Assembly (NCBI GenBank): GCA_024278935.1
Contig: JAJRSF010000026.1
Location: 1 to 35,331, forward strand
Direction: 5' to 3'
From: Candidatus Zixiibacteriota bacterium
GTDB lineage: Bacteria; Zixibacteria; MSB-5A5; GN15; FEB-12
Length of the DNA: 35,331 bases
In this document: piece after piece, positions 1 through 35,331 of the stretch
How positions within the stretch are numbered: position 1 is the stretch's first letter
Layout of the letters: the number at the start of each line of letters is the position of its first letter
Position numbers and translations under genes: made by a program
The notes under the pieces: model-generated
Told to the model about the DNA's origin: nothing
Seen by the model: the letters and a program-made list of their open reading frames with translations, nothing else
The model's database searches: none

Positions 1-960
1 GAGATAGACACCACCCATCAGAGCAAAAAACAGAAGTAGCGGATGCATACATGCTTTCCCAGCGATAAGAAGTGGTCGAATAATGTTATCGACCTGACTA
101 ATAACAACAGCACCGATAACGATTATTAAAACCCCTTTCACATAAGCACCCCTCAAGATAAGAATCAGCCCGGCAGGTACAAAAATTATAAAAGCACCCA
201 CAAACGGTATGACAGATAAAAATGCCATGACCACACCCCAGAAAATTGCCGATGGGATCCCGGCTATGGCAAACATAATTCCGCCAAGGAAACCTTGCAG
301 AAGTGCGACAGTAAGACCGCCATACATAGTCGCCTGGATAACATCGCGAAGTTGGTTAAAAGTAACATTGACTTGGTTCGGGGTGAGAGGCATAAGCCGA
401 CGCAGTTTGTGTACCAACATTTCGCCATCGGTAAAAAAGTAGTACATAGTAAAAATCATCAGAGCAAAGTAAAAGAACATACGGCTGACATTGGCAATGA
501 TCCAGCTAGTTTGGTTTAATATCACGGCACTGGTGTTCTGCACGTCATTTTTAATTATCTGTTCAGTTTCTAAATTTGAAAAATCATAATAGCCTTGTAA
601 TTTTTCTTTGATAGAGTCAAGCCATGGGAGATTGATTGACAAAAATGAATCTAACTCGCCGGCTTTTATCATTTCGTTTACTTTCGATGCTGCCGTGGTT
701 GCTTCACTCACTAAGGCACCAAAGAGATATGCGATAGGTCCGATTATTAAGATAACTATAAGAAGACACATCGTGATTGATGTAAGTACTTTTGATTTAA
801 ATTTCAGTAACAGTTTTTCATAGAGCGGGAAAAAGATTATTACAAAAACCGCCGCCCAGCAGATTGGTGCAAAGAAGGGTACTATCAACTGGTAAAAGAG
901 ATAGAAAAAAATCGATGCGACCAAAAAAAACAATGTGACTAATATATATTCACTCTTCAT
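1..960 (-). CDS. AI-2E family transporter (UPF0118/PerM-like), 3' end cut by window edge
   Basis: An uninterrupted reading frame runs on the minus strand from ATG at 960 off the left edge, giving about 320 residues without a stop; the family is usually about 350 residues, so only the C-terminus is missing. GGAG lies five bases before the ATG. The N-terminus is two hydrophobic segments (LVTLFFLVASIFFYLF and a following one), then a soluble stretch at about residues 90-150. The C-terminal membrane half carries the family hallmarks PFVGAFIIFVPAGL and DNIIRPLLIAGK followed by HPLLLFFALMGG. Members are polytopic inner-membrane permeases; most have no known substrate, and only a few export autoinducer-2 or sodium/protons. 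It is transcribed away from the H1-like gene. Family assignment is secure, substrate unknown. Confidence 0.9.
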   Translation of the reverse strand, partial: MKSEYILVTLFFLVASIFFYLFYQLIVPFFAPICWAAVFVIIFFPLYEKLLLKFKSKVLTSITMCLLIVILIIGPIAYLFGALVSEATTAASKVNEMIKAGELDSFLSINLPWLDSIKEKLQGYYDFSNLETEQIIKNDVQNTSAVILNQTSWIIANVSRMFFYFALMIFTMYYFFTDGEMLVHKLRRLMPLTPNQVNVTFNQLRDVIQATMYGGLTVALLQGFLGGIMFAIAGIPSAIFWGVVMAFLSVIPFVGAFIIFVPAGLILILRGAYVKGVLIIVIGAVVISQVDNIIRPLLIAGKACMHPLLLFFALMGGVYL

Positions 961-1459
961 GTATGCTCCAAAACTTTTGAAATTTCTTTATTATGAATTC
1001 GCATTTGAAAATTATATATAAAAATGTGATAATTTTTCCATTTTTTATCAACAAAAATTACATGGCTCAAATTAATTTTATGCTCAAAAAGTGTCTGTTT
1101 TCATTATTGATAAGATTTCACGCTCAAACAAAACTTTTGTCTGTTTTACGAGTTACACATCGGCTTACTGCCATACAACTAGATATATCACTTAGAGTTA
1201 AGAGGTTTGTTGCTCTATTGGGTGTGTGAAGGGTTATTCCAATAGTCGCAGTCAAATAGACCGATTTTATCATCTTTTTATTACCTGTGCAACATCTGCA
1301 CATCATAGACTACACCTCACTTTTTCAAAAACTTAAGCAACTGGCGTTAAGGATTTTATGAATAGTCCGATGCATAAGAGTAAGCAACAAAAAAAAATGC
1401 GGGAAGATTACGCCATAGTCTTATCCGCACAATGTAACTTGTCAAACAAGGAGTAACAT
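961..1459. other. intergenic region between divergent genes
   Basis: About 500 bases of AT-rich sequence with no convincing gene. Short open frames here (for example 993-1229 plus, 1124-1306 minus) lack ribosome sites and recognisable protein features. It must hold the divergent promoters of the permease and the H1-like gene. One perfect small hairpin is seen at 1286-1302 (TGTGCA, five-base loop, TGCACA). A strong ribosome site, AAGGAG, lies just before the ATG at 1460. Confidence 0.6.
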
Positions 1460-1945
1460 ATGGCTATTCGTAAAACTAAAACAAGACGCGCATCAACAAC
1501 ACGTAAACCAGCAACTCGCAAAGCTGCTACGCGTAAAACAGCAACACGCAAAGTTTCTCGTCCATGGACAAGAGCTGAGATGTCATTCATGCGTAAATAT
1601 TATCGCAAGTTTGAAACAGCATGGTGTGCACGTCAATTAGGTCGTACCGTATATTCAGTACGTTATAAAGCCGTTGATCTATCTTTGAAAAAAGCATCTC
1701 CATCAGTATGGAGAGGTAACAAAGGTCCTTCTAATGCTTTTAAAGCTTATGGTAAATCAACAAGACCTACAGCTCGCAAAGCAGCTCCACGTCGTTCAGC
1801 TTCTAAGACTCGTTCTTACAAAGCTACAGCTAAAAAAAGAACAGCCCGCAAAGCTGCTCCAAAAAAACGTACAGCTCGCAAAGCCGCTCCTAAGAAAAGC
1901 AGAGCTCGCAAAGCTACTACACGTAAAAGAACTACACGTCGCTAA
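1460..1945 (+). CDS. histone H1-like basic protein with a central SANT/Myb-like domain
   Basis: The product is 161 residues and extremely rich in Lys, Arg, Ala and Thr. Residues 1-33 and about 100-161 are low-complexity tails built of RKAAT/RKAAPKK-type repeats, as in bacterial histone H1-like (Hc1/KAAKK) proteins. The centre, about residues 34-88, is not low complexity: it has RPWTRAEMSFMRKYY, then CARQLGRTVYSVRYKAVDL, the pattern of a SANT/Myb-type helix-turn-helix (W near the start, LGR-x-x-x-x-VR in the recognition helix). The protein probably binds and compacts DNA, the core perhaps adding sequence or structure preference. AAGGAG sits eight bases before the ATG and a strong terminator follows, so it is likely monocistronic and well expressed. 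The tail repeats are also visible as near-repeats in the DNA (1770-1915). Confidence 0.8.
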   Translation: MAIRKTKTRRASTTRKPATRKAATRKTATRKVSRPWTRAEMSFMRKYYRKFETAWCARQLGRTVYSVRYKAVDLSLKKASPSVWRGNKGPSNAFKAYGKSTRPTARKAAPRRSASKTRSYKATAKKRTARKAAPKKRTARKAAPKKSRARKATTRKRTTRR

Positions 1946-1995
1946 GACAAAACTAATTCGTTCATGAATCTCATGTAACGAATTTTTAAGTATAG

Positions 1996-2026
1996 ACCCG
2001 CATTCATATTGGATGCGGGTTTTTTT
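1996..2026 (+). terminator. Rho-independent terminator of the H1-like gene
   Basis: ACCCGCAT at 1996-2003 pairs perfectly with ATGCGGGT at 2013-2020 and is followed directly by seven T residues. It lies 50 bases after the stop codon of the H1-like gene. Confidence 0.9.
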
Positions 2027-2084
2027 GTGGGTGGGAATTTGTATAGTTACTTCTGTCAAGCAGGGGTTACTAACAGACTAGTAG

Positions 2085-2130
2085 GTCGGGTTCACAAAAC
2101 CACCGATAGGTGGGGGGATTAGAACCCGAC
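2085..2130. repeat. compound hairpin repeat (GTAGG-type)
   Basis: GTCGGGTTC at 2085-2093 pairs with GAACCCGAC at 2122-2130. Inside it a second stem, CCACC (2100-2104) with GGTGG (2109-2113), gives a two-level hairpin. It is preceded by GTAG, as are several other hairpins of this window. Confidence 0.7.
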
Positions 2131-2151
2131 AAAACTTACATTCATAAAAAA

Positions 2152-2181
2152 GGCAGGTCTCAAAATCGAGACCTGTCTTTT
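2152..2181 (+). terminator. terminator-like hairpin / dispersed repeat
   Basis: GGCAGGTCTC at 2152-2161 and GAGACCTGTC at 2168-2177 form a ten-pair stem with one G-T pair, followed by TTTTATT. The stem words (AGGTCT/AGACCT) recur in the repeat at 31034-31060, so this may be a dispersed repeat that can also act as a terminator. Confidence 0.6.
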
Positions 2182-2242
2182 ATTAAGTTATGGCAGAACC
2201 ACTAAAGGGTTTCGCACTACATGGATTTAAATTGAATAGAAA

Positions 2243-2260
2243 CCCACCCTAAAGGGTGGG
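2243..2260. repeat. short perfect inverted repeat
   Basis: CCCACCCT and AGGGTGGG are separated by two bases. This is a member of the short intergenic hairpin set; no gene is attached to it. Confidence 0.6.
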
Positions 2261-2271
2261 CTACCCGATAA

Positions 2272-2306
2272 AAAGAGCGGAAATAGAGGTGTATCCGCTC
2301 TTTTTT
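2272..2306 (+). terminator. terminator-like hairpin
   Basis: AAAGAGCGGA (2272-2281) pairs with TCCGCTCTTT (2294-2303), followed by a T run to 2306. The A-rich 5' side makes it potentially bidirectional. No gene ends directly in front of it. Confidence 0.65.
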
Positions 2307-2531
2307 ATTGTTAAAACTGAATGCGTAGAAAATTCACCTAACAATCTGCAACTAATTATCAAAATCAGAGTTAAAGGTAGATATAACTATTCCACTTTGA
2401 ACCGGTTTGAGCCGATTTGAGCAGGAAATTGCTTGTATTAATAGTTTTTAACAGTTATTTTCAAATAATAAGCAGGAAATTTTGATATAAATATAGAATC
2501 TCACAGAGATTTCAAATATTACCTTATTTTG

Positions 2532-2557
2532 GGAACTTACCGACCGTAGAATCTGTT
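2532..2557 (+). promoter_or_regulatory. probable ECF-sigma promoter, GGAAC-N18-GTT
   Basis: GGAAC at 2532-2536 and GTT at 2555-2557 are spaced by exactly 18 bases, which fits the GGAA(T)-N18-GTT pattern of SigR/SigH (ECF12-type) promoters. It lies about 45 bases before the ECF sigma gene, suggesting autoregulation. The motif is short, so spacing and position carry the inference. Confidence 0.5.
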
Positions 2558-2603
2558 TGAAATATAGAAGACAGAAAAGCCGGTCTATTTTAGAAAGAAC
2601 AAT

Positions 2604-3188
2604 ATGGCCGAGCAAAATGCTGTAGCATTAAAAAAGAGAAAAGAATTTGAGGTTCAAGCCTTACCTCATATGGACGCTCTCTATAGAACTGCTCTTCGAA
2701 TGACTAAAAATGAAAAAGATGCTGAAGACTTAGTTCAAGAAGCATTTGTGAAGGCTTATAGGTTTTGGGATAAATTTGACACCGGCACTAATTGCCGTGC
2801 GTGGTTATTTAAAATAATGACCAACATTTTTATCAATGACTATCGTTCCAAGTCACGTTCACCGATGGCTGTCAACATGGATGATATCGATGATAATTTT
2901 TTGTACGGACAACTTGCGGTTGGATCAAAAGAATCTAATCCTGAAAAAGATTTATTTAATAAGATTTTTGATGACGATGTAAAAAAAGCAATCGAAACAT
3001 TGCCTGATGATTTTAGACTCGTAGTTGTTCTTTCATTTTTGGAAGGCTTCTCATATCAGGAGATTGCCGATATAACTGATCTGCAACTCGGAACAGTAAA
3101 ATCACGTTTACATCGTGGAAGAAAATTATTACAGAAAGAACTATTTGAATACGCCATTAAAAATGGATATGTCAAGGATAACGCATGA
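2604..3188 (+). CDS. ECF RNA polymerase sigma factor (SigR/SigH-like, ECF12-type features)
   Basis: The product is 194 residues, a normal length for an extracytoplasmic-function sigma factor. Region 2 is at about 20-90 (ALRMTKNEKDAEDLVQEAF, core-polymerase binding, then AWLFKIMTNIFINDYR, -10 recognition). Region 4 is at about 130-180 (LSFLEGFSYQEIADIT, then LGTVKSRLHRGRKLLQ, the -35 helix-turn-helix). The FLEGFSYQEIAD / GTVKSRLHRGRK pattern resembles the SigR/SigH redox-stress group. The stop overlaps the start of the next gene (ATGA), a zinc-motif anti-sigma factor, as is usual for the group. A matching promoter lies upstream. Family certain, subgroup inferred. Confidence 0.93.
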   Translation: MAEQNAVALKKRKEFEVQALPHMDALYRTALRMTKNEKDAEDLVQEAFVKAYRFWDKFDTGTNCRAWLFKIMTNIFINDYRSKSRSPMAVNMDDIDDNFLYGQLAVGSKESNPEKDLFNKIFDDDVKKAIETLPDDFRLVVVLSFLEGFSYQEIADITDLQLGTVKSRLHRGRKLLQKELFEYAIKNGYVKDNA

Positions 3189-3994
3189 TGATGGACTGCC
3201 AACAAGCTTTTGCTCTACTACAAGATATATTAGATAAAGAAGCTTCACAAATCGACGAAAAAGAAGTACGTGCTCATTTAAAAAAATGTGGTCACTGTTT
3301 TGAAAGATTTAGAGTTGAAGAATCAATTCAAGAATTTCTTAACGAAAAAATAAAAACAAGTTTTGCTGTTGAAGAAAAATCTGACAAACTAGAATCAATG
3401 CGGTTAGATATTATGGGGCATCTTGATGAGATAGACGCCGAATGTCAAGAGAGTAAAAAAACAACATTTGGTTCACCATTTAAAATCTTTCTCTCAGCGG
3501 CTGCTTTAGTTCTTCTTGCCTCTATCTGGTCTCTCTCGACCGGTTTCTTTAGTCATCAGGAATACTATATCCCTCTTGAACAAGCTCATTGGGCTGCTGC
3601 CGAAAACAGTTCGGTATACACCCAAGGTTTTGATAAAGCTGAGTACTTAGGAATAATTGAACAAAACTTTAATTATAATATCAACAGTTCGTTTGACGGC
3701 TATTCTTTTGTTGGTGCCAAAAAAGAACAGATTATGGGTAACGATGTTGAGCATCTGATTTTTCCCAAAGATGATGATTGTATCTCGATCTTTATTACCT
3801 CTGCCGACACATTTGTAATCCCTGATAATATAAAAGCAACTATGATAAAAAATAGTAACCAAGAAATATATGACCATAATTGTCGAGGATGCAGGTTGAT
3901 CTTTCATAAAGTCGGGTCATTGATGATTATCACAGCATCGACAAACAAAGAGATTGAACTCGCTGATTTTATTCCGGGACATTTAACTATATAA
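3185..3994 (+). CDS. membrane-anchored anti-sigma factor with N-terminal zinc (ZAS/zf-HC2) domain
   Basis: The product is 269 residues and starts inside the sigma stop codon; ATG codons at 3185, 3188 and 3191 are equally possible. Residues 1-45 are an anti-sigma zinc domain: MDC near the N-terminus and HLKKCGHC give the Cys...His-x3-Cys-x2-Cys signature, known in RsrA-like proteins to hold zinc and release the sigma factor on thiol oxidation. A single membrane segment follows at about residues 97-117 (FLSAAALVLLASIWSLS). The outer 150 residues are predicted to lie outside the cytoplasm and are not recognised. A soluble RsrA lacks that part, so this protein may sense envelope conditions as well as redox state. 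Partner and mechanism are inferred from operon layout and family. Confidence 0.85.
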   Translation: MMMDCQQAFALLQDILDKEASQIDEKEVRAHLKKCGHCFERFRVEESIQEFLNEKIKTSFAVEEKSDKLESMRLDIMGHLDEIDAECQESKKTTFGSPFKIFLSAAALVLLASIWSLSTGFFSHQEYYIPLEQAHWAAAENSSVYTQGFDKAEYLGIIEQNFNYNINSSFDGYSFVGAKKEQIMGNDVEHLIFPKDDDCISIFITSADTFVIPDNIKATMIKNSNQEIYDHNCRGCRLIFHKVGSLMIITASTNKEIELADFIPGHLTI

Positions 3995-4040
3995 GTTTTT
4001 TAATATTGCTGTATAAATTTAAACTGTGTACTCTTCATAG

Positions 4041-5099
4041 ATGATGAGACACAGTTTTTTTTATATCAAAAAAATAGGATGGTACAATTCTATTTCGCTA
4101 CTTATAGCCATATTTCTTTTGCCATCTGTTGCACATAGTTCAAACGATTATTTGAGCGAAGAAAAAAAAGAAATCATCCAGCAGATACAGGCGAATATCT
4201 ATCTTGATGAATACCAACTCGCCCATACATATGCCGATTCATTAATAACTTTCAACACAAACGACCCTTTGGGCTATCTTTTTAAGGCTGCTATTTATCT
4301 GGGCGACATGACTGACAGTGAACAGGAACTCTACCCCGACCAATTTAAAGAGATGATTGATACGACAATTTATTTAAGCGATAGAATTATTGCATCGGCT
4401 GATTCTACAAAAATCGCTTGGAGTTATCTTTGCGTTGGTCATGCGGCAGCTTACAAATCGTTATATGAATCACGTTTTGGTTCGATGGGTCAGGCATTAA
4501 AATATGGTTTCAAAGCAAAGTCTGCCTACCATGATGGTCTACGATTTGACAGCACCGTCTACGATCTCTATGGCGGGTTGGGGATGTACCATTATTGGAA
4601 ATCTGCTAAAGCTGGGTTCTTAAGATGGATCGGCGTTTTTAATGACGACAAACAAAAAGGTATCGATGAGTTGTATCTGACAATTGATTCTTCCGAAGTA
4701 TCAGCCGATGCCGCCTGGTCATCGCTGGTGTGGATCTATCTTGACGCCAAGCAATATGACACCGCAATAGTGATTGCTCAAAAGATGTATGAAAAATATC
4801 CGGAGGGAAAAACGTTTTTGTGGGCGATGGCGAAAATTTATTTTCAATCTGAACAGTATGAAAAGTCGATTGAAGTATTTCAACTGCTATATGACAAGTT
4901 GATGCTAACGCATAAAAATTATTTTAACATTATTGAAAGTGAACATTATATTTTTTCTGCGTATAAAAATTTGGGTGATAAAGAGAAAGCAAAAGAGATT
5001 GCCAAAAGATGTTTACACTATGTCAATAAGATTCCAATGAAGATTAGAAATGATCAAAGAGATAAGATTAAAGAGCTGGTCAAAGTAGCAACCGGCTAA
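4041..5099 (+). CDS. exported TPR-repeat protein
   Basis: The product is 352 residues. A signal peptide is visible at about residues 1-32 (hydrophobic SISLLIAIFLLPSVAHS), so the protein is probably periplasmic. The rest is helical with tetratricopeptide-like pairs, clearest at about 230-330 (AWSSLVWIYLDAKQYDTAIV; AMAKIYFQSEQYEKSIEVF; IFSAYKNLGDKEKAKEIA). A conserved-looking GLGMYHYWKSAKAGFLRWIG segment at about 178-197 is typical of a group of uncharacterised TPR proteins. TPR arrays bind other proteins; no partner is evident. It follows the anti-sigma gene by 46 bases in the same direction and may be co-transcribed. Its end overlaps the converging signalling gene by four bases. Confidence 0.75.
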   Translation: MMRHSFFYIKKIGWYNSISLLIAIFLLPSVAHSSNDYLSEEKKEIIQQIQANIYLDEYQLAHTYADSLITFNTNDPLGYLFKAAIYLGDMTDSEQELYPDQFKEMIDTTIYLSDRIIASADSTKIAWSYLCVGHAAAYKSLYESRFGSMGQALKYGFKAKSAYHDGLRFDSTVYDLYGGLGMYHYWKSAKAGFLRWIGVFNDDKQKGIDELYLTIDSSEVSADAAWSSLVWIYLDAKQYDTAIVIAQKMYEKYPEGKTFLWAMAKIYFQSEQYEKSIEVFQLLYDKLMLTHKNYFNIIESEHYIFSAYKNLGDKEKAKEIAKRCLHYVNKIPMKIRNDQRDKIKELVKVATG

Positions 5100-7239
5100 A
5101 CTTCTGCACTCTCCTGTTTGGCTTCATCAAGCAAACGACAACCTTCCATTAAAATAGATTCATTCGGCAAATCATTATTTTGTTTAGGTAATTCAGATTG
5201 ATTTACTGCCTGGATATTCCAGCAACCATCTTTCCATCCTATCGCCTGATAGACGGCATCGGCACCTACTTTATTTTCATATGATGCGAATATAATTTTC
5301 CCCTTTTCAAAAAAGACTAACAACTCAGCATCAGAGTTTTGCGTTTCAATAACAGAAAGTTTTGCAGTACGGTTACTTCCACCCATCATTTGAATTATAT
5401 CGATTAGATCAATGTCGGATAAAAGTCCATGGGTGTTTTGTGATGTAGTCGTATCGTTTTTCTCTTTATACTCTTCATCAAGCTCAACTTGTATCTTCCG
5501 CAATTTAGCGATCAAGAATTCAAGATTACTATCTAAAGAAATTATATCTTCAATCCCGAGAGTAAACAACGATGACAACTGTGATGTCGATTCACCTTCT
5601 GCCAAATAAATGTTGGCGTGTTTTTAAAATTCAAGCCAAGAGTATCAAGTTTGATAACATGATTTTTAACTTCATCAACAGAACAGTCAAGACACAAAAG
5701 AATAAAATCAGGCTTGCTTCGTTTATACAGCTCTATCATCGATGCTGTTGAGTCAGTCGATATAAGTCTAAAATGTTCAAGCGAAAGTCTGTTATCAATT
5801 TTCTTTAAAACATCTTCGTTGGTATGATAGACCATGACCTGATTAAAAGCAGACTCATGGGTGTCGGTCATAATTTCTTCTTTAATCATCTCGATAAACG
5901 CATCGGCAACTTCTTTTAAGAAAAGTTTCCCGGTAAGTTCTTTTATTTTGTTTTGGATAACATCAAACTTATCAAGCGACAACCGTTCTTTGACAGAAAT
6001 ATATTTACAAAGCAAATCACAAATTGTTATAATATTCCCACCGAGCGCTTCTATAGGTAGTCGATGATTAAATTTATTTTTCAAATCTTTATACATCGAC
6101 TTTATCATCTCTATAATTATTGGAGAATAATCAAGCGAGCTTAGCAGTTTCACTGTCTTAGCAATCTGCTCTCGTTTATCATCGGTATCATTTTGTTCTA
6201 ATGGGTAGTAATACTTGGCAATGTCATGGACGTATGCGGCATTGATAATTGAGAGTCTATCTTTTTGAGGTAAGCCTATTTTGCTACACAGTTTTTTTAC
6301 ATACTGCCCGACGATTGCATTATGATTGTATTCCAAATTTTCTTTTTCAACTAGGAGCGATGTAAAAATGTCCAGATTATGCACCAACAGCTCTGTCTCT
6401 TTTTTGGTTTCTTCTTCGTTTAAAAAGAGCGATGACACCGAATCATAATACCGAACTTTTGTTCTTGGTGAATTCTTTCGAAGCCTGTCGATTAGATCAA
6501 TATAATCACCGACCACACTATCGGAAATATAGACCGAATGAAATTGCTCCTGCCCGATAATATCGATAGCATCATCGGCTGACTCTTTTATCAGAACTTT
6601 ATATCCATCGCTTTCAAATAATTTTTTCAGTAATGGTTTAGTGGTCGAGTCATCGGTCACTAAAAGAATGATTTCTTTATCTTCAGGTGGGGTAGTTACG
6701 CTTGTGCTTTCAAGCATGAGTTGTTTTTGCAAATACTCATCATATACTTTTGGAAGCTCAAGCAGATAGTTCTCTAAATTATCAATATCATAGTCGAGAT
6801 AATATTTTGCTATCGAGGTATTCAAAACTAAATCAGCAGAAAGATAGAGTTCTATATTTTGGTTTTTTGTAACAAACTGCAATTCTCTTTTCAAATTTTC
6901 ATCATGCGGATTTTCACAGGCAAATTTAATAATATCATTTTGCACATCGTAGGCAAACGGTATAATTTTTCGAGCAACAGCAAACTTGGCAGGGATCAGC
7001 TTTAGCACGATTTCAGGGATGGCTAGATTGGTCAAAATCACCGCTTTACAATTAAGCTGTTTTGCTAACGCTTTTATAAGCCCGGTCTCGTCGATAAACC
7101 CATTATAGAGCAACTGCGAGCCGAATTTGCCACCTAGCTCCTTCTGATTTTGAAGCGCAATTTTCACCTGTTCTTCAGTAATCAACCCCTCATACATCAA
7201 TATTTGGTCTAATCTTAATTTCTTGGTAGTATCGTTCAT
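5096..7239 (-). CDS. GspE-N / receiver-like / degenerate HD / receiver-like / DUF4388 signalling protein, frameshifted
   Basis: Two minus-strand frames (7239-5542 and 5605-5096) together make one protein of about 714 residues if one base is restored near 5602-5607. The first frame ends in an unrelated tail after NTPTFI, while the second opens with AEGEST and a helix that completes a receiver fold; an added T would read TFI-L-AEGE. Domains in order: GspE/MshE N-terminal domain (about 1-150, LRLDQILMYEGLITEEQVKI); receiver-like (about 188-280); HD domain (about 305-460, with HNAIVGQYV and AYVHDIAKYYY but no GYP motif); second receiver-like (about 490-590, ILLCLDCS); DUF4388 (about 610-690, GKIIFASYENKVGADAVYQAI). 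GspE-N often binds cyclic-di-GMP. A regulatory role is inferred; whether the break is real or a sequencing error is open. Confidence 0.75.
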
Positions 7240-7396
7240 AAATCCTTCTATAAGCTCTATAGTCTGTATACTGATTGTATCGGAAGCTTTGGAAAAAGAC
7301 TTAAACCATAAGGGATTATAAATTGCTGTGCAGTTTTTGAACAGCTATTTGAGGCAGACATTTTCTCAAAATATCTCTTTTAAAAAGAGGTTTTTG

Positions 7397-7411
7397 TTGC
7401 TTTCAAAGCAA
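7397..7411. promoter_or_regulatory. 15-bp palindrome upstream of the FtsB-like gene
   Basis: TTGCTTTCAAAGCAA is perfectly symmetric about its central C and lies 20 bases before the ATG at 7432. It could be an operator or chance in an AT-rich divergent promoter region (7240-7431). Confidence 0.3.
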
Positions 7412-7431
7412 ATAAAAATGTATATAAAGTT

Positions 7432-7797
7432 ATGCCTAGAAGAGTGTCAAAGAACAAATCGATTTTCACACCTATTGCTGATAATTTCTTAAAGAAAATA
7501 TCAACATCAGACAAAAGAGTCAGACGGAAAATTATTAAATATGGTTTCTGGCTTGTTGGCTTGTTTTTTGTTTACTCTATGGTAAGCTCTACCTATGGAA
7601 TCAAACGGATTGTAACTTTACAGCTTGAAAAAAATACTCTGATAGATATCAACCGTCAGGAATATGTCAAATTAGTCGACGGTCAGCAGATAAAGAATCT
7701 ACTCCTACACGATGATGACTATATTGAATATATTGCCCGCACTCGCTACCACATGGTTTTCCCCGGTGAGACAATTTACCGCTACCAAGGTCAGTAA
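7432..7797 (+). CDS. FtsB/DivIC-like septum formation protein
   Basis: The product is 121 residues, typical for this family. It has a basic N-terminal cytoplasmic part (about 1-37), one membrane segment at about 38-58 (YGFWLVGLFFVYSMVSS), a short heptad stretch (VTLQLEKNTLIDINRQEYVKL), and the C-terminal motif EYIARTRYHMVFPGETIYR, the characteristic end of FtsB/DivIC proteins. Such proteins form a single-pass complex with FtsL and FtsQ/DivIB at the division septum. recO starts six bases downstream, so the two are probably co-transcribed. The coiled coil is shorter than in E. coli FtsB, as is common outside the Proteobacteria. Confidence 0.8.
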   Translation: MPRRVSKNKSIFTPIADNFLKKISTSDKRVRRKIIKYGFWLVGLFFVYSMVSSTYGIKRIVTLQLEKNTLIDINRQEYVKLVDGQQIKNLLLHDDDYIEYIARTRYHMVFPGETIYRYQGQ

Positions 7798-7802
7798 AAA
7801 TC

Positions 7803-8588
7803 ATGGCACTCGATAAGTCAGATGCAATCGTACTCAAAGCCTTTAACTGGTCGGAATCTTCGCGAACAGTAATTTTCTTCACTAAAAAATATGGGAAAAT
7901 TGCTCTTTTTGATAAAGGCGGCAGGTCTATAAAATCAAAACGTGGGCGGATAATGCCCTTTGCCCCGCTTGAGTTAACATTTTATAATTCCGAAAAAGAA
8001 TCTACCGGCTATGTATCTGATATTGATATTCAAGAAGTTTTCTCATTTGAAAAAGATGGCACCCTTGGGCGGTTAGCTTATGCCTCGGCGGGAGCGGAAC
8101 TTCTTCGGATGCTTCTTGCCGAAGAAAACCCGCAACACCAGTTATTTACATACTATATAAGCTACCTGCAACAGATTGATTCTGTAGATAAACAATTTAT
8201 CCCGGCACTATTGATTGCTTTTTTTCTCAGGCTCCTCTCACAACTTGGCTACCATCCTTCGATTGCTTATTGTATTGTCTGCAACAAAGAGATTCAGCCA
8301 AAAGGTGACAATCCGATTTTATTTGGAGCTGATAACGGCGGATCGGTTTGTAACACTTGCCAAAAACCGGGAGATTATTATATTAGCCTTTCGCCTGAAA
8401 TGTTTAAAATATTTAAGGCGTTACAAACAGCATCGTTACAGGAAGCTGCTATTGTACCGATAGGGTTATCAAAAGTGACCCTTTTACAAGATGCACTTAC
8501 TCGGTTTATCAGTTCGCAAGCACAAATGGACTGCAGGCTGAAATCTTTAGCGTTTATAGAAAAGTTAAAAAACAGTTCTAACAAATAA
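7803..8588 (+). CDS. recO: DNA repair protein RecO
   Basis: The product is 261 residues, normal for RecO. The N-terminal OB fold (about 1-80) begins [20 protein letters not shown] and has [16 protein letters not shown], both typical. The central and C-terminal helical part contains a zinc ribbon with cysteines in CIVCNKEI and CNTCQKPG, found in many non-enterobacterial RecO proteins. RecO loads RecA with RecR in the RecFOR gap-repair pathway and anneals single strands. It sits between the FtsB-like gene and glyS, eight bases from the latter, and is probably in one operon with both. Confidence 0.92.
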
Positions 8589-8596
8589 GGTTTAAG

Positions 8597-9934
8597 ATGG
8601 CAAAACAGCAAAAAAATGACACGATGGAAAAAATTGTCTCGCTGTGTAAACGGCGTGGATTTATTTTCCCATCATCGGAAATATACGGCGGGCTTATCTC
8701 CTGCTGGGACTATGGACCTCTTGGTTCTGAACTCAAACGGAATCTGAAAAATCATTGGTGGAATGAAATGACGATCCGCCGAAGAGATATCGAAGGTCTC
8801 GATGCGGCTATTCTTATGCATCCAAAAGTTTGGGAAACATCGGGGCATGTTGAACTGTTCAACGATCCGATGGTTGACTGTAAAACTTGTAAAGCACGCT
8901 TTAGAGCTGACAAACTTGAAGAATCCAAATGTCCGAACAAACCATCCAAATCTCCAATCGAACATAAATGTGACCTGACCGAAGTAAAACAGTTTAACCT
9001 GATGTTTAAAACTTTCATGGGACCTGTTGAAGACACTTCCAGCGTTATTTATATGCGTCCGGAAACTGCTCAGGGGATCTATGTGAATTTCCTGAATGTG
9101 AAAAATTCTTCCCGTCAGAAAATTCCTTTTGGTATCGCACAGATCGGCAAAGCGTTCCGCAACGAAATCACACCGGGCAACTTTATTTTCCGTACCCGTG
9201 AGTTTGAACAGATGGAAATGCAGTTCTTTATCCACCCATCAGAAGATGACAAATGGTTTGAATACTGGCGTTAACAACGGTTTGCTTTCTACAAAGGTCT
9301 CGGAATCAATATGGATAAAATACGTTGGCACGAACATGGTCCCGACGAACTAGCTCACTACGCCAAAGCTGCCTATGATATCGAATACGAATATCCGTTT
9401 GGATGGCAGGAACTTGAGGGTGTTCACAACCGTACCGATTTTGATTTAGGTCGCCATATGGAAGCTACAAAAAAAGATATGCGTTACTTTGATGAACGTT
9501 TTGATGAAAAGTTTATTCCGTACATTATCGAAACATCAGCAGGCTGTGACAGAACCTTGCTTACAATCTTAGTTGATGCATACGACGAAGTTGAAATCAA
9601 GGGTGAGAAACGGGTCTTCATGCGTATTTCTCCAAAAGTTGCTCCGATAAAAGCAGCGATTCTTCCTCTGGTCAAAAAAGATGGTATGCCTGAATATGCT
9701 GAAAAAGTGTATGATGAAATTTCTAAAAAATTCAAAGTCTTCTACGATGTTGCCGGTGCTGTCGGGCGTCGCTATGCCCGTATGGATGAAGCCGGAACTC
9801 CATTCTGTATTACTATTGATGGACAGACACTTGAAGATGATACAATGACTGTTCGGGATAGAGATACGATGGAACAGACTCGGATGAAGACCGCCGAGAT
9901 TATCGCATTTTTGGACAAAGAAGTAAACGGGTAG
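8597..9934 (+). CDS. glyS: glycyl-tRNA synthetase (single-chain dimeric type), interrupted by an in-frame TAA
   Basis: One reading frame of 446 codons encodes a complete class II GlyRS of the homodimeric eukaryote/Thermus-like type, except for a TAA at 9272-9274. Before the stop (225 residues): [21 protein letters not shown], a two-CxxC insert (DCKTCKARF), motif 2 ([20 protein letters not shown]), ending KWFEYWR. After it the frame continues [12 protein letters not shown], then [20 protein letters not shown], motif 3 ([15 protein letters not shown]) and the anticodon-binding domain. The family has Glu-Gln-Arg at this point, so GAA to TAA is a one-base change. The next in-frame ATG is at 9311, but starting there would omit a conserved strand. 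The enzyme is essential and no second copy is in view. Sequencing error, mutation, readthrough and a truly split enzyme are all possible; the first is likeliest. Confidence 0.93.
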
Positions 9935-9983
9935 AGCCTTAGGCTCTTTTACCGCTTCGCGTCGTATTAAAATTTTATCGTAG

Positions 9984-10014
9984 GGCAGAACCCTTTAGTG
10001 GTTCTGCCTTTTAT
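9984..10014 (+). terminator. terminator-like hairpin after glyS (GTAGGG-type repeat)
   Basis: GGCAGAACC (9984-9992) pairs with GGTTCTGCC (10000-10008), followed by TTTTATTT. It is preceded by GTAG. A smaller hairpin (GAGCC, TTA, GGCTC, TTTT) overlaps the glyS stop at 9934-9950. Either could terminate the FtsB-like/recO/glyS transcript. Confidence 0.7.
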
Positions 10015-10045
10015 TTATTTCTTCAAATTTACAACTCCAAATTGC

Positions 10046-10070
10046 GGAACAGGCAAGCCTGTTCCCTACA
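10046..10070. repeat. GTAGGG-type hairpin repeat
   Basis: GGAACAGGC and GCCTGTTCC are separated by AA and followed by CTACA, the inverse of the GTAGGG flank seen at other copies. It is nearly the same word set as the repeat at 10896-10915. Confidence 0.7.
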
Positions 10071-10090
10071 TTGTGACAACATAACCGTAT

Positions 10091-10123
10091 GGCAGGCCCG
10101 CTTCCAGAGACCTGCCTTTTTTT
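10091..10123 (+). terminator. terminator-like hairpin
   Basis: GGCAGG (10091-10096) pairs with CCTGCC (10111-10116), followed by seven T residues. The 14-base loop holds a partial extra pairing. The rest of the 9935-10246 gap is AT-rich with no gene. Confidence 0.5.
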
Positions 10124-10246
10124 CTGTTCCTTTTTATTCTAATAGATAATTTTACCTCTCTTTAATTATTGACAAATCAATACTAATTCTATTATCTTTC
10201 ATATACATCAAATAAATGCACACATCATGTAGGGTTTAAATTAATT

Positions 10247-10822
10247 ATGACTATGAAAATAAATGAGTCGATAGTTTCTGAGCATGTAGAGATTAAAGTT
10301 TTCCTCGGTGTTGTTAATGTTATTTTTAAAAAGCTTTACGATGGCTCTCCTATTCCAAAAGAACATTTAGAACAGCTAGTTGAATTTATGACAGACTACA
10401 TAGACAGTTTTCATCATCTGAAAGAAGAAAAAATCCTATTCAAATATTTGGAAAAATATGAGATGTATGGCAAGGATGATCTTGTCGGCGAGCTTAATGC
10501 CGACCATACTATGGGTCGAATGCTCAAAAATTCACTTGCTGATTCAATCGATTCTTATGATCCTGACAATAAAGAATGGGCAAAAGGTATTGCCACGACA
10601 TTACAACTTTTTTCGGCAACTCTGATCCATCATATTTGCCGTGAAGACACCGAACTGATTCCGTATGTTGAAGAACAATTATCGGATGAGCAAAAGCAGA
10701 CAATTGAAAAAGAGTATGCCGAACTTCAAGAAGATTTCGAACTGTCTAAGCGCGAGCTTTCTAAACTTGATCAGTTAGTTGTTTATTATGAAGTCGATGT
10801 TGCTGAATGTAAAAAGTGCTAG
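10247..10822 (+). CDS. hemerythrin-domain protein
   Basis: The product is 191 residues (a start at the second ATG, 10253, is equally possible). It is a four-helix hemerythrin HHE-type protein: iron-ligand candidates are His in SEHVEI, FHHLKEEKIL, ADHTMGRM and IHHICREDTELIPY, in the usual order with the acidic residues in place. A C-terminal helical extension of about 45 residues ends VAECKKC with two cysteines. Such proteins hold a non-haem di-iron site that binds oxygen or nitric oxide, or serve in iron/redox sensing. It stands alone between repeat-filled gaps, so context gives no role. Confidence 0.88.
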   Translation: MTMKINESIVSEHVEIKVFLGVVNVIFKKLYDGSPIPKEHLEQLVEFMTDYIDSFHHLKEEKILFKYLEKYEMYGKDDLVGELNADHTMGRMLKNSLADSIDSYDPDNKEWAKGIATTLQLFSATLIHHICREDTELIPYVEEQLSDEQKQTIEKEYAELQEDFELSKRELSKLDQLVVYYEVDVAECKKC

Positions 10823-10895
10823 GGCTCGCTGTTTCTCACATACTGCCAATTTTAATTATTTTTCTTTTCAACAGATAGCATACAAGGTTTTGTAG

Positions 10896-10947
10896 GGAAC
10901 AGCCTCGTCTGTTCCGCTTATCGGTTCAGGCAAGCCTGAACCCTACA
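10896..10947. repeat. pair of GTAGGG-type hairpin repeats
   Basis: The first hairpin is GGAACAG (10896-10902) with CTGTTCC (10909-10915), preceded by TGTAG. The second is GGTTCAGGC (10923-10931) with GCCTGAACC (10934-10942), followed by CTACA. The pair is thus bounded by TGTAG and its complement CTACA, like one mobile-looking unit. Confidence 0.7.
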
Positions 10948-10951
10948 AGAA

Positions 10952-11048
10952 TGCAATAAAAAAAGAGATGCTTTAAAGCATCTCTTTTAAATTTATAATT
11001 GTGTCAGTAACAGTTAGTTACTTTTTGGTTCCAGTTTTGGATGTGATT
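10952..11048. repeat. 97-bp direct repeat, copy 1: duplicated rpmA 3' end plus terminator
   Basis: This segment matches 11991-12087 at 96 of 97 positions (one A/T difference, A at 11012). It contains the GAGATGC/GCATCTC terminator hairpin and, on the minus strand, the last 11 codons and stop of rpmA. Here it is not attached to an rpmA gene. It marks one edge of a 942-bp unit carrying an AT-rich gene. Confidence 0.93.
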
Positions 11049-11050
11049 TT

Positions 11051-11079
11051 GTGGGTGGCAGACGCCCTCGTCTGCCCAC
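11051..11079. repeat. hairpin repeat at the edge of the inserted segment
   Basis: GTGGG plus GCAGACG on the left pairs with CGTCTGCCCAC on the right, with a short bulge. It is a member of the intergenic hairpin set and lies just inside repeat copy 1. Confidence 0.6.
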
Positions 11080-11090
11080 GGTAATAAAAA

Positions 11091-11936
11091 TTAATTTACT
11101 TTTTTATATTTTCGGTACATTGAAAAAGAGATGTATGTAAATATCAGCTTAGTGACAAATTGAATAAAGAAAATTGGTAACATCAACCCAAAGAAATTAA
11201 ACATTACCAAATAAAAATCAGAACCACCAAACAATCTATTTATATTAATTAGAATAGTTTGTGAAACTATAGAAACCACAACTAATATCAAACCACAAAT
11301 AAATAATGTAATTATAATTGTAAGATATCTATCAAATTCTTTAAAAATATCAAACTTATTAATAAATTTATAATAGAGAATTAAAAGTATTATATCTTCT
11401 AATATTCTTAGCATATAACTATAACTACTAATTTGTCCAAACATTTCTATGAAATAAATAATAGTATTTAGTGAACAAACTATTAGGAGCGAAATAATTA
11501 TTTTTTTATAGATTTGTAACTTATATGCGAGTACACCCGCACGAATTACAAAAAAAGCACCAATCAGTGAAAGATTTAAAACCGCTGTGATATTTCCATT
11601 CTTTGTATCAAAAGTAAAAATTTTATATTCAAAAATATGAAATATTAATCCAATACTAAAAAATAAAAGCATCGTAGAAAATTGTTGTTCATACGATTTA
11701 GGTTTCGACACAACTGAAACTTGTGGTATTGTAATATTATTATGATCAAGAGAACCAATGCTGAGATTAAACCTATTAGTATGATTCGGCATAACATCTG
11801 AATTTTCAGAAACAATATTTTCTTCAGGAACGATAACATTGCTTTTACAATTTTTACATTTTGCCAATTCTCCCGGTACAAGATGATTAACTATTATGTT
11901 CTGATTGCAGTCTGGACATAAAAATGAAATACTCAT
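11091..11936 (-). CDS. zinc-ribbon multi-spanning membrane protein, unknown function
   Basis: The product is 281 residues. The N-terminus is a zinc ribbon (FLCPDCNQNIIVNHLVPGEL, then CKNCKS), followed by a polar linker to about residue 85 and then about six membrane segments (for example MLLFFSIGLIFHIF, LLIVCSLNTIIYFIE, IIITLFICGLILVVV, MFNFFGLMLPIFFIQFV). No family is recognised beyond this common zinc-ribbon-plus-membrane layout. The gene is much richer in A+T than its neighbours and lies wholly between two 97-bp direct repeats derived from the rpmA tail, so recent acquisition is likely. No integrase or transposase accompanies it. Confidence 0.75.
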   Translation of the reverse strand: MSISFLCPDCNQNIIVNHLVPGELAKCKNCKSNVIVPEENIVSENSDVMPNHTNRFNLSIGSLDHNNITIPQVSVVSKPKSYEQQFSTMLLFFSIGLIFHIFEYKIFTFDTKNGNITAVLNLSLIGAFFVIRAGVLAYKLQIYKKIIISLLIVCSLNTIIYFIEMFGQISSYSYMLRILEDIILLILYYKFINKFDIFKEFDRYLTIIITLFICGLILVVVSIVSQTILININRLFGGSDFYLVMFNFFGLMLPIFFIQFVTKLIFTYISFSMYRKYKKVN

Positions 11937-11990
11937 TGTTCTCCCAAGTTATATAAGTAAAAATAAATAATAGCAGTAATTGAGTGAAAC

Positions 11991-12087
11991 TGCAATAAAA
12001 AAAGAGATGCTTTAAAGCATCTCTTTTAAATTTATAATTGTGTCAGTAACTGTTAGTTACTTTTTGGTTCCAGTTTTGGATGTGATT
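11991..12087. repeat. 97-bp direct repeat, copy 2: in place at the rpmA 3' end
   Basis: This is the resident copy of the repeat: it runs from the rpmA terminator through the last 11 codons of rpmA. It differs from copy 1 (10952-11048) at one base, T at 12051. Confidence 0.93.
11995..12026 (-). terminator. rpmA terminator
   Basis: A perfect symmetric hairpin AAAGAGATGC/GCATCTCTTT (12001-12026) is followed, on the minus strand, by a T run. It lies 27 bases beyond the rpmA stop. The same structure is duplicated at about 10956-10987. Confidence 0.85.
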
Positions 12088-12337
12088 GGCTGTATACAGA
12101 AACTTTTTTTCCTGTTTTGCCAACCCGTTCAAAACAAACTTCACCATCAATTTTTGAGAACAATGTAAAGTCTTTACCTTGTCCAACATTAGTACCCGCT
12201 TTAATTGGGGGACCGCATTGACGTACAATAATAGAACCGGCAGTAATAGATTGACCAGAATATAATTTTGTTCCGCGTCTTTGTCCGTTTGAGTCCCGAC
12301 CGTTCCTGGTAGAACCAACACCCTTCTTATGAGCCAT
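12053..12337 (-). CDS. rpmA: 50S ribosomal protein L27
   Basis: The product is 94 residues and begins [20 protein letters not shown], the near-invariant L27 N-terminus that reaches the peptidyl-transferase centre. [13 protein letters not shown] and [14 protein letters not shown] follow, also diagnostic. There is no N-terminal cleavage extension of the Firmicute type. GAGG lies about eight bases before the ATG. rplU (L21), normally directly upstream, is absent: the upstream neighbour is the clpC terminator. The last 11 codons are copied at 11018-11048. Confidence 0.97.
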
Positions 12338-12388
12338 AATAAAACCTCGTATATTTTAAAAATTCTTTTTTCTGTTTTATAGGTACAT

Positions 12389-12412
12389 ACTTCGACAAGC
12401 TCAGCATGACTT
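12389..12412. repeat. CTTCGACAAGCTCAG-type dispersed repeat
   Basis: The word CTTCGACAAGCTCAGCATGAC lies in the gap between rpmA and clpC. Relatives occur at 23106-23178 (inverted pair) and 32861-32901. The word is common between genes in many environmental bacterial genomes. Confidence 0.75.
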
Positions 12413-12540
12413 ATTTTATTTCATTGTACAATCTTTCGATTGTAGCCACCAATTATAACACAACCGGAGATTAATGCAACATCTTTTTGCATCTTATTAC
12501 TTATAAACGACTTAACTATTCAAACAGTCTAAAAACCTAC

Positions 12541-12576
12541 TAAAAAAACAGCCGATTCTTATAAAATCGACTGTTT
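12541..12576 (-). terminator. terminator of the lolC-lolD-mcsA-mcsB-clpC operon
   Basis: On the minus strand AAACAGTCGATT (12576-12565) pairs with AATCGGCTGTTT (12557-12546), with one G-T pair, followed by a T run. It lies 25 bases after the clpC stop. Confidence 0.85.
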
Positions 12577-12600
12577 CTGTTTTAAGCATAATAAATCTAT

Positions 12601-15051
12601 TTATGCGACAGTTTCGTTTGAACTATCTTTTTGACTTTCAAAATCGAATTTCAAATGGTCATCTTCAACTGTAATTTTCAAATCAATATCACCGGCATAC
12701 TGACCACGGAGGATTTCTTCTGCAAGTGGATCTTCCAGATATTTCTGCAAGGCACGTTTGAGTGGTCTCGCTCCATATTCCGGTTCGTATCCTTTGTCTA
12801 CCAAAAGATCTTTTGCTTCATCAGTTAAGTTAAAACTGATTCCTCTGTCGGCAAGACGAGTCGCGATATCTTCAACTAAGATTTCAATAATCTGTTTGAT
12901 GTGAACTTTTGAAAGCGAATGGAAGACGATAGTTTCATCTATACGATTCAGAAGTTCAGGGTTGAACATTTTCTTGAGTTCATCCATAATCGTTTTAGTC
13001 ATCGTATCAAAATTCGTCTCGGTAACCTCGGCACCAAAACCTACAGTTTTATTATCACGTAACTGACGAGTACCAACGTTGGATGTCATGATGACAACTG
13101 TGTTACGGAAATCAACTTTTCGTCCGAATGAATCGGTCAGGGTTCCATCATCCATAAGCTGGAGCAGAATATTAAATACATCAGGATGTGCTTTTTCGAT
13201 TTCATCAAGTAGTACAACCGAATAAGGTTTGCGTCTTACACGTTCTGTAAGCTGTCCACCTTCTTCATAACCAACATACCCCGGAGGGGCACCGATTAAA
13301 CGAGAGACCGCAAATTTTTCCATATACTCTGACATATCAATTCGAATAAGTGAATCAGGGTCTTCAAACAAGAACTCTGATAAGGTACGAGCAAGTTCTG
13401 TTTTACCAACACCGGTAGGTCCTAAGAAAATGAATGTACCGATAGGACGGCGTGGATCACCAAGCCCTGCTCTGGCTCGTCTGATAGACTGCGAAATCGA
13501 CTTGATAGCTTCTTCTTGACCGATAATAGTTTTGGCAAGTTCTTCTTCCATGCGAATCAAACGTTTCGATTCGTTTTCTTCAAGACGGAACAGAGGAATA
13601 CCTGTAATTTTCGCAAGTACCGAAGCGACATCTTCACCGGTAAGAGTTACTTTATTGTTCTTTCTATTTTCATCCCACTCTTCTTGAATCTTTGTCAGTT
13701 CGTCACGTTTAATTTTGATATCATCACGAAGTTGTGCTGCGGTTTCAAAGGCTTGATTTTTAACAGCTTCTTCTTTATTAACTTGTAACTCTTCAAGCTC
13801 AGCTTCGATAGTTGCAAATGTATCCGGGCGAGTATATGTCGCAAGATGAGCCCGTGAACCGGCTTCATCAATGAGATCAATCGCTTTATCCGGTTGGAAT
13901 TTACCTGAGACATATCTGTTTGAAAGTTTCACTGCTGTTTCGATTGCATCATCGGAAATATTTAATTGATGATGGTCTTCGTATTTACCCCGGAGACCTT
14001 TTAAAATTTTGATAGTATCCGACTCTGACGGTGGTTCCACTAAAACAGTTTGGAACCGACGATCAAGGGCGCCATCTTTTTCGATATATTTGCGATATTC
14101 GTTCAGCGTTGTCGCACCAATACATCTTAATTCACCACGAGCAAGTGATGGTTTGAAAATATTAGAAGCATCGAGAGATCCTTCCGCACCACCGGCACCA
14201 ACGATAGTATGTAATTCGTCGATGAAAATAATAACATCGGTTGCATTGATAATTTCTGTCATCACTGCTTTAAGACGTTCTTCAAACTGTCCACGGTATT
14301 TTGTACCTGCAACAAGTGAAGCCATATCTAATGTGACTACTCGTTTGTTTTCGAGAGTTTGTGGTACTTTGTTTTCAACAATTCGTTGTGCGAGACCTTC
14401 GGCGATTGCTGTTTTACCAACACCAGGTTCACCGATTAAAACCGGATTGTTTTTCTTACGGCGTGAAAGCACTTGAGCCACACGTTCGATTTCATGTTCA
14501 CGACCAATAATCGGATCAAGCACACCCTTGCGGGCGAGTTCAGTTAGGTCTCTGCCAAAATGATCTAAGGCAGGAGTTTTTGATTTTTTGCGTTTCTTTT
14601 TAAACGAAGATGGTTTGCCGTTTTGAATATTTTTTAATTCTTCGTATGCTTCTTTGTAGTCAATTTCGTAACCTGACAATACTTGCGATGCGACACCTTC
14701 TTCATCTTTTAAAAGTGCTAATAAAATATGTTCGGTATCAATATCTTTAGACTGTAAAGCTCTTGCTTCCTGTCCTGATACTTCGAGAGTTTTTTTGGCA
14801 CGGGCTGTTAGTGGAAGCTGCCCCATTGTCATTGTACCGCCTGATGGCTGTACGACTTCTTCAATAGATGCTCTTAAGTCTGCGACTTCAAGACCTAGAT
14901 TTGCAATAATATCAATAGCTCGTCCATCGCCGAGTCTCAGTAATCCTAAGAGCAGATGTTCAGTACCAATGTAGTCATGTCGCAATCTTGATGCTTCATC
15001 ACGTGCATACTCAATCGCTTTGCGAGCGCTTTCGGTAAACATTTCATTCAT
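12601..15051 (-). CDS. clpC: AAA+ unfoldase ClpC (ATP-dependent Clp protease ATP-binding subunit)
   Basis: The product is 816 residues, full length for ClpC. It has two Clp-N repeats (about 1-145), a first AAA+ module with Walker [17 protein letters not shown] near residue 206 and Walker [17 protein letters not shown], a UVR-type middle domain (about 420-455, [19 protein letters not shown]) that marks ClpC rather than ClpA/ClpB, and a second AAA+ module with [14 protein letters not shown] and [19 protein letters not shown] loop in the second module is the expected ClpP contact. ClpC unfolds substrates for ClpP; in Gram-positives it recognises proteins phosphorylated on arginine by McsB. It is the last gene after mcsA and mcsB, as in that system. 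Confidence 0.97.
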
Positions 15052-15104
15052 GACATTTCATCCTTTATATGTCTAATCATTATCTTTGCAAATTTAAAAA
15101 AATA

Positions 15105-16172
15105 TTAACTGTTTTTTTGTTCACGTAATTTTTCACGTACCATTTGAGCTCGTACAAAATCACGCCGATTGTTATCCATTTCAGACCCAAAATATTTTTG
15201 TAAATGAGCCGGTTGTGATAATAGCAATATATCATTAATTAAGCTGACATCCAAGAAGTCCAGCATCTTGGTTGCATGTCCTAATCGTACTGCCGAAAGT
15301 AAATTCATCACTTCTTCCGAAGTCAGGACTCTTGCATTTTTTAAAATTCCATAAGCACGCCAGATTTTATCTTCGATAATTTCTGATGTTTCTTCAATTA
15401 GTCTGTTACGTGCAGAAATTTCTTTGTCAATGATTTCCTGTGTAACTCGTTCTATCTGTTGTAAAATTTCTTCTTCGGTCACGCCAAGAGTTGTCTGGTT
15501 TGAAATTTGGAAGAGGTTGCCCAAGACATCGGAACCTTCACCATAGAACCCACGCACTATCAAACCTGAATGAGTGATATGCGAGATTACTTTATCTATC
15601 TCACGAGTAAGAACTAAACCCGGGAGATGAATTAAGACCGATGTTCTCATGCCGGTACCAGCGTTGGTTGGGCATGATGTTAAGTAGCCAAAGTCAGGGT
15701 CATAGTTATATTCTAAATATTTAGATATTTCAGATTCATATTTCATCGCAAGGTCAAACGATCCCCGCGGGTCAAGCCCTGCTGAGAGTGCCTGAATACG
15801 TAAGTGGTCTTCTTCGTTTACCATAATCGAGACACGTTCATCTTCGGAGATATAGAGTGCTTTGTCAAATTCACCATTGAGAAAAACAGGAGATATAAGA
15901 TGTCTTTCGATTAAGAAATTTTTATCAAGTGCGTCAATGTCGGTTGCTTTGAGATACAACCCGTCGTCCATCAGTTTTGATCTTGTGACAACAGAATCAA
16001 CATAGCTGACGACTCTTTTTTTCGTTTCTATATCAGCCGACTCCGGGAAATTACAACCGGCTATGTTTCGGGCAAGACGAACTCGTGTGGAAAGAACAAC
16101 AAGTGAATCTTTGCCGTCACTTGAGAGCCATGCCGCCGGAGATTTTGCCATTTCATCAAACATAGTAATCAC
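15105..16172 (-). CDS. mcsB: protein arginine kinase McsB
   Basis: The product is 355 residues, homologous to the phosphagen-kinase catalytic domain. Visible motifs are LSTRVRLARNIAGCNFPE (nucleotide-binding arginines), NEEDHLRIQAL (the NEED-H motif), TSCPTNAGTGMRTSV (the catalytic-cysteine loop) and RGFYGEGSD. McsB phosphorylates arginines on damaged proteins and marks them for ClpCP. The start is GTG at 16172, supported by AAGGA seven bases upstream inside the end of mcsA; an ATG at 16163 is the alternative. mcsA ends 11 bases before. Confidence 0.96.
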   Translation of the reverse strand: MITMFDEMAKSPAAWLSSDGKDSLVVLSTRVRLARNIAGCNFPESADIETKKRVVSYVDSVVTRSKLMDDGLYLKATDIDALDKNFLIERHLISPVFLNGEFDKALYISEDERVSIMVNEEDHLRIQALSAGLDPRGSFDLAMKYESEISKYLEYNYDPDFGYLTSCPTNAGTGMRTSVLIHLPGLVLTREIDKVISHITHSGLIVRGFYGEGSDVLGNLFQISNQTTLGVTEEEILQQIERVTQEIIDKEISARNRLIEETSEIIEDKIWRAYGILKNARVLTSEEVMNLLSAVRLGHATKMLDFLDVSLINDILLLSQPAHLQKYFGSEMDNNRRDFVRAQMVREKLREQKNS

Positions 16173-16183
16173 TGTCTAATCCT

Positions 16184-16714
16184 TTAGTTTTCAACCGTTA
16201 TAGATTCATGGATTGATTTTAACTTATCACGCAGTTCAGCAGCTCTTTCGAAATCTTCTGAATTGATTGCTTTTTGAAGTTCATCTTTTAAGCGTTCTTC
16301 TTCTCTGATAGAGAAATTTTCTGTAGTATTTTCGCCAGTCATTTCTATAACAGGAGTTTTACCTCGGTGCATCGATGCTCCGTGAATTTTTCTCATTATC
16401 ATTTCCAACCGATTACGAAATGCTTTGTAACAATCGCCACATCCGAACCGACCCTGACGAGTGAAGTCATCGAATGTTAATCCACAACTTTCACATGTGA
16501 TAGTTTCTTCTTGGGCAACTTGTTTTTGAAGGGGAAGGCTTGCTGCCAGTCCGGTTAGAATATCAGCTAGAGGAAATTGTGCATTTCCAAGCGGAGAATG
16601 AAACCCTCGTGCTGATGCACATTCTTTACACAATGAGATAGAAGTTTTCTCATTATTTATTATTTGCATAAAATTAACTTTTGATTCTCTTTTTTTACAG
16701 TCTTGACATAACAT
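16184..16714 (-). CDS. mcsA: McsA, zinc-binding activator of McsB with UVR domain
   Basis: The product is 176 residues. Two zinc-binding pairs are at the N-terminus (MLCQDCKKRES and LCKECA) and two in the middle (TCESCGLTF and FGCGDCYKAF); the latter motif is diagnostic for McsA. A C-terminal UVR motif (about 137-170, LQKAINSEDFERAAELRDKL) matches the one in ClpC. McsA binds and activates McsB and senses metals or thiol stress. The gene lies 18 bases after lolD and just before mcsB. CtsR, the usual repressor of this operon in Firmicutes, is not present. Confidence 0.93.
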   Translation of the reverse strand: MLCQDCKKRESKVNFMQIINNEKTSISLCKECASARGFHSPLGNAQFPLADILTGLAASLPLQKQVAQEETITCESCGLTFDDFTRQGRFGCGDCYKAFRNRLEMIMRKIHGASMHRGKTPVIEMTGENTTENFSIREEERLKDELQKAINSEDFERAAELRDKLKSIHESITVEN

Positions 16715-16732
16715 ATTATTTACCTACTTTTT

Positions 16733-17419
16733 TTAACTCTCATGTAACACGCCATCCACAATTTCAAAATGTCTTTTACACTGACTTGACAATTCCATAT
16801 TGTGAGTAGCTATTAAAAAAGTAATTTTTTTCTCATCATTTAATTTCATCATCAACTCATGTAAATTTTGACCGGTTGCTCTGTCTAAATTTCCTGAAGG
16901 TTCATCGGCGATGACTAACTCTGGAGAATTTGATAAAGCTCGAGCAACAGCAACCCGCTGTTGTTCACCACCGGAAAGTTCTGCCGGGCGATGATCTCTT
17001 CTATCTTTTAAACCAACAAGCTCTAGTAAGTGTTCCGCATTTTCGACCGATTCTGATTTTTTCGCACCGGCAACCATCATAGGTATCATAATATTTTCCA
17101 ATGCGGAAAAATCTTCCAGCAGATAATGAAACTGAAACACAAAACCGACTTTTTTATTACGAAACTTCGCTAAGGATTCTTCGGATTTTCCGTTTAACCG
17201 CACACCACAGATAGAAATTTCGCCTTTGGACGGTTTGTCAAGTCCGCCTAAAATATGTAAGAGTGTAGATTTACCGATTCCGGATGCTCCCGTAATAGCC
17301 GCAGTTTCATTTGGCTTTAAGTCCAAATTGATCCCTTTTAACACAGGTAAATTCTGATTCAAAGTATGAAATTCTCTGTGTATATCCTTAGCTGATAATA
17401 TGTAAGGCTCAGTTGTCAT
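16733..17419 (-). CDS. lolD: lipoprotein-releasing ABC transporter ATP-binding protein LolD
   Basis: The product is 228 residues with the full ABC ATPase set: Walker A GASGIGKSTLLHILGGLD, Q-loop VGFVFQFHYLLEDF, signature LSGGEQQRVAVARAL, Walker B LVIADEPSGNLD and the H-loop LIATHNMEL. The FQFHYLL and SGNLD wording fits the LolD/MacB-type subgroup. With the permease upstream it would release lipoproteins from the inner membrane for transport to the outer membrane. The LolD assignment rests on the adjacent LolC/E-type permease. Confidence 0.9.
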   Translation of the reverse strand: MTTEPYILSAKDIHREFHTLNQNLPVLKGINLDLKPNETAAITGASGIGKSTLLHILGGLDKPSKGEISICGVRLNGKSEESLAKFRNKKVGFVFQFHYLLEDFSALENIMIPMMVAGAKKSESVENAEHLLELVGLKDRRDHRPAELSGGEQQRVAVARALSNSPELVIADEPSGNLDRATGQNLHELMMKLNDEKKITFLIATHNMELSSQCKRHFEIVDGVLHES

Positions 17420-17514
17420 TATTTAATTGAACTCCAATTTCTTTCTATCCATATACAACTATTTTCGGCAGACGCATAAAATAGTTTAGAATTATATATA
17501 TTTGAAAACCGTTT

Positions 17515-18741
17515 TTATTTCCGTAAAACCTTGATAACCGAGAGTTTTGCTGCTTGGTGAGCAGGAAAGATTGCCGCCAAAAAGCAAATGAAGATTGTAA
17601 AGACACCAGCTAACAAAAATTCATACCACTTAATGACAAATGGCAGATACGAGATAAAATAAATATCAGGCGGAAGCGAAATAATCTCGAACTCATTTTG
17701 AATCGCAATTGCGACAATAGCAAGTAGCCATCCCGCAAAAACACCACCAAAACCAATCCATAAGCCGTTTAGTATAAACACTTTACGGATTGCTGCCGGG
17801 GTGAACCCGATAGTTTTGAGAATACCGATTTCCTGACGTTTTTCCATCGTCATCATGACTAAAGTAGAGATAATTGAGAAAGCTGCCACCAGTACAATCA
17901 GCAAGAATCCGAGCATAAGGACAATTTTTTCAATCTCAATCCATGTGAAAAGCTGTTTGTATAAGACATTCCATGGGATGACATCGTATTTGAAACCTAA
18001 AATTCCATCTATCAGAGCCGACAAATCTTCGGCCATATAAATATCTTCAAGTTTCAGATGAATCGCAGTGACACCATCGCCGGTTTTAAATAATTTCTGA
18101 GCAGATTCAAGCGAGATATAAGCAAGCTGTCCATCAAATTCGTGCATTCCAGTTTCAAAAATGCCTGCGATATAAAACTTAGCCAATTTGGGTGGCGACT
18201 TACGACTGAACGTTTCTTTATTTAAGGAATACAGAATAACAGATTCACCGAGATAGACCCCTAACCGATTGGCAAGTTGATTGCCGATTACCATAGTTTG
18301 GATTGTATCATCTTCTGTTATAAGCGGTCTGAAATCATATTCGCCGAGGATAATATCTTTTTTAATATTTGCTGTATTCTCTTCGAGTTCCGGGATAATC
18401 CCCCGAACCATGACCCCATCTCCCCCCGATGCTGATGAAATTGCTGTTTTGTAATAGATAAATGGCGATGCCGCTATGACACCATCGATTTCTTCGACCT
18501 GCTTAACAAGCGGCATATAATCTTCAATAATACCAGTCTGTTTGGGGAAGATAGAAATGTGCGATGTTGTCCCGAGGAGTCGTGATCTGATTTCAGATTC
18601 AAAGCCGTTATGCAATGCCATCACAAAACAAACTACCCCAACGCCGAGCATGACTCCGACGATTGAAATCCATGTTGAAAGGGAGAGAAATTTCCGACCG
18701 GATTTCATATATCTGTTTGCTATAAATGTCTCGTATCTCAT
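17515..18741 (-). CDS. lolC: lipoprotein-releasing system permease, LolC/LolE family
   Basis: From ATG at 18741 the product is 408 residues (MRYETFIANRYMKSGRKFLS, the classical LolC/E opening); upstream in-frame codons to 18777 overlap the promoter and are discounted. One membrane helix is at about 25-47 (ISIVGVMLGVGVVCFVMAL), a periplasmic MacB-like domain at about 48-265, and three C-terminal helices follow with the FtsX/MacB signature MEKRQEIGILKTIGFTPAAI and the end AAIFPAHQAAKLSVIKVLRK. Only one permease gene is present, so it probably acts as a homodimer with LolD, as in systems with a single LolF-type permease. Confidence 0.9.
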   Translation of the reverse strand: MRYETFIANRYMKSGRKFLSLSTWISIVGVMLGVGVVCFVMALHNGFESEIRSRLLGTTSHISIFPKQTGIIEDYMPLVKQVEEIDGVIAASPFIYYKTAISSASGGDGVMVRGIIPELEENTANIKKDIILGEYDFRPLITEDDTIQTMVIGNQLANRLGVYLGESVILYSLNKETFSRKSPPKLAKFYIAGIFETGMHEFDGQLAYISLESAQKLFKTGDGVTAIHLKLEDIYMAEDLSALIDGILGFKYDVIPWNVLYKQLFTWIEIEKIVLMLGFLLIVLVAAFSIISTLVMMTMEKRQEIGILKTIGFTPAAIRKVFILNGLWIGFGGVFAGWLLAIVAIAIQNEFEIISLPPDIYFISYLPFVIKWYEFLLAGVFTIFICFLAAIFPAHQAAKLSVIKVLRK

Positions 18742-18747
18742 CGGTTT

Positions 18748-18777
18748 ATTATACACTAAAACAGTTGAGAAAGGCAA
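18748..18777 (-). promoter_or_regulatory. probable housekeeping promoter of the lolC-clpC operon
   Basis: On the minus strand TTGCCT (18777-18772) and TATAAT (18753-18748) are spaced by 18 bases, only six bases upstream of the lolC ATG. A start there would give a very short leader, so the -10 match may serve another use. On the plus strand TTGAGA (18765-18770) and TAATAA (18788-18793), 17 bases apart, could serve the divergent 19038 gene. Confidence 0.4.
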
Positions 18778-19037
18778 GATTTAATAGTAATAATTTAGAA
18801 GATAAGCAAATGCCTCGTCGCAATTTATACGCTTTCGTGAAATCGTTTGACTTGGTAACGCAGAAACTGTATTTTATCATTGTACATGAGAATGTGATGG
18901 GATCTAATTGGCTCAAATTTATCTGGGAGCAAAAAAAGCAATCCCGAAATCTTAAAAATTTAATACCGCCTAAAACATATATATCGAATAAAAAACTTAA
19001 CTTTTCATATAAAAAACCTCTAACCAAGGAGTTTCAA

Positions 19038-19391
19038 ATGAAACGAATTTTATTCGTGTTAGCCCTTATGCTGGCACTCACTGTATGCTTTGTCGGACAG
19101 GCATTTGCATTAAATTATCCATATGGCGATATTCGCAATAACGACCCGGATGGTGGCGACGATCACCCATGGGGTGGCGATGAAATCGGCACAGTTCCTC
19201 CCGGAGTATCAAAATACAGCGGTACAACATTTTCAACAGGTATCATTGTAGTTGATCTATTCTTCAAATATATCATAATCGAAAAAATTGAATATATTAA
19301 CGATCGTATTGAAGTAAAAGATAGCCGTACGACCGGTAATATCGAATTCCGTAAATATTCATCTTTAGAAGATGAGGGACTTCGTAAATGA
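19038..19391 (+). CDS. small exported protein upstream of the sigma-54 activator, unknown
   Basis: The product is 117 residues. ATG at 19038 has a clear AAGGAG seven bases upstream; the open frame extends further 5' but without protein-like features. Residues 1-25 are a signal peptide (ILFVLALMLALTVCFVGQAF, cleavage after AFA). The mature part has an Asp/Gly-rich start (NNDPDGGDDHPWGGDE) and a moderately hydrophobic segment IIVVDLFFKYIIIEKIEYI. No family is recognised. Its stop overlaps the next start (ATGA), so it is translated with the sigma-54 activator; it might deliver or sense the signal for it, which is a guess from linkage. Confidence 0.7.
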   Translation: MKRILFVLALMLALTVCFVGQAFALNYPYGDIRNNDPDGGDDHPWGGDEIGTVPPGVSKYSGTTFSTGIIVVDLFFKYIIIEKIEYINDRIEVKDSRTTGNIEFRKYSSLEDEGLRK

Positions 19392-21643
19392 AGATTGAGA
19401 ACCAAAACCGCGAAGATTTCTTAGGCTCGATGCATCATTTTCTTGACGCATTGATGGGCAAAAGAGATTTTATCGGTGCTGTGAAGTATTACGAGTCACA
19501 TCGTAGTGAACTTCAACAGTCCGGTGTCGCGGCAGGAGCGATTCATCACACAGCAAGCAAAGCATACGCTTCTCTCACTCAACTTCAGCAAGCACTTAAA
19601 ACTGCTCGTATAGCTCAAAATTCCGCCACAATAGAAGGTAATAATAATCTTCTAGCTGATATCTTTTTAACCATTGGATCAATTTTGAGAGACCTGAGTG
19701 AATTCAAAGAAGCGGAGAAAGCATACCGTGATGCTGAATCGATTTTCCGCCGCAATGATTCATTAGAAGGACAAAGTCGTGCTTTAAATATTCTAGCAGG
19801 ACTGTTCTTTAAACAAACTGACTACAACAATGCACTCTCTATATTAATCGACGCTCTAGAGATTGCGAAAAAACTTGATGATAAGAAAAAATTGGCATTC
19901 ATGATGGGAAATATCGGTCGTATTTATACATTCACCGGTAATTTTTCAGAAGCAAAAAAACATCTTCTTACTTCCATAGAACTTTCCGAAAGTTTAGGCA
20001 ACTGCCTTGAAACTGCTCGGGGGCTTTTATCGGTCGGATATATTTATATGCAAGAAGCTGATTATAAAAATGCTGAACAATCGTTTGAAAAAGCGTACCC
20101 TCTTATTATCAGCACACAAAGTAAACGTGACGAAGTATATTACCTTACCTATGTCGGTGAGTTAAAATACAAAATGATGCAGTTTGAACAATCAAGAGAG
20201 AACCTTGCAAAAGCGTTAGTTCTTGCCGAATCAATCGCACCAAACTCCACTTTGTGTGGACATCCACTTCGCCATCTCGCCGAACTGGCTCTGCTTGAAT
20301 CAAACGCAAATATGTCCAGACGTTTTGCTTCACGTGCCTGGGTCATTTTTGAAAAAACATCTGACAAAGTTGAACTTGGTGCATTGTTACGTATCAAAGC
20401 GCAGATTGCTCAACTCAAAGATGAAAAAGCAGAGAGTAAAGTTCTGTTTGTACAATCAATTGAAATGTTGTCGGAGTCTGGGGTACGTTTTGAAAAAGCC
20501 GAAGCACTCAGAGCTGCCGGTAAATCAAAACTGTTTACTTCAAGACAACGATTGACATATTTATTCCGTGCTGAAGAGCTTTATTCTTCTTCACATTTAA
20601 CCGAACGACTGAACCAAGTTGAAAAACTTATTGGTTCGGTTGAGCAAACAACAAAACTAAACAAAGAACCAATCCCTACTCAGGCAGGAATCTGTCCTGA
20701 ACATTTGGAATATCTGACTGCTGATAAAGGAATCAATCAATTCAAATGTCAGTTACCTCTGCTTGGACATACCAACCTACCGGTATTGCTCTCCGGGGAA
20801 ACAGGTGTTGGGAAAGATCATCTGGCTCGCTATTTCCACAACGCTGTCAGACCAACAGGTCCCTACGTTGCGATCAACTGTGCCTCTTTACCGGAGACGC
20901 TTCTTGAGTCAGAACTGTTTGGATTTGTCAAAGGAGCTTTCACCGGTGCCGACAGAAACAAGGAAGGTCTTTTTGTTACTGCCAATACCGGGGTGCTTTT
21001 CCTAGATGAAATCGGCGATATGCCAATTAGCTTGCAGACAAAACTTTTATCGGTTTTAGAAAACAGAAAAGTCGTACCGCTTGGTTCGACAAAAACTGTT
21101 GAGCTTGATTTTAAACTAATCGCTGCGACCAATAAAAACTTAGAGGAAATGGTAGAGCAAGGAACTTTCAGGCGTGATCTCTACTATCGTTTGAGTGGTA
21201 TCAATTTCACCATTCCACCTCTGAGAAATCGGAAAGCGGACATACCAATTCTGCTTGAAAAATTCATGATACAGTCGGGGCTTTTGAAAAAAGGTGACAA
21301 GCTGGAAGTTGAGTTTATCCGTCAGTTTATTGCCTACGATTGGCCGGGTAACACCAGAGAGTTGTATAACAAAGTCAAGCGACTTGAAGTTATGACTATG
21401 ATGGTGACCGAAGGCGACTTGGTTGAACTTTCTCGTACAATGTTTAAAAGCGAAAATGTTTCTGAAGAGAAATCGCTTTTTGATAAAGTTGAAGAGTTCG
21501 AACGGAAAATTATTGTCGAGGCGTTACTTGCTGCCAATGGGAATAAATCCGAAGTTGCCCGAATGCTTGGTATTCATGAAGCAACGGTACGCACCAAACT
21601 CAAACTGTATCAGATTTCTTTAGACTCTTACCAAATGAACTAA
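19388..21643 (+). CDS. TPR-containing sigma-54-dependent transcriptional activator (bEBP)
   Basis: The product is 751 residues. Residues about 15-430 are a run of TPR-like helical pairs (LADIFLTIGSILRDLSEFKE, GNIGRIYTFTGNFSEAKKHL, GLLSVGYIYMQEADYKNAEQ). Residues about 440-680 are the AAA+ sigma-54 interaction domain: Walker A GETGVGKDHLA near 470, ELFGFVKGAFTGAD near 510 with an intact GAFTGA loop, Walker B VLFLDEIGD, and FRRDLYYRLSGI with the arginine finger. A Fis-type helix-turn-helix ends the protein (NKSEVARMLGIHEATVRTKL). It lacks receiver, GAF or PAS domains; the TPR array presumably senses a protein or ligand. It is followed by a control region with paired palindromes and a -24/-12 promoter before the BMC operon, its probable target. 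Confidence 0.92.
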   Translation: MKIENQNREDFLGSMHHFLDALMGKRDFIGAVKYYESHRSELQQSGVAAGAIHHTASKAYASLTQLQQALKTARIAQNSATIEGNNNLLADIFLTIGSILRDLSEFKEAEKAYRDAESIFRRNDSLEGQSRALNILAGLFFKQTDYNNALSILIDALEIAKKLDDKKKLAFMMGNIGRIYTFTGNFSEAKKHLLTSIELSESLGNCLETARGLLSVGYIYMQEADYKNAEQSFEKAYPLIISTQSKRDEVYYLTYVGELKYKMMQFEQSRENLAKALVLAESIAPNSTLCGHPLRHLAELALLESNANMSRRFASRAWVIFEKTSDKVELGALLRIKAQIAQLKDEKAESKVLFVQSIEMLSESGVRFEKAEALRAAGKSKLFTSRQRLTYLFRAEELYSSSHLTERLNQVEKLIGSVEQTTKLNKEPIPTQAGICPEHLEYLTADKGINQFKCQLPLLGHTNLPVLLSGETGVGKDHLARYFHNAVRPTGPYVAINCASLPETLLESELFGFVKGAFTGADRNKEGLFVTANTGVLFLDEIGDMPISLQTKLLSVLENRKVVPLGSTKTVELDFKLIAATNKNLEEMVEQGTFRRDLYYRLSGINFTIPPLRNRKADIPILLEKFMIQSGLLKKGDKLEVEFIRQFIAYDWPGNTRELYNKVKRLEVMTMMVTEGDLVELSRTMFKSENVSEEKSLFDKVEEFERKIIVEALLAANGNKSEVARMLGIHEATVRTKLKLYQISLDSYQMN

Positions 21644-21752
21644 TCGGTAAGTAAGAAAATTATAATCGTTTGCAGAATTTTTGATTTTTTAAATCAGTGT
21701 GAGAGTTATGTCACACACTGGTTGTATTAAAATATTTTTTCACTCCTTGGTT

Positions 21753-21790
21753 AACGGTAAGTCTGTTTTACACAGGCTTACCGTTTTTTT
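21753..21790 (+). terminator. terminator of the sigma-54 activator gene
   Basis: AACGGTAAG (21753-21761) pairs with CTTACCGTT (21777-21785), with an inner CTGT/ACAG stem and eight T residues. A weaker inverted repeat (CAGTGTG with CACACTG) lies at 21693-21719 between the stop and this terminator. Confidence 0.88.
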
Positions 21791-21808
21791 TCGTTTGAAT
21801 ATACGAAA
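21789..21808. promoter_or_regulatory. putative activator site 1 (palindromic UAS)
   Basis: TTTCGTTTGAATATACGAAA is an imperfect palindrome matching the perfect one at 21881-21900 at 17 of 20 positions. It lies about 190 bases before the sigma-54 promoter, a normal enhancer distance. Confidence 0.55.
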
Positions 21809-21880
21809 ACTGCACAATATTCTCACCCTTCCCTATCTCGTTGTCTTTCAGTAACTTTCAATTAATTCTCAAACCATGCC

Positions 21881-21900
21881 TTTCGTACAAATATACGAAA
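21881..21900. promoter_or_regulatory. putative activator site 2 (palindromic UAS)
   Basis: TTTCGTACAAATATACGAAA has perfect 7-base arms (TTTCGTA/TACGAAA). It is 92 bases from site 1 and about 95 bases before the -24 element. Paired, similarly spaced dyads upstream of a -24/-12 promoter are typical of enhancer-binding-protein targets. Confidence 0.65.
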
Positions 21901-21961
21901 AATTTCGCATTCCAATTATTCGAATCCAGTCATCAATTCTATATCGCATTGAACAACAACA

Positions 21962-21978
21962 CGATACCTTCCGTATCG
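21962..21978. promoter_or_regulatory. additional inverted repeat near the BMC promoter
   Basis: CGATAC and GTATCG flank five bases. The word TATCGCATTG also occurs twice nearby (21942-21951 and 21975-21984). This may be a site for a bending protein or a second regulator. Confidence 0.35.
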
Positions 21979-21994
21979 CATTGTCAGGACCCCT

Positions 21995-22012
21995 TTGGCA
22001 TAGAGCTTGCTT
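21995..22012 (+). promoter_or_regulatory. sigma-54 (-24/-12) promoter of the BMC operon
   Basis: TTGGCATAGAGCTTGCTT has GG and GC separated by exactly ten bases and the flanking TTGGCA and TTGCTT expected of a -24/-12 element (consensus TTGGCACG-N4-TTGCT). The predicted start is near 22022. A sigma-54 activator gene ends about 350 bases upstream. Confidence 0.8.
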
Positions 22013-22021
22013 AAGATATAA

Positions 22022-22122
22022 GTGTCATTTTTACTCCCAAATTTTAGCTGTAATCTTTGGGTTTTCTTTTCTCTTTGGTAAGACCATCCGCACACTGAGG
22101 GGAGTGCGGGTGGTTCTTTTTT
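22022..22122 (+). ncRNA. putative leader RNA or small RNA from the sigma-54 promoter
   Basis: Transcription from the -24/-12 element would begin near 22022 and meet a strong hairpin ending in TTTTTT at 22122, giving an RNA of about 100 bases. The shell gene starts about 90 bases later. The RNA is either a free small RNA with partial readthrough, or an attenuated leader. No known riboswitch class was recognised. It has no clear coding capacity. Confidence 0.45.
22083..22122 (+). terminator. terminator-like hairpin inside the BMC leader
   Basis: ACCATCCGCAC (22083-22093) pairs with GTGCGGGTGGT (22104-22114), with one T-G pair, then TCTTTTTT. An outer stem TTTGGTAA (22074-22081) with TTACCAAA (22121-22128) can extend the structure and would bury the T run, a possible switch between two states. 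Confidence 0.75.
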
Positions 22123-22213
22123 ACCAAAAATTTCAAATTTCATTCAGATAAATCAGATAATAAAATCAGAATCTAATTTACAATTTGTCAATAATCATTT
22201 ATGTTCTAATGTG

Positions 22214-22777
22214 ATGTCTGATAAAGCACTAGGATTGATTGAAACCAAGGGATTGATAGGTGCAATCGAAGCAGTCGATGCTGCCGCAAAAGCTGCCGCT
22301 GTTGTTGTATCATCTGTCGAGCTGACTGAAGCTGCCTTTATGACTATAAAAATCGAAGGCGACTTAGGAGCAGTGCAGGCGGCTGTGGAAGCAGGTGCGG
22401 CTGCCGCTGAAAAAATCGGCGAGCTGGTTGCGGTACATGTTATCCCGAACCCATCAGGTGAGATGGCTGCCATCCTGCCCCAAAGAAGATATATCTCAAA
22501 GTACCACCCAAATGACAAACGTCCGGCTCTCACTGATGACAACGCCGAAAACGGATTTCCTGTTGTTAAGAAAAAAAATAAAGTTTCAAAATCGCAAAAC
22601 GTATCAGCGGTTAAAAATAAAATTATAAAAACTCAGCTTGATAAAATGACCGTCGGAGATCTTCGTCAGATAGCAAGGAAACTTGTTGACTTAACTCTCA
22701 AAGGTCGCGAAATTTCAATGGCAAATAAACAACAACTTATAGATGCGATTCGTCGCACTGAAGATAACGGAAACTAA
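22214..22777 (+). CDS. BMC-H shell protein with Rho_N/SAP-like C-terminal extension
   Basis: The product is 187 residues from ATG at 22214; GTG at 22211 is an alternative and neither has a good ribosome site. Residues about 4-90 are one BMC domain (ALGLIETKGLIGAIEAVDAA, IKIEGDLGAVQAAVEAGAAA, HVIPNPSGEM), the hexamer-forming shell fold. Residues about 90-135 are a polar linker rich in Lys and Asn. Residues about 143-183 (LDKMTVGDLRQIARKL, then MANKQQLIDAIRR) match the Rho N-terminal/SAP-like helical pattern, known elsewhere to bind nucleic acid. It is the only BMC-H gene in view. The extension could face the lumen as a scaffold for cargo or bind nucleic acid; both are inference. Confidence 0.9.
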   Translation: MSDKALGLIETKGLIGAIEAVDAAAKAAAVVVSSVELTEAAFMTIKIEGDLGAVQAAVEAGAAAAEKIGELVAVHVIPNPSGEMAAILPQRRYISKYHPNDKRPALTDDNAENGFPVVKKKNKVSKSQNVSAVKNKIIKTQLDKMTVGDLRQIARKLVDLTLKGREISMANKQQLIDAIRRTEDNGN

Positions 22778-22780
22778 ATT

Positions 22781-23098
22781 ATGTTTATAGGAAAAGTTGT
22801 CGGCTCTCTTTGGGCTACCAGAAAAGTAGAAAACACTTCGGGTATAAAATTTCTAATTGTGCAACCGTATAATTTAAACAAAGCACCAAACACTGACACT
22901 GTTGTCGTAGCCGATAACCTTGGTGCCGGCGAAGGTGAACTTGTTATGGTTGCGTACGGACGTGCGGCTCGGATGGCACTCGGCAACGATGACTTATCTA
23001 TCGAGGCTGCTGTGATTGGTATAATTGATGAGTTCACTATTGATGAAAATTCATACCACGGTGAGTTAGACCAAGAGAAATTAAAATTTAAGAAGTAG
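22781..23098 (+). CDS. BMC-P pentameric vertex protein (EutN/CcmL family)
   Basis: The product is 105 residues and begins FIGKVVGSLWATRKVENTSG, the family's opening beta strand, followed by FLIVQPYN, VVVADNLGAGEGELVMVAYG and AVIGIIDEFTID. EutN/CcmL/PduN proteins form pentamers that cap the vertices of the polyhedral shell. It starts four bases after the BMC-H gene. With one BMC-H and one BMC-T gene it completes a minimal shell set. Confidence 0.95.
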   Translation: MFIGKVVGSLWATRKVENTSGIKFLIVQPYNLNKAPNTDTVVVADNLGAGEGELVMVAYGRAARMALGNDDLSIEAAVIGIIDEFTIDENSYHGELDQEKLKFKK

Positions 23099-23105
23099 TA
23101 AGCCA

Positions 23106-23178
23106 TACTTCGACTCCGCTCAGCATGACTTACTATTTACAATATCCACTGAGTCACCCTGAGCATGTCGAAGGGTCA
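23106..23178. repeat. inverted pair of CTTCGAC-type repeats inside the BMC operon
   Basis: ACTTCGACTCCGCTCAGCATGAC is shortly followed by the inverted form GTCACCCTGAGCATGTCGAAG, about 22 bases apart, able to form a long hairpin between the BMC-P and membrane-peptide genes. It could lower or stabilise downstream expression. Confidence 0.7.
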
Positions 23179-23212
23179 GTAATAAGAAAGATTAAAGAAC
23201 AAAGAGTATCGT

Positions 23213-23359
23213 ATGAAAAAATTAAACATCTTTTATCTGTTGGCATTCATCGGAGGCGGATTGCTGTTTGTAGCGGTTGCTTATATTCTGCTTCGTGCAA
23301 GTGGCGTTTGGGACAGACTGACTCCCGACAATGACAATAAATGGATCGAACATGAGTAG
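23213..23359 (+). CDS. 48-residue single-pass membrane protein
   Basis: The frame from ATG at 23213 encodes 48 residues: MKKLNIFYLLAFIGGGLLF and VAVAYILLRASGVW form one membrane helix with a positive N-terminus, followed by a short charged tail (DRLTPDNDNKWIEHE). Base composition is like the BMC genes. The stop overlaps the start of the cyclase-like gene (ATGAGTAG). No family is recognised. It could be an assembly-membrane anchor for the shell or a small partner of the next gene; only its position supports either idea. Confidence 0.6.
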   Translation: MKKLNIFYLLAFIGGGLLFVAVAYILLRASGVWDRLTPDNDNKWIEHE

Positions 23360-24203
23360 AAATCCGTACATTGCAAATAACGTTCCAAAAGTACAATTCT
23401 CAGTATGTGCTTATTTAGATATTCTTGGATTTAAAGATGAGATTAAAAAATCTCACTTAAATGGAAAATCCAATGAATTGCTTTTGAAATTAAAAAAATC
23501 TTTAGACAAATCATTAAAGTATCTAAAAGATAAAGATTCAAAAGAATTTGGAAAACCTTTTGATGATTGGACAATAAAAACATTTACGGACAATATTGTT
23601 TTAGGTTATCCTATAAAAAATTTTGATAAAACATTTTCAGATGACGCTGAATGGGAGTTAGGTACTATTATTGAATGGTTATCATTTTTCCAACTAGAGA
23701 TGTCACTATCAGGTTTTTTTGTTAGAGGTTGTGTATCTGTTGGGGAATTATACATTGATAAAAACATCGTATTTGGAAACGCCTTGTTAGAAGCTCACTG
23801 CGGAGAATCAACTTTAGCTAATTTCCCAAGAATAGTTTTATCTCCTTCCGCTTCTAAACTCATAGAGAAGCATGTTAAATATTATACTCCAACGAGTGGT
23901 GCTCCACAAAATTATAATATACTTATAGATGAAGATGGTTTAATGTACCTTAGTTACTTAGACTTAGTTAGAGAGATGAATGAATCAGATATGTATAATA
24001 CAATAATCGACAATCATAGGACTGTAATTGAAAGAAAACTTTCAAAGTTCAAATCTGATCAAAAAATTTGGAATAAATATTCTTGGAGTGCTAATTATCA
24101 CAACTATATATGTGATAATTATGAACAATTATCTAAAGAGCAAATAATAAATAGCGATTTTTCACCAAGAGACACATTCCAACTATGCCAAAAAATAAAG
24201 TAA
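23352..24203 (+). CDS. uncharacterised protein with class III nucleotidyl-cyclase-like pattern
   Basis: The product is 283 residues from ATG at 23352. SVCAYLDILGFKDEI (about 18-32) resembles the first metal-binding strand of class III cyclases (x-x-D-I-x-G-F), KTFTDNIVLGYP (about 77-88) could supply the second Asp, and FVRGCVSVGELYIDKNIVFG with NALLEAH recalls the R-x-G-x-x-x-G ... G-x-x-x-N-x-A-x-R part. It belongs to a widespread family usually annotated hypothetical. The gene is clearly richer in A+T than the BMC genes on both sides, overlaps the small membrane-protein gene at its start and the PduS-like frame at its end, and looks inserted. Known Pycsar cyclases are antiphage signals, so a defence role is possible but unproved; the catalytic assignment is from pattern only. 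Confidence 0.6.
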   Translation: MSRNPYIANNVPKVQFSVCAYLDILGFKDEIKKSHLNGKSNELLLKLKKSLDKSLKYLKDKDSKEFGKPFDDWTIKTFTDNIVLGYPIKNFDKTFSDDAEWELGTIIEWLSFFQLEMSLSGFFVRGCVSVGELYIDKNIVFGNALLEAHCGESTLANFPRIVLSPSASKLIEKHVKYYTPTSGAPQNYNILIDEDGLMYLSYLDLVREMNESDMYNTIIDNHRTVIERKLSKFKSDQKIWNKYSWSANYHNYICDNYEQLSKEQIINSDFSPRDTFQLCQKIK

Positions 24204-24208
24204 GTACA

Positions 24209-25531
24209 ATGCATCCAATAGTTGAAAAAATTAAACAAGCAGGAATTGTTGGTGCCGGTGGTGCCGGATTCCCTGCCCATATAAAGTTTGACGCCCAAGC
24301 GGAGATAATGATTGCCAATGGTGCCGAGTGTGAACCGCTTCTGTACAAAGACAAAGAGCTGATGCGTCTTTTTCCGAACGAAGTTAAAAAAGGAATGGAA
24401 CTTGCCGCCGAAGCTATCGGCGCATCGAGAACCATCCTCGGAGTCAAAGCAAAAAACGCCGAAGTAATCGGACAGTTTAGAGGACTCTTTGGCGGAACCT
24501 CACACGAGATTTTTGAGATGGGTGACTACTACCCTGCCGGCGACGAATATGTTTTGGTATACGAAGCAACCGGACGGCTTATCCCCTATGGTGGCTACCC
24601 TGTCAATGTCGGGTGCGTTGTATCAAATGTCGAAACACTTTTAAACATAGCTCTCGCCGATTCAGGCATACCTGTTACCGAAACTTTTGTAACACTTAAC
24701 GGCGTTATCAAAAACCCGATGACTCTCAAAGTTCCGATAGGCACTCCGCTCAACGAACTTATCGAATTCGCAGGCGGGTTCACAATCGACAGCGATGTCG
24801 CCACTCTCGCAGGCGGAGCTATGATGGGCAACCTGCAGACTGATTTTTCTTTACCTCTCACAAAAACTTGTGCGGGGTTTATATTTTTACCGACTGATCA
24901 TAACTTAGTACGTCGTCGTGGTGAATCTCTTTCTGAAATGAAAAAGATCGGACAGTCAGCATGCGACCAATGCACCTACTGCACCGAGTTCTGTCCTCGC
25001 TACTTATTAGGCTATCATATCGAACCACACAAAGTCATGCGTTCGCTTGGCTTCGCTGGGGAACAGGATGATTTCTGGGGTTTACACGCTATAAACTGTT
25101 GCGAATGCAATCTCTGTTCGCTTTATGCATGTCCAGAAGACCTGGATCCAAAACAAGCCTGCGTAAGATCCAAACGAAATATAAAACTCAAAGATATTCC
25201 GTACACTCCTCCACCGGAAGAACTCAAAGCACATCCAATGCAGGAACATCGCAAAGTTTCTATTCACAAACTGACTCGCAAACTCGGATTGATACCATAT
25301 AAAAACGATGCACTCTTTAACGATGCACCTTTTAAACCATCACAGGTTGTTATCCCTCTTTCGCAACATGTAGGTTCTCCGGCAGTTGCAAAAGTTTCTG
25401 TCGGTGATTCTGTTTCACTTGGTGACTTGATAGGAACAATCCCCGATGGTTCCATGGGTGCCAACATACACGCATCGATAAACGGAACGGTCTCCCACGT
25501 AGATGAAAATATCACAATAAAGGCAAGATAG
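24209..25531 (+). CDS. pduS: PduS-like (RnfC-type) Fe-S flavoprotein of the microcompartment
   Basis: From ATG at 24209 the product is 440 residues; ATG at 24185 would add eight residues and overlap the cyclase-like gene further. GIVGAGGAGFPAHIKF and MIANGAECEPLLYKDKELM form the NADH/FMN-binding Complex I 51-kDa-like part, an SLBB domain follows (FVTLNGVIKNPMTLKVPIG), then two [4Fe-4S] motifs, CDQCTYCTEFCP near residue 253 and CCECNLCSLYACP near 297, and a C-terminal lipoyl-like region (VGSPAVAKVSVGDSVSLGD). PduS in propanediol compartments moves electrons from NADH, serving cobalamin reduction. The BMC-T gene starts at the next base. Its electron acceptor here is unknown. Confidence 0.92.
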   Translation: MHPIVEKIKQAGIVGAGGAGFPAHIKFDAQAEIMIANGAECEPLLYKDKELMRLFPNEVKKGMELAAEAIGASRTILGVKAKNAEVIGQFRGLFGGTSHEIFEMGDYYPAGDEYVLVYEATGRLIPYGGYPVNVGCVVSNVETLLNIALADSGIPVTETFVTLNGVIKNPMTLKVPIGTPLNELIEFAGGFTIDSDVATLAGGAMMGNLQTDFSLPLTKTCAGFIFLPTDHNLVRRRGESLSEMKKIGQSACDQCTYCTEFCPRYLLGYHIEPHKVMRSLGFAGEQDDFWGLHAINCCECNLCSLYACPEDLDPKQACVRSKRNIKLKDIPYTPPPEELKAHPMQEHRKVSIHKLTRKLGLIPYKNDALFNDAPFKPSQVVIPLSQHVGSPAVAKVSVGDSVSLGDLIGTIPDGSMGANIHASINGTVSHVDENITIKAR

Positions 25532-26083
25532 ATGGAATATACCGCAATAGGATTAATAGAATATAGCTCGATTGCCAAAGGTATCGGATCCGCAGACGAG
25601 ATGCTCAAAGCGGCATCGGTCGAGATGGTTATCAGCCGTACAATTTGCTCGGGCAAATATATGAACATGGTCGCAGGCGATGTCGAAGCGGTCAAGCAAG
25701 CAGTCGATGCGGGCGAAGCGTATGGTGCCGAGTCGGTCATTGACAATTTTATCATTCCGAATGTACATCCCGATGTTATGCCTGCCATGTCAGGTTCAAC
25801 CCAACTGGTCAAACTTGATGCTCTCGGAATTATCGAATCGTTCTCGGTTGCATCGCTTGTCGAAGCTGCCGATGCTTGTGCTAAAGCTGCCGATGTACGC
25901 CTAATAGAAATTCGTCTTGCCATGGCACTCGGTGGAAAAGCGTTTGTGACGCTTACCGGAAATGTCGGAGCCGTTGAAGCGGCAATTGCTGCCGGTGTCG
26001 AAGTTGTTTCCAAAGCAGGGATGCTTGTTAACCAAGTTGTCATCCCATCCCCAAGCAAAGAACTGATGCGAGATATTTTATAG
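25532..26083 (+). CDS. pduT: BMC-T tandem-domain shell protein, PduT-like
   Basis: The product is 183 residues with two BMC domains in tandem: about 4-88 (AIGLIEYSSIAKGIGSADEM, VAGDVEAVKQAVDAGEAYG, DNFIIPNVHPD) and about 92-180 (ALGIIESFSVASLVEAADAC, LTGNVGAVEAAIAAGVEVVS, QVVIPSPSKEL). A cysteine at about residue 39 (SRTICSGKYMNMVAGD) is placed as in PduT, where three copies hold a [4Fe-4S] cluster in the trimer pore. Direct coupling to the pduS-like gene, with no gap, fits an electron path through the shell. Symbol given by similarity. Confidence 0.9.
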   Translation: MEYTAIGLIEYSSIAKGIGSADEMLKAASVEMVISRTICSGKYMNMVAGDVEAVKQAVDAGEAYGAESVIDNFIIPNVHPDVMPAMSGSTQLVKLDALGIIESFSVASLVEAADACAKAADVRLIEIRLAMALGGKAFVTLTGNVGAVEAAIAAGVEVVSKAGMLVNQVVIPSPSKELMRDIL

Positions 26084-26098
26084 GGCTGTAAAAACTAA

Positions 26099-26530
26099 AT
26101 GATTGAAATTAAAACAAACAAAAGAGATTTGAAAAAAGCAAGAATTCTGTTTCACATTTCTAATAGCTTTTTAATTTCAATTATGGCATCTGGACTTTGG
26201 ATTATGATTAGTACTAATGAATACGAACAATCTATTCGGATGTTAGTTGCTTTGTTAATGTTTTTCCCAATTTGGTTAATTACCCTTTTTGATTATTACT
26301 TTTCATTAGTTATAGTTAATGATAACTTTATTTATAAAAAGTGTCTCTTCATGAAAAGAATAAATATTCAAGATATAAATAAAATAAAAACTGGGAATGG
26401 TTTTATTATTGTGTTTGATAAATTAAAATCAATTAAAGTTGATAAACAATATGGAAAGTTTAATGAAATTTCTGCTTTCATTTTACAACAAGTTTCAAAC
26501 AATAAAAACATCGAAATAATCAACATGTAA
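26099..26530 (+). CDS. small membrane protein with PH-like C-terminal domain
   Basis: The product is 143 residues. Two membrane segments at about 18-40 and 48-72 (ISNSFLISIMASGLWIMIS; VALLMFFPIWLITLFDYYF) are followed by a beta-rich 65-residue stretch (VNDNFIYKKCLFMKRINIQD, IKTGNGFIIVFDKLKSIKV) like bacterial PH (bPH) domains. No partner is known. It is strongly A+T-rich compared with the BMC-T gene before and the helix-linker gene after, so it too appears to be an insertion in the operon. Confidence 0.65.
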   Translation: MIEIKTNKRDLKKARILFHISNSFLISIMASGLWIMISTNEYEQSIRMLVALLMFFPIWLITLFDYYFSLVIVNDNFIYKKCLFMKRINIQDINKIKTGNGFIIVFDKLKSIKVDKQYGKFNEISAFILQQVSNNKNIEIINM

Positions 26531-26565
26531 ATAACTATAGTTGTGAATAAATAGAGAGAAACATT

Positions 26566-26805
26566 ATGGGTTTATCAGAATTTGAAATTAAAAAAATAAC
26601 CGAAATCGTAGCCGGTAAAGTCGGCACTGATCTCGACGCAAAATCTCTTCGCAGAGTTATCGACTCTGTCGTTGACAATCTCCAAGCGAACAACAATCCG
26701 TCAGTCACAGGTGCAACATGTGATGTGTCTTCATCGGATGGAAAAACTAACGCTAAACCAAAAGCGTATGTATCACCAACCGTGCAAAAATATCTTACCG
26801 ATTAA
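26566..26805 (+). CDS. short protein with encapsulation-peptide-like helix; in frame with the ACT gene across a TAA
   Basis: The product is 79 residues. Residues 3-40 form amphipathic helices (LSEFEIKKITEIVAGKVG; DAKSLRRVIDSVVDNLQ) of the kind used as encapsulation peptides or short coiled-coil targeting tags in BMC cargo, then a flexible Ser/Lys/Pro-rich linker to KAYVSPTVQKYLTD. The TAA at 26803-26805 is followed in the same frame by PQEQGAGGLYREIEKS and the ACT domain, with no gap. So the ancestral protein may have been a helix-linker-ACT fusion of 187 residues that recruits the ACT domain into the shell. Either the stop is new, an error, or the two parts are translated separately. Confidence 0.65.
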   Translation: MGLSEFEIKKITEIVAGKVGTDLDAKSLRRVIDSVVDNLQANNNPSVTGATCDVSSSDGKTNAKPKAYVSPTVQKYLTD

Positions 26806-26829
26806 CCCCAAGAACAGGGTGCCGGCGGA

Positions 26830-27129
26830 TTGTACCGTGAGATTGAAAAATCGGATGCATCACGAATCATCGTTGCTGCTTTCGGAAAGAACCGTCCTGG
26901 TGTGGTAGCCGCTATTACAAAAATTCTTGCTGATTTGAATTGTTCTATTGAAGATATTTCGCAGACAATCATGCAGGACTTTTTCTCGATGATTATGGTT
27001 GTTAATATGAAAGACTGCACGATGGATTTTGCGGCGTTGCGTGAAAAGATACAAGCGACCGAATCAACCCTTGGCATGAAAGTATATGTCATGCACGAAG
27101 ACATTTTCAAATACATGCATAGGATTTAA
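26830..27129 (+). CDS. ACT-domain protein, UPF0237 family
   Basis: The product is 99 residues from TTG at 26830; the start is doubtful because GGCGGA abuts the TTG. The sequence RIIVAAFGKNRPGVVAAITKIL, NCSIEDISQTIMQDFFSMIMV and a C-terminal VMHEDIFKYMHRI match UPF0237 proteins (COG3830), single ACT domains that usually sit beside UPF0210 in an operon. ACT domains bind small ligands, mostly amino acids, as dimers. UPF0210 is indeed downstream but is separated by an inverted toxin-antitoxin-chaperone module. The in-frame upstream helix-linker segment suggests this ACT protein is, or was, BMC cargo. Confidence 0.8.
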   Translation: MYREIEKSDASRIIVAAFGKNRPGVVAAITKILADLNCSIEDISQTIMQDFFSMIMVVNMKDCTMDFAALREKIQATESTLGMKVYVMHEDIFKYMHRI

Positions 27130-27159
27130 AAAAAGCCCTCTGATAGAGGGCTTTTTTTT
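27128..27159. terminator. bidirectional terminator between the BMC operon and the TAC module
   Basis: GCCCTC (27135-27140) pairs with GAGGGC (27146-27151), extended by A runs on the left and T runs on the right to an 11-pair stem. It serves the plus-strand ACT gene and the converging SecB-like gene. Confidence 0.92.
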
Positions 27160-27598
27160 AGTTCTTACCAACAAGGTTTTTTCTAAGAGGTAAAATAAGT
27201 TGGGGCAATCCCATTCTAGAAAGAATAGTATTGATATATTCTCTAAAATATGGAAATGTTTGAAGTGGTAAACTATGTTTACTGTAAATCATAAAAAACT
27301 CTTCCGGAACTTCTTTATCTAATTCAAACAATACTGAATATTTTATTAAAATGTCAAAAACTTTCTTTCTACCATTTTTTGCTTTTAATTTATATAGTAC
27401 TTCAATTTCAACTAAATCTTCTCCAAAATCTTTCAAATTTGTACTTTCGTCAAATTGTAATTTTGCACTACCAGGGAAATTACGTTCAAACAATTTGGAA
27501 TTAATTTCAGTTACAAAAATATCACGTAGATTAATGTGTTGCAATAATTCATTATACTTTTTTGGTGGTATTTTCTTTTTAGCGTCTTCAAATAACAT
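27158..27598 (-). CDS. SecB-like chaperone of a toxin-antitoxin-chaperone (TAC) module
   Basis: The product is 146 residues. The C-terminal half, FDILIKYSVLFELDKEVPEEFFMIYSKHSLPLQTFPYFREYINTILSRMGLPQLILPLRK in outline, carries the SecB-superfamily pattern (FPYFREYINTILSRMG and GLPQLILPL). Stand-alone SecB-like proteins coded after a toxin-antitoxin pair are known as TAC chaperones, which protect the antitoxin from degradation and aggregation. It starts five bases after the HicB stop with AGGA upstream, so it is translationally linked. It is probably the third gene of the unit rather than a general export chaperone. Confidence 0.8.
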   Translation of the reverse strand: MLFEDAKKKIPPKKYNELLQHINLRDIFVTEINSKLFERNFPGSAKLQFDESTNLKDFGEDLVEIEVLYKLKAKNGRKKVFDILIKYSVLFELDKEVPEEFFMIYSKHSLPLQTFPYFREYINTILSRMGLPQLILPLRKNLVGKN

Positions 27599-27603
27599 AG
27601 AAT

Positions 27604-28137
27604 TTATCCTGTTTTGCTATATTTTTTTGGTATTACATATGACTCAGATTCATCATTCAAATTCCCAAAACGATAATTAATATTAGTTTCACATTTATTA
27701 ATCATTTTTTCTAACTTTTTCTCTGTAGTTTTAAAGAAATAAGTTGTAAATTCATTTGTTGCACAATAAATATTTAAGATATTATCAATAAATGCATTTA
27801 AACTTTTACTATTTCTCTCTGATAACATTATTAACTTCTTATGTAAGATTGGAGAAATACGAACTATAAACTTACCACTAGGTAAGGAATCATCTACTCT
27901 TGTTGGTTCTTTTATAGAAATTTTGTTCTCAAAATAGTATTCAAAAAGTTCAATCCTAGTTTCTTCAAAACTTTCTACTGCTTCACTTTTGCTAGCACCA
28001 ACACCATAAAAAGCTTTTGAATCTAAATCCTTTGTATAAGCTTTATACATGTAATCATCTTCATCTTCGATCCTATCAACCTTAATATCATAGTCTAGAT
28101 TTAGATAATACTTTAGATCCTTAATTTGTGTTGTCAC
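27604..28137 (-). CDS. HicB-family antitoxin with C-terminal extension
   Basis: The product is 177 residues. Residues about 10-75 have the HicB partial RNase-H-like fold (YYLNLDYDIKVDRIEDEDD, YTKDLDSKAFYGVGASKSEA). Residues about 95-125 are a ribbon-helix-helix DNA-binding part (SGKFIVRISPILHKKLIML, LNAFIDNIL). A further 50 residues (FKTTEKKLEKMINKCETNIN to the end) are not part of normal HicB and may be the chaperone-addiction segment recognised by the SecB-like protein. The start is GTG at 28137 with GGAG seven bases upstream, overlapping the toxin gene by 17 bases. It likely represses its own promoter through the palindrome at 28505-28526. Confidence 0.8.
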   Translation of the reverse strand: MTTQIKDLKYYLNLDYDIKVDRIEDEDDYMYKAYTKDLDSKAFYGVGASKSEAVESFEETRIELFEYYFENKISIKEPTRVDDSLPSGKFIVRISPILHKKLIMLSERNSKSLNAFIDNILNIYCATNEFTTYFFKTTEKKLEKMINKCETNINYRFGNLNDESESYVIPKKYSKTG

Positions 28138-28462
28138 CTTTTGTCTCCTGTTCCATATATTTTATAATATCCATTAAGTTATGGTATAGATATTTCCTAA
28201 AATCAAATCTTGTTATTGTTTCTTTTTTCTTATGACTGACGTGAATAGTAAAATGACCGTCTCCATGATGTTTCTTAAGTAGATAGTGAAAGAAAAACCT
28301 CTTAGATCCTTGACCTCTCTTTCCTGTTGATTTATTAGTTTCTATCTTCTCAACATCCAAATTTTTTTTAATCCATTTCACAATTGGGTAGAAATCAAAC
28401 TCTCTTTTTTTAGAACTATGATACACTTCAAGTTCTTCCCGGAGCTTTTCAAAATCAATCAA
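28121..28462 (-). CDS. HicA-like toxin (provisional)
   Basis: The product is 113 residues from TTG at 28462, supported by AAAGG seven bases upstream. The middle, GSKRFFFHYLLKKHHGDGHF then TIHVSHKKKETITRFDF and YLYHNLMDII, has the order of a HicA fold (loop, two strands, final helix). The catalytic His normally found right after Gly-Ser is Lys here; a later His (FFFH or HHGDGH) might replace it. It is longer than the usual 60-80 residues, with an extra N-terminal helix. The assignment rests mostly on position before a clear HicB gene. Confidence 0.55.
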   Translation of the reverse strand: MIDFEKLREELEVYHSSKKREFDFYPIVKWIKKNLDVEKIETNKSTGKRGQGSKRFFFHYLLKKHHGDGHFTIHVSHKKKETITRFDFRKYLYHNLMDIIKYMEQETKGDNTN

Positions 28463-28504
28463 GATGTTACCTTTATCGACAATTTGAGAATTATATTAAC
28501 TAGT

Positions 28505-28542
28505 ATGATACTATATATAGTATCATTTTATTCTTTTGTCAA
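28505..28542 (-). promoter_or_regulatory. promoter and 22-bp palindromic operator of the TAC module
   Basis: A perfect palindrome spans 28505-28526 (core TGATACTATATATAGTATCA). On the minus strand a consensus TTGACA (28542-28537) is followed after 17 bases by TATATA (28519-28514), so the -10 box lies inside the palindrome. This fits autorepression by the HicB ribbon-helix-helix domain. Confidence 0.8.
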
Positions 28543-28693
28543 CATTATAACTCCTTATACAACAAAAAGTTTCATTATTAACGTCACTTTTGTATCTTTT
28601 TTCGTTCCTTTAAATTGATATATAATTACAATTTAGACATCCATCAATTCATCAACATCAGAAGCTGTTGCCTTTTAATAGCTTATAAATCAC

Positions 28694-28722
28694 TTTTTTT
28701 TGTCCTCTAAATGCTGTATAAT
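28694..28722 (+). promoter_or_regulatory. possible promoter of the UPF0210 gene
   Basis: TATAAT at 28717-28722 has TTTTTT 17 bases upstream, 40 bases before the ATG at 28762. A second TATAAT is at 28621-28626. The rest of the 28463-28761 gap, beyond the TAC operator, is AT-rich with no gene. A separate promoter would be needed because the TAC module and terminator cut the gene off from the BMC operon. Confidence 0.4.
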
Positions 28723-28761
28723 TTACTAATTGTATAAAAAATTTAGAACGGAAATAAGATT

Positions 28762-30117
28762 ATGACATACAAACCAGAAGAAATTATCGAAACTATCCAC
28801 ATGACCGAAGTCGAACATCTCGACATTCGTACCGTCACAATGGGAATCTCACTACGCGACTGCTCCTCCCCCAACCCCGCCCAACTGCTTGACAATATCA
28901 AAAACAAATTGCTCACCACCGCCAAAGACCATGTCAAAACTGTTGAAGCTGTCTCCAACGAATTCGGAATTCCTATTGCCAACAAACGTATTTCGGTCAC
29001 ACCAATCTCTATCGTCGCCGATGGTCACACCCGCGAAACATTTGTCGAAGTCTGCAAAATGCTTGACTACTGTGCCAAAGAAATCGGTATCGACTACCTT
29101 GGTGGTTACACCGCATTGGTACAAAAAGGAATGACAAAAGGTGATAAAAATTTAATAGAATCAATCCCCGAAGCGTTGGCTGTCACCGAACGAGTTTGTT
29201 CATCGGTCAATATCGCATCGACTAAAGCAGGCATCAACATGAACGCCGTCGCCAAGATGGGTCATGTTATCAAAGAACTCGCCCACAATACCGAAGAAGC
29301 TATCGGTTGTTGCAAGTTAGTCGTCTTCGCAAACTGCGTTGAAGACAATCCGTTTATCGCAGGAGCCTTCCACGGTGTCACCGAACCGGAAGTTGTTATC
29401 AATGTTGGAATCTCCGGTCCCGGCGTAGTTCTCGCCGCTGTCAAAAAAGCAGGTGATTGCGACCTCGGTGCATTGGCAGAAGTTATCAAACGGACAGCAT
29501 TCAAAGTTACCCGTATGGGTGAGATGGTCGGGCGTAAAGTTTCCGAACGATTAGGAATTGAATTTGGAATTATAGATATATCGCTCGCTCCAACTCCTGC
29601 CGAGGGAGATTCAGTCGCAGCAATCCTTGAAGAGATTGGTCTCGAACGTTGCGGATGTCACGGAACCACCGCGGCACTTATGATGCTTAACGATGCAGTG
29701 AAAAAAGGCGGCATGATGGCATCGTCGTATGTCGGCGGTATGTCGGGTGCGTTTATCCCGGTATCGGAAGATGCCAATATGATAGCTGCCGTTGAAGCAG
29801 GTGCAATAAGTTTGGACAAACTTGAAGCGATGACTGCCGTTTGTTCAGTCGGGCTTGATATGGTTGCAGTTCCCGGTGACACCTCGCCCGAAACAATTTC
29901 AGCAATCATTGCCGATGAAGCGGCGATAGGTGTCGTCAATAATAAAACAACCGCAGTGCGAATTATTCCTGTTCCCGGTAAAGGTGTTGGAGAATCAGCT
30001 GTGTATGGCGGACTGCTAGGTACCGCTCCTGTGATGGCTGTCTCGAAATTTTCAGCAGCCAAACTTATTAATCGAGGTGGACGAATCCCCGCCCCTGCTA
30101 AGGGGATCAACAACTAG
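28762..30117 (+). CDS. UPF0210 (DUF711) family protein, PFL-like fold
   Basis: The product is 451 residues, full length for the family. Hallmarks are [20 protein letters not shown] with [113 protein letters not shown] and [16 protein letters not shown]. The solved streptococcal member has a pyruvate-formate-lyase-like barrel, but no glycyl-radical motif is visible here and the reaction is unknown. Its usual operon partner, a UPF0237 ACT protein, lies upstream beyond the TAC module. No separate N-terminal targeting peptide is seen, so recruitment to the shell, if any, would be through the ACT protein. Confidence 0.93.
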
Positions 30118-30118
30118 T

Positions 30119-31023
30119 ATGAAAATACTTATCGTCAGCCTTCTAATTTTACTAGCCACTTCTTCAGTTAAAGCTATAACTCCAGAAAAATTTGAATCTA
30201 TCATGCAATTGCTTGATGAAAAAATATTTGATTCAACATTTATAATTATGAAAAGCTTTGAATCTCAAGATGTAAAAGATCCTGAGTATTATGTAGTTCT
30301 AATTAACTATTACTTCATGAAATCAAAACATGAAACCATAACAGTTAATCACGGAGTGCCCCAACCAGATGATACTACTCTTATGTTTGAGGATTCCTTA
30401 GGAAATGTTGTTGGATATCTAGGCTCACAAGTTGAATATAATTTTGATACTTTGAACTATGGAATTCAAATCTTTGAAGATGGACTAAAATTATTCCAAA
30501 TAGATTGGATATGCATTTCGGACTTGTGTACGTTTGCGAGACAGTTGAACTCTATGATAAAATGACTATATCCTTAATAAATATTATGACCACTATGAAA
30601 GAAATAAATAATCAATGGTTATGGTCATTTTCTAAACCACTTCAAGAAAATCCTTATGAGTTTATTCTAGAAAATGTTCAGTCTAGAGTCTTAGCATTAT
30701 TTAATAGTGACTTTCCTGAAAAAAATATATTTATTGATAAAATTTCAAAATCAATGGTAGAACACTTTCCTCAAAGTACTTATGGGTATACAAACTTAGG
30801 TTATCTAAACATTAATACTGAAAATTACAATAAAAGTATAGAATATCTTTTAAAAGCATACAATTTAGATTCTAAAGATATAATTGTAATCGCAAATTTA
30901 GCTAGAGCATATAGTTTAAATAAAGAGGTTAGCAAAGCAAAAAAGTATTATAATTTAATGATAAAAATTGGTTCAATCCAAGATGAGCAGTACGCTAAGA
31001 AACAATTAAAACTGATAGAATAA
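30119..31023 (+). CDS. exported TPR protein, frameshifted
   Basis: Two frames, 30119-30565 and 30505-31023, read as one protein of about 301 residues if one T is restored at about 30495. The first frame gives a signal peptide (ILIVSLLILLATSSVKA) and about 120 residues, then turns to FQIDWICISD; the second supplies LDMHFGLVYVCETVEL. Restored, the junction is GLKLFPNRLDMHFGL, a motif typical of this group of uncharacterised TPR proteins. A TPR pair is clear near the C-terminus (GYTNLGYLNINTENYNKSIE, VIANLARAYSLNKEVSKAKK). It starts two bases after UPF0210 but is far richer in A+T. Real mutation or sequencing error cannot be told apart here. Confidence 0.7.
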
Positions 31024-31033
31024 AAGCAACGCC

Positions 31034-31060
31034 GTAGGTCAGGTCTTTCCGAGACCTGAC
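31034..31060. repeat. GTAGG-type hairpin repeat, copy A
   Basis: GTCAGGTCT (31038-31046) pairs with AGACCTGAC (31052-31060), preceded by GTAG. A degenerate copy (31688-31714) lies on the other side of the lipoprotein gene. Confidence 0.75.
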
Positions 31061-31083
31061 AAGAAATACCAGGAGGAAAATAA

Positions 31084-31683
31084 ATGAATTTAATCAAATC
31101 TAAAATTCTAAGATATATCTGTTTATTTGTCTTATTATTTTCTTTAAGTGGCTGTCCATACAACCCACATAAAATTCTATTTTATGAAAATAAAAAATTA
31201 AAAGAATATATAGTAATATATTATGAATCAGATGACTTTTATATTAACATTGGTGGAAGCTCCTATTTTAATCATCATACTTCTAGAAATTACAGTGTCT
31301 TACAGAATGTAGAAAAGTCAATAGCTTATGATATAGACTTAAATTTTTATATAAAATATGATTCACAAAAAATTGATTTAAGTTTTCACCCTAAATCAAT
31401 TCAAATATTCTTTCCAGACATAGAATTAAAACCAAATCTTGAAAAACAAAAATCAAGTTACAATGAAGAAGCATTTAGTTTTGTAGGTAGCTATGAAACT
31501 ATGATTAAATATTCAGATTTAGATACTCGCAAATGTGCTAATGATGGTTATAATATAAAAATCATCCTTAATGATTGGTTACAAAATGATGGTGTTTCAG
31601 TATTTACAGATACTTTATACGCTTGCGATAAAAAAATCAATCATCTAAGAATGAAATCAAGAGAAATTATATATATTGAATAG
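31084..31683 (+). CDS. lipoprotein of unknown function
   Basis: The product is 199 residues. A lipoprotein signal peptide is clear: basic start, hydrophobic YICLFVLLFSLSGC with the lipobox LSGC at residue 23, so the mature protein is lipid-anchored. The rest is polar and beta-rich with two more cysteine-containing segments (DTRKCANDG, LYACDKK), perhaps a disulfide pair. No family is recognised. AGGAGG lies directly upstream. It is as A+T-rich as the preceding TPR gene, and the two may have arrived together; GTAGG-type hairpins stand on both sides. Confidence 0.75.
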   Translation: MNLIKSKILRYICLFVLLFSLSGCPYNPHKILFYENKKLKEYIVIYYESDDFYINIGGSSYFNHHTSRNYSVLQNVEKSIAYDIDLNFYIKYDSQKIDLSFHPKSIQIFFPDIELKPNLEKQKSSYNEEAFSFVGSYETMIKYSDLDTRKCANDGYNIKIILNDWLQNDGVSVFTDTLYACDKKINHLRMKSREIIYIE

Positions 31684-31687
31684 GCTT

Positions 31688-31714
31688 GTAGGTACCGTCT
31701 TTCCGAGACCAGTC
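31688..31714. repeat. GTAGG-type hairpin repeat, copy B (degenerate)
   Basis: It matches copy A (31034-31060) over most of its length, sharing GTAGGT and GTCTTTCCGAGACC, but the outer stem bases have changed and pair poorly. A second GTAGGGG follows at 31719. Confidence 0.6.
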
Positions 31715-31724
31715 TTCGTAGGGG

Positions 31725-32252
31725 TCAATCATCAAACAAGCTCAGGCTTTTGCTCTCAAGGGCTAACAGTTTTTTCTTACGCCAGAGTTTTCCACCATAG
31801 CCAGTCAACGATCCATCGGCACCAATCACCCGATGGCACGGTATCACTATCGAAATATAATTCATCCCATTAGCACGCCCCACGGCACGAACCGCTTTAC
31901 CGTTGTCCATCGCATCAGCAATCTGCCCATAGCTTCTTGTTTCACCTGACGGAATTTTTAGAAGTTGTTGCCAAACTTGTTTTTCAAATGCGGTGCCTTT
32001 GATATCGAGAGCAACTTTGAACTGAGTAAGGGGTCCATCAAAGTATGCTTTCAACTCTTCTTGAAGTTGCGATATGAATTTATTACTTTCAACCATCAGT
32101 TCTTCAAGCCGGTATCTTTTTCCTACTCGTTTTAATATCCGCACTATCCCGCCACGGTCTTCCCATTCTAAAAAACAGATTCCTTTTTCGGTTGCTCCTG
32201 CGACCATCTGCCCCATAGGGGAATCAAAAAATTGGTATTCAATTTTGTTCAT
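31725..32252 (-). CDS. ogt: methylated-DNA-protein cysteine methyltransferase (Ogt/AdaB)
   Basis: From ATG at 32252 the product is 175 residues. The active-site motif VIPCHRVIGADGSLTGYGG contains the acceptor cysteine, preceded by the helix-turn-helix FEKQVWQQLLKIPSGETRSY and GQIADAM. It removes alkyl groups from O6-alkylguanine by irreversible transfer to itself. The gene starts inside the end of the AdaA-like gene (14-base overlap) with GGGAG as ribosome site, so the two are coupled. In E. coli the same parts are fused in Ada. Confidence 0.95.
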   Translation of the reverse strand: MNKIEYQFFDSPMGQMVAGATEKGICFLEWEDRGGIVRILKRVGKRYRLEELMVESNKFISQLQEELKAYFDGPLTQFKVALDIKGTAFEKQVWQQLLKIPSGETRSYGQIADAMDNGKAVRAVGRANGMNYISIVIPCHRVIGADGSLTGYGGKLWRKKKLLALESKSLSLFDD

Positions 32253-32787
32253 TATAAAAGCTCCCTGGAGTTTGCCCGAATTGTTTTTGAAACGCCTCAC
32301 GAAATCCGCTTGAAGATTCCCATCCTGTTTCAAAGGCGGCATCGAGATAACTCGAGCCACTACTAATTAACGCTAATGCATAATTCAAGCGAAGCTTGCG
32401 ATGGAATGCAAGGGGAGTTGTCTTGTGGTGCTGTTTGAAGTAGCGTCGTATAGTTGAAATTTCGACACCTGTGATTTTCATCAGGCTCTCTTCAGACAAC
32501 TTCTTTTTATAATTATCTTTCATATATACTAATAGAAGATGCACCCAACTCGGTAGAACATCGGGGAAGGTTTCCGATTTACATCGTTTACATCCGCGTA
32601 AGCCAAATGCGATTGCTTCTTCACGTGTGTTAAAAAACGTTACATTTTTGAGAAGCGGAAGTTTGGCTTTGCATGATGGTAGGCAGTAGATTTTTGTCGA
32701 TGTTACCCCAACATAAAATTTGCCGTTGTAACTGCTGTCACAATCGGTCATCGCTTGGATCATTTTTCTTTCACTTATACTGTGCAT
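32239..32787 (-). CDS. AdaA-like methylphosphotriester acceptor and AraC-type regulator
   Basis: From ATG at 32787 the product is 182 residues. The N-terminal Ada zinc domain (about 10-80) shows SSYNGKFYVGVTSTKIYCLP with SCKA and GLRGCKRCKSE, giving the four zinc cysteines, the first of which accepts methyl groups from DNA phosphotriesters. An AraC-type helix-turn-helix follows (about 95-180, LMKITGVEISTIRRYFKQHH, DAAFETGWESSSGFREAFQK, FGQTPGSF). Methylation turns Ada proteins into activators of the repair genes. It overlaps and precedes ogt, so it probably controls its own operon. Confidence 0.92.
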   Translation of the reverse strand: MHSISERKMIQAMTDCDSSYNGKFYVGVTSTKIYCLPSCKAKLPLLKNVTFFNTREEAIAFGLRGCKRCKSETFPDVLPSWVHLLLVYMKDNYKKKLSEESLMKITGVEISTIRRYFKQHHKTTPLAFHRKLRLNYALALISSGSSYLDAAFETGWESSSGFREAFQKQFGQTPGSFYNEQN

Positions 32788-32860
32788 GCTATAAATATAA
32801 AAGGCACATTCGTGCCTGTCTACCTTTTTTCGGGCAAGGAAGTTAGAATTTATAGGAAAA

Positions 32861-32901
32861 CCCTTCGACAAGCTCACAGCTTGCAAGCTGCTCAGGGTGA
32901 C
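32861..32901. repeat. CTTCGACAAGCTCA-type hairpin repeat
   Basis: CCCTTCGACAAGCTCACAGC and its near-complement ending CTGCTCAGGGTGAC form a hairpin around GCTTGCAAGC. It belongs to the same family as 12389-12412 and 23106-23178. Confidence 0.7.
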
Positions 32902-32915
32902 TAAATTTTATTGAT

Positions 32916-33027
32916 TGTAGGGAACTGGCCGCCTGTTCCTAATAGAAAGGTTGAGGCATGACTCAAGTAGGGGCGAACCTATGTGTTCGCCCATTTTAAT
33001 TGGGCAGACACTCAGGTCTGCCCCTAC
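32916..33027. repeat. cluster of GTAGGG-type hairpin repeats
   Basis: Three members lie in a row: GTAGGGAACTGGCCGCCTGTTCC; GTAGGGGCGAAC...GTTCGCCC; and GGGCAGAC...GTCTGCCCCTAC. The last two are bounded by GTAGGGG and its complement CCCCTAC, like a composite unit. They end just before the TrmO stop and may act as its terminator. Confidence 0.75.
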
Positions 33028-33033
33028 AAATAA

Positions 33034-33498
33034 TCACTTCTTCCAATACTGCTTCATCAAGTCCGATGACCAGTCAGGTTGCTTAATACTATCATTCGGC
33101 AAAAATTCTTTCAAGACTGGTTTAATATCAACAATCGGGGTTCCGTCGATAGCATCGAGATTTGCAACTGTCAATACTCTGCCAGTATGTTTTAACAATT
33201 TCACAGTCGTCAGCCCGATATGATTTGGGCGGTCTTTTTTGCGTTGGACAAAAATACCAACTTTAGGATATTCTGTATTGCCTCTTGGATGCCCTGCCCC
33301 GTTCATAGTTTTTTCAGACTTATGAAAATGAAACAGAATATGCAGATGTGAAAAAGTTTCGATACCATCAAGTGATTCTGTCGGTACATCACTCGCAAGT
33401 TCAATCTCGGAGATTACTTCCGACCAGTTATCATCGGTTGGTTCTTTCCGGCTGTTTTTTACAAAAGCGATTGGGACAATTTCTATTTTTTTGGTCAT
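33034..33498 (-). CDS. trmO: tRNA (N6-threonylcarbamoyladenosine-A37 N6)-methyltransferase TrmO family
   Basis: The product is 154 residues, the one-domain form of the TrmO/TsaA (VirR/YaeB) family. Motifs are IEIVPIAFVKNSRK, LDGIETFSHLHILFHFHKSE and RPNHIGLTTVKLLKHTGRVL with LDAIDGTPIVDIKP, all characteristic of the beta-barrel SAM-binding domain. The enzyme adds a methyl group to t6A37 of certain tRNAs. AGGA lies eight bases before the ATG. It stands alone between repeat-rich gaps. Confidence 0.88.
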   Translation of the reverse strand: MTKKIEIVPIAFVKNSRKEPTDDNWSEVISEIELASDVPTESLDGIETFSHLHILFHFHKSEKTMNGAGHPRGNTEYPKVGIFVQRKKDRPNHIGLTTVKLLKHTGRVLTVANLDAIDGTPIVDIKPVLKEFLPNDSIKQPDWSSDLMKQYWKK

Positions 33499-33513
33499 AA
33501 TGATTTTCCTTAT

Positions 33514-33594
33514 TGTAGGGCGAAAATCGCTACACGAGCTAAAAGCTCTTTAGTCTTTCCGCTAACATTGTCAGAACCACTAAAGGATTCTGAC
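33514..33594. repeat. GTAGGG-type repeat remnants between trmO and the phosphatase gene
   Basis: GTAGGGCGAAAATCGC with a nearby GAGCTAAAAGCTC hairpin is followed at 33570-33594 by GTCAGAACC...GGATTCTGAC. The latter uses the same CAGAACC/ACTAAAGG words as 9984-10008 and 2190-2215. Confidence 0.55.
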
Positions 33595-33669
33595 CAACTA
33601 TTAATAATATAAAATGATTACTACCTTAATCAAATATATATTTGACTTACTCCAATAAAAACGTACCTT

Positions 33670-35331
33670 ATGCTCACTATGGTAAGTCGTACAAAAAATG
33701 AAAAACTCTTACTTGATGCTGCCAAGCGGTTTAATTCAACTTTAGAGTATGAAGACCTTATTGAGATCGTGCTGAAATTAGTTTCCGATGCTGTTGATTG
33801 CGAAGCTGCATTGGTGTTCCGTGTTGACCATTCTCATACTGAAATGAGAGTCCGGTACATGGATTGCAAAACTGATTGTAAAATGCAAATATTCGAACGT
33901 GATTTAGGTTCTGGTGTTGTCGGTTGGGTTGCTCAATATAAAAAGTCTGCAATAATTAATGACGCTTCCAACGATGAGCGGTTTGACTCTGAAATGTGGT
34001 CAAAAGTTGATATAGATATAAAATCAATCCTCTCAATTCCGCTTATGGGAAAAGGTCATATGATTGGTGTTATAGAGGCGATAAATAAAATCGACGGTGA
34101 GTTTTCTGAATCTGATTTAGATATGCTTGAAGGTCTCGCTAACCAAATAGCAGTAGCAATCGACAATGCCAACCTCTACCGTGTTGCCCAACGAGAACTT
34201 CTTGAAAAAAATCTCTTAATTGAAATTGGTGAAAAACTTTCAAGTTCTCTTTCTCTAAACGAAGTGCTCAAAACAATCGTCGACTCTCTCAAACAAGCAG
34301 TCGAATTTGATTCGGGCGGTGTTTTTATTATCAACAATGACCAAACAGAGATTGAATCACTCTACACCCTTGGCTATGAAGACTGTTCCGAAGAACATAT
34401 CCATCTGAAATATGGACAAGGCTTAGTTGGACTGGTAGCAGGTAATGGTGAAGCGATCATAGTTTCAAATGTTGCCGAGAATCCAAATTATATCGACATG
34501 CATTGCGATACAAAAAGTGAGATGTTGGTACCTCTCCAAATTGAAGGTCGGGTTATTGGTGTCTTTAATATTGAATCAGCAAATTTAAACGCATATGACA
34601 ATAACGACTTAAACTTGCTGACTGCTTTTGCAGCACAAGCTGCCGTCTCTATCGAACGTGCCAGACTACATGATGAGCTTGTTGAGTCTAACAAAATTGG
34701 ACAACAGCTCTCTATCGCACGAGACATACAAATGTCGTTCCTTCCAAAATCTGAACTGACTCTCAAAGGTTACGACATCACCGGTGAAAATATTCCATCG
34801 GGGCAGGTCGGTGGTGATTACTATGATTTCATTCGGATTGTCGATAACCAAATTGGTATTGCTATTGGTGATGTCTCCGGTAAAGGTATCCCGGCGTCGC
34901 TTCTGATGGCATCGTTTCGAGCATCGATGATTGCTGAAATTCGCAATAATTATTCTATTCGAATTATTTGTCAAAAAGTAAATCAGCTTCTTTATGAATC
35001 AATGAAACCGGGCAATTTTGTTACCGCTGTCTATGGTGTCATGGATGCGAAAAATCATATCTTCACTTTTTCAAACTGCGGGCATGATTTTCCCCTCATA
35101 CTTCGTGCCGACGTAACTGTAGAACAACTTCGTGAGGGCGGTCCTGTTCTTGGAGTGGTACCGGATGCTATTTATGAAGAACGCCCAGTGTATATTAACG
35201 AAGATGATATTGTTATCCTCTTCACCGATGGCGTTGTTGAAGTTTTTAACGACGACGATGAACAGTATGGCGAGGAACGACTCATTAAGTTAATTCAAAA
35301 AAACAGAAATAAAACAACAACTGAAATCAGA
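33670..35331 (+). CDS. GAF-GAF-SpoIIE (PP2C-type) phosphatase, 3' end cut by window edge
   Basis: The frame is open from ATG at 33670 (or 33679) to the right edge, 554 residues, with perhaps 10-30 missing. The first GAF domain is at about 15-165 (DLGSGVVGWVAQYKKSAIIN, IPLMGKGHMIGVIEAINKI), the second at about 190-335 (YGQGLVGLVAGNGEAIIVSN, VPLQIEGRVIGVFNIESA), then a linker helix and a SpoIIE/RsbU-type phosphatase domain from about 355 (ARDIQMSFLP, GGDYYDFIRI, IGDVSGKGIPASLLMASF, FSNCGHDFPLIL, DDIVILFTDGVVEVFN); metal-binding Asp residues are present in GGDYYD, GDVSGKG and FTDGV. Such proteins dephosphorylate anti-sigma-factor antagonists in partner-switching pathways. No such partners are in the window. 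Confidence 0.95.
   Translation, partial: MLTMVSRTKNEKLLLDAAKRFNSTLEYEDLIEIVLKLVSDAVDCEAALVFRVDHSHTEMRVRYMDCKTDCKMQIFERDLGSGVVGWVAQYKKSAIINDASNDERFDSEMWSKVDIDIKSILSIPLMGKGHMIGVIEAINKIDGEFSESDLDMLEGLANQIAVAIDNANLYRVAQRELLEKNLLIEIGEKLSSSLSLNEVLKTIVDSLKQAVEFDSGGVFIINNDQTEIESLYTLGYEDCSEEHIHLKYGQGLVGLVAGNGEAIIVSNVAENPNYIDMHCDTKSEMLVPLQIEGRVIGVFNIESANLNAYDNNDLNLLTAFAAQAAVSIERARLHDELVESNKIGQQLSIARDIQMSFLPKSELTLKGYDITGENIPSGQVGGDYYDFIRIVDNQIGIAIGDVSGKGIPASLLMASFRASMIAEIRNNYSIRIICQKVNQLLYESMKPGNFVTAVYGVMDAKNHIFTFSNCGHDFPLILRADVTVEQLREGGPVLGVVPDAIYEERPVYINEDDIVILFTDGVVEVFNDDDEQYGEERLIKLIQKNRNKTTTEIR

Follow-up and report, generated by a model that had tools for sequence, protein, structure and literature searches.

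A sigma-54 promoter with paired upstream dyads in a Zixibacteria genome most likely serves a small RNA predicted to silence an anti-sigma gene

The window, that is the whole stretch of 35,331 nucleotides that was analysed, contains the gene of a sigma-54 activator and, further downstream, a BMC shell operon. Two dyads and a -24/-12 promoter are situated between them, and the first-pass annotation had proposed that these elements link the activator to the BMC operon. The locus therefore raises the question which transcript this promoter serves. The elements concerned are the following:

19388 to 21643, plus strand: sigma-54 enhancer-binding protein of 751 amino acids with N-terminal TPRs, an AAA+ domain with GAFTGA and a C-terminal Fis-type HTH (Pfam PF00158 and PF02954; GAFTGA present in the translation).
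21789 to 21808, plus strand: distal dyad TTTCGTTTGAATATACGAAA, putative activator-binding site; position kept in 51 of 55 homologous promoters.
21881 to 21900, plus strand: proximal dyad TTTCGTACAAATATACGAAA, putative activator-binding site; position kept in 53 of 55 homologous promoters.
21995 to 22011, plus strand: -24/-12 sigma-54 promoter TTGGCATAGAGCTTGCT, kept in homologous loci.

Taken individually, the elements were described correctly. The gene upstream, said to encode a GAFTGA activator with a Fis-type domain, indeed codes for TPRs, a sigma-54 activation domain and a Fis-type HTH, and its orthologues occur throughout the order at about 40-81% identity. The genome also possesses rpoN (PF00309 match, E 1.4e-14), the presence of which had been suggested as a check. 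Both dyads are found, at 21789 and 21881, with their starts 92 bases apart as reported, and they have the form TTTCGT-N8-ACGAAA. The pattern TTTCGT-N6-TACGAAA was rejected, since its spacing is wrong and it does not match at the dyads. A whole-genome search, likewise suggested before, yielded three exact dyad copies in 3.4 Mb, two of them at this locus; the third, on contig C33, has no -24/-12 site in the 320 bases flanking it on each side. The sigma-54 element with GG and GC ten bases apart is a good -24/-12 site (GG at 21997-98, GC at 22009-10) and predicts a transcript start near 22021-22022. Since the window contains two one-mismatch matches to TGGCAC-N5-TTGCW, of which TTGGCATAGAGCTTGCT is one, the -24/-12 motif alone is within chance, but dyads and promoter combined are beyond it.

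Conservation of the dyads in relatives, a further point raised by the first-pass annotation, is pronounced. We scanned the homologous promoters of 55 loci for dyads that agree with at least 9 of the 12 consensus positions of TTCGTA-N6-TACGAA and found one about 203 bases upstream in 51/55 (control windows: 2/55) and another about 114 bases upstream in 53/55 (control windows: 0/55). Activator, dyads and -24/-12 site thus belong together at fixed spacing, and this part of the earlier reading stands. That it is this activator which binds the dyads is inferred from adjacency and conservation.

Past the promoter and ahead of the BMC gene, a structured RNA and an intrinsic terminator are present that the first-pass annotation does not mention:

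22022 to 22122, plus strand: small RNA gene of about 100 nt with a 5' single-stranded seed, stem-loop 1, a pyrimidine linker and a terminator stem-loop with GAGGGG loop (covariance models R1 and R2; fold z-score; terminator-stem covariation).
22023 to 22037, plus strand: seed TGTCATTTTTACTCC, antisense to SD and AUG of an anti-sigma gene and of an M3 peptidase gene (sequence match).
22062 to 22079, plus strand: conserved pyrimidine-rich linker TTTTCTTTTCTCTTTGGT (alignment).
22083 to 22122, plus strand: intrinsic terminator hairpin with stem ACCATCCGCAC/GTGCGGGTGGT, GAGGGG loop at 22097-22102 and T-run (fold, stem covariation).

When the loci behind activator orthologues are aligned, the roughly 100 nt past the -24/-12 site are the best-conserved feature and exceed the promoter itself. 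The promoter is followed, in conserved order, by UGUCAUUUUUACUCC as the 5' end of the RNA, a variable stem-loop, the pyrimidine linker and the GAGGGG-loop hairpin, usually with a T-run. These RNAs fold 4.3-5.3 standard deviations better than shuffled sequences (z -4.3 to -5.3, with -4.3 for the RNA in the window), and the terminator stem exhibits double changes at 10 of its 13 pairs, with 96.6% of the cells paired. By covariance model, no family genome has more than one copy of the RNA, and 44 of 54 have one. Within the order, it was detected as a single copy in 55 of 80 genomes with model R1 and in 63 of 80 with model R2, and model R2 found it in none of the remaining 52 genomes of the phylum; the E-values behind these counts are rough and the comparison genomes are incomplete MAGs. 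Rfam gave no match to the RNA at gathering thresholds. It is probably a short transcript with its own promoter and intrinsic terminator, and most likely it is this RNA of about 100 bases, and not the shell-protein genes, that the sigma-54 promoter and its dyads switch on. The GAGGGG loop (22097-22102) and the linker CUUUUCUC (22062-22079) are near-invariant even in family f4, where the seed differs; protein binding or a second target is a possible role of these parts. Kissing of the GAGGGG loop with an ACUCC seed was also considered, but inspection gave no covariation support.

The shell genes behind the RNA are organized as follows:

22177 to 22205, plus strand: sigma-70-like promoter TTTACA-17-TATGTT of the BMC gene, which is apparently leaderless (sequence, conserved).
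22214 to 22777, plus strand: BMC-H shell protein gene with C-terminal extension (Pfam; a neighbour, not an inferred target).
22781 to 23098, plus strand: EutN/CcmL gene, next after BMC-H.

The idea that the sigma-54 promoter drives this operon under the TPR activator, with the hairpins as a leader, can appeal to the 13 homologous family loci in which BMC-H follows the RNA and to a weak T-run after the hairpin in a few of the BMC-H loci (G031, G022). Nevertheless, we regard it as very improbable. A terminator lies directly past the start, about 100 nt downstream of the promoter (22083-22122), and the BMC gene has a conserved, apparently leaderless promoter of its own, TTTACW-N17-TATNNT, that ends about 8 bases before the ATG, is kept in at least eight loci and is present in most of the 13. 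Moreover, eight homologous loci keep the RNA without a BMC gene behind it (for instance in G032, G007, G009, G036, G014 and G008), and, as described below, the gene with which the seed has co-evolved is not linked to this locus. In family f4, the RNA locus is even found elsewhere in the genome, unlinked from the activator gene, and still has its promoter and dyads: a -24/-12 site is present, every locus read has the proximal dyad, at -112 to -115, and those in which the strict pattern matched have the distal one near -201. The terminator, the own promoter of the BMC gene and the phylogenetic distribution therefore indicate that the BMC operon is probably not the main target of the promoter, so that the proposed control of the shell genes is unsupported. 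A cis-acting leader or attenuator of the BMC gene was rejected as well, since loci that lack BMC keep the RNA and f4 carries it unlinked from the activator gene.

It is also conceivable that the promoter does both, i.e. that it makes the small RNA and that regulated read-through of the terminator adds BMC expression in response to the same signal. The adjacency of RNA and BMC-H, kept in about half of the family loci, and the imperfect T-runs in some loci fit this idea. Yet poor T-runs seem, as judged by eye (G022, G031), to be followed by more terminator-like hairpins, and the BMC gene has its own promoter, so we consider a dual role unlikely. The promoter architecture of dyads and -24/-12 site is best read as belonging to the small RNA, and the role that best explains the dyads is that of upstream activation sites, with the sigma-54 promoter serving a trans-acting RNA, as far as can be judged from sequence comparison. 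Further genes of the window, in the BMC region 24185-30117, are a PduS-like, a BMC-T, an ACT-domain protein and a DUF711 protein gene. A second BMC locus of the genome (L064:5725-8508, on G000:C34) comprises a WYL/HTH-type regulator, BMC-H and a PduP-like acylating aldehyde dehydrogenase, all named by eye except BMC-H; no sigma-54 activator gene is among the reading frames listed there.

What, then, does the RNA act upon? The reverse complement of the seed, GGAGTAAAAATGACA, consists of an SD, a spacer, AUG and ACA. In a genome-wide target scan, carried out as a pattern search, it occurred exactly twice in the genome of the window (G000) besides the RNA locus itself, both times at a start codon:

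G000:C54:81857-81871, minus strand: SD and AUG site of a zf-HC2 anti-sigma gene, matching the seed as an exact 15-mer.
G000:C18:54875-54889 (L219): start of a secreted M3 oligoendopeptidase gene, matching the seed as an exact 15-mer.

The M3 oligoendopeptidase does not qualify as a conserved second target. Its site is exact in G000 and G003, has one mismatch in G002, is partial in G071 and was found nowhere else, so that it is at most a lineage-specific second target of the own genus. The anti-sigma gene belongs to an operon in which an ECF sigma gene (sigma70 r2/r4) is followed by the zf-HC2 anti-sigma gene, both identified by domain match, and by a lipoprotein gene; a phosphopentomutase-like gene, named by eye, also follows in several genomes. 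An orthologue of the sigma gene exists in 67 of the 80 order genomes, as a single copy in nearly every genome that has it. Since this orthologue can be located independently, the ribosome binding sites (RBS) behind it can be compared without reference to the seed.

In the 40 genomes that possess both RNA and target, pairing amounts to at least 12 of 15 positions in 35 and to at least 14 of 15 in 25, and double-changed but still paired cells were found at 11 of the 15 seed positions, the target sequence being partly constrained as an RBS and, in some genomes, by the sigma stop codon. Examples of covariation are the pair GGUCAUUGUUACUCC/GGAGTAACAATGACC in G015, single covarying pairs in G018 and G070, and G061, where the SD has changed to GAAAG and the seed has changed to match; in G053, the perfect pairing extends over 22 bp. 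Pairing is poor in G004, G043, G037 and G040, and G019, G028 and G031 pair only with an indel. In family f4, pairing with the anti-sigma start is weaker, and it is absent in some genomes. Among the f4 loci (L361-L368, L326), UUGACGG and UCAU in G042/G050 match CCGUCA and AUGA around the start codon, which suggests a shifted pairing site.

Cognate duplexes have a mean energy of -21.6 kcal/mol compared to -18.1 for swapped ones (sd 0.37), as calculated by RNAduplex, which ignores target accessibility, and none of 20,000 permutations was as good. With one genome per genus the values are -21.4 and -17.6, again with 0 of 20,000 permutations as good, although related genomes are non-independent and such permutations leave deep phylogenetic dependence in place. 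A conserved seed is thus complementary to a conserved mRNA target, and the two covary. One might object that the complementarity merely mirrors a generic RBS consensus of the lineage, since the target is an RBS and many genes share GGAG and ATG. This objection has hardly any probability left in our view. Other starts in the same genome score far worse: the two targets reach -23.5 and -23.1 and the best non-target -17.5, and 108 sampled starts, targets included, average -7.5 (sd 4.0). Orthologues of the M3 peptidase outside the genus mostly lack the match, and cognate pairs outdo swapped ones. Moreover, family genomes without the RNA have drifted sites, for example GGAGTAGCAATGCTT: the anti-sigma RBSs are partly drifted in G010 and G029, in which searches for the RNA and for a close activator orthologue both came back empty, as well as in G069, where a search for the RNA only did not find it.

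We therefore favor a circuit, with a probability of roughly 0.83, in which the TPR activator and sigma-54 drive a small RNA that blocks anti-sigma translation and frees an ECF sigma factor. Its sites, its RNA, its target and their co-evolution were established computationally, and from these we infer transcription, activator binding, repression and sigma release. The TPR activator would bind the two dyads and turn on sigma-54 RNA polymerase, yielding an RNA of about 100 nt with a seed of 15-19 nt at its extreme 5' end. This seed would pair with the SD, the spacer and the start codon of the zf-HC2 membrane anti-sigma gene behind the ECF sigma gene, so that translation of the anti-sigma factor would be blocked and the upstream sigma reading frame left open. 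Free ECF sigma would increase relative to anti-sigma, and the ECF sigma regulon would be turned on. Alternatively, pairing with the sigma/anti-sigma mRNA could mainly trigger decay of the whole bicistronic message and thereby lower sigma too, and the seed site does overlap the sigma stop codon in many genomes. However, the site is centred on the SD and AUG of the anti-sigma gene and stays there where the sigma stop is located 7-24 bases further upstream (G014, G036, G031), which makes this alternative rather doubtful. No match to Hfq was found in the genome, which is 95% complete. Extended to the whole order, the proposal is a dedicated RNA relay that connects two alternative sigma factors: the RNA made with sigma-54 and the TPR activator would itself serve as an anti-anti-sigma factor, silencing the zf-HC2 anti-sigma gene without detectable Hfq, with seed and target RBS co-evolving; we consider this broader formulation reasonably likely.

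Short sRNAs that combine a seed at the 5' end with a terminator hairpin are well known from the sigmaE-dependent MicA/RybB type. The RNA described here differs from them in promoter type, targets and lineage, and it would act upstream of an ECF sigma factor. Closer in function is CJnc230 (FlmE) of Campylobacter jejuni, an RpoN-dependent sRNA that pairs at the RBS of the anti-sigma gene flgM and de-represses the genes of the sigma factor (PMC11187230); an RpoN-dependent small RNA at the RBS of an anti-sigma gene is also what we predict here. FlmE is set apart by its description, since it is processed from the flgE mRNA and targets FlgM of sigma-28 (PMC11187230), whereas our candidate has its own sigma-54 promoter with enhancer dyads, a 5'-terminal seed and a zf-HC2 anti-ECF-sigma target. 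A 5' seed on an anti-sigma mRNA, with the effect predicted here, is known from OmrA/OmrB of E. coli, which block ribosome loading on the flgM mRNA and free the sigma factor (PMC7549644). They are Hfq-dependent and bind in the early flgM coding sequence (PMC7549644), in contrast to a site that covers SD plus AUG in a genome where Hfq was not found. The gene arrangement predicted here, a sigma-54-dependent sRNA directly downstream of its own activator gene, resembles that of CbrB-CrcZ and NtrC-NrsZ of Pseudomonas (PMC8395346). There, CrcZ is a 407-nt Hfq decoy and CbrB and NtrC are response regulators (PMC8395346); here, the predicted RNA has about 100 nt and an antisense seed, and TPRs take the place of the receiver domain in the activator.

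A dedicated sigma-54 enhancer promoter, a seed at the 5' end and an anti-ECF target of the zf-HC2 type do not occur together in any of FlmE, OmrA/B and CrcZ/NrsZ. No such circuit appeared in the titles and abstracts covered by our literature search, and a full-text search found no small-RNA study for this phylum. The analysis names, for this phylum, a conserved regulatory RNA together with what drives its transcription and what it targets. For a case made by computation alone, the evidence of seed-target co-evolution is unusually strong. The analysis also corrects the assignment of the promoter to the shell operon, which was plausible but lacks support. If true, two alternative sigma factors are wired in series in a conserved circuit: the first turns on the second by way of an RNA that takes away the anti-sigma factor, possibly without Hfq.

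Some further observations concern the activator operon itself:

19022 to 19032, plus strand: RBS AACCAAGGAGT of the secreted-protein gene (sequence).
19038 to 19391, plus strand: first gene of the activator operon, for a small secreted protein of 117 amino acids with signal peptide and DDHPWGG motif (sequence; homologues upstream of activator orthologues).
21742 to 21790, plus strand: 3' UTR of the activator operon, ACTCCTTGGTT followed by an intrinsic terminator (sequence).

The stop codon of the secreted-protein gene (19038-19391) overlaps the start codon of the activator gene (19388 to 21643), and in most orthologous loci the activator gene is directly preceded by a gene for such a protein, with its motif conserved; the protein is perhaps part of sensing. 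ACTCCTTGGTT (21742-21752) is the exact complement of AACCAAGGAGT, the RBS of the operon's first gene, and both are kept in many family members, which suggests autoregulation or 5'-3' pairing. The part CUCUUUGGU of the small-RNA linker could pair with the same RBS AACCAAGGAGT, with one G-U.
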